A stretch of 64,000 nt of DNA from contig JAIYCQ010000011.1 of NCBI GenBank assembly GCA_027487945.1, forward strand, positions 1 through 64,000. The letters run 5' to 3'. Positions within the stretch are counted from its first letter, which is position 1; each line of letters starts with the position of its first letter. Origin of the DNA: Caulobacteraceae bacterium (GTDB taxonomy: Bacteria > Pseudomonadota > Alphaproteobacteria > Caulobacterales > Caulobacteraceae). Shown here one piece after another: positions 1 through 64,000 of the stretch. The position numbers were made by a program, and so were the translations under genes. A model generated the notes under the pieces. The model saw nothing but the letters and a program-made list of their open reading frames with translations. It searched no databases and was not told where the DNA came from.

Positions 1-465
<465 letters not shown>

Positions 466-485
466 GGCGAAGTCACTGCGCCGAT

Positions 486-641
486 CTCCCTCCCCCTTGT
501 GGGGAGGGTGGCTCGGCGAGCGCAGCGAGACGAGACGGGTGGGGCCAGCAGTGATCCCCACTCAGCACTGAAGGCTGCCACCCCCTTGCCCCACCCGGAC
601 CCGCTTCGCGGGTCTGTCCCTCCCCATGAAGGGGAGGGAGG
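486..641. repeat. Dispersed palindromic intergenic repeat, family A copy 1
   Basis: A 156-base element begins with CTCCCTCCCCCTTGTGGGG and ends with the inverted counterpart CCCCATGAAGGGGAGGGAGG. Internal blocks GACGAGACGGGTGGGG and GACCCGCTTCGCGGGTC recur in the second copy at 25801-25957 in the same order. It lies after rpoD and could fold into a long stem. A miniature non-coding repeat is the best description; no transposase is associated. Confidence 0.8.
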
Positions 642-682
642 GCGACCTTGTCCCGCACCCCGCCCGCGCCATCTCCCACGGT

Positions 683-847
683 ATGGCCCGCAAGCACGTC
701 AACCTCGGCCGCGCCCCCGCGAAGGCCGACCTGCCGAGCAAGTTGTGCGAGGCCTGCCGCCGCCCGTTCAGCTGGCGGCGCAAATGGGCGCGGGACTGGG
801 AGCAGGTCCGCTACTGCTCAGACCGATGCCGTGAGGCGGGGCGCTAA
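683..847 (+). CDS. DUF2256 zinc-ribbon-like small protein
   Basis: This 54-residue protein has four cysteines in the pattern LCEACRRPF...YCSDRCREAG and the family core LPSKLCEACRRPFSWRRKWA. The Cys pairs suggest a small zinc-binding fold. The function is unknown; members of this family are, from general knowledge, often found beside cryptochrome/photolyase-like genes, but none is in this window. The ATG at 683 is preferred to an upstream in-frame start at 626, which would place the N-terminus inside the dispersed repeat. The ribosome binding site is weak. It is followed closely by a minus-strand small gene. Confidence 0.75.
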   Translation: MARKHVNLGRAPAKADLPSKLCEACRRPFSWRRKWARDWEQVRYCSDRCREAGR

Positions 848-854
848 CCCCGGC

Positions 855-989
855 CTACTCGCCCTTCAGGTCCGGCCGCGAGGCCAGGAACGCCGCCCGC
901 TCGGCCGGGGTCAGCACCTTGGCCTTCTTCATTCGCGTCACCTTCGGCGTCGGCGGGGCATAGGTCGGCGGCTTGGGGGGCGTCTTCAT
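855..989 (-). CDS. Small hypothetical protein (44 aa)
   Basis: The ATG at 989 has a GGAG Shine-Dalgarno sequence seven bases upstream and opens a 44-residue frame that is proline-rich at first (MKTPPKPPTYAPPTPK) and ends in a basic/helical stretch (KAKVLTPAERAAFLASRPDLKGE). It is convergent with the DUF2256 gene, with seven bases between the stops. The frame stays open upstream to 1130, but that extension has no good start signal. No family is recognised. A real gene is likely from its start signal and balanced composition, but this is not certain. Confidence 0.5.
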   Translation of the reverse strand: MKTPPKPPTYAPPTPKVTRMKKAKVLTPAERAAFLASRPDLKGE

Positions 990-1085
990 GGGCGGCTCCA
1001 AGGATCGACCGCAGGAGGCCGCAAGAGGCGCCGAAGCGCAAGGGCCTGGCTTGGGGGCGAAGGGTTGTGGATAGGGCAGCCCCAC

Positions 1086-1099
1086 GCGTGTCGACACGC
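1086..1099. promoter_or_regulatory. Perfect 14-bp palindrome upstream of the rhodopsin gene
   Basis: GCGTGTCGACACGC reads the same on both strands. It sits in the 219-base divergent gap between the small minus-strand gene (start 989) and the rhodopsin gene (start 1209). The position suits an operator, but no cognate regulator is encoded nearby. Chance occurrence in GC-rich DNA cannot be excluded. Confidence 0.4.
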
Positions 1100-1208
1100 T
1101 GGGTGCGCATTTTTGTCGCAGTTCGGCCATGATTTTGCCCTCGACCTGGAAGAGTCGAAAACTAGTTCCCTCCGAGAATCGCCGAAGAGGCGGATTGAGG
1201 AGAGGGCT

Positions 1209-1970
1209 ATGCAGGAAGTTCTAGGAACCTTATCGCCTGAGCAATACGTGCTCGTATACAATGCGTTCTCGTTTGGCTTAGCTGCTTTTGCAGCGGCGAC
1301 TATTTTCTTTTGGCTGGGCCGGTCCCAGGTCGCACCTGAGTATAAGACTGCGCTCACGATCACCGGTCTGGTGACATTTATTGCCTTCTATCACTACTTC
1401 CGCATCTTTGAGAGCTTTGATGCGGCTGTCACGCTGAGCGGGGGCGTGGTCGAGGCGACCGGCAAGGAGTTCAACCGCGCCTATCGCTACGTCGACTGGC
1501 TGCTCACCGTGCCGCTCCTGCTGATCGAACTCATCCTTGTGATGCGTCTGACGCAGGCCGAGACCGTTTCAAAGAGCACCACGCTCGGCGTCGCTGCGGC
1601 CTTGATGATTCTGCTCGGCTACCCGGGCGAGGTCTCTGAAGGCATCGACAACACCCGCCTCATCTGGGGCGCGCTGTCGATGATCCCGTTCCTCTACATC
1701 GTCTACTCTCTGTACGTTGGCCTCGGCGAGGCGATCAAGCGTCAGCCTGAGGACGTCAAGGGGTTGATCAAGCTCGCCCGTAACGTGACGGTCGCGTCCT
1801 GGTTCTTCTACCCGGTCGTCTACTTCGCACCGTTCGTGATCGATCTCAGCGGCGCTGACGCCTTTGCTGTGATCGAGGTCGGCTACACGATCGCCGACAT
1901 CATCGCGAAAGCCGCCTTCGGCGTTCTGATCTACGTGATCGCCGTGCGCAAGTCGGCGGCATCAGCCTGA
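1209..1970 (+). CDS. Xanthorhodopsin-type light-driven proton pump
   Basis: This 253-residue seven-helix rhodopsin binds retinal and should pump protons outward across the inner membrane. Helix C holds the pump triad D96, T100 and E107 (RYVDWLLTVPLLLIE); H62 follows the proteorhodopsin pattern; K234 in helix G (IADIIAKAAFG) forms the Schiff base. L104 is the spectral-tuning site and predicts green absorption. LGYPGEVS and IPFLYIVY match xanthorhodopsin, and G154 in IWGALS aligns with xanthorhodopsin G156, the gap through which an antenna carotenoid reaches retinal. The start has a GAGGAGAGGG ribosome binding site. The first 70 or so codons are unusually AT-rich (including TTA leucine codons) beside later ones. 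A terminator follows, then the retinal-forming gene. Confidence 0.95.
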   Translation: MQEVLGTLSPEQYVLVYNAFSFGLAAFAAATIFFWLGRSQVAPEYKTALTITGLVTFIAFYHYFRIFESFDAAVTLSGGVVEATGKEFNRAYRYVDWLLTVPLLLIELILVMRLTQAETVSKSTTLGVAAALMILLGYPGEVSEGIDNTRLIWGALSMIPFLYIVYSLYVGLGEAIKRQPEDVKGLIKLARNVTVASWFFYPVVYFAPFVIDLSGADAFAVIEVGYTIADIIAKAAFGVLIYVIAVRKSAASA

Positions 1971-1980
1971 AACGTCTGAA

Positions 1981-2016
1981 GCCCCGGCGTCTCCCAAGGG
2001 GACGCCGGGGCTTTTT
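1981..2016 (+). terminator. Rho-independent terminator after the rhodopsin gene
   Basis: GCCCCGGCGTC pairs exactly with GACGCCGGGGC around a short loop and is followed by TTTTT. It lies 11 bases past the rhodopsin stop and 26 before the next gene, so it should separate a highly expressed rhodopsin transcript from lower expression of the retinal-forming gene. Confidence 0.92.
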
Positions 2017-2041
2017 CCAGCAACGTTACGGCGGGTGCAAA

Positions 2042-3052
2042 GTGCTTGAAACGCTATCGGATGGTACTGCCTCCGCGCGTTACGCGCCCGACCGACCGGC
2101 GCCTGACGCGGGCAGGGACCGGCCGATCGTCGCAGGTCTGATCGGCCTCTTGAACCACCCATCAACCCTGTTTCTGACCCTGGCCACGGTCCTGGCCTCG
2201 CTATCCGCGCTGGGCGCCATGACGTTCGCCCCGGGCGCGGAACTGGCCCTCGTCGCCGGAGCGATCGTCGTGGCCGGTCTGCCTCACGGCGCGGCGGACG
2301 GCTGGATCGCAACCCGGAGCATCGCGCGCGATCGGTTGCGCGCGCTTGCGTTCCTTGCCGGCTACGTCTGCCTGGCGTTGCTGGTCGTTGGAGCCTGGCG
2401 GCTACTTCCGTTCGCCGGCCTCGTGACTTTCCTGATCGCTTCGGCCTGGCACTTCGGCGACGACGCCCGCCTGGGTCTGCGTCCAGTTGTTCGCCTCTCG
2501 ACAGGAACGATCATCCTGAGCGCCCCGGCGGCCTTTTCCCCCGCCGAGGTCGCTCAAGCCTACAGAATTCTGTCCGGCGCCGGCGCGGAGGCGATCGTCG
2601 CCGTCCAGGCCGGCCTGTTCTGGCCCGCCTGCGTGATCGCCGTCGCGGCGGCCGTGGTCCATCGCTCAACAAAGCGCGACGCTCGTCATTGGATCGACCT
2701 CGGGCTCCTTGTCGCCCTATCGATGGTTGCCTCTCCGCTGATCTACTTCGCGGTTTACTTCAGCGGCATCCATTCCATGCGCCATCTGAATCGCATTGTC
2801 AGAGCTGAACCCGGCCCTCGTAGCCGTTCGTTCTGGTGGGGGCTCATCATCCTGACGCTGGTAGCCGCCCTTGCCGGCCTCACGGCGTTCGTCTGGCTTG
2901 CTGACGCTGGTCGAAGCCTCGATGCAGCTGGGCTGCAGGTACTGTTTGTCGGCTTGGCCGCGCTGACGTTGCCGCACATGCTGCTGGTCGACGGCCTCCT
3001 TCCGTGGTTCGGCGGGGCCGCCCGGTCGGACAGGCCAAGCGCGCCTGAGTAG
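2042..3052 (+). CDS. blh: Brp/Blh family beta-carotene 15,15'-dioxygenase
   Basis: This membrane enzyme cleaves beta-carotene into two retinals, the chromophore of the rhodopsin encoded just upstream. The 336-residue frame is strongly hydrophobic with about eight membrane segments. The family iron ligands are visible as H82 (GLPHGAADGW), H137 (SAWHFGDD), H244 and H248 (SGIHSMRH), with a further H312 in LPHMLLVD. The proposed GTG start gives a long N-terminus before the first ligand; a later start is possible since the ribosome binding site is weak. It is same-strand with the rhodopsin, 71 bases away, but behind a terminator. No carotenoid synthesis genes are in the window. Confidence 0.92.
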   Translation: MLETLSDGTASARYAPDRPAPDAGRDRPIVAGLIGLLNHPSTLFLTLATVLASLSALGAMTFAPGAELALVAGAIVVAGLPHGAADGWIATRSIARDRLRALAFLAGYVCLALLVVGAWRLLPFAGLVTFLIASAWHFGDDARLGLRPVVRLSTGTIILSAPAAFSPAEVAQAYRILSGAGAEAIVAVQAGLFWPACVIAVAAAVVHRSTKRDARHWIDLGLLVALSMVASPLIYFAVYFSGIHSMRHLNRIVRAEPGPRSRSFWWGLIILTLVAALAGLTAFVWLADAGRSLDAAGLQVLFVGLAALTLPHMLLVDGLLPWFGGAARSDRPSAPE

Positions 3053-3231
3053 CGAACCCTGCGCTTCGGCCCGTTTTCCGCAGCCTCGAAGGCGAGACTC
3101 CGGCGACGGATACGCGCGGGACAAAGCCTGAGGCGCGCACCTTGCCCGGGGTCGGATGGGAACTGGGCGGGGCGGCTCGACACCGCCCAGCCACCCGGTC
3201 ATGGTAAATCGCGGACGGGGTGGAGGCATCG

Positions 3232-3765
3232 ATGTTCAATCTGGAACTTCTGAAGACGCGACTGAGCCAGTACGGCGCGGCCTGGCTGATCGCCTTCCTC
3301 GTCTGCGCTGTGGCGCTGGCCGGCGGGCCGTGGCTGTTCGGCCTCGATGTCATCGACCTGGCCGACATGGTGCTGCCGGCGGCGTTCACGGTGATCGGCC
3401 TGGGCCTGATCGTCTTCCTGGCCCTGGCGCTGATCTCGGGCGAGACGCTGGGGACCAAGCTGGCCCTGCTCCTGCTCACGGTGCTGCTGGCGCTGCCGCT
3501 ACTGTGGTCGCCGGTGCTGGCGGCGGTGGGGGCGGCCTGGCTGTTCGAGCGCTCGATCGAGTACTCCGCCGCCTACGCCCGCTTCCGAATCGTGGTCGGC
3601 GATCTGGTCTATCCGCTGGTGCAGTCGGTGTTTACCGGGGCGCTGTTCGAGACCGTCTGGCAGCTGATGCAGATCTTCGCCGGCTTCGTCGGCTTCCTGT
3701 CTGCGGTGGCCCGGGCCTGGCCGTGGATCAAGCGCCTGCTGGGCCGGGAAGAGGCCGCAGCCTAG
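3232..3765 (+). CDS. Hypothetical integral membrane protein (177 aa)
   Basis: The start ATG follows GGAGG at a good distance. The protein begins MFNLELLKTRLSQYG and has three or four long hydrophobic helices in the first two thirds (for example WLIAFLVCAVALAGGPWLF and VLPAAFTVIGLGLIVFLALAL), then an amphipathic C-terminal part ending in a basic tail, WPWIKRLLGREEAAA. No catalytic motif or known family was recognised. It is convergent with the next gene; the stops overlap by four bases. It probably resides in the inner membrane. Confidence 0.7.
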   Translation: MFNLELLKTRLSQYGAAWLIAFLVCAVALAGGPWLFGLDVIDLADMVLPAAFTVIGLGLIVFLALALISGETLGTKLALLLLTVLLALPLLWSPVLAAVGAAWLFERSIEYSAAYARFRIVVGDLVYPLVQSVFTGALFETVWQLMQIFAGFVGFLSAVARAWPWIKRLLGREEAAA

Positions 3766-3971
3766 GCCAGCATATCCAGCACTGTGCCGGTCATGCGGTC
3801 GGCGGCGCGGATGACGGCGGCGTTGGCCTTGACGTCCTGCTCGGCCTGGACGCGCGCGGCGATCTCCTGCTCGAGGTTGTCGAGCGGCGCGGCGGCCGTG
3901 CGGCGAGCGCTGGCGTCGAACCGGCCGGCGGCGTCCAGAAGACCGGCGGCGGCGATGGGAAGGACCTGCAT
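3762..3971 (-). CDS. Orphan small protein resembling the flagellar rod/hook C-terminal segment
   Basis: The 69-residue product ends in VKANAAVIRAADRMTGTVLDMLA. This resembles the C-terminal helix shared by flagellar rod and hook proteins (pattern NxxVxRxAdxMxgxLLD). The N-terminal part is alanine-rich and lacks the matching N-terminal rod motif. A GAGG ribosome binding site precedes the start. There are no flagellar structural genes nearby. It could be a small rod-associated factor or a relic of a duplicated rod gene; the length and intact frame favour a functional small protein. Confidence 0.6.
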   Translation of the reverse strand: MQVLPIAAAGLLDAAGRFDASARRTAAAPLDNLEQEIAARVQAEQDVKANAAVIRAADRMTGTVLDMLA

Positions 3972-4049
3972 GGGGCGTCCTCACGAGGGTGGCTGGGACG
4001 ACCCTGCCACAGCGCGCTTAACCGGCCGCTCACAAGCGTGGTGAACGCC

Positions 4050-4253
4050 TCATGCGGCGAGGCGATCGCGCAGCCAGGCGGCGGCGTCATCGCTGACCGC
4101 GTGCAGATGGCCGCTGCCCATGCAGACGCGCAGTTCGGTGGTCGCCTTCAGCGGCGCTGGCAGTTCGGCGTAGAGGGCGCGCGCGGTCTCGGCGTCGTCG
4201 AGGTCGAAAACCCAGACGCCCATGATGCGGCGTTCGGTGATGGACTGGCCCAT
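4050..4253 (-). CDS. Small hypothetical protein (67 aa)
   Basis: This frame encodes a compact, well-mixed small protein, starting MGQSITERRIMGVWVFDLDDAETARALY and ending AAAWLRDRLAA. The ATG at 4253 has an AAAGGA ribosome binding site; an in-frame GTG at 4271 would leave no room for one. No signal peptide or membrane helix is seen. The central stretch (ELPAPLKATTELRVCMGSGHLHAV) suggests a small alpha/beta fold. No family was recognised. It is divergent from the SDR gene at 4375. Confidence 0.55.
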   Translation of the reverse strand: MGQSITERRIMGVWVFDLDDAETARALYAELPAPLKATTELRVCMGSGHLHAVSDDAAAWLRDRLAA

Positions 4254-4374
4254 GCGAAAAGTTCCTTTCACGCATCATCCTGCACCGGCAAGCCTGAACG
4301 CCTGCTGAGCGAACAGTTGGGGTTTGATGCAGGCGCCGCTAGATTTCGGCGCAACACTCGAGGGGAGACACACC

Positions 4375-5157
4375 ATGAGCACCGACCTGTTCTCGCTGAA
4401 GGGCCGTACGGCCCTGATCACCGGCGGATCGCGCGGCATCGGCAAGATGATCGCCGCCGGATTCATCGCCGCCGGGGCCAGGGTCTACATCTCCTCGCGC
4501 AAGCCCGGGGCCTGCGACGCAACCGCGGCCGAGCTGTCGGCCGGCGGCGGGACCTGTATCTCGCTGCCGCAGGACGTCTCGACGATCGAGGGCTGCAAGG
4601 CGTTGGCGCAGGCCTACGGCGAGCATGAGAACGGCCTGGACATCCTGGTCAACAACGCCGGCGCCGCCTGGCTGGCCGAGTTCGATGCGTTTCCCGAGAA
4701 CGGCTGGGACAAGGTCATGGACCTGAACCTCAAGTCGCCCTTCTTCCTGACCCAGGCCCTGGCTCCGGCCCTGCGCGCCCGCGCCAGCCATGAGCAGCCG
4801 GCCAAGGTGATCAACATCGCCTCGATCGACGGCATGCGGCCCAATCCGCAGGAGACCTACAGCTATCAGGCCAGCAAGGCCGGGCTGATCCACCTGACCC
4901 GGCGGATGGCCGCCCAGCTGATCGCCGACAACATCGTCGTCACCGCCATCTCGCCCGGCGCCTTCGCCTCGGACATGAACATAACCGCCCGGGACCAGGC
5001 CGAGGCCGTCGCCTCGCGCATCCCCTCGCGGCGGATCGGCACGGACGAGGACATGCAGGGCGTGGCCATCTACCTGGCCTCGCGCGCCGGCGACTATGCG
5101 GTGGGCATCACGGTCGCCGTCGATGGCGGGGTGACCTTCGCCAGCCTGGGAGTCTGA
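4375..5157 (+). CDS. Short-chain dehydrogenase/reductase (RhlG-like)
   Basis: This 260-residue classical SDR is an NAD(P)-dependent oxidoreductase. It has the Rossmann glycine motif TGGSRGIG (about residues 16-23), the NNAG motif, a catalytic serine region (INIASIDG) and YQASK carrying the catalytic Tyr and Lys. The opening SLKGRTALITGG and the RVYISSRK segment, with Arg after beta-strand 2, favour NADPH. It most resembles beta-ketoacyl reductases of the RhlG/FabG type. The start is fixed by an AGGGGAG ribosome binding site. The substrate cannot be read from context. It ends three bases before the open frame of the VanW-like gene begins. Confidence 0.85.
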   Translation: MSTDLFSLKGRTALITGGSRGIGKMIAAGFIAAGARVYISSRKPGACDATAAELSAGGGTCISLPQDVSTIEGCKALAQAYGEHENGLDILVNNAGAAWLAEFDAFPENGWDKVMDLNLKSPFFLTQALAPALRARASHEQPAKVINIASIDGMRPNPQETYSYQASKAGLIHLTRRMAAQLIADNIVVTAISPGAFASDMNITARDQAEAVASRIPSRRIGTDEDMQGVAIYLASRAGDYAVGITVAVDGGVTFASLGV

Positions 5158-5240
5158 CCCTGGAGACTGAGAAAGCGCCGGTCGAGGTCGCCGTCTGGCG
5201 TGAGCCGACGACCCTGTCAGCGGCTGTCTTCGCGGCCAAG

Positions 5241-5816
5241 ATGGCTGTGTTCCAGGCGCGGCGCGGGCTGGTCGACCTGATCGCCGCCCCGCCCCGGCTC
5301 GGGCGGGCCGTCGCCGCCTTTCCGGAGATCATCGCCGAGGCGCGCAGTCCGCTGGTCAGTCCGGACTACAGCGGCAGGCCCGAGCATCAGGCCGGCAAGA
5401 TCGTCAACCTGCGGCGCGCCTGCGCGGCGCTGGACGGCCTGCTGCTGGCCCCCGGCGTGGCGTTCAGCTTCTGGCGTCACGTGGGACGGCCGACCCGGGC
5501 CCGGGGCTATGTCGAGGGGCGGATGCTGCAGGGCGGTTCGCTGTCGCCGGCGGTCGGGGGCGGGCTCTGCCAGCTGTCGACCGCGCTGTACGAGGCGGCG
5601 CTGCAGGCGGACCTGACCATCCTCGAGCGGCACGCCCACTCCCGCATCGTGCCGGGCCCCAACGCCGCCCGCGCCGGGCGGGACGCGACGGTGGCCTGGA
5701 ACTACGTCGACCTGCGGTTCGTCAGTCCGGACCGGCCGCTGCGGCTGGGCGCCATTGTCACCGACGAGGCGCTGGTCGTCACCTTGGCCGCCACGCTCCC
5801 GCCGCCTTCCCGGTGA
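5241..5816 (+). CDS. VanW-like protein
   Basis: The product has the conserved VanW core: FSFWRHVGRPTRARGY, EGRMLQGGSLSP, GGGLCQLSTALYE and ERHAHSR. The role of VanW-domain proteins is unknown; the name comes from vancomycin resistance clusters, but presence alone says nothing about resistance. No signal peptide is seen. The start is uncertain: ATG 5241 lacks a clear ribosome binding site, and the frame stays open upstream to the SDR stop with plausible coding sequence (for example APVEVAVWREPTTLS) but only CTG codons as starts. Translational coupling to the SDR is possible. Confidence 0.8.
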   Translation: MAVFQARRGLVDLIAAPPRLGRAVAAFPEIIAEARSPLVSPDYSGRPEHQAGKIVNLRRACAALDGLLLAPGVAFSFWRHVGRPTRARGYVEGRMLQGGSLSPAVGGGLCQLSTALYEAALQADLTILERHAHSRIVPGPNAARAGRDATVAWNYVDLRFVSPDRPLRLGAIVTDEALVVTLAATLPPPSR

Positions 5817-6032
5817 CAGGCTGACGGCAGGAGGACCGCGAGGACCTCTGTCTCTGCCGTGACGCCCAGCGGGTCGAGGCGCCGGCGTGCGGAACGGGCG
5901 ACCGCCCGCAGCCCGAGACGCGCGCGTTCGAGCGGGCGCGCAAGGCGGCGGACCGACGGTTCTCTGGTCGGCGACCTGTTCCAGGACCGTCCCATATGTG
6001 TGGCGCCGCGCAACCGCTAGGGGTCTTGCGTT

Positions 6033-6060
6033 GACGCTGGCGCCGCCGCGCGCCAGCGTC
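6033..6060. repeat. Perfect 10-bp inverted repeat upstream of the DUF998 gene
   Basis: GACGCTGGCG and its exact complement CGCCAGCGTC flank an eight-base spacer. It lies 26 bases before the DUF998 start and overlaps a TTGACG motif that could be a -35 box. It may be an operator or a hairpin ending the VanW transcript; there is no T-run. Confidence 0.5.
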
Positions 6061-6086
6061 CGGCAAAAGACCTGAAGGGGGAAGTA

Positions 6087-6761
6087 ATGCGGCCTGAATC
6101 ACTGCTGCTGAAGCTGGGTGTTCTGGTTCCGGTGCTCTACTGCGGCGTTCTGATCGTCGGCGGCTACCTGACGCCTGGCTACAATCACTTCACCCAGTAC
6201 GCGAGTGAACTTGGCATGGCCGGCAAGCCCGCCGCCCAGCTGTTCAACTATGGCATGATGGCCGCCGGCGGCTGCGCGGTGGTCGCGGCGCTGGGCGTGC
6301 TGATCGGTATGAAGACCCTCGGCTCCAGCTTCCTATGGGCGACCCTGGCGGCGATCTGCCTGGCGGCCGTTGGCGTGTCCTTCGTCTACGGCGGCCTCTA
6401 CCCGATGCCCAACCCGCTGCATGCCGGGCCGGTCACGGTCCGCGGCCTCGGCCTCGCCGTCCTGGCCGCCCCGGCTGCGCTGTTCATGTTCCTCGGCCTT
6501 TCAGGGCGCTCGGACATGGGCGGGGTGAAGTCGCTGGTCATCCTCAGCTTCCTGGCGATGATCGGGCTGACGCTGGTGATGTTCAACGTCGGCGGCATGG
6601 ACCTGGTCGACAAGAGCAATCTCGGCCTCTGGCAGCGCGGCTACAGCCTGGCGATGCTGCTCTGGATCGGCGTCGCCTGCGTCGGCATCGACCAGGCCCT
6701 CGGCCGCCGCGGCAAGCGCCGTCGCGATCCCATGCGCGACGTCGTGTTCGGCGACCCCTAG
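6087..6761 (+). CDS. DUF998 family membrane protein
   Basis: This 224-residue protein has six or so hydrophobic segments and the family opening LGVLVPVLYCGVLIVGGYLTPGYNHFTQYASELG, in which a membrane helix leads into a conserved polar loop. The middle part LYPMPNPLHAGPVT is also typical. The C-terminus is strongly basic (GRRGKRRRD), consistent with a cytoplasmic end. The function of the family is not established. The start ATG has a near-perfect AAGGGGGAAG ribosome binding site. Its stop overlaps by four bases with the stop of the convergent oxygenase-like gene. Confidence 0.8.
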   Translation: MRPESLLLKLGVLVPVLYCGVLIVGGYLTPGYNHFTQYASELGMAGKPAAQLFNYGMMAAGGCAVVAALGVLIGMKTLGSSFLWATLAAICLAAVGVSFVYGGLYPMPNPLHAGPVTVRGLGLAVLAAPAALFMFLGLSGRSDMGGVKSLVILSFLAMIGLTLVMFNVGGMDLVDKSNLGLWQRGYSLAMLLWIGVACVGIDQALGRRGKRRRDPMRDVVFGDP

Positions 6762-7375
6762 CGCCAGCCGTAGTTGAAGCTGATCGAGATGCGGTCCGTC
6801 TTCGCATTCGAAGGCGGCACCTCATGCCGCAGCCAGCTTTCCCACAGCAGCAGGTCCCCCGGGGCCGGCGACACGGTGACGAACGGCTGCTGATCGGCCG
6901 GCGCGTCGGCGGCGCGCATCGGCGCCGCCATCATCATCGCCAGCCTGGGGTCCTCGAACCGGATGCCCTGTGCGCCCTGCGGCAGGGCGACGTAGTAGGT
7001 GCCGCTCAGCACGCTGTGCGGATGGATGTGGCCGCTGTGGCCGCCGCCCGGCTTCAGGACGTTGACCCAGAAGCTGTCCAGTCGCAGGCGCCGCCCGTCG
7101 AGATCCAGTCCCAACTCGCCGGCGAACGCAGCGGCGTGCCGGTCCAGCCGGCGCTTCAGGTCTCCGAAGGCGGTCGCGCGCGTCCACTGCTCGCCCGGCG
7201 AGCTGTAAGAAGTAAAGCCGCGATAGCCGTTGGCCCGGCTCCAGGCGCGGCCGGCCTCGTCCTCGGCCTCCAGCATCCGGCAGGCCTCCTCCAGGTCGGC
7301 GTTGAGGGCGGAAAAGCCCTTGTCGGCGGCGAGGCTGGCGCTGTGGATGCGGGTGGCGAAGAGGAGCTGGCTCAT
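6758..7375 (-). CDS. Putative 2-oxoglutarate/Fe(II)-type oxygenase (TIGR02466-like)
   Basis: The 205-residue product resembles the TIGR02466 group of cupin-fold, putative 2OG-Fe(II) oxygenases. Likely metal ligands are in HIHPHSVLSGTYYV and LRHEVPP, and DRISISFNY supplies the arginine expected to hold 2-oxoglutarate; GDLLLWESWL precedes the distal His. The N-terminal 100 residues are helical and contain RANGYRGFTSY. Phage-derived and bacterial homologues have no firm substrate, so the oxygenase role is inferred from fold motifs. The stop overlaps the convergent DUF998 gene. Confidence 0.7.
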   Translation of the reverse strand: MSQLLFATRIHSASLAADKGFSALNADLEEACRMLEAEDEAGRAWSRANGYRGFTSYSSPGEQWTRATAFGDLKRRLDRHAAAFAGELGLDLDGRRLRLDSFWVNVLKPGGGHSGHIHPHSVLSGTYYVALPQGAQGIRFEDPRLAMMMAAPMRAADAPADQQPFVTVSPAPGDLLLWESWLRHEVPPSNAKTDRISISFNYGWR

Positions 7376-7466
7376 GGTCTGGCGTTAGGCGCGGGCGGCG
7401 GGCGTGTCAAAGGTCGTGGGTCCGCGGGTCGCCGCCGCGAAGGACGCATGGGCTCACCGCCCGGCG

Positions 7467-9080
7467 TCAGGTCACCGCCCGCCGTGTCGCCGAAAAGAGG
7501 TCCTCGACCACCCGGCTCTGCAGGTTGAACACCATCGTCGCCCGCTTGCTCGCCTCGTAGGCAGGCCAGTTCGGCAGGGTCGGGGTGTTGGGATCGCCGG
7601 TGCGGGCGAAGGCCAGCCAGGCGGCGCTCATCTGTCTGGCCATCAGCGTCGGGGCCGGCCCGGGACCCGTCAGGACCCGGCTGTTCTCGACATTGTCGAA
7701 CACCAGCGGGATTTCCAGCGTGTGCGGCGACCGCAAAGGCCCGACCGGCGTCTCCCATTCGAGCAGGTAGAACCAGGCCTTCGCCCCGCCCTGGGCCGCC
7801 TTCCGCTCGGCGATCTGCACCGAGCCGGCGAACATCCGGCCGTAGGTGGTCAGGTGGGTGGCGAGGTAGGTCGGGCTGTCCTTCGGGAAGTCCTTGCGCA
7901 GGGCCTCGAGGACCGCGGGCGCCCTGGGCCCGAAGATCGCGGCGGCCATCTTCTCCAGCCCGGCGTCGTCCAGCCGCCCGAACCAGGGGGCCGAGGCCAT
8001 GAACAGGGTCATCTCGTCGCGGTTCAGCCCGATCAGTACGGGCACGTCGCGGGCGGTGTCGGGCGCCTTTGGGTCCCAGGGCTGGGTCGGGAGGACGGCG
8101 CCGTCGACGACCGGCGCGAAGCCGGCGCGCTCGAACCCGGCGCCGGGCTGCTTCGCCGCGGCGGCGGCGGCCGCCTTCTGGATGGCGGCGGCGGGCGCGG
8201 CGCGCAGGCCGGCGACGTCACCCTCGACGAGACCCAGCTCCCTGTAGACGTCGGCGCGCAGCGCGGCGGCGGCGGCGCGCGGCACGGCCCTGACGCCCGG
8301 TCCGCTCTGGATCACCGCGCGATGGAACAGGCCCCTGGCGACCGGCATGGCCAGCAGGTAGCTGACCTTGGCCCCGCCGCCGGACTCCCCGAAGATGGTG
8401 ACGTTGCCGGCGTCGCCGCCGATGGCCCCGGCGTTGTCTCGCACCCACTGAAGCGCCGCGACCAGGTCCAGCATACCGGCGTTGGCCGAGCCGGGGACCT
8501 CTGGCAGGTCCAGATAGCCGAAGACGTTCAGGCGGTGGTTCAGGCTCACGATGACCACGTCCCGGGCCGCCAGGTTCGCACCGTCGTACATCGGCCAGCC
8601 CCCGGAGCCATAGGCGAAGCCGCCGCCGTGCATCCAGACCATGATCGGCCGCTTCTTCCCGTCGCCAAGGCCCCGGGTCCAGACGTTCAGGTAGAGGCAG
8701 TCCTCGCTCTGCGCCTCGAGGTCGGCGCGGCCGGGGAACACGGCCTGCAGCGCCTTGCCGAGCTCCGAGGTCGGGTTGACCGACGACGGCGACGGGCTCT
8801 GCATCGCCGTGGCGGGCAGCCGGGTTCCGCCAAGGGGGCTGGTCCAGGCCGCCGCCGGCGAAGGCGGCGCGAAACGCAGCGCGCCGACCGGCGGGGCGGC
8901 GTAGGGAATCGCCTTGAAGGCCATCACGCCATTGGCCAGAGCCGCGCCTCGGACGGGCCCGCGATGGGTCTCGAGAACCGGGTCCGCCCGTTTCGCAAGA
9001 ACCGGTGTGGAGACGGCGACCCCCGCCACGGCCGTCCAGCGCAGCAGGCCGCGTCGGGAAAGCAGATTGCGGTCGGTCAT
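7467..9080 (-). CDS. Tat-exported type B carboxylesterase
   Basis: This 537-residue alpha/beta hydrolase has the catalytic serine in GESGGG, the oxyanion loop MHGGGFAYGSG, the acidic residue expected in GLNRDEMTLF and the catalytic histidine in SPHTLEIPLVF. EDCLYLNVW is the classical carboxylesterase B signature. The N-terminus (SRRGLLRWTAVAGVAVSTPVLA) is a twin-arginine signal with an alanine-rich cleavage region, so the enzyme should be folded in the cytoplasm and exported to the periplasm. It would hydrolyse small carboxylic esters; the substrate is unknown. It is divergent from the alcohol dehydrogenase gene. Confidence 0.9.
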   Translation of the reverse strand: MTDRNLLSRRGLLRWTAVAGVAVSTPVLAKRADPVLETHRGPVRGAALANGVMAFKAIPYAAPPVGALRFAPPSPAAAWTSPLGGTRLPATAMQSPSPSSVNPTSELGKALQAVFPGRADLEAQSEDCLYLNVWTRGLGDGKKRPIMVWMHGGGFAYGSGGWPMYDGANLAARDVVIVSLNHRLNVFGYLDLPEVPGSANAGMLDLVAALQWVRDNAGAIGGDAGNVTIFGESGGGAKVSYLLAMPVARGLFHRAVIQSGPGVRAVPRAAAAALRADVYRELGLVEGDVAGLRAAPAAAIQKAAAAAAAKQPGAGFERAGFAPVVDGAVLPTQPWDPKAPDTARDVPVLIGLNRDEMTLFMASAPWFGRLDDAGLEKMAAAIFGPRAPAVLEALRKDFPKDSPTYLATHLTTYGRMFAGSVQIAERKAAQGGAKAWFYLLEWETPVGPLRSPHTLEIPLVFDNVENSRVLTGPGPAPTLMARQMSAAWLAFARTGDPNTPTLPNWPAYEASKRATMVFNLQSRVVEDLFSATRRAVT

Positions 9081-9225
9081 GGGTTTGCCTCCATCACTTT
9101 AGAACTATCGGTATCCGACGGGCCGGCCCGCGTCGAGATTCTTGCGGGTGATCGTTCGCGAGGCCTTTCGCCCGACGGGTGAACGGCGATAACGTCCGCC
9201 CCAATCAATGATGGGGAGATACGCC

Positions 9226-10302
9226 ATGAAGGCCGCAGTCCTGCGTGAAGTCGGCAAGCCGCTGCAGATCGAAAACATCTCGATCAGCAAGCCCGGTCCC
9301 CATGAGGTGCTGATCCGCACCGTCGCCGCCGGTGTCTGCCACTCGGACCTGCACTTCGTTGAAGGCTCCTATCCCCACCCGCTCCCGGCCGTGCTGGGCC
9401 ACGAGAGCGCCGGCGTCGTCGAGCAGGTCGGCTCGGAAGTCCGCACGGTAAAGCCGGGCGACCACGTGATCACCTGCCTGTCGGCCTTCTGCGGTCACTG
9501 CGCCCACTGCGTCACCGGCCATATGGCCCGCTGCGTCAGCGGCGACGTCCGCCGCGCCAAGGGCGACGAGCCCCGCCTCGGCAACGGCCTGAACCAGTTC
9601 CTGAACCTGTCGTCCTTCGCCGAGCAGATGCTGATCCACGAGCATGCCTGCGTCGCGGTCCGCAAGGACATGCCGCTGGACCGGGCCGCCCTGATCGGCT
9701 GCTCGGTGACGACCGGCGTCGGCGCGGTGGTGCAGACCTCCAGTGTGCGGGCGGGCGAGACGGTGGCCATCATCGGCTGCGGCGGCGTCGGCCTGGCGGC
9801 GGTCAACGGCGCGGCCATCGCCGGCGCCGGCAGGATCATCGCGATCGATATGCAGGACTCCAAACTGGCCCTGGCCAAGGCGTTCGGGGCGACCGACGTC
9901 GTCAACGCCAGCGAAGTCGATCCCGTCGCCGCCGTCATCGAGATGACCAAGGGCGGCGTCCAGCACAGCTTCGAGGCCATCGGCCTGAAAAAGACCACCG
10001 AACAGGCCTTCAAGATGCTGGCCCGGGGCGGCACCGCCAACGTCATCGGCATGATCCCGGTCGGCACCATGATCGAGCTGCACGGCGCCGACTTCCTCGG
10101 GGAAAAGCGCATCCAGGGTTCGCTGATGGGCTCCAACCGCTTCCCGGTCGACATGCCGCGGCTGGTCGACTTCTACATGTCGGGCAAGCTGAAGCTGGAC
10201 GAGATGATCTCCCAGCGTCTGAAGCTGGAGCAGGTCAACGAGGCGTTCGAGGAACTCAAGCGCGGCGAACTGGCCCGCTCGGTCATCGTGTTCGACACCT
10301 GA
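9226..10302 (+). CDS. Zinc-dependent alcohol dehydrogenase (MDR family)
   Basis: This 358-residue medium-chain dehydrogenase oxidises alcohols or reduces aldehydes with NAD(H). Catalytic zinc ligands are in AGVCHSDLH and GHES; structural zinc cysteines are in CGHCAHCVTGHMARC; the nucleotide-binding motif is GCGGVGLAAVNGA. IIAIDMQ places an Asp after the second strand, favouring NAD over NADP. Domain layout follows class III-like dehydrogenases, but it is somewhat short for glutathione-dependent formaldehyde dehydrogenase. The ATG at 9226 with GGGGAG upstream is preferred to an earlier in-frame ATG at 9208. Confidence 0.9.
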   Translation: MKAAVLREVGKPLQIENISISKPGPHEVLIRTVAAGVCHSDLHFVEGSYPHPLPAVLGHESAGVVEQVGSEVRTVKPGDHVITCLSAFCGHCAHCVTGHMARCVSGDVRRAKGDEPRLGNGLNQFLNLSSFAEQMLIHEHACVAVRKDMPLDRAALIGCSVTTGVGAVVQTSSVRAGETVAIIGCGGVGLAAVNGAAIAGAGRIIAIDMQDSKLALAKAFGATDVVNASEVDPVAAVIEMTKGGVQHSFEAIGLKKTTEQAFKMLARGGTANVIGMIPVGTMIELHGADFLGEKRIQGSLMGSNRFPVDMPRLVDFYMSGKLKLDEMISQRLKLEQVNEAFEELKRGELARSVIVFDT

Positions 10303-10334
10303 TCGCCGTCGGCCAGGGGGCGGCGGGCGCCGCC

Positions 10335-10862
10335 TCAGGTCCTCGGGCTGACCGGGGTCAGGCGGCGCAGGGCCGTCGACAGCCGGTTCACGCTGGTGAT
10401 CGTCTCCTGGTAGGCGGTGACCAGCTCCGGTCGGGCCAGGCCTTCCTGCCGGACGACCACCCCGCTGCGGCCCATCCGCTCGCACAGGCCCTGGGCCACA
10501 AGCAGGTTCACATAGCGGCGCGTCGTCTCGTAGGGCACGCCGATCGAGCCGGCGACTGACATCACGCTGACGGGGCGCGGGGGCTGGCGGAGCGCCGCGC
10601 CCGTGGCGCCGCCGCCGTTGGCGACGGCAATGGCCGTGAAGATGATCCCCTTGAGCAGGTCGCCGTCATGGGCGCGTGCGATGATCTCGACGCCCCGGAC
10701 GAAGAACTCCCCGGCCAGCCGCACGGCGACGTCGTAGTCGTCGGCCTGACCGGCCAGGCCGTCCTGGCTGTCGTGGTTGCTTGCAGTGCTCAACGGGTCT
10801 GCGCGGCGCGAAGCCCCTCCCTCGATGACCACCAGCCTTCCGCTCCGGGGCGAGGAAGGCAA
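10335..10862 (-). CDS. Winged-helix DNA-binding protein, tandem paralogue 1
   Basis: This is one of three related genes in a row. Shared features are an N-terminal helical block with GDLLKGIIFTAIAVAN and a winged-helix block with PRPVSVMSVAGSIGVPYETTRRYV and GLCERMGRSGVVV, where VPYETTRRYV should be the recognition helix. The C-terminal 30 residues are helical. The start is uncertain: the longest frame needs a TTG, and GTG 10832 or a later TTG are alternatives without convincing ribosome binding sites. No known family was recognised; a transcription regulator is inferred. It is the most divergent of the trio. Confidence 0.65.
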   Translation of the reverse strand: MPSSPRSGRLVVIEGGASRRADPLSTASNHDSQDGLAGQADDYDVAVRLAGEFFVRGVEIIARAHDGDLLKGIIFTAIAVANGGGATGAALRQPPRPVSVMSVAGSIGVPYETTRRYVNLLVAQGLCERMGRSGVVVRQEGLARPELVTAYQETITSVNRLSTALRRLTPVSPRT

Positions 10863-10988
10863 CCGAATTCGGGGCGAACGGCGCGGCCGGCGGCAAGGAC
10901 GTCCATCCGGCTCAAGATGGCGTGCACGGACGACCTGGCAAGGCCCCGGCCGGTGGCGGGGGCGGATGAAGGCGGAGCCTGCATCGCT

Positions 10989-11528
10989 CTAGCCGTCCAG
11001 ATCGACGCCCCCGTCCCGCAGGTCGCGGAACAGGGCGCGCAGGTGCTCGATATTCTTGCGGTGGGTCGCAACCATACCCTCGCGGTCGAGGACCTCGGCC
11101 CGCACAAGGATGCCGGCCCCGACCCGCTCGCAAAGACCCTGGTCGATCAGGGCGTTCACGTGCCGCCGCGTGGTTTCGTAGGGCACGGCGAGGTCCAGCG
11201 CCACGGCATGCACGCTGACCGGCCGGCGCAGGTCGTCGGGGACCTTGTCGCGGCTGTCGGCGAAGGTGCGGGCGACGGGATCGGCGGGCCGGAGGTGACG
11301 GGTGTTGGCGTCAACGACGGCCAGGAAGATCACGCCACGGAGAATATCGCCGTCACTGACAGCCCGGGCCAGCAGGTCGACGGACTTGAGAAAGAATCGC
11401 GTAGCGGCCCGCAAGGCCAGTCTGCCGTGATCCTTCTCAACCTCTGTCGTCACAGTCGGCAACCCCGGGCCCGCCATCAAAACCGGCGGTATGCATACGC
11501 CGGGGAAGGCGCCGGCTGCACGAGTCAT
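10989..11528 (-). CDS. Winged-helix DNA-binding protein, tandem paralogue 2
   Basis: The core repeats the trio pattern: LALRAATRFFLKS, then GDILRGVIFLAVVDAN, then RRPVSVHAVALDLAVPYETTRRHV and GLCERVGAGILV. It is closest to paralogue 3. The ATG at 11528 adds about 25 residues before the homologous part; an internal GTG giving VTTEVEKDHGRLALRA matches the length of paralogue 3 and could be the true start. Spacing is 126 bases to paralogue 1 and 74 to paralogue 3, so they may form one transcription unit. The ligand and targets are unknown. Confidence 0.7.
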   Translation of the reverse strand: MTRAAGAFPGVCIPPVLMAGPGLPTVTTEVEKDHGRLALRAATRFFLKSVDLLARAVSDGDILRGVIFLAVVDANTRHLRPADPVARTFADSRDKVPDDLRRPVSVHAVALDLAVPYETTRRHVNALIDQGLCERVGAGILVRAEVLDREGMVATHRKNIEHLRALFRDLRDGGVDLDG

Positions 11529-11602
11529 CTGCCCCCGTTTCGGGTAGCGCTACGGCGATCCGGGGCAACCGCGCGCATCTGTCGCGCCCGACCCGACCCC
11601 GG

Positions 11603-12064
11603 TCAGGACAGGGGCGCCTCGTCGGTCGGCTCGAGGACCCCGCCACGGCGAAGGTCTGTGACGAAGGCCTGCACGTTCTCGAAATTCCGGCGCAGGCGAA
11701 GCGACACGTTTTCGATCGTGTGCGGGAGAATGACGACGCCGTTTTCGACACGCCGGCAGAGCCCGCTCTCGATCAGCGCCTTCACGTGTCGCCGCGTGGT
11801 CTCGTAGGGGATGCCCAGGTCGAGCGACAGGGCGTGAACGCTGATCGGCCGGCGCTCTTCCAGCGGCACGGGTTGATCGGTGGTGGCGAACTGGCCGCTG
11901 TCGGGCTCGATGTGGGCGACGTTGGCCTGGTTGATCGCGACGATGATCAGGCCGCGCAGGACGTCCCCGCCGCCAAGGCCGCTGGCGATCTCCCGCGAAC
12001 AGCGGAGATAGAACCCCAGAGCGGCCCGCAGGGCGATCCGTTCAGTGTTTCGGGTGTTGATCAC
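11603..12064 (-). CDS. Winged-helix DNA-binding protein, tandem paralogue 3
   Basis: This 153-residue protein is the first of the trio in transcription order and lies 87 bases after ispG. The GTG start is well supported by AGGAGG eight bases upstream. It contains IALRAALGFYLRCSREIA, GDVLRGLIIVAINQAN, ERRPISVHALSLDLGIPYETTRRHV, then GLCRRVENGVVIL and a helical tail. The near-invariant PYETTRR[HY]V motif across the three genes marks the presumed DNA-reading helix. The protein is probably cytoplasmic. Whether it is co-transcribed with ispG is unknown. Confidence 0.75.
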   Translation of the reverse strand: MINTRNTERIALRAALGFYLRCSREIASGLGGGDVLRGLIIVAINQANVAHIEPDSGQFATTDQPVPLEERRPISVHALSLDLGIPYETTRRHVKALIESGLCRRVENGVVILPHTIENVSLRLRRNFENVQAFVTDLRRGGVLEPTDEAPLS

Positions 12065-12151
12065 GGCGGGAGCCTCCTGCCTTCAGGGAGCTGTGAACCT
12101 GTGCCCTCGTACGCGTGACTCTGCCGAACGCGCCGGTCGTGACCGGGCGCG

Positions 12152-13294
12152 CTATTCTGCTGCCTCCAGGGCCCTGGCCTTCTCGGCCTCGATCTCGGCG
12201 GCGCGGGCTTCGACCAGCCCGACGATGTGGTCGACCATCTTGTCGTTGTCGAGCTTGTGATCCGGGCGACCGGCGACATAGACCATGCCCGATCCCTTGC
12301 CGCCGCCGGTGAAGCCGAGGTCGGTCATCAGCGCCTCGCCGGGACCGTTGACGACACAGCCGATGATCGACAGCGACATCGGCGTGGCCACATGGGCCAG
12401 CCGTTCCTCGAGCGCTTCCACCGTCTTGATGACGTTGAAGCCCTGCCGCGCGCAGGACGGGCAGGCGATGATGTTGACGCCGCGATGCCGCAGGCCGAGC
12501 GACTTCAGCAGGTCGAAGCCGACCTTGATCTCCTCGACCGGGTCGGCGGCCAGGCTGACCCGGATGGTGTCGCCGATGCCGGCCCACAGCAGGCTGCCCA
12601 TGCCGATGGCGGACTTGACCGTACCGGTGCGCAGCGCCCCGGCCTCGGTGATGCCCAGATGCAGCGGGCAGTCGATGGCGTCGGCCAGCTGCTGGTACGC
12701 TGCCACGGTCATGAAGATGTCCGAGGCCTTCACGCTGATCTTGAAGTCGTGGAAGTCATGATCCTGCAGGATGCGGGCATGGCTCAGCGCGCTCTCGACC
12801 ATGGCGTCGGGGCAGGGCTCGCCGTACTTTTCCAGCAGGTCACGCTCCAGCGATCCGGCGTTGACGCCGATCCGCATGGAGCAGCCATGGTCTCGGGCGG
12901 CCTGGATGACCTCACGGACGCGGTCGGGGCTGCCGATGTTGCCCGGATTGATGCGCAGGCAGGCGGCGCCGGCCTTGGCGGCCTCGATGCCACGCTTGTA
13001 GTGAAAATGGATGTCCGCGACGATCGGCACGCTGGACGCCTTGACGATGCCCGGCAGCGCCGCCGTCGACTCCACGTCGGGGCAGGAGACGCGGACGATG
13101 TCGGCGCCGGCCTCCTCCAGCTGACGGATCTGGGCGATGGTCGCCGCCGCGTCGCTGGTCAGGGTGTTGGTCATCGACTGCACGGCGATCGGCGCGTCGC
13201 CGCCGATCGGGACCTTGCCGACCATGATCTGGCGTGACTTGCGCCGGTCGATGCGGCGCCAGGGGCGAAGGTGGGTGTGATCGTCGTGGCTCAT
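12152..13294 (-). CDS. ispG: 4-hydroxy-3-methylbut-2-en-1-yl diphosphate synthase (flavodoxin/ferredoxin)
   Basis: IspG converts methylerythritol cyclodiphosphate into HMBPP in the MEP pathway of isoprenoid synthesis, using a [4Fe-4S] cluster. The 380-residue sequence has the TIM-barrel start ([17 protein letters not shown]), [31 protein letters not shown] and cluster cysteines in CPSCARQGF and [12 protein letters not shown]. The start is the ATG at 13294 ([15 protein letters not shown]). RodZ is encoded 59 bases upstream on the same strand. The pathway feeds carotenoid and hence retinal production as well as ubiquinone. Confidence 0.97.
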
Positions 13295-13353
13295 CAGACG
13301 TGCAAGGTAAGCCCGCGCGCAGGGTTTCCCAAGCCCGTCATCGAAGTTTCGCG

Positions 13354-14358
13354 TCAGCTCGCCAGGGCGACGGCCGTGGCCTGGGCCGCGGGCATGGCGC
13401 CCTTCAGCAGGCCGCCCACGAAGACGTCCACGGCGGTCGGGTCGGTGACCTCGACGGACACCCCCTTTGCGTTGGGCAGGCGGAAGGCCTCTCCGGCCGC
13501 CAGGGGGCGGGCGAAGTAGATGGCGTTGTCCGGACCGCGGACGATCAGCATCGTCTGGCGTCGGGCCTGCAGCGTCACGGTCGAGGCTTCCGGCGCCGCG
13601 CCGTGAACCTTGCCCTTGGCGACGAACGGCTGGCCGACCTGGTCGGACGGCGCGGCCGGGCCGGCGGCGGCCTCGGCCTCGCGGCGCGCCTTGGCGGCGG
13701 CGGCTGCGGCGTCGGCGGATCCGCCGGCCTGGGAGGCGGCCTCGAGGCCCGGGGTTTCGTAGACGGGCGGGGTGGAGGCTTCGGTCGGGGCGGGCAGGGG
13801 CGCGCCGATGCTGGTCGGGCCCGTCGGGTCCACCTCCAGCGCCGCCGTCGCCGCCGCGCTCTCCGCGGCCACGGGGGCCGGCAGGGCCTCTTCGCTGATG
13901 GCGCGCTGGGCGATGTTCCACAGAATGATGGCGCAGATGATGAAGGCGCCCACGGCCATCACCACGCCCAGGCGCGGGTCCCGCTCGCGGCGGACGCCGA
14001 CCGGGGCGCGCAGCGGCTCGTCCGGATCGGGCGATGTGTCCTTGAAGCGGGCGACCGCCTCTTCCGGGTCGAGCCCCAGGAGCTTGGCGTAGGCCTTGAT
14101 ATAGCCGACGGCGAACGGGCGGGACGGCAGCTCGTCCAGCCGCATGTCCTCGACGGCGGCCAGGTAGGTGCGGCGGATGCGTGTCTGGTCCGCGACGTCC
14201 TGAAGCGACAGGCCGCGGAACTCCCGCGCCGCCTTCAGCGCCGCGCCGATGTCGGGTCCGTAGTGCAGGGACGGCTCCTCGGTCGGGACGAGTTGATCCG
14301 CCGGGTCAATGTCCCCGGTGCGGTACAGATGCGTAACCCCGCCAGAATCGAGCGGCAT
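13354..14358 (-). CDS. rodZ: RodZ-like cell-shape protein (HTH domain plus DUF4115)
   Basis: The N-terminal cytoplasmic HTH of the Xre type ([34 protein letters not shown]) is followed by a linker, one membrane helix ([18 protein letters not shown]), a long Ala/Pro-rich periplasmic region and a C-terminal DUF4115 domain (about the last 75 residues, with [13 protein letters not shown] and GLLKGAM). RodZ links MreB filaments to the elongation machinery. The family is usually about 330-350 residues and this is 334 with the ATG at 14358. It is followed by ispG, a common arrangement in bacteria. Confidence 0.88.
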
Positions 14359-14410
14359 GGCTACCAACGCCCCCACGTACTCGCGCCACGAGCGAGCGCG
14401 GCGCATCTCT

Positions 14411-14429
14411 TTTCCCGTGAGCCGGGAAA
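14411..14429. promoter_or_regulatory. Hairpin in the ptsP-rodZ gap
   Basis: TTTCCCG and CGGGAAA are exact complements separated by five bases, in an unusually AT-rich stretch between the ptsP stop and the rodZ start. It could attenuate transcription entering rodZ from ptsP or be an operator. There is no clean T-run, so it is not called a terminator. Confidence 0.35.
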
Positions 14430-14502
14430 CCTTAATGCTGTATTGTGGATAACAAAATAGTGCCCGGAATTCAATGTTCTAATCCGTCACCCGAGGTTGG
14501 CG

Positions 14503-16764
14503 TCAGATCGCTACATACAATTTCCGGGCCAGGGTCTCGATCTCGTTGCGGACCGAGCCGGAGGCGCCCTTCAGCAGGGACATCACCCCGCGTTGCGCGG
14601 CCTCCCGATCCACCGAAAGCACCATCTGTTTGACGGGGCCTATGCCGGCGGGGGGCATCGACAGGCGGTCGAAGCCGAGGGCGACCAGGGCGAAGGCCTC
14701 CAGCGGGCGACCGGCCATTTCGCCACAGACCGAGACCGGCGTTCCCGTTTCGGCACAGGCGATCTGGATCTGTTGCAGGGCCCGCAGCGCCGGCGGCGAC
14801 AGCGGGTCGTAGCGGTCGGCCACGCGCGGGTTTCCGCGGTCGGCCGCGAACAGGTACTGCATAAGGTCGTTGGTGCCGACCGACACGAAATCGGTCATCG
14901 GCAGCAGCGCATCGAGGTGCCACAGCAGCGCGGGGGCCTCGATCATGGCCCCGACGTCCAGCCGGGACGGGGCCGGCCGGCCGCGCCGCTGGGCCCAGGC
15001 CAGTTCGGCGTCGACGAAGGCGCGGGCGGCGCGGAACTCATCCACGCTGGCCACGAGCGGGAACATGATCCGCAGCGGACGCCCGCGCGCGGCCCAGATC
15101 AGGGCCCGCAGCTGCAGGCGAAGCAGGGCCGGGCGGTCGAGGCCCATGCGGATGGCCCGCCAGCCGAGGGCGGGGTTCTCTTCCCGCTCCAGCTCCATGT
15201 AGGGCAGCAGCTTGTCTCCCCCCAGGTCGAGGGTCCGGAAGGTCACGGGCTGGCCGTCGGCGACGTCCAGCACCTTCTCGTAGAGGGCCCGCTGGGCGTC
15301 GAGGCGCGGCATGTCCTCGGCGACCATGAACTGGAACTCGGTCCGGAACAGGCCGATGCCCTCGGCCCCGGTCTCGCCCAGGATGTCGAGGTCGACGGCC
15401 AGGCCGGCGTTCATCAGCAGGGTGACCTTGGCGCCGTCCTTGGTGAAGGCCGGGGTGTCCCGCAGGCGGGCGAACTCGGCCCGCCGCTGGGCGCGGACGG
15501 CCAGCCGGTTGTCCAGAGCGGCGACGACGTCGGGGCGCGGGCGCAGGAAGGCTTCGGCGCTCTCGGCGTCGACAATCACCGGATCGCCCTCGTTGACCTT
15601 GTCCCGCAGGCCGGCGAGGCGGCCGACGCAGGGGATGTCCAGGGCCCGGGCGACGATGGCGGCATGGCTGGCGGGAGAGCCCTCCTCCAGCAACAGGCCC
15701 TTCAGCTTGGTGCGGTCGTACTCGAGCAGATCGGCCGGGCCCAGGTTCCGGGCCACCAGGATGGCGTCGTCGGGCAGCTCGCGGGCCTTGTGCCCATCGC
15801 CGGACAGGTGGCGCAGCAGGCGGTCGTTGAGGTCTTCAAGGTCGTGCAGGCGCTCGCGCAGGTAGGGATCCCGCGCCTGGCCCAGCCGCGCCCGGTGTTC
15901 GGAGCGCACCCGCTCGACCGCCGCCTCGGCGGTCAGGCCGTTGCGGACGGCCTCCTCCAGGGAGCGGTTCCAGCCCCGGTCGTGGGCGAACATCCGGTAG
16001 GTCTCGAGCACTTCGTAGGAGGCGCCGACAAGGCCGTGGTGGCCCTCCAGCATCTCGTCGATCTGCGTCTGCAGCGCCTCGACCGCGCCGCGCAGGCGGA
16101 GCTCCTCGGCGGCGGAGTCGTCGCTCAGCAGCTGCTCGGGGGCCACGGGCTGCTCGTGCAGCACAACCTTGCCGTAGGCCAGGCCGTCGGCGAAGCGCGC
16201 GCCCTTGAGCCGTTCCGGCTTGTGCGGCGCGATTTCGACGTCCTTGAGGACTTCCTGGCCGAGCAGCTCGCCGGCGCCGACCATCTCGGCCAGGACCATG
16301 GCGATGATCTGCAGGTCCTCGACCTCTTCCTCGCCATAGCTGCGCTCGGTGCGGTTCTGGACGACCAGAACCCCGATCGCCCGCCCGCCGCGCAGCAGCG
16401 GGACGCCGAGGAAGGAGTGGTAGGGGTCTTCGCCGGTTTCCGGGCGGTAGGAGAAGGCCGGGTGGTTGGGCGCGTCGCTGAGGTTCAGCGGCCGGCCCTG
16501 ACGGACGATTTCGCCGACGAGGCCCTCGCCGGACTTCAGGCGCGTGACGTGGACGGCGTCAGGCGACAGGCCTTCGGTGGCGAACAGCTCCAGTTCGCCG
16601 CCGGCCCGCCGCAGATAGATTGAGCACACCTCCGCCACCATCGACCCGGCGATGATGCGGACGACCATGTTGAGCTTGGTCTGGGCGGGCGCGTCGCCGG
16701 CCATGGCTTCGCGGATCTGCCGGAGCAGACTGCGCGGGCCGCGGATGGCGAAGCTCGTGACCAT
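14503..16764 (-). CDS. ptsP: Phosphoenolpyruvate-protein phosphotransferase of the nitrogen PTS (EI-Ntr)
   Basis: This 753-residue protein starts the PTS-Ntr phosphorelay by taking phosphate from PEP and passing it to NPr. It has a GAF domain in the first 170 residues (SGEGLVGEIV, HSFLGVPLLRGGRAIGVLVVQN), then the EI helical domain, the phospho-histidine in GSPASHAAIVARAL, and the C-terminal PEP-binding barrel with TEFQFM, DLGGDK and the catalytic Cys in VSVCGEMAG. The GAF domain is expected to sense glutamine in related bacteria. Other PTS-Ntr genes are not in this window. It follows lysC on the same strand. Confidence 0.96.
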   Translation of the reverse strand: MVTSFAIRGPRSLLRQIREAMAGDAPAQTKLNMVVRIIAGSMVAEVCSIYLRRAGGELELFATEGLSPDAVHVTRLKSGEGLVGEIVRQGRPLNLSDAPNHPAFSYRPETGEDPYHSFLGVPLLRGGRAIGVLVVQNRTERSYGEEEVEDLQIIAMVLAEMVGAGELLGQEVLKDVEIAPHKPERLKGARFADGLAYGKVVLHEQPVAPEQLLSDDSAAEELRLRGAVEALQTQIDEMLEGHHGLVGASYEVLETYRMFAHDRGWNRSLEEAVRNGLTAEAAVERVRSEHRARLGQARDPYLRERLHDLEDLNDRLLRHLSGDGHKARELPDDAILVARNLGPADLLEYDRTKLKGLLLEEGSPASHAAIVARALDIPCVGRLAGLRDKVNEGDPVIVDAESAEAFLRPRPDVVAALDNRLAVRAQRRAEFARLRDTPAFTKDGAKVTLLMNAGLAVDLDILGETGAEGIGLFRTEFQFMVAEDMPRLDAQRALYEKVLDVADGQPVTFRTLDLGGDKLLPYMELEREENPALGWRAIRMGLDRPALLRLQLRALIWAARGRPLRIMFPLVASVDEFRAARAFVDAELAWAQRRGRPAPSRLDVGAMIEAPALLWHLDALLPMTDFVSVGTNDLMQYLFAADRGNPRVADRYDPLSPPALRALQQIQIACAETGTPVSVCGEMAGRPLEAFALVALGFDRLSMPPAGIGPVKQMVLSVDREAAQRGVMSLLKGASGSVRNEIETLARKLYVAI

Positions 16765-17069
16765 GGTGTGGGAAGTCTCCCGTCCTCACGGCGGCTATAG
16801 CAGATTTCCGTGAGGGAACAGTGATCAGGCCGACGAATGTGCGATCGATGACGATACGCCTGCGGAACCGGCTGACCAGGCTGCCCGCATGCCCTTCGGT
16901 GCGCGCTTCGCAACGCGCTGCGCGCTCGGCGGGATGACGACGACAGGTGGCCTGCCAGAAAGGCCCGCCATGGTGAGGCGCGAGCTCCCCGGCGAGCGTC
17001 GCGATCCACGCCGGGGGCGCGTCCGCGCGCCGCCGGGGGCGCGCAGCAAAGCGCATGCCCCGTCCGTGG
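16765..17069. other. 305-base gap between lysC and ptsP
   Basis: No convincing gene is present. It holds the candidate ptsP promoter region near 16784-16815 and, around 16885-16940, a degenerate copy of the family B dispersed repeat (GCGCGCTTCGC...GGCGGGATGACG). The rest, next to the lysC stop, is very GC-rich with no recognisable signal. Confidence 0.5.
16784..16815 (-). promoter_or_regulatory. Candidate ptsP promoter/operator
   Basis: An exact 8-base inverted repeat (CCTCACGG, then CCGTGAGG) flanks, on the minus strand, CTGCTATAGC. GCTATAGC matches most of the Caulobacter-type -10 consensus GCTANAWC. It begins 20 bases upstream of the ptsP start. A repressor site over the -10 region is the simplest reading; no -35 box is obvious. 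Confidence 0.45.
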
Positions 17070-18317
17070 TCAGACCTTGTCCAGCTCGTAGGCCGCGTGC
17101 AGGGCGCGGACCGCCAGTTCGGTGTAGGCGGCGTCGATCAGCACGCTGATCTTGATCTCGCTGGTCGAGATGACCTGGATGTTGACGCCCTTCTCGGCCA
17201 GGGCGGTGAACATCGTCTTGGCGACGCCCGCGTGGCTGCGCATGCCGACCCCGATGACCGAGACCTTGGCGACGTCCTCATTCAGCTGGGCGTCCTCGAA
17301 GCCGATCTCGGACTGGGCCGCGCGGAGGATTTCCACCGTGCGGGCCGCGTCGCGCTTGCCGACCGTGAACTCCATGTTGGCCGCGCCCTCGCTGCGGGCG
17401 TGGCTCTGGACGATCATGTCGACATTGACGTTGGCGTCGGCCAGCCGGCCGAAGATCTTCGAGGAGACGCCGGGGGTGTCGGGCAGGCCGAACAGGCTGA
17501 CCTTGGCCTCGTCGCGGCTGTAGGCCACCCCGCTCACGATACGCTTTTCCACGATCTCCTCCTCGTCGCAGACGATGGTGCCCTGACCGGGGGCTTCCCC
17601 GGGCTCGACGAAACTTGAAAGCACCCGCAGCGGCACGTGCTGGGACATGGCCAGCTCGACCGAACGGGTCTGAAGCACCTTGGCCCCCAGCGAGGCCATC
17701 TCCAACATCTCCTCATAGGAGATGCGGGCCAGCTTGCGGGCCTTGCTCTCGATGCGGGGGTCGGTGGTGTAGACCCCGTCGACGTCGGTGTAGATGTCGC
17801 AGGCTCCGCCGACCGCGGCGGCGACCGCCACGGCGCTGGTGTCGGATCCGCCCCGGCCGAGCGTGGCGATGCGGCCCTGGCGATCAACGCCCTGGAAGCC
17901 TGCGATGACGGCGATCTCGCCGGCGTCCATGGCCCGAGCCAGGTTCTCGGGCGGAATGTCGTCGATGCGGGCCCGGCCGTGGGCGTCGTCGGTGATGATC
18001 GGCACCTGCCAGCCCATCCACGAGCGCGCGTTCAGACCCATGTTGCGAAGGGTCATGGCCAGCAGGCCGGCGGTCACCTGTTCGCCGCTGGCGACGACCA
18101 CGTCGTATTCATCGTCCGAGGGCGGCAGGCCTTGCGCGGCCGCGCCGGCGCCGTCGGTCCAAGCGACCAGCTCGTTGGTCTTGCCCGACATGGCGGACAC
18201 GACGACGGCGACCTGCTTGCCGGTCGCGACTTCGGCCGCCACCAGCCGGCCAACCCGCCGGATGCGTTCCAGGTCGGCCACCGAAGTGCCGCCGAATTTC
18301 ATCACCAGCCGTGACAC
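17070..18317 (-). CDS. lysC: Aspartate kinase
   Basis: LysC phosphorylates aspartate, the first step to lysine, threonine, methionine and diaminopimelate. The 415-residue protein has the kinase opening VMKFGGTSVADLERI, the ATP/aspartate region ATLGRGGSDTSAVAVA and ITDVDGV-type loop (IYTDVDGVYTTDPR), then two C-terminal ACT domains (VSLFGLPDTPGVSSKIF and VSVIGVGMRSHAGVAKTMF) that bind the feedback inhibitor. It has the length of the monofunctional lysine-sensitive type. The ptsP gene follows after 305 bases. Confidence 0.97.
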   Translation of the reverse strand: MSRLVMKFGGTSVADLERIRRVGRLVAAEVATGKQVAVVVSAMSGKTNELVAWTDGAGAAAQGLPPSDDEYDVVVASGEQVTAGLLAMTLRNMGLNARSWMGWQVPIITDDAHGRARIDDIPPENLARAMDAGEIAVIAGFQGVDRQGRIATLGRGGSDTSAVAVAAAVGGACDIYTDVDGVYTTDPRIESKARKLARISYEEMLEMASLGAKVLQTRSVELAMSQHVPLRVLSSFVEPGEAPGQGTIVCDEEEIVEKRIVSGVAYSRDEAKVSLFGLPDTPGVSSKIFGRLADANVNVDMIVQSHARSEGAANMEFTVGKRDAARTVEILRAAQSEIGFEDAQLNEDVAKVSVIGVGMRSHAGVAKTMFTALAEKGVNIQVISTSEIKISVLIDAAYTELAVRALHAAYELDKV

Positions 18318-18438
18318 GTCAGGCCGCTAGCCCCCTTGATTGGCGGTTTTTCCTGCCCTCAACCACGCCAAACGGGCGGCTGCAGAGGCAAGAGGCGCCC
18401 TTCTAGCGGCGTGCGGCCTCGCGGACAATCCCGCTCGG

Positions 18439-18786
18439 CTACTGCGTGACCGTGTAGCGGAAGGTCCCGCCGGCCGGGACGTTGAAGCGCTGCCGGGCGT
18501 CGCCGACGCCGGTGGTCCCTGCGGCCACATCCCAGCAGCCGGCCGAGACCTGGAAGCTGTAGGACGATCCCTGGGCGATCGTCACCCCGCCCGGAAGGCG
18601 GTTGAGCCCGTAGGTCGAGGCGTCGCAGCTGGAGATCAGCACCGCGTTGACCGCCCCCCGGGTCTGGTTGACGACCTGGATGTAGCCGGTTGGCTCTCCG
18701 GGGCGGAGCAGCTCCCCGCCCGTGATCATGCCGGCGCAGCCGGACAGGGCGGCCGCCGCGGCGGCGATGGTGAGCAGGTGTTTCAT
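18439..18786 (-). CDS. Small lipoprotein, hypothetical
   Basis: The 115-residue product starts [19 protein letters not shown], a lipoprotein signal with the lipobox LSGC, so it should be anchored by its N-terminal cysteine. The mature part has two further cysteines (SSCDAST and SAGCWDV), probably a disulfide, and a beta-rich pattern ([34 protein letters not shown]). No family was recognised. It lies between lysC and ubiG, both transcribed away from it or in parallel, and is monocistronic in appearance. Confidence 0.75.
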
Positions 18787-18899
18787 CTGACGGGTCCCTT
18801 CGAGTCTTGACCCCATCCGACCTCAAGCCAGCTTCTGGCGCGACACCGGAAAAGGGGTGTCTCTTGTCCCCCAGCGCGAGGCATGCTGATTCAGCGCCC

Positions 18900-19661
18900 A
18901 TGACCACGGCCACCCTGACCAGTTCCATCGATCCCGAAGAGGTCGAGCGCTTCTCCCGTATCGCGGCGGAGTGGTGGGACCCGCACGGCAAGTTCGCGCC
19001 GCTGCACAGGTTCAACCCGACCCGCCTGACCTTCATTCGCGACCGTGCGTCGGCGCGGTTCGGGCGCGACGCTTCTGCGCGGCGGCCGTTCGAGGGGCTG
19101 AAGCTGCTCGACATCGGCTGCGGCGGCGGGCTGCTCAGCGAGCCGATGACGCGGCTGGGCTTCGCCGTCACCGGGGCCGACGCCTCGGCGCGCAACATCG
19201 GCACAGCATCGACCCATGCCGCCGAACAGGGCCTGGAGATCGACTACCGCGCCACCACGGCCGAGCAGCTGCTCGCCGACGGGGCCGGCCCGTTCGATGT
19301 CATCCTGAACATGGAAGTGATCGAGCACGTGGCCGATCCCGGCGAGTTCCTGCGCACGACGGCGAAGCTGCTGGCGCCCGGCGGCCTGATGATCGTCGCG
19401 ACGCTGAACCGCACGCTCAAGGCCCTCGCCCTCGCCAAGATCGGCGCCGAGTATGTGCTGCGCTGGGTTCCGGCGGGCACGCACGACTGGAGGAAGTTCC
19501 TGACGCCGCAGGAGCTGCGCGGCTTCCTGGAGGGGCACCCCTTCGAGATCGAGGGGCCCTTCGGCGTCACCTACAACCCCCTGACCGCCCGGTGGGGCCC
19601 GTCTGCGGACGCGGACGTGAACTATATGATGACGGTGACGCGGGCGGCGAAGACGGCGTGA
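18900..19661 (+). CDS. ubiG: Ubiquinone biosynthesis O-methyltransferase
   Basis: UbiG performs both SAM-dependent O-methylations in ubiquinone synthesis. The 253-residue protein has the UbiG opening ([26 protein letters not shown]), SAM motif I ([15 protein letters not shown]), motif II region ([15 protein letters not shown]) and [16 protein letters not shown]. The closing TYNPLTARW is also characteristic. The ATG at 18900 matches the family start. It overlaps the following acetyltransferase by four bases (GTGA), suggesting translational coupling. Confidence 0.97.
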
Positions 19662-20182
19662 CGATCCGCACCGACCGCCTGCGTCTGGAGGCGGCGACGC
19701 TCGACCAGCTGTCCGCATTCGAGCGGGAGGGTGAGGCCGGGCTGCTGCGGGCGCTGGGCGTCTCCGCGGCCGAGGGGTGGGCCGGTCCCGACGCGCTGGC
19801 GGCGATCGGACGCGCAGGCGACTACCTGCGCGTCCGGCCCGAGGCGGCCGACTGGTGGATGCATTTCTTCTTCGACGCCAGCGACGGAACGCTGATCGGC
19901 CTGGGCGGCTTCAAGGGGGCGCCGGCCGATGGCGGGCTGGAGATCGGCTACGAGTTCGCCCCCGAACGGCGCGGGCGGGGGCTGGCGACCGAGGCGGCGC
20001 GCGGCATGGTCGCCCGCGCCCTGGCCCGGCCGGACGTCGACCATGTCCTGGCGCGCACCCTGCCGAACGAGAACGCCTCGACCAAGGTGCTGCGGAAGGT
20101 CGGTTTCCGGTTCGACGCGGAGACGCCTCACCCCGATGACGGCCCGGTCTGGCGCTGGCGGCTCGATCGCTCCCCCGCCTGA
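19658..20182 (+). CDS. GNAT family N-acetyltransferase
   Basis: This 174-residue protein belongs to the RimJ/RimL-like acetyltransferases ([19 protein letters not shown] at the start). The acetyl-CoA loop is [15 protein letters not shown] (R/QxxGxG/A), preceded by EIGYEFAP and followed by [14 protein letters not shown], all standard for this branch. It would transfer acetyl to a protein N-terminus or small amine; the substrate is unknown. The GTG start overlaps the ubiG stop by four bases, so the two are translated together, though no functional link to ubiquinone is evident. Confidence 0.88.
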
Positions 20183-20229
20183 TCCTCGCCTGCGCAGGTC
20201 AGCGGCAAGAGACGGGGCAAAGGGTCCTG

Positions 20230-20823
20230 TCAGAACTCCCCCGCCTCGACCTCCCGTCGTCCGCTGTTCAGCATATCGGCCAGAGCCTCGGACGCCTCGA
20301 AGTCCTCGTCGAGGAAGCCGTTCCTCACCCGCCAGGCGCCGGCCTCGAAGCAGCGGATGGCGGTAGCCAGCATCATCGAGACGCTGTCGTAGACCAGGTC
20401 CTGCTCCGGCTCGCCGGGCAGGTACTCGACCACCGCGCCGTAGTCGGCGTGATCCGGGTCGCAGACCACCGCCAGATAGCCGCCGCCGCCGTCGGCCAGG
20501 ATCGGGAACCAGCACCGCGGCCAGATCTCGGAGAGGCCGTCGAAACTGCGATAGTGCTCCACCGCCTCGGCGAGCGGCATCCAGTAGTAGCCGGGGATCA
20601 GGTGGCCGTCGCCCAGTGTCCGCCCGACGGGCAGATCGACGCCGTCGTGGCGGCCGTACATCGAGACCAGATCGTCCGGCGCCGTCCCGGCCGGGGCCAC
20701 GGCGTCCTCGACGTCGAAGGGGGCGATACCGGGCTGGAGCATGTCGACGCAGGGCCGCTCCAGTTTGCGCAGTCGGGCTGTCAGGTCGTCGACCTGGCCG
20801 AAGACGAAGGTCATGTCGCTCAT
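20230..20823 (-). CDS. SMI1/KNR4 (SUKH) family protein
   Basis: The 197-residue product has the SUKH fold pattern: PDDLVSMYGRHDGVD, then a loop with GYYWMPLAEAVEHYRS and the strand FPILADGGGGYLAVVCD, which includes the glycine-rich turn characteristic of SMI1/KNR4 proteins. These domains often act as immunity or protein-binding modules; no toxin gene is adjacent, so an immunity role is not supported here. It is the last gene of the comF-grxC-nitrilase-DUF1178 run, joined to DUF1178 by an overlapping start and stop. Confidence 0.75.
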   Translation of the reverse strand: MSDMTFVFGQVDDLTARLRKLERPCVDMLQPGIAPFDVEDAVAPAGTAPDDLVSMYGRHDGVDLPVGRTLGDGHLIPGYYWMPLAEAVEHYRSFDGLSEIWPRCWFPILADGGGGYLAVVCDPDHADYGAVVEYLPGEPEQDLVYDSVSMMLATAIRCFEAGAWRVRNGFLDEDFEASEALADMLNSGRREVEAGEF

Positions 20824-21257
20824 CAGTTCAGGTCCGTCTTCTTCGGCGGGGCGGGCGGCAGGGGGGCGACGTTGACGCCGTCCTCGACCAGCTTTTTCAC
20901 GTCGGCGGGCGAGGCCTCGCCGTAGATGCCGCGGGCCTCGGACTTTCCGTCGTGGATGTCGCGGGCCTCCCGGGCGAAGGCGTCGCCGACGTAGTCGAAG
21001 TTCTCCTCGACGTGGGCGCGGACCTTGCCCATCGCTTCCATGACCATCTCGCGCATGCCGGGCTTCAGATCGGCGCCGGACGCCTGCGCCTTGGTGCCGG
21101 CGACGGCCGGAGCCATGATCTGCTTGCGTACCGCGCCGCTGCCGCAGACAGGGCAGGCCAGCAGCCCGCGCGCCTGCTGCTCGTCATAGTCGGCCGAGGC
21201 GCCGAACCAGCCCTCGAAGCGGTGATCGCGCTCGCATACGAGGGCGTATTTAATCAT
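20823..21257 (-). CDS. DUF1178 family protein
   Basis: This 144-residue protein begins MIKYALVCERDHRFEGWFGASADYD and has a second cysteine pair in LLACPVCGSG, giving a probable zinc ribbon in the N-terminal half; ARDIHDGKSEARGIYGEAS is the other conserved family block. The function is unknown. The family is commonly encoded next to the nitrilase homologue and glutaredoxin in alphaproteobacteria, as here: its start codon immediately abuts the nitrilase stop and its stop overlaps the next gene. Confidence 0.88.
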   Translation of the reverse strand: MIKYALVCERDHRFEGWFGASADYDEQQARGLLACPVCGSGAVRKQIMAPAVAGTKAQASGADLKPGMREMVMEAMGKVRAHVEENFDYVGDAFAREARDIHDGKSEARGIYGEASPADVKKLVEDGVNVAPLPPAPPKKTDLN

Positions 21258-22079
21258 CTACGGCCCCGTGAACGGGCGGGCGTTCTTCAGGTTCGGGATC
21301 GCCGCGCGGGCCCGGTCCGAAGCGGTGAGGTCGAGGTCGGCGACCAGCACGCCGGGCTCGTCGTGGTCCAGCTTGCCGAGGATTTCTCCCCAAGGGGCGA
21401 CGATGGTCGAGCGGCCCCAGGTCCCTCGGCCGTCCTCGTGGAAGCCGCCCTGGGCGGCGGCGAGGACGAAGCTGCCGGTCTCGATGGCCCGGGCCCGGAT
21501 GAGGGTCTCCCAGTGGGCCTCGCCGGTCGGGCGGGTGAAGGCGGCGGGCAGGGTGATGACGTTGGCTCCGGCCAGCGCCAGGGCGCGGTAGAGGGCCGGG
21601 AAGCGCATGTCGTAGCAGATGGTCAGGCCCAGCCGCGCGCCGGCCGCCTCGACGACCACCGCCCGGTCGCCCGGCTCATAGGTCGCCGATTCCCGTGCCG
21701 TCTCGCCGGTCGGCAGGTCGACGTCGAACATGTGCAGCTTGTCGTAGGTCGCCGTGATGGCGCCGTCGGGAGCGATCAGAAGCTGGCGGTTGGCGGCCTT
21801 GCCGTCCTCGCGCCGGACCAGGGCCGAGCCGATGTCCAGCCAGACGGCCAGCTCGACGGCGAGGGCGCGCAGGCCGGTCACCACCGGGTCATCCCCGGCG
21901 GAGGTCAGCACCGGCAGCAGCTGCTCGCGGTCCTTCTGCAGGATGTTGGTCCCCTCTGGCGTCACGATCAGGCGCGCGCCGTCCGCCGCAGCCTGCCGGA
22001 CCAGCGGCGCGACATGGGCCAGCGCGGCGGCGTGGGTGGCCGGCGTGCAGGTCTGGACAAGGCCGACGCGCAGGATCAT
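21258..22079 (-). CDS. Carbon-nitrogen hydrolase (Nit2/omega-amidase-like)
   Basis: The 273-residue nitrilase-superfamily enzyme has the catalytic triad in LIVTPEGTN (Glu), YDKLHMFDVDLP (Lys) and GLTICYDMRFP (Cys). It is the Nit1/Nit2 branch, whose members hydrolyse deaminated glutathione or alpha-keto acid monoamides such as 2-oxoglutaramate. The DKLHMFDV and GRSTIVAPWGEIL segments are typical. It overlaps the grxC stop by four bases, and a metabolite-repair role fits its glutathione-linked neighbour. Which repair substrate it uses cannot be read from sequence. Confidence 0.9.
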   Translation of the reverse strand: MILRVGLVQTCTPATHAAALAHVAPLVRQAAADGARLIVTPEGTNILQKDREQLLPVLTSAGDDPVVTGLRALAVELAVWLDIGSALVRREDGKAANRQLLIAPDGAITATYDKLHMFDVDLPTGETARESATYEPGDRAVVVEAAGARLGLTICYDMRFPALYRALALAGANVITLPAAFTRPTGEAHWETLIRARAIETGSFVLAAAQGGFHEDGRGTWGRSTIVAPWGEILGKLDHDEPGVLVADLDLTASDRARAAIPNLKNARPFTGP

Positions 22080-22333
22080 GCCGCCAGCATCGGGTCCAGC
22101 TTGCCGGCGCGATCCAGCGCCAGCATGTCGTCGCAGCCGCCGATGTGCTGCTCGCCGACGAAGATCTGGGGGAAGGTCGCCCCGCCGCCGGAGCGTTCCA
22201 TCATCTCGCGACGGAGGGCTGGATCCATGCCGGCCTCGATCTCCTCGAAGTCGGCGCCCTTGTCCTGCAGCAGCGCGAGCGCCCGCGCGCAGTAGCCGCA
22301 GAAGGGGCGGGTGTAGATGGTGACCTTGGCCAT
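22076..22333 (-). CDS. grxC: Glutaredoxin 3
   Basis: This 85-residue thiol-disulfide oxidoreductase has the dithiol active site TRPFCGYCARA, the cis-proline turn TFPQIFVG and the glutathione-binding GGCDDMLALDRAG. It reduces protein and glutathione mixed disulfides. The start chosen, MAKVTIYTRPF, matches the family. A longer form beginning at ATG 22366 overlaps the comF stop as ATGA and could be used through coupling; it adds MTLQQQVPVSI. It also overlaps the nitrilase gene by four bases. Confidence 0.95.
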   Translation of the reverse strand: MAKVTIYTRPFCGYCARALALLQDKGADFEEIEAGMDPALRREMMERSGGGATFPQIFVGEQHIGGCDDMLALDRAGKLDPMLAA

Positions 22334-22362
22334 GATCGATACCGGAACCTGTTGCTGGAGTG

Positions 22363-23145
22363 TCATATAGTGATGTCCGCGCCGGCGCGCACCTTGGCGA
22401 TGACGGCGAGGTGGACGGCGGCGGCGCCGGCGGCCTTCAGCGCCCGGGCGCAGGCCTGCGCCGTGGCCCCGGTGGTCAGGACGTCATCGACGAGCAGAAC
22501 GCGGCGCCCGGCGAGGCGGTCCCGCCGGGCGTCCCGAACCGTGAAGGCGCCGGCCACGTTGCGGCGGCGGCCGGACGCGGTCTTGCCGCCCTGGGTCTCG
22601 GTGTCGCGCACCCGCTCGAGCGCGTCGGGGAGGTAGACCAGGCCATGGGCGCGCGCCAGCGGGCGTGCGATCTCCGCAGCCTGGTTGTAACGACGGCTCA
22701 GCAGCCGCCACCGATGCAACGGCGCCGGGACCACGACATCGACGTCCTCGAGCAGCGGCCGGGCCGACCGCGACAGCCAGCGGGCCATCAGCCCGGCCAG
22801 GTCGGTGCGGTCGGCGTGCTTGAGCTTGAGGATCAGGTCGCGCGACGCCTCGTCGTACAGGCAGGCGGCCCTTGCGCGGTCGAAGGCCCTGGGGCGGGCG
22901 GCGCAGGCGGCGCAGCGGACGCCCGGGCCGGGATCGAACTCGAACGGCGAGCCGCAGCCGTCGCAGACCGGATCCTCCAGAAAGGCGATGCGACTCCATT
23001 GCCGGGCCGGCAGGCCGGCGGTCTGGGCCGCCTCGCCGTCGAAGTCACGGACCGGCAGCAGCAGGTCGAGCAGACCGCGCGCGGCGCCGATGATGCGCGC
23101 CGGCGGTTCCCATCGGGCGCGTGAAGGGCCATGTTCCGGCCGCAT
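22363..23145 (-). CDS. comF: ComF family phosphoribosyltransferase-like protein
   Basis: ComF proteins assist DNA uptake or DNA metabolism in naturally transformable bacteria. The 260-residue product has an N-terminal zinc-finger-like set of cysteines (PVCDGCGSPF and RCAACAARP) and a C-terminal PRTase fold with the PRPP loop RVLLVDDVLTTGAT. RRYNQAAEIARPLAR is the other conserved block. The start codon shares the palindrome CATG (23143-23146) with the divergent methyltransferase, and a strong AGGAGGGG lies 13 bases upstream. It leads the grxC, nitrilase, DUF1178 and SMI1/KNR4 genes. Confidence 0.92.
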   Translation of the reverse strand: MRPEHGPSRARWEPPARIIGAARGLLDLLLPVRDFDGEAAQTAGLPARQWSRIAFLEDPVCDGCGSPFEFDPGPGVRCAACAARPRAFDRARAACLYDEASRDLILKLKHADRTDLAGLMARWLSRSARPLLEDVDVVVPAPLHRWRLLSRRYNQAAEIARPLARAHGLVYLPDALERVRDTETQGGKTASGRRRNVAGAFTVRDARRDRLAGRRVLLVDDVLTTGATAQACARALKAAGAAAVHLAVIAKVRAGADITI

Positions 23146-24058
23146 GTCCGCTACGCCACCCCTCCTGTTCGATCGCGCCCTTCACCGGCGCCGTCTCGAC
23201 CGCGCCGCGCCCGGCTACGCCGCAGCGGGCTTCCTGAAGGCCCGCGCCGCCGAGGACGCCGTGGTCCGGCTGGAAGCGATCATGCGACGGTTTCCGCTGG
23301 CGGTCGACCTGGGCGCGCGGGACGGCGCCTTCGCCCGCGCGCTGGCGGCCAGCGACGCGGCGGCGAAGGTCGATCTGCTGATCGAGACGGACCTCTCCCG
23401 CGCCATGCTGGACGATCGCTACGGGTCCCGGCTGGTCGTCGACGAGGAGCAGCTGCCCTTCGCGGAGGCCGGTCTGGACCTGGTGGTCTCCACCCTCGCC
23501 CTGCACTGGACCAATGACCTGGTCGGGACGCTGATCCAGATCCGCCGTGCGCTGAGGCCGGACGGCCTGTTTATCGGCGCCCTGCTGGGCGGCGCCTCGC
23601 TGACCGAGCTGCGCCAGTGCCTGCTGGCGGCGGAGTCCGAGCTCAGCGGCGGGGCGGGTCTGCGGGTCTCGCCCTTCGCCGACGGCTTTGACGGTGCGGC
23701 GCTGCTGCAGCGGGCCGGGTTCGCGCTGCCGGTGTCGGACGTCGACCGGGTGACGGTGCGCTACGCCCATCCGATCGCGCTGCTGCGCGACCTGCGGGCC
23801 ATGGGCGAGACGAATGTCCTGCTGGACCGCCCCCGCAAGCCGTTGTCGCGGTCCGTGCTGCTGCGGGCGATGGAACTCTATGTCGATCGCTTCGCCCAGG
23901 CGGACGGCAAGGTCCCGGCCACCTTCGAGATCATCACCCTGACCGGCTGGGCGCCGCACGAGAGCCAGCAGAAGCCGCTGAAGCCCGGGTCGGCGAAGAT
24001 GCGGCTGGCCGACGCGCTGGGGACGGTGGAGCGATCGGCCGGGGACAGAGCGGGGTAG
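23144..24058 (+). CDS. SAM-dependent methyltransferase-like protein related to NDUFAF5/BioC
   Basis: The 304-residue protein begins MSATPPLLFDRALHRRRLDRAAPGY, very like the NDUFAF5 group, which assists respiratory complex I assembly by hydroxylating an arginine of its NuoB/PSST-type subunit environment in eukaryotes. It has a SAM-binding fold (AVDLGARDGAFARAL, LDLVVSTLALHWTNDL, LRPDGLFIGALLGG) and LLRDLRAMGETNVLLDR near the C-terminus. A bacterial complex I role is inference. Its ATG lies in the same CATG as the divergent comF start. Confidence 0.85.
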   Translation: MSATPPLLFDRALHRRRLDRAAPGYAAAGFLKARAAEDAVVRLEAIMRRFPLAVDLGARDGAFARALAASDAAAKVDLLIETDLSRAMLDDRYGSRLVVDEEQLPFAEAGLDLVVSTLALHWTNDLVGTLIQIRRALRPDGLFIGALLGGASLTELRQCLLAAESELSGGAGLRVSPFADGFDGAALLQRAGFALPVSDVDRVTVRYAHPIALLRDLRAMGETNVLLDRPRKPLSRSVLLRAMELYVDRFAQADGKVPATFEIITLTGWAPHESQQKPLKPGSAKMRLADALGTVERSAGDRAG

Positions 24059-24076
24059 GACCCGCGCGTTCCCGCC

Positions 24077-24250
24077 CTAGTCGCTGGCAATGGCGGCGCT
24101 GACCGCTTCGCTCACGTACTTCATCTTGTCGGTGGTCTTGTTGCCGAAGGCGGTCATCGAGGTCAGGACCACGAGGAAGACCAGCGAGGCGATCATGCCA
24201 TACTCGATGGCGGTTGCCCCGGACTCGTCGCGGCCGAAAGCCTTCAGTGT
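24077..24250 (-). pseudogene. Flp-type pilin-like sequence without a canonical start
   Basis: The frame reads TLKAFGRDESGATAIEYGMIASLVFLVVLTSMTAFGN and ends ASD. This is the Flp pilin pattern: a prepilin site before GATAIEYG and one hydrophobic helix. Between the mutT stop (24250) and the motif there is no ATG, GTG or TTG in frame; only CTG codons occur. The nearest in-frame GTG (24334) would give a leader of about 40 residues that overlaps mutT in another frame, far longer than usual. Either initiation is at a CTG coupled to mutT, or this is a decayed pilin gene. No tad/cpa genes are nearby. Confidence 0.55.
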
Positions 24251-24690
24251 CAGATGAAGTCGCGCAGAAAGGCGACCAGCGGGGCGTCCGCCGGGGGCAT
24301 CGGATATTCGGCAAGCTTTTGGGGCTTCACCCACGCCAGAGCCTCGTGTTCACGCGCCGTGACAAATCCGTCCCAGCGTCTGCACAGGTAGAGTGGCATG
24401 AGCAGGTGAAACGAATCGTAACCGTGGGACGCAAAAACGAACGGCGCGAGGCAGGCTTCCGTGACGCTGATGCCCAGCTCCTCGTTCAGTTCGCGGATCA
24501 GGCAGCCCTCCGGCGTCTCGCCGGCCTCGACCTTGCCGCCCGGAAACTCCCACAGCCCGGCCAGCTGCTTGCCCTGCGGCCGCTGGCAGATCAGCACCCG
24601 CCCGTCGCTGTCGATCAGCGCGGCGGCGGCGACGAGGAGGATGGGCTTGGCAGGGGCGGTGGTCATGTCCGTGCTGTAGCCGAGCTTCAC
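24250..24690 (-). CDS. mutT: NUDIX hydrolase, MutT-type (8-oxo-dGTP diphosphatase)
   Basis: MutT removes oxidised 8-oxo-dGTP from the nucleotide pool. The 146-residue product contains the full Nudix box GGKVEAGETPEGCLIRELNEELGI (GX5EX7REUXEEXGU) and the substrate-side region RPQGKQLAGLWEFPGG typical of MutT. Two starts are possible: GTG 24690 with GAGG close upstream, or ATG 24666 giving MTTAPAKPILL, closer to family length. From general knowledge mutT lies in the argJ neighbourhood in Caulobacter; here it is separated from argJ by kdsA, the acyltransferase and the protease. Confidence 0.92.
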   Translation of the reverse strand: MKLGYSTDMTTAPAKPILLVAAAALIDSDGRVLICQRPQGKQLAGLWEFPGGKVEAGETPEGCLIRELNEELGISVTEACLAPFVFASHGYDSFHLLMPLYLCRRWDGFVTAREHEALAWVKPQKLAEYPMPPADAPLVAFLRDFI

Positions 24691-24714
24691 GCTGCCTCAA
24701 ACCCTCCCACAACC

Positions 24715-24825
24715 GTCATCCTGGGCCTTGTGCCCAGGACCCCTCATTCGGCTTCCGCGTGAGAGGGTGATCACACGCTCACGGGCGTCCGCCACAGGGG
24801 TCCTCGCCACAAGGGCGAGGATGAC
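24715..24825. repeat. Inverted-repeat intergenic element (family C)
   Basis: GTCATCCTGGGCCTTGTG...AGGACCCC at the left end mirrors GGGGTCCT...CACAAGGGCGAGGATGAC at the right end, across about 50 bases of unrelated sequence. Each arm can itself form a small hairpin. It sits between divergent mutT and kdsA. It resembles miniature dispersed elements of the same kind as families A and B. Confidence 0.65.
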
Positions 24826-24947
24826 GGGCCATGGGGGCAAAGTCGCTGTCCGCCGGGCCACACAACCGCCACGCCAGCCGACGAGGGAGGCGACAGGGCG
24901 CGAACCTCTGCTATGGAGCGTCCTTCACCTCCGACGGGAGCCTCGAC

Positions 24948-25799
24948 ATGGCGCAGCTGACCCTCGACCGCTGGAACATCACCTTCGGCGGCGACGCCCC
25001 GCTGGCGGTGATCGCCGGCATCAACGTCATCGAGGACCTCGACCTGGCGCTGACCGTCGGGCGGGAGCTCAAGGCCATCTGCGCCGACCTCGGCCTGCCG
25101 TATGTGTTCAAGGCCAGCTACGACAAGGCCAACCGTTCCTCGCTCAAGAGTTTCCGCGGCCCGGGCCTGACCAAAGGCCTGGAGATCCTGGCCGAGGTGA
25201 AGTCGCAACTGGACGTGCCGGTCTGCACCGACATCCACACCCCGGAGGAGTGCGAGCCGGTCGCCGCCGTCGCCGACCTCGTGCAGATCCCGGCCTTCCT
25301 CTGCCGCCAGACCGACCTCGTGGTCGCCGCCGCCCGCGCGACCCAGGCCGCCGGCGGCCTGCTGCACGTCAAGAAGGGCCAGTTCCTGGCGCCCTGGGAC
25401 AGCAAGAACATCCTCGACAAGATCAAGGAAGCAACCGGCGGCGCCGAGATGACCCTGATGTGCGAGCGTGGCGTGTCGTTCGGCTACAACAACCTGATCG
25501 TCGACATGCTGGGCATCGGCGAGATGCAGAAGCTGGGCGCGCCGGTGACCATCGACGCCACCCACGCGGTGCAGCTGCCCGGCGCCGACCCGCGCACCGG
25601 CGGCGCCTCGACCGGCGGCCGGAGAGACGGCGTGTCGATCATCGCCAAGTCGGCCGTCGCGGCCGGCGCCGACGGCGTGTTCCTCGAGTTCCACCCCGAC
25701 CCCGACAAGGCCCTCTGCGATCCGCTCAGCTGCCTGCCGCTGGATGGGGCGAGGGCGCTGCTGACGACGCTGAAGGCGGTGCGGGACGCGGTGCGATAG
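24948..25799 (+). CDS. kdsA: 3-deoxy-8-phosphooctulonate synthase
   Basis: KdsA condenses arabinose-5-phosphate and PEP to Kdo-8-phosphate for lipopolysaccharide. The 283-residue barrel has AGINVIEDLDLAL, YVFKASYDKANRSS, the fixed RGPGLTKGLEIL, DIHTPEEC, FLCRQTDLV, HVKKGQFLAPWD and DATHAVQLPG. The first element AGINVIE replaces the more usual AGPCVIE. The metal-type Cys appears not to be kept (I-N for P-C), suggesting the metal-independent class, though this depends on that one position. The ATG at 24948 follows a GGGAG ribosome binding site. Confidence 0.96.
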   Translation: MAQLTLDRWNITFGGDAPLAVIAGINVIEDLDLALTVGRELKAICADLGLPYVFKASYDKANRSSLKSFRGPGLTKGLEILAEVKSQLDVPVCTDIHTPEECEPVAAVADLVQIPAFLCRQTDLVVAAARATQAAGGLLHVKKGQFLAPWDSKNILDKIKEATGGAEMTLMCERGVSFGYNNLIVDMLGIGEMQKLGAPVTIDATHAVQLPGADPRTGGASTGGRRDGVSIIAKSAVAAGADGVFLEFHPDPDKALCDPLSCLPLDGARALLTTLKAVRDAVR

Positions 25800-25800
25800 T

Positions 25801-25957
25801 CTCCCTCCCCCTTGTGGAGAGGGTGGATCGGCGAGGCGGAGCCGAGACGAGACGGGTGGGGCAAGCAGCGATCCTCACCCGGCGCTGAAGGCGGCTACCC
25901 CTTGCCCCACCCTGACCTGCTGCGCAGGTCTGTCCCTCCCCACAAGGGGGAGGGAGG
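25801..25957. repeat. Dispersed palindromic intergenic repeat, family A copy 2
   Basis: This element has perfect 17-base terminal inverted repeats (CTCCCTCCCCCTTGTGG at 25801-25817 and its complement at 25940-25956) and shares ordered internal blocks with copy 1 at 486-641. It fills the gap between the convergent kdsA and acyltransferase genes, a position suited to a bidirectional stop signal. Confidence 0.85.
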
Positions 25958-25960
25958 ACG

Positions 25961-26521
25961 CTAGTAGGTCGCGCCCTGCGGATGCTTGGGCGTGCAGTTG
26001 CTGTAGATCGTCTTCAGCACCGCCATGTCGGCCTCGTAGTCGCCGGTCGGCATGATGGCGCGGCCGAGGCTCACGACCTTGCGGCCGTAGTCCATCATCC
26101 CGCAGACCATCGGCACCTTGGCCCCCATGGCGATGTGGTAGAAGCCGGTCTTCCAGGCCCCGGCCCGGCCGCGCGTGCCCTCCGGCGCGATGGTCAGCAT
26201 GAACTCGTCGCGCCGGGCGAACTCGGCGACCATGGCGCCGACCATGTCCTTCGACGCGGCGCGATCGACCGAGACGCCGCCCAGGTCGCGCATCATGCCG
26301 CCGAACGGCCAGCGGAACAGCGAGGACTTGCCCATGAAGCTGAGATTCAGCTTCAGCCGGTCCGCCCCGCCCACGAAGTAGACGAAGTCCCAGTTGCTGG
26401 TGTGCGGCGCGGCGATGACCACGAACTTGCGCGACGACGGCGCCTCGCCCTCGACGGTCCAGCCGTCCAGCCGAAACCAGGTTGACAACGCCCAACGCAC
26501 GATCCGCGCGACAGGTCCCAT
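25961..26521 (-). CDS. 1-acylglycerol-3-phosphate acyltransferase-like protein (PlsC family)
   Basis: The 186-residue product has the acyltransferase motif HTSNWD (HX4D), the second block FGGMMRDLGGVSVDR and the third, IAPEGTRGR (EGTR). An N-terminal hydrophobic/amphipathic segment (IVRWALSTWFRLDGW) should dock it on the membrane. It is shorter than standard PlsC (about 240), so it may use another acyl acceptor. The ATG at 26521 is supported by GGGGAGGG; in-frame upstream starts lack such a site. The frame upstream overlaps the end of the protease gene only if an earlier start is used. Confidence 0.82.
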   Translation of the reverse strand: MGPVARIVRWALSTWFRLDGWTVEGEAPSSRKFVVIAAPHTSNWDFVYFVGGADRLKLNLSFMGKSSLFRWPFGGMMRDLGGVSVDRAASKDMVGAMVAEFARRDEFMLTIAPEGTRGRAGAWKTGFYHIAMGAKVPMVCGMMDYGRKVVSLGRAIMPTGDYEADMAVLKTIYSNCTPKHPQGATY

Positions 26522-26606
26522 ATGTACGCCCTCCCCAGGGTGGACCCGTGTGCTCGAGTCTTGAGTCATGAGTGTTACGCCATGCCGGCGGTGAGTCCTA
26601 CGCGGC

Positions 26607-28448
26607 CTACCGCCGCTCTTGGGCCCAGTCGATGGCGTCGGCGGCATGCAGCAGCTTCAGGCCACCCTCGCCTTCGGTGGACGTCGCAATCAAGCCATCG
26701 ATGACGTCGGCCGGCTTCAGATCCGGATTGATCGCCAGCATGCCAGCGGCCGCCCGCGAGACCAGCGGCGCCGCGAGCGACGTCCCGTCCATGAGCAGGG
26801 TCATACCGCCGGGCCCGCGCGTCGGCGTTCGCTCACCCTGTGCATAGATCCGGACACTCGGCCCGAAGGTCGTGAAGGTGCTGGCGCGGCCCGCGCTATT
26901 GGTGGCTCCGACGGCGAGGAAGTTCGGCGCCTTCACACCCTGCGGCATGCCGGCCATGATGTCGTCGCTCTGGTTGCTGTTGCCGGCGGCGGCGATGAAC
27001 AGGATGCCCGGACAGTCGTCGACAAGCGCCTGAAAGGCGGCGGCAATCTTCAGGTAGAGGGCCTTCCCGCGTTCGTAGGCCTTCTCCGGGTCACGTTCGA
27101 TCCCGGAGGTCATCAGATCCCGCGCCAGGGCGTCCGCGTTGACCGACCAGCTCATGTTGACGACCCGCACGCCGGACCCGCGCAGCCGGGCGGCCAGGGC
27201 GGGCAGCGCGGCGACCCAACGGTCCGTCTCCTCGACCATGGTCGGCGGCGCACCGACCGTTGGCGCGAGCAGGATTTGCCGCAGATTGTAGAGCCGGATC
27301 CAGTCCGCGCCGTCCAGGAGGGCCGATGCGACCCAGGTGCCGTGGCTGCGATTGAACATCTCTTCGCTGAACGATACGTCGACGCCCTGTTCGGCGGCTG
27401 AGGCTGTCCGGGCGCGTTCGGCGAACATTCGCGCCTCGGGCGTGTCGAAGCCGTAGTTGATGTCCAACTGGCCCTTTTCGATCGCCATCTGGAAGCCGAG
27501 GCGCGGCGCAAGCGCGGGCGATGGGAGGGGCAGGGGCGCCGCCGAGGGCAGGAAGCGCCCGTCGAAGGTCGGGCCGTGGACGTCGTCCACGACGCCATTT
27601 CCGTCGTTGTCCTTGCCGTCGAGGGGCTCCGCCGGGTCGATCGCCAGCCTGTCGCCGAACAGTCCGAGATCGATGCCGGTGTCCCAGACGGCGACGGTCA
27701 CCGGCCTTGCTCCGGTCAAGGCGCCGGCCTTCGGCTGGCGGGCAACCCAGATATCCGTCGGCTGGGTCTCCGGGGCGTCGAGCCACGCGCGGAAGGCTCT
27801 GGTCAAGGGTTCGCGGCATGCGGGAACGCCCTCGCTTTCGGCGCGCCAGATCGCCAGCAGAAGGATGTCGAAGGTCCCCATGCCGGCGTTGGGCCGCGTA
27901 TAGGGGTCGACCGCGCCGACCGCAGTGCCCTGGTAGTAGACCGGGCTGGACACCTGGACCCGGCCGTATCGGAACAGCACTTCCTCGCGCGCCACCTCGG
28001 CTGGCGCGGCCTCGAGCAGCGCGGTGATGCGGGCGGCTGAGGCGGCGCAGTCGCGGCTTCCGCCGGGGCGCAGTCCCGCAGCCATGGCGTCGGCGAGCAT
28101 GTATCCGACCTGACGCAGCTGCGGCTTGGTTTCTGAAGCGCGCTGCTCGGCGATCAGGCGTTCGGCGTCCCGGGGCCGCGCCTGAAGGAGCGCGATGGCG
28201 GCCAGTCCCGTGCGCAGCCGCTGGCTGATCGCTGGGTCCTCGATCCGGTATTCGCGCAGGAGCCGCTCGGCCTCGAGACGCACCGCCGGGACTGTCTCGC
28301 GCAGGAAGGCGTCCGACATGAACGCTTCGCTGGGGAGAGGGCCGACCTTGAACTCGGTGGGCGGAAGGTCGGCATGGGACCGGATGACCGGCTTCTCGCC
28401 GACGGGCTGCGCGGCGAGCGCCAACGCCAGAACTGGACCAAGAAACAT
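26607..28448 (-). CDS. S8 family (subtilisin-like) serine protease
   Basis: The 613-residue protein has a secretion signal (MFLGPVLALALAAQPVG), then about 210 helical residues of unknown fold, then a subtilase domain. The catalytic Asp is in VAVWDTGID, the His in NRSHGTWVASAL, the oxyanion Asn in AAAGNSNQ and the Ser in DGTSLAAPLVS. DGKDNDGNGVVDD resembles a calcium-binding loop just after the Asp motif. The His lies about 130 residues after the Asp, more than in simple subtilisins, so an insert separates them. The ATG at 28448 has GGAGG upstream. Confidence 0.88.
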   Translation of the reverse strand: MFLGPVLALALAAQPVGEKPVIRSHADLPPTEFKVGPLPSEAFMSDAFLRETVPAVRLEAERLLREYRIEDPAISQRLRTGLAAIALLQARPRDAERLIAEQRASETKPQLRQVGYMLADAMAAGLRPGGSRDCAASAARITALLEAAPAEVAREEVLFRYGRVQVSSPVYYQGTAVGAVDPYTRPNAGMGTFDILLLAIWRAESEGVPACREPLTRAFRAWLDAPETQPTDIWVARQPKAGALTGARPVTVAVWDTGIDLGLFGDRLAIDPAEPLDGKDNDGNGVVDDVHGPTFDGRFLPSAAPLPLPSPALAPRLGFQMAIEKGQLDINYGFDTPEARMFAERARTASAAEQGVDVSFSEEMFNRSHGTWVASALLDGADWIRLYNLRQILLAPTVGAPPTMVEETDRWVAALPALAARLRGSGVRVVNMSWSVNADALARDLMTSGIERDPEKAYERGKALYLKIAAAFQALVDDCPGILFIAAAGNSNQSDDIMAGMPQGVKAPNFLAVGATNSAGRASTFTTFGPSVRIYAQGERTPTRGPGGMTLLMDGTSLAAPLVSRAAAGMLAINPDLKPADVIDGLIATSTEGEGGLKLLHAADAIDWAQERR

Positions 28449-28509
28449 CGACACCCTCCGGCGAGGGCGCCACCATAACGACGGTATGCGAGGCCTGCCA
28501 AGCGGCCCG

Positions 28510-29928
28510 CTAGCTCCGGTAGTCCCCGTTGATCGCCACGTATTCCTTGGTCAGGTCGCAGGTCCAGACCGACGCCGCGCCGCGGCCGACGCCGACGTCG
28601 ACGCTGACCTCGAGCTCCTGCTTCTTCATGTAGGCGCTCATCTTCGCCTCCGAGTAGGTCGGGGAGACCAGGCCGTCCTGGGCGGCGACCAGCTTGCCGA
28701 AGTGGACGCTCATGCGGTCGCGGTTGACCGGTTCGTCGGCGCGGCCGACGGCCATGACGATTCGGCCCCAGTTGGCGTCCTCGCCGGCGAAGGCGGTCTT
28801 GACCAGCGGGCTCTCCGCGATGGTCCGGGCGATCTTGCGGGCGCTGGCGGCGTTCTGGGCGCCGGTGACGTTGATCTTGACGAACTTGGTCGCCCCCTCG
28901 CCGTCGCGGACCAGCTGCAGGGCGAGGTCCAGCAGGACCTTTTCCAGTTTGTCGCGGAAGTCGGCCAGGCGGTGGTCGCCGGCCCGGCTGATGCGCGGCG
29001 CCTTCGACTGGCCGGTGGCGAACAGCAGCAGGGTGTCGTTGGTCGAGCGGTCGCCGTCGACGGTCACGCAGTTGAAGGTCGTGCGGGTGTAGAGGCTGAC
29101 CAGGGTCTGCAGCGCCTTGGGCGCGATGTCGGCGTCGGTGGCGACAAAGGCCAGCATGGTCGCCATGTCCGGGGCGATCATGCCCGAGCCCTTGGCGATG
29201 CCGTTGATGCGCACCGTCTGGCCGTCGATCCTCGCCGTGGCCGTGGCGGCCTTGGGGAAGGTGTCAGTGGTCATGATCGCCCGGGCCGCGTCCTGCCAGG
29301 CGTCGTCGGTCAGCCGGCCTTCGATCACGGGCAGCTTCTGGGTGATCTTGCCGTCGTCCAGCAGCACGCCGATCACGCCGGTCGAGGCCATCATCACGTC
29401 ACGCTGGCGACAGTCGAAGCGCTTGGCCACCGCCCCGGCCACGCGGCGCACCGCGTCGGCGCCGGGCTTGCCGGTGAAGCTGTTGGCGCAGCCGGCGTTG
29501 ACGACCAGCGCCTGGACGCCCTCGCCGCCGGAGCTTTCCAGCTGCTTGCGGCACCAGTCGACCGGGGCCGAGCCGACCCCATGGCGGGTGAAGACCCCGG
29601 CGCAGCTGGCGCCCTGGGCGAACTCCATCACCAGCAGGTCCGGCCGCTCGTGCTTGTAGAAGCCGGCCCGGCCGATACCCATGCGAACGCCGGCGATCGG
29701 CGGCATCTTCGGCATGGGTACGGCCAGCGGCGAGACCTTGAGGCCCGGCTTGCCGGGCGTAGGCGCGGCCTCGGGTTCGGGCGCGGCGGGCTCCTTCTCG
29801 GTCCGGCGCAGGCCGCGCTTGATGGCGGTGGTCAACGGATCGAGTACGGCGTGCGCGGCCGCTTCAACAGGCTTGGCGGCCGCTTCCAGCGCCCGGGAGG
29901 CCGAGGACTTCGTCGGGGGCTTGGTCAT
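28510..29928 (-). CDS. argJ: Bifunctional ornithine acetyltransferase / N-acetylglutamate synthase
   Basis: ArgJ recycles the acetyl group between N-acetylornithine and glutamate in arginine synthesis. The 472-residue protein has the self-cleavage region KGSGMIAPDMATMLAF, where the Thr becomes the N-terminal nucleophile, plus TRHGVGSAPVDWCR and VNAGCANSFTG. The first 60 residues are an Ala/Pro/Lys-rich extension not needed for the fold; the ATGA overlap with the upstream isomerase gene supports this long start. Whether it also makes N-acetylglutamate (bifunctional) is inferred from the group. Confidence 0.95.
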   Translation of the reverse strand: MTKPPTKSSASRALEAAAKPVEAAAHAVLDPLTTAIKRGLRRTEKEPAAPEPEAAPTPGKPGLKVSPLAVPMPKMPPIAGVRMGIGRAGFYKHERPDLLVMEFAQGASCAGVFTRHGVGSAPVDWCRKQLESSGGEGVQALVVNAGCANSFTGKPGADAVRRVAGAVAKRFDCRQRDVMMASTGVIGVLLDDGKITQKLPVIEGRLTDDAWQDAARAIMTTDTFPKAATATARIDGQTVRINGIAKGSGMIAPDMATMLAFVATDADIAPKALQTLVSLYTRTTFNCVTVDGDRSTNDTLLLFATGQSKAPRISRAGDHRLADFRDKLEKVLLDLALQLVRDGEGATKFVKINVTGAQNAASARKIARTIAESPLVKTAFAGEDANWGRIVMAVGRADEPVNRDRMSVHFGKLVAAQDGLVSPTYSEAKMSAYMKKQELEVSVDVGVGRGAASVWTCDLTKEYVAINGDYRS

Positions 29929-30899
29929 TTCTGGGCGGGCGTCGCTGGCGCGGAAGCGGGAGCGGGGGCGGCCTTGTCGGCGGGCGCCGGGGCCGGCGCG
30001 GGCGGGGCCGAGGCCGGTTCACGCGGCGCGCCGGGCACGTCCTGGGTCTTGCCCAGCAGCGGCTCGATCTTCGCCTTGGCGCGCAGGGTTTCCAGCAGCT
30101 CGCGCACCTCGTCGTAGGTCAGGAACCGGACGATCTGCGGGCGGGCGGCCTCAAGCGTGATCGGCGCCTCCTGACGCTTCTCCTCGACCCGGACCAGCGC
30201 AAAGCCGCCCTCGACCGGGAAGGGGCCGACCAGCTCGCCGGCCTTGGCGTCCCTCAGCGCTCCGACATAGCTCTCCGGCATGACATCCAGGGTGAAGTAG
30301 CCGCCGAAGTCGCCGCCGCTGAAGCGGGTGGCCGCGTCAATCGAGCGTTCCATGGCCAGGGCCTCGAACGAGGCGCCGGCGGCGAGCAGCTTCTTGACCT
30401 CCTCGGCCTGGGCCTGGGTGCCGACGACGATCTGGCGCGCCTTGACCTCTTCCGACTGGCGGGAGAGGCGCAGCTGCTCCTGATACAGTTCGCGGATGGC
30501 GTTCTCGGTGACCTTCTTTTCGACCACGCCCTCGACGACCATGTCGGCCAGGATCCGCTGGCGGGCGGCCTCCAGGCGCTGCTGGGCGACGGGGTTCTTG
30601 TCGAGCTTCATGCGGACGGCCTCAGCGGCCAGCAGGCGCTGGTCGATGACCTCGTCCAGCACCCGGCGGAAGAGATCCGAGGAGATGTCCAGCGGCTCGC
30701 CCTCGCCGATCAGGCCCTGGGCCACGGCCTCGCGCTTGACGTCGGAGGACCAGACCGTATCGGCGTCGACGCGGGCCACGGCGGTGTCGCCGGGCTCGGG
30801 CGGCTTCTCCGACCCCTTGGGCTGCCCGCAGGCGGCGAGGGTCAGGGCCAGGCCGATGGCCAGCATCGCTTTCCAGGCGCCGTGTCGGGCGGTCTTCAT
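29925..30899 (-). CDS. Peptidyl-prolyl cis-trans isomerase, PpiC/SurA-like lipoprotein
   Basis: The 324-residue product has a lipoprotein signal (LALTLAACGQPKG), a SurA-type N-terminal helical domain (VLDEVIDQRLLAAEAVR), a parvulin domain (KARQIVVGTQAQAEEVKKLLAAGASFEALAM, GGDFGGYFTLDVMP and VGPFPVEGGFALVRVEE) and a Pro/Ala-rich tail of about 40 residues. It should assist folding of exported proteins in the periplasm. It is divergent from the LOG-family gene, with secA beyond, and its stop overlaps argJ. The order isomerase-argJ next to secA is, from recollection, typical of Caulobacter. Confidence 0.9.
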   Translation of the reverse strand: MKTARHGAWKAMLAIGLALTLAACGQPKGSEKPPEPGDTAVARVDADTVWSSDVKREAVAQGLIGEGEPLDISSDLFRRVLDEVIDQRLLAAEAVRMKLDKNPVAQQRLEAARQRILADMVVEGVVEKKVTENAIRELYQEQLRLSRQSEEVKARQIVVGTQAQAEEVKKLLAAGASFEALAMERSIDAATRFSGGDFGGYFTLDVMPESYVGALRDAKAGELVGPFPVEGGFALVRVEEKRQEAPITLEAARPQIVRFLTYDEVRELLETLRAKAKIEPLLGKTQDVPGAPREPASAPPAPAPAPADKAAPAPASAPATPAQK

Positions 30900-31025
30900 G
30901 ACGGGCTTCTCTCCGCAGAAGGTCAGTCAGGCTCCCTAGCGCGGTTTCCCCGCGAACGGAATGACATCGCGCCCCGCGCGCGAGCCGTTATGGTCGCTGT
31001 CGCCCTGCCAGCCGACGGATAACCC

Positions 31026-31799
31026 ATGGCCCAGCCGACCGATCCCCCTTCCAACGCCGCCCACCTGGCCTCGCCCTCCTACCGTCTGGCGGCCCTCGAC
31101 CAGGACTTCCTGCTCGGGGAGTCGATGCGGGGCGTTCGCTTCCTGCTGGAGTTCGCGAAGGCCGACGAGGCGCTGAAGGCCTGGGGTGTCCGCTCGACCG
31201 TCGTGGTGTTCGGCAGCGCCCGGGTGCGGGACGGCGGCGCGGGCGGCCAAGGGCGTTGGTACGACGAGGCCCGCGCCTTCGGCCGGATCGTCTCCGAGCG
31301 CGGCGGCGCCCTCAACCCGGGGCCGGGGCCGCGCGACAATGTCATCGCGACTGGCGGGGGGCCTGGCCTGATGGAAGCCGCCAATCGCGGCGCCGCCGAC
31401 GTGGGCGCGCCCTCGATCGGGTTCAACATCACCCTGCCGCACGAGCAGGAACCCAATCCCTGGTCCACGCCGGATCTGACCTTCCGCTTCCACTACTTCG
31501 CCATGCGCAAGATGCACCTGGCCATGCGGGCCAATGCGCTGGTGGCCTTCCCCGGCGGCTTCGGGACCCTGGACGAGCTTTTCGAGATCCTGACCCTGCG
31601 CCAGACCGACAAGTCGCCGCCGATTCCGATCGTGCTGTTCGACGAGGCCTACTGGCGCTCGGTGATCGGCTTCGACGCCCTGATCGAGCACGGCATGATC
31701 GCCGCGGAGGACATGGCCCTGCTGCGCTTCGCCGAGGACGCCGAAGGCCTCTGGGCGCAGCTGCTGGCGTGCGGCCTGCGACCGGGGGAACGGGTGTAG
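31026..31799 (+). CDS. LOG family protein (nucleoside 5'-monophosphate phosphoribohydrolase-like)
   Basis: The 257-residue protein has GGGPGLMEAANRGAADVG and the catalytic motif PGGFGTLDELFE with the conserved Arg region RANALVAFPGG. LOG enzymes cut ribose-5-phosphate from AMP or cytokinin nucleotides; the bacterial substrate is usually unclear. An N-terminal extension of about 40 residues precedes the Rossmann-like fold starting STVVVFGSARV. It lies between the divergent isomerase gene and secA on the same strand as secA. Confidence 0.88.
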   Translation: MAQPTDPPSNAAHLASPSYRLAALDQDFLLGESMRGVRFLLEFAKADEALKAWGVRSTVVVFGSARVRDGGAGGQGRWYDEARAFGRIVSERGGALNPGPGPRDNVIATGGGPGLMEAANRGAADVGAPSIGFNITLPHEQEPNPWSTPDLTFRFHYFAMRKMHLAMRANALVAFPGGFGTLDELFEILTLRQTDKSPPIPIVLFDEAYWRSVIGFDALIEHGMIAAEDMALLRFAEDAEGLWAQLLACGLRPGERV

Positions 31800-31850
31800 G
31801 CGGCAGCGTGTCTCCGCCGCCACAAGGGATCGGTCCGGCGGGCGCTCGCG

Positions 31851-31878
31851 TTGACACTGGCGGGGGCGCTGCTTAAGT
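31851..31878 (+). promoter_or_regulatory. Candidate secA promoter
   Basis: TTGACA at 31851-31856 is a consensus -35 box; GCTTAAGT at 31871-31878 is a plausible -10 at about 16 bases spacing. The secA start is 100 bases downstream, leaving room for a leader. Confidence 0.5.
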
Positions 31879-31978
31879 CTCCGGCGCGCCGAAACGGGCG
31901 GATTTTCAAGGGGCCGAGAGGCCTCCAGCGAACCCCGACGCCGCCGCCGCGCGCTGCTTTCACTGGATATCTGACCTG

Positions 31979-34750
31979 ATGCTCGGCTTCGCCAAAAACC
32001 TCTTCGGCTCCTCCAACGACCGCAAGGTCAAGGCCATGCAGGCCCGGGTCGCGAAGATCAACGCGCTCGAGCCCCAGATGGCGGCGCTCAGCGACGACCA
32101 GCTGCGCGCCAAGACTGACGAGTTCAAGGCGCGGCTGGAGAAGGGCGAGACGCTCGACGACCTGATGATCGAGGCCTTCGCGGTCGTCCGCGAGGCTTCC
32201 AAGCGGACGCTGGGCCAACGCCACTACGACGTGCAGATGATCGGCGGCATGGTGCTGCACAAGGGCGGCATCGCCGAGATGCGCACCGGTGAAGGCAAGA
32301 CGCTGGTCGGCACCCTGCCGACCTACCTGAACGCCCTGGAGGGCAAGGGCGTCCACGTCATCACCGTCAACGACTACCTCGCCCGCCGCGACGCCGAGTG
32401 GATGGGCAATGTCTACCGGTTCCTCGGGCTGTCGGTCGGGGTCATCGTCAACGGCCTGTCGCAGGGACAGCGCCAGGAAGCCTACCGGAACGACATCACC
32501 TACGGGACCAACAACGAGTTCGGGTTCGACTATCTGCGCGACAACCTGGTCTACGACGTGCGGGAGATGGTCCAGCGCGGGCACAACTTCGTTATCGTCG
32601 ACGAGGTGGACTCGATCCTGATCGACGAGGCCCGGACCCCCCTGATCATCTCGGGTCCGACGGAAGACCGGTCGGAATTCTACCGGATCATCGACACGGT
32701 GGTGAAGGATCTCATCAAGGAAGAGGGGATCTACGACCACGACGAGAAGCAGCGCCAGGTCCTGCTGACCGAGGCCGGGACCGAGCGGATCGAGGAGATC
32801 CTGATGGCCGGCGGCCATCTGGCCGAGGACTCGATCGGCCTCTACGACGCGGCCAACGTCTCGGTGGTGCACCACATCAACCAGGCCCTGCGCGCCAACG
32901 TCCTCTACACGCGGGACAAGGACTACATCGTCAAGGCCGGCGAGGTGGTCCTGATCGATGAGTTCACCGGCCGCATGATGACCGGCCGCCGCCTGTCTGA
33001 AGGCCTGCACCAGGCCATCGAGGCCAAGGAAGGCGCCGACATCCAGCCCGAGAACCAGACCCTGGCCTCGGTGACGATCCAGAACTACTTCCGCCTCTAC
33101 AAGAAGCTGTCGGGCATGACCGGCACCGCCGCGACCGAGGCCCAGGAGTTCGGCGACATCTACAAGATGGACGTCAGCGAGATCCCGACCAACCGTGTGG
33201 TCAAGCGGATCGACGAGGACGACGAGGTCTACCGCACGGCCGACGAGAAGAACCGGGCGATCATCAAGCAGATCGAGGACTGCCATCGCCGCGGCCAGCC
33301 GATCCTGGTCGGCACCGTCTCGATCGAGAAGTCCGAACAGCTGTCGGAACTCCTGAACCAGCACAGCTTCGAGGTCGACGGAAAGACCATCAAAGGTATT
33401 CCGCACAGCGTGCTGAACGCGCGGTACCACGAGCAGGAAGCGCTGATCGTCGCCGACGCGGGCGTGCCCGGGGCGGTGACCATCGCCACCAACATGGCCG
33501 GCCGCGGCACCGACATTCAGCTCGGCGGCAATGTCGACATGCATATGGCCAAGTGGCGCCAGGGACAGACCGGCCTCGGCATCCCCGTCGACCACGACGC
33601 CGAGAAGGCCGAGAAGGCCCGCTACGAGGCCGAGATCATCGCGATGCGCCAGACGGCGCTGGACGCCGGCGGCCTTTATGTTCTGGGCACCGAGCGCCAC
33701 GAAAGCCGCCGCATCGACAACCAGCTGCGCGGCCGCACCGGCCGTCAGGGCGACCCCGGCAAGTCGAAGTTCTTCCTCTGCTGCGAGGACGATCTGCTGC
33801 GCATCTTCGCCGGCGACCGCCTCGATGCCATCATGCGCAACTTCGGCGTCCAGCAGGACGAGGCCATCACCCACAAGTGGCTGAACAAGGCCATCGCCAC
33901 CGCCCAGAAGCGGGTCGAGCAGCGCAACTACGAAATCCGCAAGAACCTGCTCAAGTACGACGACGTCGTGAACGACCAGCGCAAGGCCGTCTTCGAGCAG
34001 CGCCAGGAGTTCCTCGAGTCCGAAGATCTGTCCCAGTTCGCCGCCGAGATGCGCGAGGACCTGATCGACGACCTGATCACCCGACACCTGCCGCCCAAGG
34101 CGTACGCCGAGCAGTGGGACATCGAGGGCCTCGACGAGCGGGTCCGCTCGGTGCTGGGCCTTGAGCTGCCGCTGAAGGACTGGGCCGGCGAGGAGGGCAT
34201 CGCCGACGAAGAGATCCGCGACCGCCTCACCCAGGCGGCCAACGCCCGGGCCGCGGAGCGCGAGACGCTGCTCGGCGCCGAGCAGATGCGGTCGTTCGAG
34301 AAGAACATCCTGCTGCAGACCATCGACATGCAGTGGCGCGAGCACCTGGTCCACCTGGACCACCTGCGCAACGTCATCGGCCTGCGGGGCTACGGCCAGC
34401 GCGATCCGCTGAACGAGTACAAGACCGAGGCCTTCAGCCTGTTCGAGAAGCTGCTGACCGACCTGCGCAGCAACGTCACCAAGTACCTGATGACGATCGA
34501 GTTCCAGTTCATGGAGCCCGAACCCGAGCCCAATCCGATGCAGTTCACCGAGGTCCATATGGACCCGATGACCGGCGAGAACGAGCGGGCCCTGGCCTTC
34601 GCGGGGTCCGGCGCGAACCTGACCGGCGAACAGCGCGCGGCCCTGCCGATCAGCGCCCTCCCGGCCGGTTGGGAACGCACCAGCCGCAACGCCGCCTGCC
34701 CCTGCGGCTCGGGCCGCAAGTTCAAGCACTGCCACGGCGCGCTGATCTAG
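31979..34750 (+). CDS. secA: Preprotein translocase ATPase SecA
   Basis: SecA drives proteins through SecYEG. The 923-residue protein has Walker A in [11 protein letters not shown], the DEAD-box region [53 protein letters not shown], the C-terminal motor motif [11 protein letters not shown] and a zinc-binding tail [14 protein letters not shown] that binds SecB or lipids. All motor motifs are intact and the length is standard for alphaproteobacteria. A consensus-like promoter lies upstream. A gene-size antisense open frame covers it but is a GC shadow. Confidence 0.99.
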
Positions 34751-34778
34751 GGGGCGGCGGAGTCGAAAGACGCGGGTT

Positions 34779-34889
34779 GCGTCCTTCGACACGCCGGCCT
34801 GAGGGCCGGCTGCTCAGGATGACGTTGTTGGAAGGCAATCCTCCTGCGTCATGCTGAGCAGCGCCCTTCCGGCGTGTGTCGAAGCACAC
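34779..34889. repeat. Family B dispersed repeat pair (inverted)
   Basis: A unit reading GTCCTTCGACACGCC...GGCTGCTCAGGATGAC (34779-34823) is followed, about 24 bases on, by an inverted unit CGTCATGCTGAGCAGC...GTGTCGAAGCACAC (to 34889). Each contains an internal hairpin (GCCGGCC...GGCCGGC in the first). It lies between the convergent secA and carotenoid oxygenase genes. Confidence 0.75.
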
Positions 34890-34899
34890 ACCGCGCTGG

Positions 34900-36291
34900 T
34901 TAGACCCCGTTCACCCACGTCCCGTGGAAGCCGAACGGCACGCGCCGCGGCATCTTCGCGCTGGCGATCGGGCCGCCGGGAACGTCCTGGGCGTTGAAGA
35001 CCAGGAACTCGCTGACATCCTCCGCCGCGCGATAGGCGACCGCCACGATCCAGCCGTCGCCCTCCGGCGCATCGTCGGACCGGTGCACGAACACCGGCTC
35101 GGACAGGGCGTCGCCCTGCGGCGTGAACCAGTCGCTGCGACTCCCGGTCTTCAGGTCGATGTGGGCCAGGGTGTTGGTGCGGATGTCGCCGGGCTTGGTG
35201 GTCTGGCCGGCGAACCAGCCGTGGCGGTTCTTCCGGAAGGTGAAGCGCTCGTCGTAGCGCGGGAACTCGCCCGGCATGTCGTCCAGCTGTTCCTCGCGGA
35301 TGGTGTCGCTGGCGTCGTTCAGGTCGAAGGTCCAGCGCACCAGATAGGCGCCACACTGCTCGCCGCGGCTGCCGTCCGCGTTGGGGAAGAGCGGCGCGAC
35401 GCGGTACTTCATCACATCCGCGACGATCCTGCCGTCCTCCTCCCAGCTGTTCATGACGTGGAAGACGTAGCAGGCGTCGGTCGAGAACCAGCGGATCTGC
35501 GAGGTGTCCGCGTCGCGCCGCATCACCCCGACCAGCGCCGGCTTCTCGGGTTCCCAGGCGAACGGGGGCCTGCCGCTCATCGCCCGCTCCAGGCTGCCGC
35601 TGAGCGGCAGGACCGGGAACAGCACGTGGTTCTCCGTGACCATGAAGTCATGGATCATCGCGCTGTAGGGCGCTTCGAAGGTCTCGCGGCGGACCAGCTT
35701 GCCGTCGCGGTCCGCGACGCCGTAGCTGACCATGGGCGACAGCGGCATCGGGCTGTCGGCATAGCCGAAGAAGATCATCTCGCCTGTGACCGGATCGATC
35801 TTCGGATGGGCGGTGACCTTTCCGCCGAACTCCTGGTAGCCGATCGTCTCCAGCGTCTTCGGGTCCATCGCCGTCGGCGGATGGGCCTCCTCCAGCGCCA
35901 GCAGTTTGCCGGCGTGCCAGACGATGGCGGTGTTGGCCACGCCGCTGTCCTGGCCGAAGTACTCGGGGTCCGTCGTCATCGGATTGCCGAAGGTGCCGAA
36001 CAGCGAGCGGCCGGCGGCGTTCTCGACCTGCCACTTGTGGGTGCGGACGTAGCGGTTGCGGTACCGTACCCTGCCGTCCTCGACATAGAAGCCGTGGAAC
36101 ATGCCGTCGCCGGTGAACCAGTGGTAGTTGGGGTCGCGCGGCTCGAACTGCGGATTGGGCCCGTTGCGGAACAGGGCGCCGCGCAGCTCGCGCGGGATTT
36201 CGCCCTTCACCTCCAGGTCGAAGTCGTCCTCGCTCCGGATCGGGGCGAAGTTGCCCGACAGGTAGGGGCTGACGCGCGCTGCACCGTCCAT
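34900..36291 (-). CDS. Carotenoid oxygenase (RPE65) family protein
   Basis: This 463-residue, non-haem-iron beta-propeller enzyme would cleave a double bond of a carotenoid, apocarotenoid or stilbene-like compound. The four iron histidines are expected in VTAHPKIDP, MIHDFMVTENH, YVFHVMNSWEE and FGFHGTWV. RGALFRNGPNPQFEP and HWFTGDGMFHGF are family signatures. The ATG at 36291 has AGGAGG upstream; a longer frame does not. The substrate is open: it could make retinal or degrade other apocarotenoids, and is separate from the Blh gene 32 kb away. A palindrome lies in its promoter. Confidence 0.9.
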   Translation of the reverse strand: MDGAARVSPYLSGNFAPIRSEDDFDLEVKGEIPRELRGALFRNGPNPQFEPRDPNYHWFTGDGMFHGFYVEDGRVRYRNRYVRTHKWQVENAAGRSLFGTFGNPMTTDPEYFGQDSGVANTAIVWHAGKLLALEEAHPPTAMDPKTLETIGYQEFGGKVTAHPKIDPVTGEMIFFGYADSPMPLSPMVSYGVADRDGKLVRRETFEAPYSAMIHDFMVTENHVLFPVLPLSGSLERAMSGRPPFAWEPEKPALVGVMRRDADTSQIRWFSTDACYVFHVMNSWEEDGRIVADVMKYRVAPLFPNADGSRGEQCGAYLVRWTFDLNDASDTIREEQLDDMPGEFPRYDERFTFRKNRHGWFAGQTTKPGDIRTNTLAHIDLKTGSRSDWFTPQGDALSEPVFVHRSDDAPEGDGWIVAVAYRAAEDVSEFLVFNAQDVPGGPIASAKMPRRVPFGFHGTWVNGV

Positions 36292-36338
36292 GGCCGTTCC
36301 TCCTCGCGAGCCTCTGCGGGCTCCTCTGAACGACGTAG

Positions 36339-36368
36339 ATTTACGACGTAAATTGTTGGGGGTGTCAA
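36339..36368 (-). promoter_or_regulatory. Candidate promoter and operator of the carotenoid oxygenase gene
   Basis: On the minus strand TTGACA (36363-36368) is a good -35 box. A perfect odd palindrome ATTTACG-A-CGTAAAT (36339-36353) covers the following -10 area, 48 bases before the start codon. An ACGACGTA direct repeat also lies here (36330-36337 and 36343-36350). The pattern TxTAC-N3-GTAAA recurs in the DUF2855/TetR gap. Confidence 0.55.
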
Positions 36369-36400
36369 GCGCTCGCCATCGGATTGTGACGGGGCGAGGG

Positions 36401-36510
36401 GCGTGCATCCTTCGACACGCGCGCTGCGCGCGCTGCTCAGGATGATCAGGTCGGGAGCGATTCAAACACAGTCATGGTGCGCAGCGGCGAAGCCGCGTGT
36501 CGAACCACGC
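36401..36510. repeat. Family B dispersed repeat pair (inverted)
   Basis: A unit CATCCTTCGACACGCG...GCTGCTCAGGATGAT (36401-36447) is followed by an inverted, more diverged unit GTCATGGTGCGCAGC...GTGTCGAACCACGC (36471-36510). It lies between the carotenoid oxygenase promoter and the DUF2855 stop. Confidence 0.65.
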
Positions 36511-36527
36511 TAGGGCGAGAACGACGC

Positions 36528-37592
36528 CTAGGGCCGGCAGATCACGCCCACGCTCGACGGCGCTTTGCCGTCCAGCACCGACAGATAGGCCGCCTGTACC
36601 CCGTCGGCGCCGCTGTGATGCTGCAGGGTCAGCCAGCGCGGCGCGTCGGCGACGAAACCGTCCCAGGCTCCGGCGTAGCGCGTCTCCAGCCCGCCGGGGC
36701 CCCAGTCCTGGCGGCGCTTCACCACCCGGTCGGGGGCGAAGAAGAAGATCGGCTTGGGACCCGGCAGCGCGCCGCCGCCGCGTCCGGCCTCCCAGTGGGT
36801 CAGGCCGACCAGGCAGCTGTAGGCCAGGCCGTCGGCGAAGCGGTTGTGCACGGCGGCCAGCACCTTCGGGTCGCCGGCGAAGTCGACGAACACCACGGGC
36901 GTCTCGACCGGGGCGGCGGTCAGGTCATCGTAGAGGATCACGTCGTCGTAGAAGCCCAGGCCCTCGACGAAGGCCTTGTTGCCGGGCGAGGTCAGGCCCG
37001 AGACGCGCGTGCGTCCCGCCCGCTTGAGGAGCCAGGCGAGGCCCAGCGCCGTTCGGCTCGAGGCGCTGGAGAGCAGAACCGTCGAGGCGCCGAAGTCGCC
37101 GTTGTCGACCAGAAGGTCGTCAATCAGGAACGAGGTCATGAACAGCGGATTGAGCAGCGACCGTTCGTCCTGATGCGGCGCGTCGGCGGGCGCCACGACA
37201 TACTGGTTGTAGGTCGGGGGCAGGGCGGCGCGGTGGTCGACGGTGTCGACAAAGCCGGTCCGCGAGCGCTTGGGCCGCGCCAGCATGTGGCTGCCCATAG
37301 GCCAGTAGCCGTAGAACCGCTCGCCGACCTTGAAGTCCGGATGCGCCGTCTGTTCGACCACGCCGTAGCCCCAGGTCGGGATACAGCCCCAGCCGTCGGG
37401 GCGGGGAAAGAACTGCCAGTAGCCGATCTGGTCGCCAGCCACCGCGTAGGTGATGTTGTTGGCGGTCAGGGAGAAGGATTCGACGCGGAACAGCACCTCG
37501 CCCTCGGCGGGATCAGCGATCGTCACCGGTGTGATCGCGGTGCGGTGCAGGTCGGTCCGGGCGACCAGCAGGTCCCAGGCTGGCGTGGTCAT
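36528..37592 (-). CDS. DUF2855 family protein
   Basis: The 354-residue product (MTTPAWDLLVARTDLHRTAI) has the DUF2855 pattern, which resembles a medium-chain-dehydrogenase fold without an obvious zinc site: NNITYAVAGDQIGYWQFFP near the N-terminus and a nucleotide-binding-like region VLLSSASSRTALGLAWLL with VSGLTSPGN after it. The function is unknown; a reductase-like role is suggested by the fold similarity. The ATG at 37592 follows AAGGGAG. A divergent TetR regulator starts 83 bases upstream with an operator-like palindrome between them. Confidence 0.82.
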   Translation of the reverse strand: MTTPAWDLLVARTDLHRTAITPVTIADPAEGEVLFRVESFSLTANNITYAVAGDQIGYWQFFPRPDGWGCIPTWGYGVVEQTAHPDFKVGERFYGYWPMGSHMLARPKRSRTGFVDTVDHRAALPPTYNQYVVAPADAPHQDERSLLNPLFMTSFLIDDLLVDNGDFGASTVLLSSASSRTALGLAWLLKRAGRTRVSGLTSPGNKAFVEGLGFYDDVILYDDLTAAPVETPVVFVDFAGDPKVLAAVHNRFADGLAYSCLVGLTHWEAGRGGGALPGPKPIFFFAPDRVVKRRQDWGPGGLETRYAGAWDGFVADAPRWLTLQHHSGADGVQAAYLSVLDGKAPSSVGVICRP

Positions 37593-37616
37593 GGTGCACT
37601 CCCTTGGCGTCGAGGG

Positions 37617-37631
37617 GTGTACACTGTAAAC
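37617..37631. promoter_or_regulatory. Candidate TetR operator between DUF2855 and tetR
   Basis: GTGTACACTGTAAAC is a near-palindrome (GTxTACAxTGTAxAC) in the divergent gap, 24 bases from the DUF2855 start and 44 from the TetR start. It matches the palindrome before the carotenoid oxygenase gene at 9 of 15 positions, including TAC and GTAAA. Confidence 0.55.
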
Positions 37632-37675
37632 CCAACCCCGACATAGCAAGTCCCCACATCAGTTTTTCGCCGGCC

Positions 37676-38278
37676 ATGCCCCGCCTCCTGTCAGAGTCCG
37701 ATGTCGCCGAGTTCCGCGAGCGTCTGATCGCCGCTGCCGAGCGGCTGTTCGCCGAACACGGGCCGGACGGGGTGACCATGCGCCAGCTGGCGGCGGCGCT
37801 GGGCGTCTCGCCGATGACGCCCTACCGCTACTTCAAGGACAAGGACGCCATCCTGGCCGCCGTCCGGGCCAGCGGCTTTGCGCGGTTCGCCTCGGCGCTG
37901 GAGGCGGCGACGGCGGCCAGCACCGACGGTCTGGACCGCTCGCAGTCCACCGGTCGGGCCTACGTCCGCTTCGCGCTCGAGAACCAGGACGCCTACCGCC
38001 TGATGTTCGACTTTTCCCAGCCGAACGAGGCCGACTATCCCGAACTGGTCGCGGCATCGGCGCGGTCGCGGGCCATGCTGATCCGCCATGCCGAGGGGCT
38101 GGTCGCCACCGGCGAGGCGGAGGGCGACCCGGAGATGATCGCCCACATCCTCTGGGCCTCGCTGCACGGGGGGCTGGTGCTGCAGATGGCCGGCAAGGTC
38201 TCGCCTCACGTCGATCCCTCGTCGATGCGGCGCGAGGCGTTCGCGACCATCCTGCGCGGGCTGAAGCCGAAGGCTTGA
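37676..38278 (+). CDS. TetR family transcriptional regulator
   Basis: The 200-residue regulator has an N-terminal TetR HTH (ERLIAAAERLFAEHGPDGVTMRQLAAALGVSPMTPYRYFKDKDAIL) and a helical C-terminal ligand domain (TetR_C_33-like: RAYVRFALENQDAYRLMFDF). It is transcribed away from DUF2855 and probably represses that gene and itself through the palindrome at 37617. The similar palindrome before the carotenoid oxygenase gene suggests it may control that gene too. The inducer is unknown. Confidence 0.9.
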   Translation: MPRLLSESDVAEFRERLIAAAERLFAEHGPDGVTMRQLAAALGVSPMTPYRYFKDKDAILAAVRASGFARFASALEAATAASTDGLDRSQSTGRAYVRFALENQDAYRLMFDFSQPNEADYPELVAASARSRAMLIRHAEGLVATGEAEGDPEMIAHILWASLHGGLVLQMAGKVSPHVDPSSMRREAFATILRGLKPKA

Positions 38279-38309
38279 CGGTCGCTGCGTAACCGCGCCG
38301 ATGGTTCCG

Positions 38310-38402
38310 GCGTGGTTCGACATTCGCTCCGCGCTGCTCGCCATGACGTAGACAATACACGTCATCCTGAGCAGCCCGCGCAGCGGGCGTGTCGAAGGAC
38401 GT
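38310..38402. repeat. Family B dispersed repeat pair (inverted)
   Basis: A diverged unit GGCGTGGTTCGACA...GCTGCTCGCCATGACG is followed after a short AT-rich spacer by the clean unit CGTCATCCTGAGCAGCC...GGGCGTGTCGAAGGAC (38360-38401). It occupies most of the gap before the epoxide hydrolase gene. Confidence 0.75.
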
Positions 38403-38427
38403 AACGCAGAACCGCCGGGAGCCTCCG

Positions 38428-39576
38428 ATGTCTGAACCGAAACCCTTCAAGGTCGACTGGGCCGAGGCCGATGTGCGGCGGGTGCTGGACCAGGTGCGGG
38501 ACTACCCGTGGCCGCCGGCCCCGGCGGTGGAGGACGGCTGGCTCTACGGCTGCGACGCAACCTTCCTCAAGGAAATCTGCGCCCACTGGACCGACCACTA
38601 CGACTGGCGCGCGGCGCAGGCCGAGCTGAACCGGTTCCCGCAGTTCACGGCGCGCGTCGAGGACTTCGACATCCACTTCGTCCACGTCGTCGGCGAGGCG
38701 GGCGGCAAGCGACCGCTGCTGCTGACCCACGGCTGGCCGGGCAGTCACTATGAGTTCTGGGCCAGCATCGAGAAGCTGGCCTTCCCCTCGCGCTTTGGCG
38801 GCGATGCGGCCGACGCGTTTGACGTGGTGGTTCCGAGCCTGCCGGGCTTTGGTTTCTCCTCGAAACCGACCCGGCCGATCGGTCAGCGGGCGACGGCGCG
38901 GATGTTCAACACCCTGATGACCCAGGTGCTGGGCTACGACAGCTACCTGGCCCAGGGCGGCGACTGGGGCGGTCTGGTGACGAGCTGGATCGGCTTCGAC
39001 CATGGCGCCCACGCCAGGGCCATCCACCTCAACATGATCGGCTTCAGGCCCAAGGGCGGTCCGCAGTCGCCGGAGGAGATCGCCTGGCTGCAACACAGCC
39101 AGATGATGATGCAGATGCTGGGCGCCTACTTCAGCCTGCAGGCCTCAAGGCCGCAGTCGCTGGCCTGGCTCGGCGCCGGCAATCCGGTCGGGCAGGCGGC
39201 CTGGATCCTCGAGCGGTTCCATGACTGGTCCGACCTGCGGACCAAGCCGCTGATCGGCGCCTACACCCGCGACCAGCTGCTGACCAACATCATGATCTAT
39301 GTGATGACCGGCAGCTTCACGACCGGCGCCTGGTACTACCGCGGCCTGATGGAAGAGGGCGGCGTGGCGGCCATGGAGGGTCAGCGCTGCGAAACCCCGA
39401 CCGCCTTCGCCAACTTCCCCGGCGAGGCCCTGTACAAGGCCCCGCCCCGCAGCTGGGCCGACCGCGCCTACAACATCACGCGGTGGACCGACATGGAGAC
39501 CGGCGGCCATTTCGCGGCGATGGAAGAGCCGGACCTGTTCGTGGCGGATGTGAGGGATTGGGCGCGGGGGGCCTAG
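38428..39576 (+). CDS. Epoxide hydrolase (EHN-domain type)
   Basis: The 382-residue alpha/beta hydrolase opens epoxides to diols. The N-terminal EHN segment (KPFKVDWAEADVRRVLDQVRDYPWP) is followed by the oxyanion motif LLTHGWPGSHYEF, nucleophile Asp in AQGGDWGG, a cap with likely catalytic Tyr in AWYYRGL and the histidine in GGHFAAMEEP. The layout matches juvenile-hormone/microsomal-type bacterial enzymes. The substrate is unknown. The ATG at 38428 follows GGGAG. Confidence 0.92.
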   Translation: MSEPKPFKVDWAEADVRRVLDQVRDYPWPPAPAVEDGWLYGCDATFLKEICAHWTDHYDWRAAQAELNRFPQFTARVEDFDIHFVHVVGEAGGKRPLLLTHGWPGSHYEFWASIEKLAFPSRFGGDAADAFDVVVPSLPGFGFSSKPTRPIGQRATARMFNTLMTQVLGYDSYLAQGGDWGGLVTSWIGFDHGAHARAIHLNMIGFRPKGGPQSPEEIAWLQHSQMMMQMLGAYFSLQASRPQSLAWLGAGNPVGQAAWILERFHDWSDLRTKPLIGAYTRDQLLTNIMIYVMTGSFTTGAWYYRGLMEEGGVAAMEGQRCETPTAFANFPGEALYKAPPRSWADRAYNITRWTDMETGGHFAAMEEPDLFVADVRDWARGA

Positions 39577-39583
39577 GGGACAG

Positions 39584-40867
39584 CTACCGGCTGTCGCCGG
39601 AAGCAGTCCCCTTCAGCAGGAACAGCGCCGCCAGGCTCAGCGCGCAGGCCGCGCTGAGGTAGCCGCCGACCAGGCCCAGGCCGCCCCGGCCGACCAGCGC
39701 CTCGGCGATCAGCGGGGTCATGCCGCCGCCGATAATGCCGCCGACGTTGAAGGCGAGGCTCGCCCCCGTGTAGCGCACCCGCGCCGGGAACAGTCCGGGC
39801 AGCCAGGCGCCGAGCGGGCCGTAGACCAGGCCCATCAGCACCATGGCGATCGACAGGAAGACCCCGATCAGCAGCAGCGAGCCGGCGCCCATCATCGGGC
39901 TGAGCGCGAAGCCGGCGCCGACCGCCAGGATGCAGCCGGTCATCAGCACGCGCCGGGGGCTTGAGGCGTCCGACCAGTAGCCCGCCCAGATGATGCCGGC
40001 CGCCATGAACAGGATGGCGACCAGCTGCACGCCCAGGAAGGCCTCGCGGCTGTAGCCCAGCGTCTTGACGCCGTAGCCCAGCGCGAAAGCCGTCGACAGG
40101 TAGTAGATGCAGAAGCAGGCCACCACGCCGAAGGTGCCGCCCAGAACCTCGCGCCAGTTGGTGCGCAGCACCTCGCCAAGCGGCACGGCCGGCGGCGGCG
40201 CCTCCTCCAGCGCGGCCTGGAAGTCAGGGGTCTCGGTCAGCTTGAGCCTCACCCACAGACCGATACCGACCAGCACGGCGCTGGCGAGGAAGGGCAGGCG
40301 CCAGCCCCAGCTCTGGAACGCCTCCTGGTCGAGGCCCAGACCCAGCAGCAGGAAGAAGCCGTTGGCGGCGAGGAAGCCGACCGGCGCGCCCAGCTGCGGG
40401 AACATGCCGAAGCGGGCCTTGTATCCGGGCGGGGCGTTCTCGACCGCCAGCAGGGCCGCGCCGCCCCACTCGCCGCCGAGGCCGAAGCCCTGGCCGAAGC
40501 GCAGGATGCAGAGCAGCAGCGGCGCCACCCAGCCGACCATGGCGTAGGTCGGCAGGAAGGCGATGGCCACGGTCGAGCCGCCCATCATCAGCAGCGAGGC
40601 GACCAGCGTCGACTTGCGGCCGATGCGGTCCCCGAAGTGGCCGAAGAACACAGCGCCGACCGGCCGGGCGATGAAGGCGATGGCGAAGGTGGCGTAGCTG
40701 AGCATCAGCTGCGCCGAGTCCGAGCTCGAGGGGAAGAACAGCGGCCCGAACACCAGCGAGGCGGCCGTGGCGTAGATGTAGAAGTCGTAGAACTCCACCG
40801 CCGTGCCGGCCAGGCTGGCCCCCAGCACCCGCCGGTTCCGGGCGTTGTAGATCGCCGTGTCGCTCAT
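39584..40867 (-). CDS. MFS transporter, metabolite:H+ symporter family
   Basis: The 427-residue carrier has 12 predicted membrane segments and the MHS/KgtP-ShiA family features: GTAVEFYDFYIYATAASLVF at the start, the loop 2-3 motif GHFGDRIGRKSTLV, FGQGFGLGGEWGGAALL and PARVRYTGASLAFNVGGIIGGG. Substrates of relatives are organic acids such as 2-oxoglutarate, shikimate or proline betaine. The specific substrate is not visible in the sequence. It is convergent with the epoxide hydrolase gene, seven bases apart. Confidence 0.9.
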   Translation of the reverse strand: MSDTAIYNARNRRVLGASLAGTAVEFYDFYIYATAASLVFGPLFFPSSSDSAQLMLSYATFAIAFIARPVGAVFFGHFGDRIGRKSTLVASLLMMGGSTVAIAFLPTYAMVGWVAPLLLCILRFGQGFGLGGEWGGAALLAVENAPPGYKARFGMFPQLGAPVGFLAANGFFLLLGLGLDQEAFQSWGWRLPFLASAVLVGIGLWVRLKLTETPDFQAALEEAPPPAVPLGEVLRTNWREVLGGTFGVVACFCIYYLSTAFALGYGVKTLGYSREAFLGVQLVAILFMAAGIIWAGYWSDASSPRRVLMTGCILAVGAGFALSPMMGAGSLLLIGVFLSIAMVLMGLVYGPLGAWLPGLFPARVRYTGASLAFNVGGIIGGGMTPLIAEALVGRGGLGLVGGYLSAACALSLAALFLLKGTASGDSR

Positions 40868-40944
40868 GTGGTTCCCCCCGTCCGCCTCTGGTTGCGGCGC
40901 GAGGCGCGGCGGGTCAAGCCGCTGTTCACGATAACCGCCTCCTT

Positions 40945-40985
40945 CGTCATCCTGGGCAGGCGCGCCAGCGCCGTGTCGAAGGACG
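40945..40985 (+). repeat. Family B dispersed repeat, single unit
   Basis: CGTCATCCTGGGCAGGCGC...GTGTCGAAGGACG. It lies just before the 56-residue basic-protein gene, 33 bases from its start, so its right end could be part of that gene's promoter. Confidence 0.6.
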
Positions 40986-41017
40986 CAAGGCGGCGGACCT
41001 GTGCTATAGCCCCGCCC

Positions 41018-41188
41018 ATGACCGACAAGACCCAGACCCCCGCCGAGAAGATGAAGGCCATCCTGGCGAAGAAGCAGGGCGGCCTCGCCGCCGCCGGCCA
41101 GGCCAATGCCGCCTCGGGCGGCAAGAAGGGCGAGCGCAACGCCGCGGCCGCCTCGATGTCCAAGTCCAAGCCGGCCCTGCGGAAGTAG
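41018..41188 (+). CDS. Small basic protein (56 aa), hypothetical
   Basis: The product (MTDKTQTPAEKMKAILAKKQGG ... SMSKSKPALRK) is rich in Lys, Ala and Gly, with no hydrophobic core, so it is probably disordered or nucleic-acid binding. GTGCTATAGC, like a Caulobacter -10 box, lies about 11 bases before the ATG, with no ribosome binding site, so the mRNA may be leaderless. The stop is followed after two bases by the GTG of the threonine aldolase gene. Similar small basic proteins are common in alphaproteobacteria; no function is assigned. Confidence 0.7.
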   Translation: MTDKTQTPAEKMKAILAKKQGGLAAAGQANAASGGKKGERNAAAASMSKSKPALRK

Positions 41189-41190
41189 CC

Positions 41191-42201
41191 GTGGCCGGCC
41201 GCTACGACTTCGCCTCCGACAACGTCGCCGGCGCGATGCCGGAAGTGATCGAGGCCCTGATCGCCGCCAACGTCGGCGTAGCGTCGGGCTATGGGACCGA
41301 CCACGTCAGCGCCCGGGCCGCCGATCTCATCCGCGCCGCGCTGGACGCCGACGCCGAGGTGCGGTTCACCGCGTCCGGCACCGCCGCCAACGCCCTGGCC
41401 GTAGCGACGCTGGCCCAGCCGCACGAGGCGATGCTGGCCCACGAGCACGCCCACATCTGTACCGACGAGACGGGCGCCCCTGGCTTCTTCGGCAGCGGTG
41501 TCGGCCTGATCGGCCTGCCGGGCGCCAGCGGGAAGATCGAGCTGGCCGCGCTGCAAGCGGCGCTGGCCCAGCCGGACGTGTCCTACCGTCAGCCGGCGGC
41601 GGCGCTGTCGCTCACAACGGCGACGGAATACGGCACGGTATATTCCGCCGATGCGCTGCAGGCCCTGGCCGGGCCGGTCAAGGCGAAGGGCTATGGTCTG
41701 CACCTCGACGGCGCCCGGCTGGCCAACGCGGTCGCCGCCGGCTTCGACCTCAAGGCCATCGCCCGCATGGGGGTCGATATCCTCGTCATGGGCGGGACCA
41801 AGGCCGGCTCGACCCCGACCGAGGCGCTTGTCCTGCTGAACAAGGACCTGGCCCGCCGGTTCGACGCGCGGCTGAAACACGCCGGCCAGCTGGTCTCCAA
41901 GGGTCGGTTCCTCGCCGCGCCCTGGATCGGCATGCTGGAGACCGGCGCCTGGGCGACGCGCGCCGCCCATGCCAACGCCATGGCCCAGCGGCTGGCCGCC
42001 CTGATGCCCTTCGAGGTCCTGCACCCGGTCGAGGCCAACGGCCTGTTCGTGGCCATGGACGAGGCGGCGCTGCAGCGACTGCAGGGCAAGGGCTGGTTCG
42101 TCTACCGCTTCCTCGACGGCTCGGTCCGCTTCATGTGCAGCTGGGCGACGACGCCGGAGATGGTGGACGAGCTGGGGCAGGCGCTGAAAGAGATCGTCTA
42201 G
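41191..42201 (+). CDS. ltaE: Low-specificity L-threonine aldolase
   Basis: This PLP enzyme splits threonine or allo-threonine into glycine and acetaldehyde. The 336-residue protein has ASDNVAGAMPEVIEAL at the start, YGTDHVSARAADLI, the catalytic-face HEHAHICTDETGAP, LHLDGARLANA and the PLP lysine in MGGTKAGSTPTEAL. The GTG start at 41191 directly follows the small basic-protein stop, so the two are probably one transcript and the aldolase may depend on coupled translation. Confidence 0.93.
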   Translation: MAGRYDFASDNVAGAMPEVIEALIAANVGVASGYGTDHVSARAADLIRAALDADAEVRFTASGTAANALAVATLAQPHEAMLAHEHAHICTDETGAPGFFGSGVGLIGLPGASGKIELAALQAALAQPDVSYRQPAAALSLTTATEYGTVYSADALQALAGPVKAKGYGLHLDGARLANAVAAGFDLKAIARMGVDILVMGGTKAGSTPTEALVLLNKDLARRFDARLKHAGQLVSKGRFLAAPWIGMLETGAWATRAAHANAMAQRLAALMPFEVLHPVEANGLFVAMDEAALQRLQGKGWFVYRFLDGSVRFMCSWATTPEMVDELGQALKEIV

Positions 42202-42271
42202 CCTGTCCCACGGGGAAAGCGGGCGAACCGGCCTTGCCTGACGCTACGTCGCGGCCTTAGCTCGCCCCATC

Positions 42272-43426
42272 ATGAGCGAGCAATCCCATCCCGAGATCCG
42301 TGAGGCCGTCCGCAAGCTGTGCGCGGGCTTTCCCGGCGAATACTGGCGCGCGCTGGACCGCGACCGCACCTACCCGACCGAGTTTGTCCGCACGCTCACG
42401 GAGGCCGGCTTCCTGTCCGTGCTGATCCCCGAGGAATACGGCGGCTCGGGCCTTGGCCTGTCGGCGGCGAACGCCGTGCTGGAGGAAATCCACCGCAGCG
42501 GCGGCAACGGCGGCGGCTGTCACGCCCAGATGTACACCATGGGCACGGTGCTCAAGCACGGCAGCCCCGCCCAGAAGGCCGAGTATCTGCCCAAGATCGC
42601 CAGCGGCGAACTGCGGCTCCAGGCCTTCGGCGTCACCGAGCCGACCGCCGGCACCGACACCACCCGCATCTCGACCTTCGCCAAACGGGTCGGCGACAAG
42701 TACGTCGTCAACGGCCAGAAGATCTGGATCAGCCGGGCCGAGCACAGCGACCTCATGGTGCTGCTGGTCCGCACGACGCCGCGCGAGGAGGCTGCCCGTC
42801 CGGCCGACGGCATGAGCGTGCTGCTGGTCGACATGCGGCAGGCCGTGGGGAACGGCCTCACCATCCGGCCGATCCGCACCATGCTGAACCACGCCACCAC
42901 AGAGCTGTTCTTCGACAACCTCGAAGTGCCGGTCGAGAACCTGGTCGGCGAGGAGGGCAAGGGCTTCCGCTACATCCTCGACGGCATGAACGCCGAGCGC
43001 ATCCTGATCGCCGCCGAGTGCATCGGCGACGGCCGCTTCTTCATCGACCGCTCCTCGGCCTATGCGAAGGACCGCTCGGTGTTCGGTCGGGCCATCGGCG
43101 AGAACCAGGGCGTGCAGTTTCCGATCGCCCGCAACCATGTCCAGCTGTCCGCCGCCGCCCTGATGGTCGACCACGCCGCTGCGCTGTTCGAGGCCGGCCA
43201 GCCCTGCGGCACCGAGGCCAACATGGCCAAGATGCTGGCCAGTGAGGCGTCCTGGGCCGCCGCCGACACCTGCATCCAGACCCATGGCGGCTTCGGCTTC
43301 GCCGAGGAGTACGATGTCGAGCGCAAATTCCGCGAGACGCGCCTCTACCAGGTCGCCCCGATCAGCACGAACCTGATCCTGAGCCATGTGGGCACGCACG
43401 TGCTGGGGATGCCCAAGAGCTTCTGA
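42272..43426 (+). CDS. Acyl-CoA dehydrogenase
   Basis: The 384-residue FAD enzyme would oxidise an acyl-CoA to the enoyl-CoA. It has PEEYGGSGLGLSAANAVLEE, QAFGVTEPTAGTDTTRIST and KIWISRAEHSDLMVLL (FAD and substrate regions), and QTHGGFGFAEEYDVERKFRETRLYQVAP. The usual C-terminal YEG glutamate base is replaced by YQVAP; the base may instead be the Glu in GMNAERILIAAE, as in the isovaleryl and long-chain branches. The substrate is unknown. It stands alone on its strand, and the next gene is a LysR regulator. Confidence 0.9.
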   Translation: MSEQSHPEIREAVRKLCAGFPGEYWRALDRDRTYPTEFVRTLTEAGFLSVLIPEEYGGSGLGLSAANAVLEEIHRSGGNGGGCHAQMYTMGTVLKHGSPAQKAEYLPKIASGELRLQAFGVTEPTAGTDTTRISTFAKRVGDKYVVNGQKIWISRAEHSDLMVLLVRTTPREEAARPADGMSVLLVDMRQAVGNGLTIRPIRTMLNHATTELFFDNLEVPVENLVGEEGKGFRYILDGMNAERILIAAECIGDGRFFIDRSSAYAKDRSVFGRAIGENQGVQFPIARNHVQLSAAALMVDHAAALFEAGQPCGTEANMAKMLASEASWAAADTCIQTHGGFGFAEEYDVERKFRETRLYQVAPISTNLILSHVGTHVLGMPKSF

Positions 43427-43504
43427 GGCGGCTGCCTCCCTGCCCACCAGGGGCGGGAGAAGGCGCCTTGCATAGCCCCGCCGCATGGCTTTCAATCCTG
43501 CGCC

Positions 43505-44401
43505 ATGCGTCTAAGGCATATTGAAGTGTTCCACGCGGTGTATGCGCACGGGTCGATCTCGACCGCGGCGCGGGCGCTGAACGTGTCACAGCCATCGGTC
43601 TCGAAGGTGCTGAAGCACGCCGAGGACCAGCTGGGCTTCGACCTGTTCCGGCGGGTGAAGGGGCGCTTGGCGCCCACCGATGAGGCCCACGCGCTGTTCC
43701 GTGAGGTGAAGGAGGTCTTCGAGCGGCTCGACTCGCTCAAGCAGGCCGCCCGCAACCTTAAGCTCGGCGAGGGGGGGCATATCCGCGCCGCCGTGCTGCC
43801 GGCGTTGGGCCTGGGCGTCGCGCCCGAGGCGGTGGCCCGGTTCCGGGCGGCGCATCCCACGGTGACCTTCGACTTCCGCACCCTGCACTATGACGAAGTG
43901 CTGCGCGGCCTCTACGAGCACGAGGTCGATATGGCGCTGGCCTATGACGCCATCCAGCACCCGCGCATCGCCAACTTCCAGATCGGGACCGGCGAGCTGA
44001 TGCTGATGTTTCCGCGTGGAGAGTTCGGGGCGAACGCCGCCGAGCGGCTGGACCTGGCCGAGCTGGAAACGCGCGAATACATCGGCTCCGGCGCCACCGG
44101 CCCGGTCAGCGAGATCTTCAACCGCGAAGTCGAGGAGCGTGGCCTGACGATCAATGAGCCGGTGACCTGCAGCACCTTCTACATGGCTGCGTCGCTGGTG
44201 CGGAACGGCGTCGGGGTGGCGGTCGTCGACGAATTCACCGCCCGGGCCGACCCGTCCGACAAGGTCGAGTTCCGGCCGCTCGATCCGCCGCTCAGGTTCG
44301 GCGTCTACTGCATGCATCTGGAGGACCGGCCGCTGTCGAACCTGTCGGAGAACTTCATCAGGACGATGGGCCAGGTGCTGGCGGAGAAGAGCGGGGGGTA
44401 G
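43505..44401 (+). CDS. LysR family transcriptional regulator
   Basis: The 298-residue regulator has the N-terminal winged HTH (MRLRHIEVFHAVYAHGSISTAARALNVSQPSVSKVLKHAEDQLG) and a periplasmic-binding-like effector domain. It is 161 bases upstream of dgcN on the same strand. DgcN/DgcA clusters are controlled by a LysR protein called DgcR in marine bacteria, and this gene is positioned to be that regulator. The effector would then be D-glutamate or a derivative, which is inference from context. Confidence 0.88.
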   Translation: MRLRHIEVFHAVYAHGSISTAARALNVSQPSVSKVLKHAEDQLGFDLFRRVKGRLAPTDEAHALFREVKEVFERLDSLKQAARNLKLGEGGHIRAAVLPALGLGVAPEAVARFRAAHPTVTFDFRTLHYDEVLRGLYEHEVDMALAYDAIQHPRIANFQIGTGELMLMFPRGEFGANAAERLDLAELETREYIGSGATGPVSEIFNREVEERGLTINEPVTCSTFYMAASLVRNGVGVAVVDEFTARADPSDKVEFRPLDPPLRFGVYCMHLEDRPLSNLSENFIRTMGQVLAEKSGG

Positions 44402-44562
44402 GCTCTGTCGCCAGTTCCGCTCATCCCGGCATTCGGCGGGGTGAGCGAAACAGAGGGACAGCCCCATAGCTTTTCTTCGTAGGGCAGACCCGCATCTGAA
44501 TTCGACGCCGGGCGGCTCGATCGCGATGGTCCGGCCATCGAAACCAGCCGCCCGAGCCGTCC

Positions 44563-45600
44563 ATGATCTCCTCGCCCTACCTCCTGTACCTTGGCGCCGC
44601 GACCGATCCGCTGGCGGTGAAGACCGCCCGCGGCGTCGCCGAGTGGCGGCCGCAGCTCTGCGTCGGCCAGCGCCGGCTGCCGGGCTGCGCTGTCAGCCTG
44701 GGCCTTGCGGATATGACGGTGATCGAGGCGGCGGCGCGGGGCGCCCGCACGATGATCATCGGCGAGGCCAACGCCGGGGGCGTGCTGAGCGTCGCCGCCG
44801 TGCCGGAGATCGTCGCGGCGCTGGAGGCCGGTCTTGATGTGGCCAGCGGCCTGCACCAGCGGCTGGGCGATGTCCCGGCCATTCGCGAAGCGGCCGAGCG
44901 CCTTGGCCGCAAGCTGTTCGACGTGCGCCAGCCGCCGGCCGACCTGCTGGTCGGCCAGGGGACGCCGCGGTCGGGGCGGCGGCTTCTGACCGTCGGCACC
45001 GACTGCTCGATGGGCAAGATGTACACCTCGCTGGCCCTGGAGCGGGCGATGCGCGCGCGCGGGATCAAGGCTGACTTCCGGGCAACCGGCCAGACCGGCA
45101 TCCTGATCGCCGGCGAGGGGGTTGCGGTCGACGCCGTGGTGGCGGACTTCATCTCCGGCGCCGCCGAAAGGGTCTCCCCGGCCCGCCATGACGGCGGCTG
45201 GGACATCATCGAGGGGCAGGGCTCGCTCTTCCATCCCTCCTACGCGGGGGTGTCGCTGGGGCTGCTGCACGGCAGCCAGCCGGACGCGCTGGTGCTCTGC
45301 CATGAGCCGGGCCGACCCCATATGCGCGGCGTGCCGGGCCATCCGGTGCCGGGCCTGAAGGAGACGCTTGAGCGCAACCTCGAGGCCGCTCGCCTGACCA
45401 ACCCGGATGTCACAGCCGTGGGCGTGGCCTTCAACACCTCGGCCTTCAGCGACGTCGAGGCCGCCCGTCTCTGCGCCGAAGCCGCCGCCGAACTCAATCT
45501 GCCCTGCCAGGACCCTGTCCGGATGGGCGTCGACCAGATCGTGGACACCCTGCTGTCATGCTTCGAAGCTTCGTCGTCTCACGCCGCCGCTGGCCGCTGA
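44563..45600 (+). CDS. dgcN: N-acetyltransferase DgcN (DUF1611)
   Basis: The 345-residue protein has the DUF1611 pattern with a P-loop-like site GTDCSMGKMYTSLALE and LLVGQGTPRSGRR. DgcN acetylates D-glutamate, the first step of a recently described D-glutamate utilisation path whose partner DgcA is a racemase of the acetylated product. ATGQTGILIAGEGVAVDAVVADF and EGQGSLFHPSYAGV are further family blocks. The stop overlaps dgcA by 43 bases. The function is taken from the family name; the N-terminal half is less conserved. Confidence 0.88.
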   Translation: MISSPYLLYLGAATDPLAVKTARGVAEWRPQLCVGQRRLPGCAVSLGLADMTVIEAAARGARTMIIGEANAGGVLSVAAVPEIVAALEAGLDVASGLHQRLGDVPAIREAAERLGRKLFDVRQPPADLLVGQGTPRSGRRLLTVGTDCSMGKMYTSLALERAMRARGIKADFRATGQTGILIAGEGVAVDAVVADFISGAAERVSPARHDGGWDIIEGQGSLFHPSYAGVSLGLLHGSQPDALVLCHEPGRPHMRGVPGHPVPGLKETLERNLEAARLTNPDVTAVGVAFNTSAFSDVEAARLCAEAAAELNLPCQDPVRMGVDQIVDTLLSCFEASSSHAAAGR

Positions 45601-46559
45601 AGGCGCCCTTCCGCATCTCGCGGGGCGTCAAGACCGCGGCGGAGACGGTGATGGTCGAGTTGCGCCGCGGCGCGGCGGCCGGCCGGGGCGAGTCCGTGCC
45701 CTATCCGCGCTACGGCGAAAGCGTCGAGGCGGTCGTCGCGCAACTGGCGACGGTCGCCGCCGCCTTCGAGTCGGGGATGCCGGACGACGCCGTAACCGCC
45801 ATGCTGCCGCCCGGTGCGGCCCGCAACGCCCTGGACTGCGCCCTCTGGGACCTGCGCGCGAGAGAGAGCGGGCGCTCGGTGGCGGCGATGACCGGCCTCG
45901 CGCGACCTGGGCGCCTCGCCTGCGCGGTGACCGTCAGCCTCGACGAGCCGGACGCCATGGCCGCGGCGGCCCGGGCCATCGCCGACGCCCCGGTGGTCAA
46001 GGTCAAGCTCGACGCCGACCGGGTGGAGGAGCGACTGCTCGCTGTAGGGCAGGCGGCGCCCAATTCGCGACTGATCATCGATCCCAACGAGGGATGGACC
46101 ATCGACATCCTGCGCGATGTCCGCCCCCTGCTCGCCCGCCTCAATATCGCTCTGATTGAGCAGCCCCTGCCCGCGGGCGAGGACGCGGCCCTGGCCGGGT
46201 TCGACCCGCCGGCGCCGGTCTGCGCCGACGAGTCGGTGCACACGGTAGCGCAGATGCAGGCCCTGAAGGGGCGCTATCAGGCGATCAACGTCAAGCTGGA
46301 CAAGGCCGGGGGCCTGACCGCGGCGATCGCCTTGCTGGCTGAGGGTCGGCGGCTTGGCTTCACCATCATGACCGGCTGTATGGTCGGGTCGTCCCTGGCC
46401 ATCGCGCCGGCCCTGCATATCGCCGGCGCCTCGGATTTCGCGGACCTCGACGGCCCCTGGTGGCTGGCGGAGGACTGGCCCGACGGGGTGACGCTCGCGG
46501 GCGGCTGGATGAGTCCGCCCGGGCGCGGATTCTGGGGAGAACCCGGCGAGGTTGTATAG
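45558..46559 (+). CDS. dgcA: N-acetyl-D-glutamate racemase DgcA (enolase superfamily)
   Basis: The 333-residue enolase-superfamily protein has the Lys acid/base pair in VVKVKLD and INVKLDKAGGL, and metal ligands in LIIDPNEGW (Asp), LIEQPLP (Glu) and VCADESV (Asp/Glu). It sits in the dipeptide-epimerase/muconate branch. Together with DgcN it would convert N-acetyl-D-glutamate to the L form. The ATG lies inside the end of dgcN (43-base overlap), so the pair is translationally coupled. A dipeptide epimerase role is the main alternative. Confidence 0.9.
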   Translation: MLRSFVVSRRRWPLKAPFRISRGVKTAAETVMVELRRGAAAGRGESVPYPRYGESVEAVVAQLATVAAAFESGMPDDAVTAMLPPGAARNALDCALWDLRARESGRSVAAMTGLARPGRLACAVTVSLDEPDAMAAAARAIADAPVVKVKLDADRVEERLLAVGQAAPNSRLIIDPNEGWTIDILRDVRPLLARLNIALIEQPLPAGEDAALAGFDPPAPVCADESVHTVAQMQALKGRYQAINVKLDKAGGLTAAIALLAEGRRLGFTIMTGCMVGSSLAIAPALHIAGASDFADLDGPWWLAEDWPDGVTLAGGWMSPPGRGFWGEPGEVV

Positions 46560-46574
46560 CGTCTGGTTATGCCA

Positions 46575-46590
46575 TTCCGAAGCGTCGGAA
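46575..46590. promoter_or_regulatory. Inverted repeat upstream of the TonB-dependent receptor
   Basis: TTCCGA-AGCG-TCGGAA is a perfect 6-base inverted repeat, 104 bases before the receptor start. It could be bound by the LysR or XRE regulator of this locus; no second copy was found in the cluster by eye. Confidence 0.35.
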
Positions 46591-46693
46591 AGGCTCCGGT
46601 TATTGGCTGGAGTCGGACGAACGGCGATCCTGCCAGAGACGGCGCAGGACAGGGTGGAATGCCCGCCTGCGCGCACAGAGGGGGTTACGGGAC

Positions 46694-49600
46694 ATGTCCC
46701 ACAAGATCATCACGAGCCTTAAGTTCGCCCTGCTCGCGGGGGCGTCGCTCATCGCGACCAACGCCTGGGCGCAGGACGCCGGCGCCGAGGGAACCGAGGT
46801 CGAGGCCATCACGGTCATCGGCAGCCAGATCAAGGGCGCCAAGATCGATACCGCCCTGCCGGTGACCCTGGTCAGCGAGGACGATGTCGTCGCCACGGGG
46901 GCCGTCTCCGGCGATGAACTGTTCCGGGCCATCCCGCAGGCGGGCGACGTGCAGTTTCAGGAAGCCCGCACCACCGGCAACCTGAATGACGCGCGCGGCG
47001 ATGTGGCGTCGCTGAACCTGCGCAGCCTCGGCACCGGCAACACCCTGATGCTGCTGAACGGTCGCCGTTCGGTCATGCACCCGGGCACCCAGACCGAGAA
47101 CTTCGTTCCCGTCACCACCCCCAACACCAACTCCATTCCGGTCTCCGGCGTGAAGCGGGTCGAGGTTCTGCGCGACGGCGCGGCCGCCATCTACGGGACC
47201 GACGCCGTGGCCGGCGTGGTCAACACTGTTCTGGACACCCGGTTCGAGGGGCTCCGCATGGAGCTGCAGGGCGGCGGGTCGGAGGGCACCGGCTACCGCG
47301 AGGGTCTGTTCACCGTGAAGGCGGGCGCCGAGCTCGACGACGGCACGCGCGTGACCTTCTTCGGCAGCTACACCGGCCGCACCCGGATGAACGCCAGCGA
47401 GCGCGACTACTCCGCCAGCGAGGACCACCGCCCCGGCGTGGTCGGCACGCCGTGGGAAGGCAGCACCGCATTCGACAACCGCTCGACCTCCAGCCCCTGG
47501 GGTTCGTTCAGCGTGGTCGGCCTGACCTCCAGCACCTCGTCGCTGCAGGTCAAGCAGAGCGGCATCAACCTGACCGCCAGCGGCGTGTTCCATATCGAGC
47601 CGGTGGCCAACGCCCTGACCCAGACCGGCGGCTGCAACAGCACCCTGTTCGGCGCCGGCGACATCTGCATCCGCACCGGCGTCACGACCAACACGGCCCA
47701 GCGTCCGCTGCGCTACGACGAGAACCCCGACCGCACGCTTCGGGGCAGCGTCGAGCGGACCAACCTGTTCACCACCATCGAACGGGATATCACCGCCGAC
47801 ATCCTGTTCTACGGCGAGATCGGCTACTACCACTCGCTGTTCAACGGCAGCCGTGAGCAGTCGGCCCCGCTGTCATCGGCGCCGATCAGCATCGCCGCCA
47901 ACGCCTACTGGAACCCGTTCGGTCCGACCGGCAGCCCCAACCGCCTCGCCAACCTGACCAATGTTCCGGCCGGCGGCCTTGCGCTGAACATGACCACCTA
48001 CCGGCCGGTCGACACCGGCCCGCGCAGCTATACCGTGACCGATGACAGTATCCGTCTGCTCGGCGGCCTGCGCGGCAACTGGAACGGCTGGGACTGGGAT
48101 ACCGCCTTCGTCTATTCCGAGGCGCGCACCAAGGACCAGACGCGCAACGCCATCAGCAACACCCTCTTCCAGCAGGCGGTGTCGCGGACGACCTCCGACG
48201 CCTACAACCCCTTCAACGGCGGCTCGCAGGGCGCCTTTTCGCTCGGCGACGGGACGCCCAACAGCCGGGGGACGATCAACTCGTTCCTGATCAACGTCTA
48301 CCGGATCAGCGAGACCTCGCTGGCCCTGTGGGACTTCAAGGTCTCCAACCCCGATCTCTACCAGCTGCCGGCCGGCCCGCTCGGCATCGCGGCCGGCGTC
48401 GAGGTCCGGCGCGAGACCTTCCTGGATGACCGCGACGATCGTCTCGACGGGACGATCACTTACACCAACCCCATCTCCGGCATCACCTACGGCACGGACG
48501 TGATGGGCGCGAGCGGCTCTCCCGACGTCGAGGGCGACCGCAATATCGGCTCGCTTTACGTCGAGCTGGCGATCCCGGTGATCTCACCCGAAATGAACAT
48601 CCCGTTCGTCGAGGAAGTCAGCCTGCAGGTGGCGGCGCGTGACGAGTACTATTCCGACTTCGGCAACGTCCTGAAGCCGAAGGCGGCCCTGCTTTGGAAG
48701 GTCGGCGCCGGGTTCGCCGTGCGCGGCTCGGTCTCGCAGAGCTTCCGGGCCCCCAACCTGCCGCAGTTCTACAGCGACGGGACCACGGTCGCGAACACCC
48801 GCACCGACTGGGCGGCCTGCCGGATCAACAATCCGCCGGCTCCGCCCCCGGCGACCCCGCCGACCTGCACCTCCGCCAGCACCCTGGAAGTGCGGAGCGG
48901 CAATGAGGACCTGATCCCGGAAGAGGCCGACAACGCGACGGTCGGCTTCGTCTACGAGCCCGCGTTCATTCCGCAGGAGTACGGCCAGCTTCTGATCACC
49001 GCCGACTACTGGCAGATTCGCCAGAAGAACGTCATCGGCGTGCTCGGGGCCGCCAACCAGATCGCCTACGACTATCTGCTGCGGCTGAACGGCGGCTCGA
49101 ACCCGAACGTCGTCCGCAATGCCCCCACCGGCCTCAATACGGTCGGCACGATCGACTACGTGAACGACGTCTATGTGAACCTGCAGCCCCGGATGATCGA
49201 AGGCCTCGACGTAACCGTCGAGTACGACCTCGACGACACCGCCTTCGGCGACTTCAACTTCAAGCTCAACGGGGCCCAGCTGCTGGGCTACGACCAGAGC
49301 CCGGGCGAGATCGAGAAGATCCTGATCGAGGCGATCAACGACGGCACCCTGGTCGGTCCGACCGTCGCCAGCGCCGGCAGCCGGGTCGCCATCGACGGCT
49401 ATCCGGAGTTCCGGGCCACGGCGACCATGACCTGGCGCAAGGACGGCTGGGGCGCGGGCCTGTTCGTCAACTACGTGGGCGCGGTCTACGACACCGGCCC
49501 GGCGCAGGTGGACAACCGCTACTACGAGCTCGAAGCCTGGACGACGGTCAGCCTCTACGGCCAGTACGCCTTCAAGGACGGCATGCTGGACGGCTCCACC

Positions 49601-49729
49601 GTCCGTGTCGGGGTCCGCAACCTCGAGGACAAGGACCCGCCGCTGGCCTCGAACAACTTCGGCTACCTGGGCGCGCTGCACAACTCGACCGGCCGCTACT
49701 GGTACGCTTCGCTGAGCAAGCGCTTCTAG
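46694..49729 (+). CDS. TonB-dependent outer-membrane receptor
   Basis: The 1011-residue protein has a signal peptide (MSHKIITSLKFALLAGASLIATNAWA), a TonB-box-like segment (EVEAITVIGSQI), a plug domain (SLNLRSLGTGNTLMLLNGRR; VEVLRDGAAAIYGTDAVAGVVN) and a beta-barrel ending in the aromatic C-terminal YWYASLSKRF. It imports a ligand too large for porins, using TonB energy. Its place between dgcNA and the symporter/GGT genes suggests gamma-glutamyl peptides or another glutamate-containing compound. The receptor type is otherwise not diagnosable. Confidence 0.95.
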   Translation: MSHKIITSLKFALLAGASLIATNAWAQDAGAEGTEVEAITVIGSQIKGAKIDTALPVTLVSEDDVVATGAVSGDELFRAIPQAGDVQFQEARTTGNLNDARGDVASLNLRSLGTGNTLMLLNGRRSVMHPGTQTENFVPVTTPNTNSIPVSGVKRVEVLRDGAAAIYGTDAVAGVVNTVLDTRFEGLRMELQGGGSEGTGYREGLFTVKAGAELDDGTRVTFFGSYTGRTRMNASERDYSASEDHRPGVVGTPWEGSTAFDNRSTSSPWGSFSVVGLTSSTSSLQVKQSGINLTASGVFHIEPVANALTQTGGCNSTLFGAGDICIRTGVTTNTAQRPLRYDENPDRTLRGSVERTNLFTTIERDITADILFYGEIGYYHSLFNGSREQSAPLSSAPISIAANAYWNPFGPTGSPNRLANLTNVPAGGLALNMTTYRPVDTGPRSYTVTDDSIRLLGGLRGNWNGWDWDTAFVYSEARTKDQTRNAISNTLFQQAVSRTTSDAYNPFNGGSQGAFSLGDGTPNSRGTINSFLINVYRISETSLALWDFKVSNPDLYQLPAGPLGIAAGVEVRRETFLDDRDDRLDGTITYTNPISGITYGTDVMGASGSPDVEGDRNIGSLYVELAIPVISPEMNIPFVEEVSLQVAARDEYYSDFGNVLKPKAALLWKVGAGFAVRGSVSQSFRAPNLPQFYSDGTTVANTRTDWAACRINNPPAPPPATPPTCTSASTLEVRSGNEDLIPEEADNATVGFVYEPAFIPQEYGQLLITADYWQIRQKNVIGVLGAANQIAYDYLLRLNGGSNPNVVRNAPTGLNTVGTIDYVNDVYVNLQPRMIEGLDVTVEYDLDDTAFGDFNFKLNGAQLLGYDQSPGEIEKILIEAINDGTLVGPTVASAGSRVAIDGYPEFRATATMTWRKDGWGAGLFVNYVGAVYDTGPAQVDNRYYELEAWTTVSLYGQYAFKDGMLDGSTVRVGVRNLEDKDPPLASNNFGYLGALHNSTGRYWYASLSKRF

Positions 49730-49761
49730 GCCCCCATCGGGTTGAGGACGCCACAGGTGAG

Positions 49762-49804
49762 TCCGCGGGGCGGCGCCGTCATGACGGCGGCTCCGCCCCG
49801 CGGA
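49762..49804. promoter_or_regulatory. Long hairpin after the TonB receptor
   Basis: TCCGCGGGGCGG (49762-49773) is the exact complement of CCGCCCCGCGGA (49793-49804), and the loop holds the perfect palindrome GCCGTCATGACGGC (49775-49788). A near-perfect extended stem results. No T-run follows, so partial termination, mRNA stabilisation or processing between receptor and symporter is more likely than a full terminator. Confidence 0.65.
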
Positions 49805-49941
49805 GAGTCTGCCGGGCCGTGGGCGGGCGCCAGATGGGCTCTCGTCAACGGTCGTCCGGCGATTGAAGATGGATGTCCGACTCTGGCGCTCACCGGCAAT
49901 GGCCTGCGCCGTCCCGCCCATCCTGAATGGAAGCGCCCTGC

Positions 49942-51246
49942 ATGACTGAAACCTCCAATCCCCCCGCGGACGCGCCGAAGAAGCCCGGCGTCCTCGGCAG
50001 CATCGCCGGGCTGTGGTTCGCGATCCCGCTGTGGCAACGGATCCTCGCGTCCCTGCTGGCCGGCGGGATCGCCGGCTACCTTTGGGGCCCGGGCGCCGCC
50101 TCCATCAAATGGATCGGCGACCTGTTCGTTCTGCTGATCCGCATGGCGGTGATCCCGCTGGTGCTGGTCACCATCGTCTCCGGCGTGGCCGCCCTGGGCG
50201 ACGCCCGCCGCCTGGGGTCGATCGGCGTCAAGACGCTGCTGCTCTATCTGTTCACCACCTCCATCGCCGTGGTCGTGGGCCTTTCGCTCGGGACCTTCGC
50301 CCAGCCGGGCGTCGGCGCCGATTTCTCGGCCGCCACGCCGCAGGTTCTGAACGCCACCGAGTCGGTGGGGCTGAAGATCACCGACGTCGTGCCCGCCAAC
50401 GTCTTCAAGGCGCTGGCCGACGGGGCCCTGCTGCCCACCATCTTCTTCGCTCTACTGCTGGGCGCGGCGATCCTGGCCACCGGTGAGAAGGGCAAGCCGA
50501 TGGCCGTCCTCTTCGAGTCGGCTTCCGAGGTGATGCTCAAGGTCGTGGCCATCATCATGGAGCTGGCGCCGTTCGGGGTCTTCGCCCTGATCGCAACGGT
50601 CATGGGAACCACGGGCCTGAAGGTTTTCGCCAGCATCGGCGTGTTGGCCCTCTGCGTGCTGGCCGGGTCGATGTTCCAGACCTTCGTCGTGCATTCGCTT
50701 GTCGTACGCCTGATGGCCTGGCTGCCCGTGGTTCCCTTCTTCCGCGGTATCACCGACGCCATGCTGGTGGCCTTCTCCACCTCGTCGAGCTCCGCCACCC
50801 TGCCGGTCGCGATGCGGGTCGCGGAAGAGAACCTCGGTATCAAGCCGGCCGTCGTCTCCACGGCGCTGCCGTTGGGCACCACGGTCAGCATGGACGGCAC
50901 CGCCCTCTACATCGGCCTGCTGGCCACCTTCGCCGCCCAGGCCTTCGGCGTGCAGCTGAGCCTTGAGCAGTACCTGCTGATCGGGGTGACCACGGTGATG
51001 GTCGCGGTCGGCACCGCGCCGGTGCCCTCGGCCTCGCTGTTCATGCTGGCCGGGGTGCTGACGACATTCGGCATCACGCCGGAGCAGACGGCAATCCTGG
51101 TCGGCTTCATCCTGCCCTTCGACCGGATCCTCGACATGATCCGGACGGTCCCCAACAACACCAGCGACCTCGCCGTGGCGACGGTGGTGGCCCGTTGGGA
51201 GAACGAGATCGATGTCGAGGTCTACAAGTCTTCCAAGGATGTCTGA
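49942..51246 (+). CDS. Dicarboxylate/amino acid:cation symporter (DAACS family)
   Basis: The 434-residue carrier has the family's serine-rich signature STSSSSATLP and the binding-site block GTTVSMDGTALYIGLL, FILPFDRILDMIRTVPNNTSDL. Eight or more membrane helices are evident. DAACS members import glutamate, aspartate or C4-dicarboxylates with Na+ or H+. RTVPNNTSD near helix 8 keeps an Arg at the position that distinguishes amino-acid from dicarboxylate types in GltP/GltT, favouring neither firmly. Context points to glutamate. It is followed three bases later by the first GGT. Confidence 0.92.
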   Translation: MTETSNPPADAPKKPGVLGSIAGLWFAIPLWQRILASLLAGGIAGYLWGPGAASIKWIGDLFVLLIRMAVIPLVLVTIVSGVAALGDARRLGSIGVKTLLLYLFTTSIAVVVGLSLGTFAQPGVGADFSAATPQVLNATESVGLKITDVVPANVFKALADGALLPTIFFALLLGAAILATGEKGKPMAVLFESASEVMLKVVAIIMELAPFGVFALIATVMGTTGLKVFASIGVLALCVLAGSMFQTFVVHSLVVRLMAWLPVVPFFRGITDAMLVAFSTSSSSATLPVAMRVAEENLGIKPAVVSTALPLGTTVSMDGTALYIGLLATFAAQAFGVQLSLEQYLLIGVTTVMVAVGTAPVPSASLFMLAGVLTTFGITPEQTAILVGFILPFDRILDMIRTVPNNTSDLAVATVVARWENEIDVEVYKSSKDV

Positions 51247-51249
51247 CCC

Positions 51250-52980
51250 ATGCGCCTGATCCGTTTCTGGCTGGCGGCCCTCGCGGCCCTGTCGGTGGCC
51301 ATCGCGCCGCTGGCCCAGGCCCAGCCGCAACGCCGCCAGCTCCTCGAGTACCCCTCCATCCACCATCCGGTGGTGGGGACGCGAGGGATGGTGGTGAGCC
51401 AGAACGCGATCGCCACCGAGGTCGGGGCCGAGATCCTGCGCAAGGGGGGCAACGCCGTCGATGCGGCGGTGGCCGTGGGCTTCGCCCTGGCGGTCACCCT
51501 CCCCAGGGCCGGCAACATCGGCGGCGACGGCTTCATGCTGGTCCACATCGCCGAGACCGGCAAGACCGTCGTCATCGACTTCCGCTCCGTCGCGCCGGCC
51601 GCGGCGACCCTGGCCATGTTCGTCAACAACAGGGGCGAGGAAACCACGCGTGCCTCTCGGGGCTACCGGGCCTCGGCCGTGCCGGGCACGGTGGCCGGCC
51701 TGGCTCTGGCGCACAGGCAGTACGGCAAGCTGCCCTGGAAGGACGTGGTCATGCCGGCCTGGCGGCTGGCGGCGGAGGGGGTCGTCCTGACGCCGGACGA
51801 GGCCTTCGTCTTCGGCTGGGCCCAGGAGCGGATGACCGAGAGCGCCGCCGGACAGCGGACCTTCTACAAGGCGGGCGGCGAGCTCTACAAAGCCGGTGAG
51901 ACTCTGAAGCAGCCTGACCTCGCCTGGTCCCTGAAGCAGATCGCCGACCATGGGGCCGACGCCTTCTACAGGGGCGAGATCGCCCGCCGCTTCGCCGCCG
52001 ACATGAAGGCCAACGACGGCCTCATCACCCTTGAGGATCTCGCCGCCTACAGGCCGGTGGTGCGCGAGCCGCTGATGGGGACCTATCGCGGCTACACCGT
52101 GGCGACCACGCCGCCGGCCAGCGCCGGCGGGGCCACCCTGCTGCAGATGCTCAACACCCTGGAACACTTCGACCTGAAGGCGCTCGGCGGCGCCGGCTCG
52201 TCGGGCGCGCTGCATGTGATGGCCGAGGCCATGAAGCTGGCCTATGCCGACCGCTACCGTGTGCTGGGTGACACCGACTTTGTGAAGGTCCCGCTGAAGG
52301 GCTTCACCTCGAAGGCCTACGGGGAGGAGCGCGCCCGGCTCATCGACGTCGAGAAGGCCAAGCCCGCAAAGGCGATGGGCGCCGGCGACCCCTGGAAGTA
52401 CGAAAGCCCCAGCACCACCCACTACAGCGTCGCTGACGCGGCCGGGAACGTGGTCAGCACGACCTACACCCTCGGCGCCGACTTCGGCTCGGGGGTGATG
52501 GTCGAGGGGACAGGCTTTGTCCTCAACAACCAGATGAACAACTACAGCCATGAGCAGGCATTCGAGGCCGCGGCGGAGGGCGAGCCGGCGCCGCTGAACG
52601 CCATGGCGCCGGGCAAGCGGATGCTGTCGACGATGATGCCGACCATCGTTTTCAAGGACGGCAAGCCCTGGCTGATCACCGGCACGCCCGGGGGCAGCAC
52701 CATCATCGACACCGTGCTGCAGGTGATCGTCAACGTCATCGACTTCAATCTGAACGTCGCCGAGGCGACGCATCAGCCGCGGATCTTCCAGGCGGCGACC
52801 GACACGCTCGAGGTCGAGCCCAACTTCAATCCGGATACGGTCGCGGCGCTCCGCGCCAGGGGCCATCCGGTCAAGACCGCCGAGACCATGGGCAGCGCCC
52901 AGTCCATCATGATCGACAAGGGCCTGTTCCTGGGCGCCGCCGATCCTCGCCGTCCGGGCGCGCTCGCGGTGGCGCCGTGA
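51250..52980 (+). CDS. ggt: Gamma-glutamyltransferase 1 (altered donor pocket)
   Basis: This 576-residue, periplasmic (signal MRLIRFWLAALAALSVAIAPLAQA) Ntn hydrolase matures by cutting before T389 in STTHYSV, the nucleophile. The Arg in VIDFRSVAP, which holds the donor carboxylate in E. coli, is kept, and PGGS forms the oxyanion side. Two pocket residues differ: the Asp of NNQMDDFS (E. coli D433) is Asn (NNQMNNYS), and the double Ser of LSSM is LSTM. It overlaps the second GGT by four bases (GTGA). Confidence 0.93.
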   Translation: MRLIRFWLAALAALSVAIAPLAQAQPQRRQLLEYPSIHHPVVGTRGMVVSQNAIATEVGAEILRKGGNAVDAAVAVGFALAVTLPRAGNIGGDGFMLVHIAETGKTVVIDFRSVAPAAATLAMFVNNRGEETTRASRGYRASAVPGTVAGLALAHRQYGKLPWKDVVMPAWRLAAEGVVLTPDEAFVFGWAQERMTESAAGQRTFYKAGGELYKAGETLKQPDLAWSLKQIADHGADAFYRGEIARRFAADMKANDGLITLEDLAAYRPVVREPLMGTYRGYTVATTPPASAGGATLLQMLNTLEHFDLKALGGAGSSGALHVMAEAMKLAYADRYRVLGDTDFVKVPLKGFTSKAYGEERARLIDVEKAKPAKAMGAGDPWKYESPSTTHYSVADAAGNVVSTTYTLGADFGSGVMVEGTGFVLNNQMNNYSHEQAFEAAAEGEPAPLNAMAPGKRMLSTMMPTIVFKDGKPWLITGTPGGSTIIDTVLQVIVNVIDFNLNVAEATHQPRIFQAATDTLEVEPNFNPDTVAALRARGHPVKTAETMGSAQSIMIDKGLFLGAADPRRPGALAVAP

Positions 52981-54725
52981 GCGGGCTGCTGCACCGGATC
53001 GTCGCCGGCCTCGCCATCACGGCGATCCTGGCGGCCGGGTCGGTCGGCGCGACTCCCCCGCAGGTCGCGCAGGCCGCGCCTGCCCCCTCGTCGTCCCCGT
53101 CGTCCGGCGGCTTCGTCGCCGCGGCCAATCCGATGGCTGTGGAGGCCGGGCTGAACGTCCTGCGGCGCGGCGGCAGCGCCGTGGATGCAGCGGTCGCCGT
53201 GCAGGTGATGCTGGGCCTCGTCGAGCCTCAGGCCAGCGGCATCGGCGGTGGCGGCTTCCTGATGCACTATGACGCCGAGACCGGCGAGGTCACGGCCTGG
53301 AACGGTCGCGAGACCGCGCCGGCGGCGGCATCGCCGTCGATGTTCCTCGACGAGAACGGCGCCCCCTTGCCGAGGGCCGACGCCATGCGCAGCGGACGCG
53401 CCACCGGGGCGCCGGGCGCCATGGCGATGCTGGAGGCGGTGCACCGGGTCCACGGCAGGCTGCCCTGGAATGCGTTGTTCGAGGAGACGGCCGTCCGGGC
53501 CGAGCAGGGATTCACCGTCACCCCGCGGATGGCCGACCAGATCGTGCGCTTCGCAGCCACCGACCGGACGCCCGACGCCCGGGCCCTGTTCGCGCGGCCC
53601 GACGGGGCGCCGCTGCAGGCCGGCGATCTCTACAGGAACGCCCCCTATGCCGGCGTGATGCGCCGGATGGCCGCCGAAGGGGCCCGGGTGCTCAACACCG
53701 GTCCGATCGCCGAGAAGATCGTCGCCCGCACCACGGCCGCGCCCTATGGCGGCAGCATGACGCTGGCCGATCTGGCCGGTTACCAGCCGCAGCAGATCCC
53801 GGCCCTGTGCAAGCCCTACCGGGTCCACATCATCTGCGTGCCTTCGCCCCCGGCCAGCGGGGTCGGCCTGCTTGAACTCCTCGGCCTGCTCGAACGCACC
53901 GATATCGACAGGCGCGGCCCGGCCGACCCGCAGGCCTGGTTCCTGTTCGCAGAGGCCAGCCGGGTGATGTACGCCGACCGCGACCGGTATGTCGGCGACC
54001 CGCGCTACGTCCAGGTGCCGGTCGCGGGCCTGCTCGAGCCGGCCTATCTCGACCAGCGCGCCCGTCTGATCGGCGAGCGGGCGTCCGCTGTGCCGCCCGG
54101 GGCCGGAAAGCCGTCCGGCGCGGTGTTGGCCGGGATCGACATGACCCATGAGCCGGCCGGCACCACCCATTTCGTCATCGTCGACAGGGACGGCGACGTC
54201 GTCTCCATGACCACGACAGTCGAGACCTATTTCGGCTCCGGACGGGTGGTCGAGGGCTTCCTGCTCAACAACCAGATGACGGACTTCTCCTTCAACCCGC
54301 TGGAGAAGGACGGCGCCCCCGCCGCCAACGCCGTGGCGGGCGGCAAGCGGCCCCGCTCGTCGATGACGCCCGTGATCATCCTCGACCAGAAGGGCCGCTT
54401 CGTCGGTGCGGTCGGCTCGCCCGGCGGCAACGCCATCCCCGCCTATGTCGCCAAGACGCTTGTCGGGGTCCTCGACTGGAAGCTGCCGATGCAGCAGGCG
54501 ATGGACCTGCCCAACCTCGTGGCCCGGGGGGGCGACTTCAACGGCGAGGTCCACAAGTTCGCCCCGGGCGTGGCGGAGGGGCTGATGGCCCGCGGCGTGG
54601 AGGTCCGGCGCGGCTCGGGCGAGGAAAGCGGGATCCACGGCGTGATGGTGGTCGAGGGTAGCCTGGTCGGCGGCGCCGACTCCCGCCGTGAAGGCGCCGC
54701 CAGATCCCTTGAGCCCGAGACCTGA
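52977..54725 (+). CDS. ggt: Gamma-glutamyltransferase 2
   Basis: The second GGT (582 residues) starts at a GTG overlapping the first by four bases. It has a signal-like N-terminus (VAGLAITAILAAGSVGA), self-cleavage at T396 in GTTHFVIVD, the Arg in NGRETAP, NNQMTDFS with the conserved Asp, SSMTP with both serines, and GSPGGN. All classic donor-binding positions seen are intact, unlike GGT 1. It should hydrolyse or transfer gamma-glutamyl groups in the periplasm. The pair is expressed from one transcript. Confidence 0.93.
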   Translation: MSGLLHRIVAGLAITAILAAGSVGATPPQVAQAAPAPSSSPSSGGFVAAANPMAVEAGLNVLRRGGSAVDAAVAVQVMLGLVEPQASGIGGGGFLMHYDAETGEVTAWNGRETAPAAASPSMFLDENGAPLPRADAMRSGRATGAPGAMAMLEAVHRVHGRLPWNALFEETAVRAEQGFTVTPRMADQIVRFAATDRTPDARALFARPDGAPLQAGDLYRNAPYAGVMRRMAAEGARVLNTGPIAEKIVARTTAAPYGGSMTLADLAGYQPQQIPALCKPYRVHIICVPSPPASGVGLLELLGLLERTDIDRRGPADPQAWFLFAEASRVMYADRDRYVGDPRYVQVPVAGLLEPAYLDQRARLIGERASAVPPGAGKPSGAVLAGIDMTHEPAGTTHFVIVDRDGDVVSMTTTVETYFGSGRVVEGFLLNNQMTDFSFNPLEKDGAPAANAVAGGKRPRSSMTPVIILDQKGRFVGAVGSPGGNAIPAYVAKTLVGVLDWKLPMQQAMDLPNLVARGGDFNGEVHKFAPGVAEGLMARGVEVRRGSGEESGIHGVMVVEGSLVGGADSRREGAARSLEPET

Positions 54726-54736
54726 GACCGCCGGCC

Positions 54737-55645
54737 ATGCACCGTACCGCCACCCTGGCCGCCTGGGCCGTTGCTGCAGCCCTGTCGATGGTTCCGGCCG
54801 CGGCCTGGTCACAGGATGAGGACGCGTCCGTCGCGCCGACGGCGCGCGCACCGGTCCAGCAGGTCTCCATCCGCAGCCTCGCCGACGGCAAGCCTGTGCT
54901 GACCGGCTATCTGTTCAAGCCTGCGGAGGGCTCGGGCAAGGCGCCGGCCATTGTCCTGCTGCACACCCGGGACGGCGCCTATTCGAGCCGGGCCGGCGGC
55001 GACTACCGGGCCACGACCCTGACCCCGCGCTTCAAGAGTTGGGGGCAGTTCTGGGCCGCGCGTGGCTACTACGTCCTTCTGGTCGACAGCTACGGCGCGC
55101 GCGGTTTTCCCGAAGGCTTCGCCGACACACCGGCAAAGGACCGCCCCGACAGTGTCGACGACGTCGACGTCCGCCCCCTCGACGCCTATGGCGCGCTGCA
55201 ATACCTGCGCGCCCTGCCGGAGGTGGACGGCGACCGCATCGGCCTGATGGGCTTTTCCAACGGCGGCAGCGCCGCCCTGGCGACGATGGCCGACGACAAG
55301 CCCGGAGACATGCGCAAACTCGGCTTCCGCGCGGCGGTCGCCCTCTATCCTGGCTGCGTACTGAACAAGCGCTTCGACAGGCAGGGCTACAGACCTTACG
55401 CCCCGGTGCGTCTGTTCATGGGCGAGTCCGACAGGGGCGCTTCGCCGGGCATCTGCGAGGCGCTTGTCGATCGCAGCCGCAAGGCGAAGGGCGATATCGA
55501 GCTGACCCTCTACGCCGGCGTCGGGCACGGCTTCGATGAGCCTGGCCGCCGGACCCAGGAGGTCGAGCTCAACGCGAAGGCGACGGCGGACGTCCGGGCG
55601 CGCGCAGAGGTGTTTTTTCAACGAGCACTTGCACCTCGCAACTGA
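54737..55645 (+). CDS. Dienelactone-hydrolase-like alpha/beta hydrolase, exported
   Basis: The 302-residue protein has a signal peptide (MHRTATLAAWAVAAALSMVPAAAWS), the nucleophile motif GLMGFSNGGSAAL, a catalytic acid expected in LFMGESDRGASP and the His in AGVGHGFDEPG. VLLHTRDGAYSSRAGG and ARGYYVLLVDSYGARGFPEG are family-type. It is periplasmic and probably hydrolyses a lactone, ester or peptide-like bond; the substrate is unknown. It begins 11 bases after the second GGT and shares its transcript, suggesting a role in processing the imported compound. Confidence 0.82.
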   Translation: MHRTATLAAWAVAAALSMVPAAAWSQDEDASVAPTARAPVQQVSIRSLADGKPVLTGYLFKPAEGSGKAPAIVLLHTRDGAYSSRAGGDYRATTLTPRFKSWGQFWAARGYYVLLVDSYGARGFPEGFADTPAKDRPDSVDDVDVRPLDAYGALQYLRALPEVDGDRIGLMGFSNGGSAALATMADDKPGDMRKLGFRAAVALYPGCVLNKRFDRQGYRPYAPVRLFMGESDRGASPGICEALVDRSRKAKGDIELTLYAGVGHGFDEPGRRTQEVELNAKATADVRARAEVFFQRALAPRN

Positions 55646-55731
55646 GTTGCCTTTAAACACGCCCAGCTATCGGGGCGGCTTCGGACTCGTGGCCTGTGGC
55701 CCGTCGGCAAGTTTGGTGTTTTCAGGAAGCC

Positions 55732-56346
55732 ATGAGTTCGCGTCTTTCCGCCAAGGCGGGTCTCGCCATCCGCAAGCTCCGGCTCGCAGGTGGGTGGACC
55801 CTCGCCCAGCTCAGCGAGCGCTCCGGCGTGCCGCTGTCCACCCTGTCGAAGGTGGAACTCGGCCAGACCTCGCTGAGCTATGAGAACCTGCTGCGTATCT
55901 GCAAGGGCCTCGAGATCGACATGGCCCGTCTGATCGGCGCCGAGGCCGACGGGATGTTGGGGACCTCGGCGACATCGACCGCCGCGCCGGTCGCGCTTGG
56001 CCGGCGGGCGGTGGTCAAGGCCGGCCAGGGCGAACCGGTCGCGCTGCCCTGGGGACCCGGCGAGGTGGGCGCCGCTGACCTGATCCGTAAGGCCTTTACC
56101 CCGACCCTCTGTCAGGTCGACGCCACCTCGGTGGAGGCCCAGGGCGGATTCCGGTACGGCGAGGGCGAGGCTTGGCTCAGCGTGCTGGACGGGGCGCTGT
56201 CCCTGCATTGCGAGATATACGCCCCGCTACATCTCGTCGCGGGTGACGGCGTCTACTTCGATGCCCGCGCCGGCTATGCGCTGGTCAGGGACTCCGAAAC
56301 GCCCTGCAAGGCCTTGCTGGTCACGGTCGGCGACAGTCGGGCCTGA
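55732..56346 (+). CDS. XRE-type regulator with cupin-like sensor domain
   Basis: The 204-residue protein has an N-terminal HTH_3 (AIRKLRLAGGWTLAQLSERSGVPLSTLSKVELGQTSLSYENLLRICKGLEID) and a C-terminal beta-rich domain with cupin features (LHCEIYAPLHLVAGDGVYFDARAGYAL). Regulators of this build often sense small metabolites such as amino acids. It ends the GGT locus, on the same strand, 86 bases after the hydrolase. AGGAAG precedes the ATG. The target genes are not known, but the neighbouring GGT/DgcNA genes are the natural guess. Confidence 0.85.
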   Translation: MSSRLSAKAGLAIRKLRLAGGWTLAQLSERSGVPLSTLSKVELGQTSLSYENLLRICKGLEIDMARLIGAEADGMLGTSATSTAAPVALGRRAVVKAGQGEPVALPWGPGEVGAADLIRKAFTPTLCQVDATSVEAQGGFRYGEGEAWLSVLDGALSLHCEIYAPLHLVAGDGVYFDARAGYALVRDSETPCKALLVTVGDSRA

Positions 56347-56996
56347 CGATCGCCGGATGGCGGGCCCGGTTCCTGTCCTGAGGCGCCTCAGCGGTCTCCG
56401 CAGCGAACCTTCTCCAGTTTAACCAAATATTTCCCGAAGCTTGGGAGCGATGCCTTTACGGAACGGGCGTGGGCTTCGGGGCATGCTGCTTTCATTATCG
56501 ACATCGATCGGACGCGGGGGAGGCGAAGCTCCGTCTGCCTGCGCGACCTCGTCGAAAGCGCAGCGCGGCGCGACGCCCGGACATCCGGCCCTTAACGACG
56601 ACCGCCGCCTTTCTGGCCTCGCGGAGGGCGATCGCAGGGCGGCGGCTCCTGCCCGGCCGGGCGGCAGGGCCGCCCGGGATCTGGCCGACCGAGCGGCGTC
56701 CGACCGGCGCCCGGGTCGCGACCGCGTCCCGGACGGCATTCAACACTCTGAATTTCCTGCTGAATTTCCGCATCCAGCGCGGATTTCGAAGGCCGGTGAC
56801 GCCGCGGGCGGCGGGGCGGGGCGGACTTACGGCCTGATCGCGGCGGATTTCTGCGGCGACCTGAACGCCGTAAACGCCGACGTTAACCAGATTGATCAAA
56901 TCCGGCGCGAGAATGCGTCTCGTCTGATCCCGATTGCCTCCGGTCGCCCGTTCGCGCCGCAGGGTCGGGGCGGCGTTCTGCAAGGAAGGGGCGGGT
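56347..56996. other. 650-base gap before the chemosensory operon
   Basis: No convincing gene is present; several open frames here have arginine-rich shadow composition. It contains a perfect palindrome CTGAGGCGCCTCAG (56378-56391) after the XRE gene, an AT-rich stretch near 56415-56440 with TTAACCAAATATTTC (a partial match to the CtrA pattern TTAA-N7-TTAA), a direct repeat CTGAATTTCC (56748-56757 and 56760-56769), and TTAACCAGATTGATC near 56882. It is the likely promoter region of the che operon. Confidence 0.55.
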
Positions 56997-57287
56997 GTGA
57001 TCACTGAAACCGAACCACTCAAGCTCGGGGCCAATCTGAGCCTCGATCAGGCGGGGGCGCTGCGCGAGGCGCTGCTGACCCGCCGCGGCGCGCCGCTGGC
57101 CGTCGACGCGTCCGACGTCGAGCGACTCAGCGGCCCTTGCTTCCAGGTTCTGGCCTCCGCCCGGGTGACCTGGGACGCCGACGGCCAGCCCTTCGAATTC
57201 ACCAACGCTTCACCCGCATTCGAGAACGGTCTGGCGCTGCTCGGCGCTGCTGACTGGACCCGCCCGCAAGAGGACTTCCTCCCGTGA
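56997..57287 (+). CDS. STAS-domain protein of the chemosensory operon
   Basis: The 96-residue protein has the STAS pattern: LKLGANLSLDQAGALREALLTRRGAPLAVDASDVERLSGPCFQVLASA, in which the DASDVERLSG turn holds the position of the phosphorylatable Ser of anti-sigma-factor antagonists. The GTG start has AGGAAGGGG upstream. It is the first gene of the operon and its stop overlaps the next gene by four bases. STAS proteins in such operons are often partners in signalling; no kinase partner is identified here. Confidence 0.8.
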   Translation: MITETEPLKLGANLSLDQAGALREALLTRRGAPLAVDASDVERLSGPCFQVLASARVTWDADGQPFEFTNASPAFENGLALLGAADWTRPQEDFLP

Positions 57288-57649
57288 GCCTGACGATCCT
57301 TGCCGTCGACGATTCCCGAACCATCCGCGAGATGCTCGGCCACACCCTGCGCCAGGCCGGCTACCAGGTCATCACCGCCGAGGACGGCGTGCATGGACTG
57401 GAGGTCCTGCAGACCGAGCGCCCGGACGTGATCGTCACCGACATCAACATGCCCCGCCTCGACGGCTTCGGCTTCATCGAGGCCGTGCGCGCCGAAGGGC
57501 CGTCGCGGGCCACGCCGATTCTGGTGCTGACCACCGAGAGCGAGCCGGAGAAGAAGGCCCGCGCCCGGGCCGCCGGCGCCACGGGCTGGATCGTCAAGCC
57601 GTTCGATCCGGTCAAGCTGGTCGAAGCCATCCGCCGGGTCGCGGCCTAG
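57284..57649 (+). CDS. cheY: CheY-like response regulator 1
   Basis: The 121-residue single receiver domain has the acid pair in ILAVDDSRTIREML, the phospho-acceptor Asp in VIVTDINMPRLDG, the switch Thr in ILVLTTESE and the Lys in WIVKPFDPVKLVEAI. All key residues are intact, so it should accept phosphate from the CheA encoded next. The GTG start overlaps the STAS stop. It is one of two free CheY proteins in the operon, with the second after cheB. Confidence 0.93.
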   Translation: MSLTILAVDDSRTIREMLGHTLRQAGYQVITAEDGVHGLEVLQTERPDVIVTDINMPRLDGFGFIEAVRAEGPSRATPILVLTTESEPEKKARARAAGATGWIVKPFDPVKLVEAIRRVAA

Positions 57650-57664
57650 AAGGGACGACATCCT

Positions 57665-59947
57665 ATGGATCCGATGGACGCCATCCGGACGACCTTCTTC
57701 ATCGAGTGCGACGAACTTCTCGCGCAGCTCGAGGAAGGCCTGATGGCCATGGAGCAGGGATCGGCCGACTCCGAGACGATCAACTCGGTGTTTCGCGCTG
57801 TTCACTCGGTCAAGGGCGGCGGCGGGGCTTTCGGCCTCGACCCGCTCGTGCGCTTCAGCCACGTCTTCGAGACCCTGCTCGACCAGATCCGGTCCGGCCA
57901 GGTCGACCCCTCCGAGGGGGTGGTGGCGACCTTGCTGCGCGCCGCCGACATGCTGGCCGACCACGTCAGCGCCGCCCGTGACGGCGGCGGGGTGGATGAG
58001 TCCCGGTCCGAGCAGATCGCTGCGGCGATCATGTCCCACACGATCGGTGGTTCGGCGACGGCCTACGAGCCTGAGTCCGACGAGATCGAGGGGCTCGACT
58101 TCAAGCCGCAGATGATCGCGCTGGACCTGCCGGCCGCGGAGCCGGCGGCCGACTTCGACATATCGGCGCTTCTCGCCAGCGCCGGCGCCGACCCGGTCGC
58201 CGATGCGGCGGGCAAGGACGAGGCCGGTGGCTGGATCGTCAATTTCGCCCCGCACGCGTCGCTTTACGCCAAGGCCAACGACTCCGCCCTGGTGCTGCGC
58301 GAACTCGGCACCCTGGGCGAGGCCGTGATCACGGTGAACGACGAGGCCCTGCCGACCCTGGACGAGATGGATCCTGCCGGCGCCTACCTGGGCTGGACGG
58401 TGCGACTGCCTGCCAGTGTGGCGGAGGACGACATCCGCGACGCCTTCGCCTTCGTCGATGAGGACTGCGACCTGGAGATCACCCGCGAGGGCGCCGCCCA
58501 GGATGGTCCGGACATCGCCGCCCTGCTGGCCGTTGTCGTTGAACCGGCCGCTCCGGAGGCGGCGCCGGTCGCGGCGGTCGCGCCCCCGCCGGTCGCCCTC
58601 GCCCTGGTCGAGCCCGAGCCCGAACCGGCGGCCGACAAGCCCTTCAGCCTGATGGATATCGCGCCGCACGTGGACGCCCTGGCTCCGGCCTCGCCGTCCG
58701 CCCCGGCCCAGGCCGCAGCCGCTGCGACGAACGCGCCGCCGCCGCCGCAGACCATCCGTGTTGATCTCGACCGCGTCGACCGCCTGATCAACCTGGTCGG
58801 CGAGCTGGTGATCAACCAGGCGATGCTGGCCCAGCGGGTCATGGAGAGCGGCGCCGCCAAGGCGACCGACGTCAACCTGGCGCTCACCGATCTGGAACTG
58901 CTGACCCGCGGCATCCAGGACAGCGTGATGGCCATCCGCGCCCAGCCGGTGAAGTCCGTGTTCCAGCGCATGCCGCGACTGGTTCGGGAAGTCGGCGAGG
59001 CGACCGGCAAGCGCGTGAAGCTGGTCACCGAGGGCGAAGGCACCGAGGTCGACAAGACCGTGGTCGAGAAGCTGTCCGACCCGATCACCCACATGATCCG
59101 CAACGCCATCGACCACGGGCTTGAGTCCCCGGCCGATCGCGAGGCCGCCGGCAAGCCGGCCGAGGGCACCGTGCGGCTCACGGCGGCCCATCGCAGCGGC
59201 CGCATCGTCATCGAGGTCTCGGACGACGGCCGCGGCGTCGACCGCGCGCGGGTCAAGGCCAAGGCCATCGAGAAGGGCCTGATCTCCGCCGACGCCCAGA
59301 TGACCGACGAGGAGATCGACAACCTGATCTTCGCGCCGGGCTTCTCCACCGCCGCGACCGTGTCCGACATCTCCGGCCGGGGCGTGGGCATGGACGTGGT
59401 CAAGCGGTCGGTCCAGGCGCTCGGCGGCCGGATCACCATCCTGTCCACGCCGGGCCAGGGCTCGCGCTTCTCGCTGAGCCTGCCGCTGACGCTGGCGGTG
59501 CTGGACGGCATGGTGGTGACGGTCGGCGACCAGACCCTGGTCGCGCCGCTGACCACCATCATCGAGAGCCTCAAGCCGCGCGTGGGCGACGTGCGTCCGC
59601 TGGGTCCCAACAACTTCGTGCTGAAGATCCGCGACGCCTTCGTGCCGCTGATCGACACCGGCGCGGCGCTGGGCTTCGGCAAGTCGAAGTTCGACCCGAC
59701 GGAGGGCGTCGCCCTTCTGGTCGAGAGCGAGGTGGCCGGACAGGTCGCCCTGATGGTCGATCACATCCAGGGCCAGCGCCAGGTCGTGATCAAGAGCCTC
59801 GAGACCAACTACAAGCCGACCGCCGGTGTCGCCGCCGCGACCATTCTGGGTGACGGCCGCGTCGCGCTGATCCTGGATATCGACGGGCTGGTGACGGCCC
59901 ATCGCAAGGCGCCGCCGCGCGTCGACACCCTGGCCATGACTGGATGA
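57665..59947 (+). CDS. cheA: Chemosensory histidine kinase CheA
   Basis: The 760-residue kinase has an N-terminal HPt domain (phospho-His in [15 protein letters not shown]), a long linker with Ala/Pro-rich part (residues about 285-355), the dimerisation domain ([18 protein letters not shown]), the ATPase domain with N box ([13 protein letters not shown]), [33 protein letters not shown] and G2, and a C-terminal CheW-like domain. All kinase motifs are intact. The start is ATG 57665 after AAGGGACG. The stop overlaps cheW. Confidence 0.97.
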
Positions 59948-60417
59948 TGACCATGACCGAGCTTTCCCTTGACGGCCGCGATGGCAGCGAACTGATCTCC
60001 TTCCGCATCGGCGAGCAGGAGTTCTGCGTCGACATCATGGCTGTCCGCGAGATCCGCGGCTGGACCCAGGCGACGCCGGTGCCACATTCGCCTCGCTTCG
60101 TGCGCGGGGTGATCAACCTGCGCGGCGCGGTCCTGCCGGTCATCGACCTTGCCGACCGCCTCGGCCTCGGCACCGCGGTCGAGACTGCCCGCCACGTCAT
60201 CATCGTGGTCCAGATCGGCAGCCGCATCGTTGGCCTGCTGGTCGACGCGGTCTGCGACATCCTCTCGACCGCGGACCATGTCGTCCAGAAGACCCCGGAC
60301 CTCGCCGGCGACCAGATGCAGGGCTTCGTGAAGGGTCTCATCGCCCTCGAAGGCCGGATGATCAGCCTGATCGACCTCGGCCTTGTCCTGGATACGCACC
60401 AGGCTGAAGCGGCCTGA
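59944..60417 (+). CDS. cheW: Chemosensory coupling protein CheW
   Basis: CheW bridges receptors and CheA. The 157-residue protein has the CheW pattern [59 protein letters not shown] and a second SH3-like half with [17 protein letters not shown] and [16 protein letters not shown]. The overlap ATGATG gives start choices at 59944, 59947 and 59953. It lies between cheA and cheR with four-base and five-base junctions, so all are translated together. Confidence 0.95.
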
Positions 60418-60422
60418 CCCTG

Positions 60423-61298
60423 ATGGCTGGCGCAGAACTCGCCCCCACAGCCCCTCGGGAAGCCGGTCGTGAATTCGCCTTCACGACCGAGGACTTCCGC
60501 ACGATCGCCGCTGTGCTTCACGGCGACGCCGGCATCTACCTGCCCGACACCAAGGCCACGCTGGTCTACTCGCGCCTGGCCAAGCGGCTGCGGCTGCTGG
60601 GCATGTCGAGCTTCCGGGACTACTGCGCCCTCATCCAGGGGCAGCAGGGGGTCGACGAACGTCAGGCGATGCTGGCGGCCCTGACCACCAACGTCACCCG
60701 CTTCTTCCGCGAACCGCACCATTTCGACCATCTGCGCGACACGGTCATGCCGGCCCTGGCCGCCCGGGCGAAGGCCGGCGGCCGCGTCCGTCTCTGGTCC
60801 GCTGCCTGTTCGACGGGGCAGGAGCCCTATTCGATGGCGCTGAGCGTGCTGGCCGCCCTGCCGGACGCCGCCCGCTATGACGTCAAGATCCTGGCCACGG
60901 ACATCGATCCCAACGTCGTCCAGACCGCGCGCGAGGGCGTCTACAACCGCGAAGCGCTCGAGGCGGTGCCCGCGGGCGACCGCAAACATCTGCGCAAGGC
61001 GCCCGACGCGGGCATCGACATGTGGCGGATGTCCGACGAGACGCAGGACCTGATCACCTTCCGCGAACTGAACCTCATCAAGCCCTGGCCGATGAAGGGC
61101 CGGTTCGACGTGATCTTCTGCCGCAACGTGGTCATCTATTTCGACGACTCCACCCAGGAGCAGGTCTGGCGCAAGTTCATCGATGTGATGAGCCCGGGCG
61201 CTCGCCTCTATATCGGCCACTCCGAGCGGGTGTCCGGCGACGGCGGGCGTCTCACCAGCGACGGCCTGACCGTCTACAAGGTCGGGGGACAGCTGTGA
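60423..61298 (+). CDS. cheR: Chemoreceptor methyltransferase CheR
   Basis: CheR methylates glutamates on receptors using SAM. The 291-residue protein has the N-terminal CheR domain ([38 protein letters not shown]), [14 protein letters not shown], the SAM site [31 protein letters not shown] and [11 protein letters not shown]. All conserved elements are intact. Since it methylates receptors and no receptor gene is in the window, the receptors must be encoded elsewhere. The stop overlaps cheB by four bases. Confidence 0.96.
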
Positions 61299-62332
61299 CC
61301 GTCCGCGTCCTTATCGTCGACGACTCCGCCACCATGCGGGGCGTTATCGCCGCGATCCTGCGCCGCGACCCCGACATCGAGATCGTCGGCTCGGCCGGCG
61401 ATCCGCTCGAGGCCCGCGAGGCGATCAAGCGGCTGAACCCCGACGTGGTCACGCTCGACGTCGAAATGCCGAACATGAACGGCATCGAGTTCCTCGAGCG
61501 GATCATGCGCCTGCGGCCGACGCCGGTGATCATGATCTCGACCCTGACCCAGGCCGGCGCCGACACCACCATCGAGGCTCTGGCCCTCGGCGCGGTGGAC
61601 TGCATCGGCAAGCCCGGTCCGGGCGTGAACGCCAATGAGGCCTTCGGCGGCCTGGCCGAGAAGGTCAAGACCGCCGCCCGGTCGCGGCTGCGCCCCCTGA
61701 GCGACGCCCCTCGGCAGAGCGCCTCGAGCCAGGCGGTCTACCGCCCCAACGGCAACATCGCGGCGATCGGATCGTCGACCGGCGGCGTCGAGGCCCTGAT
61801 CCAGGTGATCTCCGGCTTCCCGTCCAACTGTCCGCCGACCGTAATCACGCAACACATGCCAGCGACCTTCACCAAGAGCTTCGCCAAGCGCCTGGACAAC
61901 TGCTCCGGCGCCACCGTCACCGAGGCCGAGGACGGCGATCTGCTGGAGCCGGGCCGTGTGTTCCTGGCGCCCGGCGGCGAGCGCCACCTGGCAGTCGAGC
62001 GCACGGGCAGCCAGCTGCGTTGCCGCCTGCGCGAGGGGCCGACGGTCAACGGCCACGCGCCGTCGGTCGACGTGTTGTTCGAGTCCGTGGTCAAGGCCGT
62101 CGGCGGCCGCAGCGCCGGCGCGATCCTGACCGGCATGGGCCGCGACGGCGCCAAGGGTCTGCTGGCGATGCGTGAGGCCGGAGCGCGGACCCTCGGCCAG
62201 GACGAAGCCAGCTGCGTTGTTTACGGCATGCCGCGCGCAGCCTTCGAAATCGGCGCTGTGGAGCGCCAGTACCCCATCACGCGTATCGGAGCTCACCTGT
62301 TGAGCGCCTGTGCCGTGTCTACCGAGGGATAG
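61295..62332 (+). CDS. cheB: Chemoreceptor methylesterase/glutaminase CheB
   Basis: CheB demethylates receptors. The 345-residue protein has an N-terminal receiver ([17 protein letters not shown]; Asp in [13 protein letters not shown]; Thr in MISTLTQAG; Lys in CIGKPG) and a C-terminal esterase with catalytic Ser in [11 protein letters not shown], His in TVITQHMP and Asp in [10 protein letters not shown]. The GTG start overlaps the cheR stop (GTGA). It is followed by the second CheY and by CheD. Confidence 0.97.
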
Positions 62333-62339
62333 ACAGAAG

Positions 62340-62729
62340 ATGCCCGCCGCATCCGCCATTTCAGTGCTCGTGGTCGATGACCAGATGACGATCCGCACCC
62401 TCGTGCGCTCGGGCCTGCAACAGCTTGGCTTCAAGGACATCCGCGAAGCGCCGGACGGCGAGGCCGCCCTGCGCATGCTGCTGACCCAACCGGCCCACCT
62501 GGTGATTTCGGACTACAACATGCCCAAGCTGGACGGGCTGGGCCTGCTTCGCGCCGTGCGCGCGCACCCGCCGTTCAAGAGCATCGCCTTCATCATGCTG
62601 ACCGGCCGCGCCGATTCCGATCTGGTGCAACGGGCCGTGCAGTTCGGGGTCAATAACTACCTGGTCAAACCGTTTACGGTTCAGGTGTTGAAAGACAAAA
62701 TCGAAGGCGTGTTCGGCGCACTGACATGA
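62340..62729 (+). CDS. cheY: CheY-like response regulator 2
   Basis: The 129-residue receiver has VLVVDDQMTIRTLVR, the phospho-acceptor Asp in LVISDYNMPKLDG, the Thr in IMLTGRADS and the Lys in YLVKPFTVQVLKDKI. Its sequence is closer to classic flagellar CheY than CheY 1 is (GLQQLGFKDIREAPDGEAAL). It may be the one that binds the flagellar switch, which is inference. The ATG at 62340 is preferred over an earlier in-frame ATG at 62310 inside the end of cheB. Confidence 0.94.
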   Translation: MPAASAISVLVVDDQMTIRTLVRSGLQQLGFKDIREAPDGEAALRMLLTQPAHLVISDYNMPKLDGLGLLRAVRAHPPFKSIAFIMLTGRADSDLVQRAVQFGVNNYLVKPFTVQVLKDKIEGVFGALT

Positions 62730-63286
62730 GCATCGGGTTGGACGGAACAGTCGAACGGACACTGCATGTCGGGCAGGGCGAGCACCATGTCTCGGACTCT
62801 CCCGATGTGGTGATGAGCACGGTGCTGGGCTCGTGCATCGCCGCCTGCATTCGCGATCCCGAACGGGGTCTGGGCGGGATGAACCACTTCCTTCTGCCCG
62901 ACGGCGACGGCAGCGGCGACGCGGAAGAGGCCAAACGCTATGGCGTCAACGCCATGGAAATCCTGATCAACAGCCTGCTGCGGGCCGGGGCGCGTCGCGA
63001 CCGGCTCGAGGCCAAGCTGTTCGGCGGCGCCAGCATGTTCGATCGGCTCCGCAACATCGGCGCGGAGAACGCGGCCTTCGCCAAGCGCTTCCTGCAGGCT
63101 GAAGGCATCGCCGTCATCGGCGGCGACACCGGCGGCAACAGCGCCCGGCGCATCCGCTATCGCCCCACGACGGGCCAGGCCATGCAGCGACTGCTGAATG
63201 ACGCCGATCCGTCGGTGTTCGTCCGCGAGCGCAAACTGGCGGTTCCGCCGCCGGCCGAGAAGACCGGCGACCTGGAGCTGTTCTGA
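62726..63286 (+). CDS. cheD: Chemoreceptor glutamine deamidase CheD
   Basis: CheD deamidates receptor glutamines and can bind phosphatases. The 186-residue protein has the catalytic Cys in STVLGSCIAACI, the His in GGMNHFLLPDG, the Thr in GGDTGGNSARRIRYRPTTG, and LFGGASMF. It ends in EKTGDLELF, an acidic-aromatic tail also seen in the next protein (SGDFDLF). Its start overlaps cheY 2 and its stop overlaps the next gene by one base. Confidence 0.95.
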   Translation: MSIGLDGTVERTLHVGQGEHHVSDSPDVVMSTVLGSCIAACIRDPERGLGGMNHFLLPDGDGSGDAEEAKRYGVNAMEILINSLLRAGARRDRLEAKLFGGASMFDRLRNIGAENAAFAKRFLQAEGIAVIGGDTGGNSARRIRYRPTTGQAMQRLLNDADPSVFVRERKLAVPPPAEKTGDLELF

Positions 63287-63669
63287 TGTCCGTGGTCGCC
63301 CGTACCGCGCCGGACCTGCCGCACGGCCTCAACAGCACGCTCGGCGGCGTCGCGCACGAGCTGGCGCTGCTCGAGGCGCATCTCCTTCGGGTTCAGGACA
63401 TCTGTCATGTACCCGAGCACGCCGCCCACCTGGACGCCGTCCTGGTGCGTGAACTTCAGACCCTTGATCTGGTGTCGCAGCGCCTTGGGGCGCTGACCCA
63501 GTTCATCCGCCAGGTGGTGGTGTCAGTCGTGTTCGACCCCGCCGTGGACCTGACCGACGCCCTGGGGGCCATTCCTCTGCAGGATATGGCCGTCCGTCTC
63601 ACCGCCCATGCCGCGGACGAGGAGGCCCCGGCCGACGTGTTCGAGTCCGGAGACTTCGACCTCTTCTGA
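63286..63669 (+). CDS. Hypothetical protein of the chemosensory operon (127 aa)
   Basis: The 127-residue product is mainly helical, with a coiled-coil-like middle (LALLEAHLLRVQDICHVPEHAAHLDAVLVRELQTLDLVSQRLGALTQFIRQV), and ends EEAPADVFESGDFDLF, matching the CheD tail. Helical proteins with a detached C-terminal peptide in che operons are often CheY phosphatases of the CheZ type, but no CheZ-type Asp/Gln active site was recognised, so the function is open. The start overlaps the cheD stop by one base and it sits before a receiver protein. Confidence 0.75.
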   Translation: MSVVARTAPDLPHGLNSTLGGVAHELALLEAHLLRVQDICHVPEHAAHLDAVLVRELQTLDLVSQRLGALTQFIRQVVVSVVFDPAVDLTDALGAIPLQDMAVRLTAHAADEEAPADVFESGDFDLF

Positions 63670-63676
63670 GGCCCAG

Positions 63677-64000
63677 ATGAACGAGACGCAGAGCCCCGTC
63701 GCCGCAAGCGCCAAGGTCGACCTGACCCGGGCAAGAGCGCTGCTGCTCGACGACAACCAGGTGCACCTGAACCTGCTGTCCAACGTGCTGTCCAGCTTCG
63801 ACCTGCGCCGTCAGACCAAGGTCGGGAACCTGCGGGACGCCAAGGCCGCCGCGGGCGGGGCGGAGTTCGATCTCGTCCTCGTCGAGGCGGCGCTCGCCAA
63901 CGGGACAGGGTTCGACTTCATCCGCTGGCTGCGCCGCGACGGGCCGGAGTTTAACCGCGCGACGTCCGTGCTTGTGGTGACCAGCGGGACGCGGCTCGAC
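63677..64000 (+). CDS. Receiver-domain protein with altered phospho-acceptor (cut by right edge)
   Basis: The visible 108 residues start MNETQSPVAASAKVDLTRARALLLDDNQVHLNLLSNVL. The acid pair DD is present, but at the place of the phospho-acceptor Asp the sequence reads LVLVEAALANGTGFDFI, giving Glu instead of Asp. A Thr/Ser switch region (VLVVTSGTRLD) follows, then the window ends. It may be a pseudo-receiver that is always in one state, or may have a further output domain to the right. It follows the previous gene by seven bases. Confidence 0.8.
   Translation, partial: MNETQSPVAASAKVDLTRARALLLDDNQVHLNLLSNVLSSFDLRRQTKVGNLRDAKAAAGGAEFDLVLVEAALANGTGFDFIRWLRRDGPEFNRATSVLVVTSGTRLD

Follow-up and report, generated by a model that had tools for sequence, protein, structure and literature searches.

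The locus analysed here raises the question of why two gamma-glutamyltransferase (GGT) genes stand side by side, one of them with an altered donor pocket, and which substrate the altered enzyme takes. The genes lie in a 64,000-nucleotide stretch of a Caulobacteraceae contig (JAIYCQ010000011.1), hereafter the window, and are referred to as GGT1 (51250..52980, + strand, 576 aa) and GGT2 (52977..54725, + strand, 582 aa).

Two GGT genes in tandem

Both proteins match the PF01019 (G_glu_transpept) profile far above its cut-off of 27 bits (GGT1, 592.3; GGT2, 466.0). Against TIGR00066, GGT1 scores 553.7, above the cut-off of 357.85, and GGT2 falls under it at 343.0. Modelled with AlphaFold2 (mean pLDDT 89.7), GGT1 superposes on the E. 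coli GGT precursor with a Z of 55.2 and an rmsd of 1.4 over 489 residues, and the two share about half of their residues (52%). Compared with the B. halodurans 'cephalosporin acylase', the same model gives a Z of 50.8 at 33% identity. Among solved structures, the best matches of GGT1 are GGTs, and the 'cephalosporin acylase' 2nlz comes third by fold and fifteenth by sequence.

The two open reading frames (ORFs) overlap by four bases, GTGA. Upstream, a symporter gene ends 3 bp before GGT1; downstream, 11 bp separate GGT2 from a gene for a dienelactone-hydrolase-like protein (54737..55645, + strand; Pfam DLH, 54.9 bits). Nine of the 80 GGT1-homologue loci described below have a homologue of this protein next to GGT1 and GGT2. 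The pair may therefore share one transcript, as the initial annotation had held, the one observation in favour being this tight spacing. A consensus scan of positions 44300-55800 returned no promoter-like sites (shuffle mean 0.5) and two terminator-like sites (shuffle mean 3.6).

The donor pocket of GGT1

Residues of GGT1 and GGT2, each in its own numbering, were compared with E. coli GGT (PDB 2e0w, and K-12 ggt from NC_000913.3). The GGT1 motifs LNNQMNNYS and RMLSTM align without gaps to LNNQMDDFS and RPLSSM of E. coli, placing N431 (codon 52540..52542, + strand) at D433 and T461 (codon 52630..52632, + strand) at S463; S460 corresponds to S462. The initial annotation had read exactly these two substitutions from the sequence, together with an Asp (D436) and a Ser-Ser pair (S461/S462) retained in GGT2, and both alignment and predicted structure bear it out. 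It had overlooked three further changes, namely Gly at N411 (G409, codon 52474..52476, + strand), Asn at D432 (N430) and Ala at the lid residue Y444 (A442, codon 52573..52575, + strand; the lid equals that of E. coli in length, with no gap), and it does not mention the D-glutamate context. With N411 and Tyr444 of the lid also gone, the case for an altered pocket is stronger than first stated.

The catalytic machinery is otherwise that of E. coli Ggt (PDB 2e0w/2dbu): GGT1 retains the catalytic Thr (T389, E. coli Thr391), the second Thr of the TT pair, the oxyanion glycines (G481-G482, E. coli Gly483-Gly484) and the carboxylate-binding Arg (R112, E. coli Arg114), with T396, G483 and R111 as the counterparts in GGT2. 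The difference lies at the canonical alpha-amino contacts (Asn/Glu411, Gln/Glu430, Asp433). GGT2 retains all three, as Glu416, Gln433 and Asp436, and has a shorter lid with no aligned Tyr444. GGT1 has Gly409, Gln428 and Asn431 and, as judged from the alignment, is without two of the three contacts and without the N411-Y444 gate. Because residues that normally recognise a free amino group are lost, GGT1 probably cuts an unusual glutamyl peptide, either D-configured or N-blocked.

The pocket is conserved across a clade

We compared 80 loci with GGT1 homologues, many of them on short contigs. Gly411 and Asn433 are present in all 53 loci with a GGT of no less than 60% identity to GGT1, and in 8 more distant loci as well, for a total of 61. 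In the tree, Gly411 is paired with a non-aromatic residue 444 in 53 of 53 rows, whereas 23 of 24 N411 rows retain the aromatic. The GGT1 pocket is not a chance oddity of a single sequence. A single origin of Asn433 was rejected, since a quick tree requires at least two changes; according to this tree and the neighbour survey, MNGN-type GGTs gained Asn433 independently and without D-Glu-type neighbours. The tree was built without 15 near-duplicate or truncated loci, without ORFs no longer than 480 aa and without part of the Caulobacteraceae loci.

A putative D-glutamate operon around the pair

The + strand run that contains the pair reads, in order, LysR, DgcN, DgcA, TonB receptor, symporter, GGT1 and GGT2. 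The LysR-type gene (43505..44401, + strand; Pfam HTH_1 and LysR_substrate) is a candidate regulator of the operon, and its homologues adjoin DgcN or a D-amino-acid dehydrogenase in related loci. DgcR is the LysR regulator of the DgcN-DgcA operon; a LysR gene is present here, and no DgcR model is among the best 25 of 53 NCBIfam matches.

DgcN, the N-acetyltransferase of the D-glutamate route (44563..45600, + strand; NF041892 equivalog, 522.9 bits, cut-off 480), and DgcA, the N-acetyl-D-Glu racemase (45558..46559, + strand; NF042940 equivalog, 424.3 bits, cut-off 400), are adjacent, and their ORFs overlap as called. Both enzymes of the pathway named in PMC10845958 are thus represented above equivalog cut-offs, and the difference is that here they accompany two GGTs and a TonB-dependent receptor (46694..49729, + strand; Pfam plug and barrel, scanned as ORF 46460-49726). 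A D-amino-acid dehydrogenase was not found in the window's own genome at E 1e-20, where DgcN-DgcA is present. The dicarboxylate/amino acid:cation symporter (49927..51246, + strand; Pfam SDF, 356.6 bits) is GltP/DctA-like and a candidate D-Glu importer; GltP is its best NCBIfam match, at 221.6 bits and far under the cut-off of 638.

D-glutamate genes recur beside related GGTs

Neighbours were surveyed around the same 80 loci, ignoring blast matches to less than 40% of the query length; the counts come from related loci and are not independent observations. DgcN, DgcA or a D-amino-acid dehydrogenase lies near 27 of the 61 Gly411/Asn433 loci (29 when an N-acyl-D-amino-acid deacylase is counted), and a glutamate-type symporter near 20. 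The most constant partner is the TonB receptor, near 53 of the 61. The 14 N411/D433 loci, in contrast, have none of the D-Glu genes with or without the deacylase, no glutamate-type symporter and a single TonB receptor. Restricted to loci in which at least 8 kb precede and at least 6 kb follow the GGT, the count of loci with D-Glu genes is 21 of 40 for Gly411/Asn433 versus 0 of 12 for N411/D433.

The partner genes vary between lineages. In Sphingopyxis (L026) and similar loci the same gene run is found with a D-amino-acid dehydrogenase replacing DgcN-DgcA; the L026 enzyme scores under the NCBIfam cut-off (340.9 vs 383). Eight xanthomonad cousins of GGT1 (GLGN type) all have DgcN, DgcA or the dehydrogenase, with GltS in 7, the deacylase in 7 and GGT2 in 6; GltS, DgcA and DgcN were confirmed above cut-off in one of them, L055. 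Several related loci add an N-acyl-D-amino-acid deacylase that would be exported: the N-terminus is signal-like or lipobox-like, as judged by eye, in 9 of 11 copies, the other two N-termini not being visible. In a PDB search, the L037 copy matched D-aminoacylase (E 3e-70) and N-acyl-D-glutamate deacylase (E 5e-64), and a Leu/Arg position bears on the D-aminoacylase subtype, as described in PMC12017989.

The link is not universal to the Gly411/Asn433 clade, a possibility that we rejected. DgcN, DgcA and the dehydrogenase are all missing nearby in 34 of the 61 loci; 13 genomes of such loci yielded a dehydrogenase in 2 and a deacylase in 4 (E 1e-40). Of 25 genomes with GGT1-type loci, 9 gave a DgcN match; among the 22 without DgcN in the locus, 6 have it elsewhere in the genome. 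The pocket is therefore also present in genomes that yielded no D-Glu route. Among 60 GGT loci of Caulobacteraceae (chosen from the top and middle of the matches listed, the window's own excluded, some stretches short at contig ends), a homologue of the TonB partner stands beside every one of the 8 N433 GGTs and beside none of the other 52, and D-Glu genes occur in only 2 of the 8; this sample overlaps the 80 loci, L044/L131 and L038/L132 having identical GGTs. Across 385 genomes of the class, DgcN was matched in 102 and GGT1-like proteins (E 1e-130) in 13, with only the window's own above 52% identity; in the family sample, DgcN was found in 18 of 119 genomes. Linkage is therefore a trait of some lineages. 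A literature search, which covered few subscription papers, found no paper joining a GGT with a D-amino-acid dehydrogenase or DgcN in one operon.

Proposed function of GGT1

We propose, with a probability of roughly one half, that this operon scavenges D-glutamate and that GGT1 serves in it as a variant GGT hydrolase acting on gamma-D-glutamyl or N-blocked gamma-glutamyl amides. Gamma-glutamyl peptides would enter the periplasm via the TonB receptor, and the two GGT-family enzymes, both presumably exported, would cleave the gamma-amide bond with their Thr nucleophile. GGT1 would grip the alpha-carboxylate of the donor through the retained Arg, Ser and Thr and hardly grip its amino group (N411G, D433N); because of this weak grip and the missing N411-Tyr444 gate, it would hydrolyse, rather than transfer, donors with a D-configured or blocked alpha-amino group. 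In relatives, an exported deacylase would convert N-acyl-D-Glu to D-Glu. The freed D-Glu would be imported by the glutamate-type symporter and turned into L-Glu by DgcN-DgcA, or in sphingomonads be oxidised by the D-amino-acid dehydrogenase instead.

The neighbours, DgcN and DgcA here and the dehydrogenase, deacylase and glutamate symporters in relatives, point to D-glutamate. Counting against it, 34 of the 61 loci with this pocket have no DgcN, DgcA or dehydrogenase nearby, the deacylase has been lost from the window itself, and the symporter scores far under the GltP cut-off. CapD, a GGT-family enzyme of poly-gamma-D-glutamate capsules, acts on gamma-D-glutamyl bonds; it shares the GGT fold, is remote from GGT1 (Z 27.3, with 35% identity in the large chain) and belongs to another organism and another role. 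D-Gln is accepted as a donor by E. coli GGT, according to PMC8062742. If the D-glutamate reading is right, a substitution that the papers describe for engineered enzymes and for class IV acylases would be the mark of a conserved subfamily of natural GGTs with a role in physiology, and how the DgcN-DgcA pathway is supplied with D-glutamate could be tested.

A plainer explanation is that GGT1 is an ordinary hydrolase for L- or D-glutamyl peptides, for example poly-gamma-glutamate fragments, whose pocket changes merely suppress transpeptidation, the pair providing dosage or breadth on the acceptor side. As described in PMC8062742, E. coli D433N keeps about 82% of its hydrolytic activity with transpeptidation mainly abolished, and S463T loses about 40% of activity; the Asn alone therefore predicts no switch away from glutamyl donors. 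The glutamate-holding Arg, Gln430 and both hydroxyls are still in GGT1, and a TonB partner suits oligomer uptake. However, all 53 clade rows have lost both N411 and the aromatic lid residue, which goes beyond what stopping transpeptidation needs, and D-Glu and D-amino-acid genes recur. We consider this explanation rather unlikely.

A bolder proposal, which we regard as speculative and on the whole unlikely, is that GGT1 founds a subfamily cutting N-blocked gamma-D-glutamyl peptides internally, such as peptidoglycan stems of L-Ala-gamma-D-Glu-diaminopimelate. Removal of the amino clamp and the lid gate would have made room for the N-acyl group, an exported N-acyl-D-glutamate deacylase would free D-Glu, and DgcN-DgcA or the dehydrogenase would consume it. 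If true, D-glutamate from the cell wall would be consumed by way of the periplasm.

The initial annotation favoured donors without a free alpha-amino group, and of its options N-acylated glutamyl groups fit best; none of the neighbours profiled points to glutarate. GGT1 might instead cleave, as an acylase, the amides of glutaryl or other dicarboxylic acyl groups, leaving glutamyl donors to GGT2; this is chemically possible and, in our view, quite improbable. In its favour, the D433N variant of E. coli GGT has activity on glutaryl-7-ACA, and Asn occupies this position in class IV cephalosporin acylases, as the initial annotation had stated in part and as PMC8062742 and PMC11421214 describe; D433N/Y444A/G484A improved the E. 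coli acylase up to 50-fold (PMC8062742). GGT1 shares Asn433 and a non-aromatic 444 with these engineered enzymes, and differs in being natural, in having Gly411 in addition and in retaining G484. Class IV acylases share the Asn (N431 in GGT1) according to PMC8062742; GGT1 closely resembles E. coli GGT, its model lying slightly nearer to it than to the B. halodurans protein, and sits in a putative D-Glu operon. Moreover, the recurrent neighbours that were identified are D-Glu or D-amino-acid genes, none of the chosen neighbour proteins profiled being glutarate-specific, and the acyl-CoA dehydrogenase upstream (42272-43426) reaches 212 bits against a glutaryl-CoA dehydrogenase cut-off of 470. 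On the neighbours profiled, we rejected the glutarate reading of the context and kept glutaryl donors as a rival. GGT1-type GGTs may offer natural templates for acylase engineering, with positions 411, 433 and 444 changed jointly.

It is highly improbable that co-inheritance alone joins the D-Glu neighbours to the GGT pair, with GGT1 serving the ligand of the TonB receptor and having no part in glutamate feeding: the constancy of the receptor and the 34 loci without D-Glu genes, several in genomes without a detected route, fit this, but two different D-Glu routes occupy the same operon place and the link is present in three lineages.

A deacylase relic beside the symporter

Directly 5' of the symporter lies a 91-bp relic (49833..49923, + strand) of the 3' end of an N-acyl-D-amino-acid deacylase gene. 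It is 88-89% identical to positions 8260-8350 of L005 and 8584-8674 of L006, within the deacylase ORFs there, and in the same frame encodes the C-terminal residues of those deacylases. Because of where the relic's stop falls, the ATG at 49942 is a more likely start of the symporter than the called 49927.

The donor pocket of GGT1

GGT1 (51250-52980, forward strand) and GGT2 (52977-54725, forward strand), two genes of the gamma-glutamyltransferase (GGT) family, lie head to tail and share four bases. Both proteins exceed the cut-off of the Pfam profile PF01019, with GGT2 scoring slightly below that of the NCBIfam profile TIGR00066; two additional GGTs are found on other contigs of the same genome.

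The initial annotation placed an Asn at the position of E. coli D433 in GGT1, together with a Ser-Ser to Ser-Thr change. Alignment with E. coli GGT, ungapped across the pocket, confirms Asn433 and Thr463 and extends the alteration to Gly411 (Asn in E. coli) and Ala444 (Tyr in E. coli); in E. coli numbering the GGT1 residues are R114, T391, G411, Q430, N432, N433, A444, S462, T463, G483 and G484. GGT2 retains the canonical Asp and both serines, as annotated (R114, T391, E411, Q430, T432, D433, S462, S463). An AlphaFold2 model of GGT1 from 42 aligned sequences (mean pLDDT 89.7) finds the E. coli GGT precursor as its top match (Z 55.2, rmsd 1.4, 489 residues), and model residues 434-442, aligned to the E. 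coli lid, are helical.

According to the review PMC8062742, B. subtilis GGT holds the alpha-amino group of the donor through positions 411, 430 and 433 and the alpha-carboxylate through Arg113 and two serines, while in E. coli GGT a Tyr444-Asn411 bond forms a gate over the pocket. Judged by these roles, GGT1 keeps the carboxylate clamp and has lost two of the three amino contacts, along with both gate residues. For E. coli D433N this review describes a loss of transpeptidation, about 82% residual hydrolysis and a gain of glutaryl-7-ACA acylase activity, as stated in the initial annotation; adding Y444A and G484A raises the acylase activity up to 50-fold, and S463T costs about 40% of activity.

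Conservation of the pocket

A single scan across named genomes found 189 GGT1 relatives, and the best 80 loci were retained. The closest named loci, L005 and L006 (GGT1 93% identical), indicate that the window probably comes from a relative of Caulobacter. Among these 80, G411 occurs with N433 in 61, M411 with N433 in 5 and N411 with D433 in 14; all 53 loci with a GGT at least 60% identical to GGT1 carry G411 and N433. One such GGT (62% identical, G-Q-D-N at positions 411-430-432-433) lies on a contig titled Klebsiella pneumoniae MAG, a label that seems to reflect faulty binning.

A quick tree of 110 GGTs, computed with the pocket columns excluded, unites the G-Q/E-N/D-N proteins in a single clade (support 99), whose sister group is the xanthomonad G-L-G-N GGTs (support 91). 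In the underlying alignment, residue 444 is non-aromatic in 53/53 G411 rows and aromatic in 23/24 N411 rows, and the pocket changes travel jointly throughout the GGT1-type clade. M-N-G-N GGTs are placed away from this clade, so at least two changes to Asn433 are required. These proteins (L061, L064, L067, L069 and L077, from Acidobacteria, Gemmatimonadota and others), with Met411, Asn430 and Gly432, gained Asn433 separately and kept the aromatic lid residue; the stretches examined around them hold no D-glutamate or TonB neighbours.

Gene neighbourhood

Profile scans identified a LysR gene, DgcN, DgcA, a TonB receptor and an SDF-family symporter upstream of GGT1, and a DLH-like gene downstream of the pair. 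DgcN and DgcA, each above its NCBIfam equivalog cut-off, are named as a route from D-glutamate to L-glutamate in PMC10845958. An acyl-CoA dehydrogenase gene (42272-43426) directly precedes the LysR gene and is also present in L005 and L006. In Sphingopyxis and similar loci, a D-amino-acid dehydrogenase replaces DgcN-DgcA in the same gene run (in L026, Pfam DAO 217 bits; NCBIfam D-amino acid dehydrogenase 340.9 bits, below the cut-off of 383).

Several loci additionally encode an Amidohydro_3 protein; for the L037 copy, structure matches include D-aminoacylase and N-acyl-D-glutamate deacylase. By eye, 9 of 11 copies of this deacylase seem to be exported or to bear a lipobox, the N-terminus of the other two not being visible. 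Its gene lies between the TonB and symporter genes in L005, L006 and L130, whereas the window has no intact copy there. A relic at 49833-49923 shares 88-89% identity with the end of the L005/L006 gene and still encodes, in frame, the C-terminus of those deacylases, so the gene has been deleted from the window. A homologue 42% identical is present elsewhere in the genome, on contig C35.

Partner sets vary among eight xanthomonad loci with GGT1 cousins: GGT2 (6/8), GltS (7/8), deacylase (7/8), dehydrogenase (5/8), DgcN (4/8) and DgcA (3/8). Near the xanthomonad GGT pair (L055:11711-12931 and L052:4504-5760) are also an AmpH-like serine hydrolase, below the AmpH cut-off and with a Pfam Beta-lactamase match, and a MATCAP-family (PF08014) gene, possibly parts of a larger D-peptide degradation island.

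Neighbours were counted within about 10 kb of the GGT in the best 80 of the 189 loci; since the loci are related by descent, all such counts are descriptive and carry no probability. For G411/N433, M411 and N411/D433 loci respectively, DgcN, DgcA or the dehydrogenase was nearby in 27/61, 0/5 and 0/14, a TonB receptor in 53/61, 0/5 and 1/14, and a glutamate-type symporter in 20/61, 0/5 and 0/14. Among loci whose sequence extends 8 kb or more ahead of the GGT and 6 kb or more beyond it, the D-glutamate enzymes were found in 21/40 G411/N433 loci versus 0/12. A second sample comprised 60 GGT places taken from those listed for 119 Caulobacteraceae genomes. Its eight N433 loci carry a TonB receptor homologous to that of the window (8/8), the symporter (3/8) and D-glutamate genes (2/8), each 0/52 at the other GGT loci.

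Proposed function

The best reading of the locus, we infer, is an operon that scavenges D-glutamate from gamma-amides; the literature searches found no description of this operon type. The presence of a TonB receptor points to a ligand that may be too large to pass through porins. The pocket suggests that GGT1 would fix its donor via the alpha-carboxylate, the amino group being D-configured or acylated, unlike that of gamma-L-glutamyl donors; acylation is plausible because relatives carry the deacylase. Liberated D-glutamate would enter through the symporter, and GGT2 would take gamma-glutamyl compounds with a free amino group. Against this, DgcN, DgcA and the dehydrogenase are absent nearby in 34 of the 61 G411/N433 loci, and a sample of the genomes behind those 34 often yielded no DgcN, dehydrogenase or deacylase; D-glutamate may therefore be used in only part of the clade.

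GGT1 could possibly be a plain hydrolase, since the D433N mutant of E. coli GGT retains the ability to hydrolyse gamma-glutamyl donors. Glutaryl donors, among those proposed initially, are chemically possible. The initial interpretation is supported in part, gene context shifting the likely donor from glutaryl to N-blocked or D-gamma-glutamyl.

Other pocket variants were met. In a Caulobacteraceae GGT adjoining a TonB receptor (L177, G113:C48), R114 is replaced by Tyr, N411 by Thr, Q430 by Ser and D433 by Asn, the carboxylate Arg thus being lost too. In Sessilibacter corallicola (L065), a canonical GGT shares its locus with a second one that has Ser411, Gln430, His432 and Thr433. A GGT-like subfamily (L171, L178, L182) in which Ser replaces R114 and Leu replaces D433, on a long branch away from the remaining GGTs in the quick tree, is perhaps another amidase; a copy in the window's own genome (C12:25512-27044) has a similarly odd pocket.
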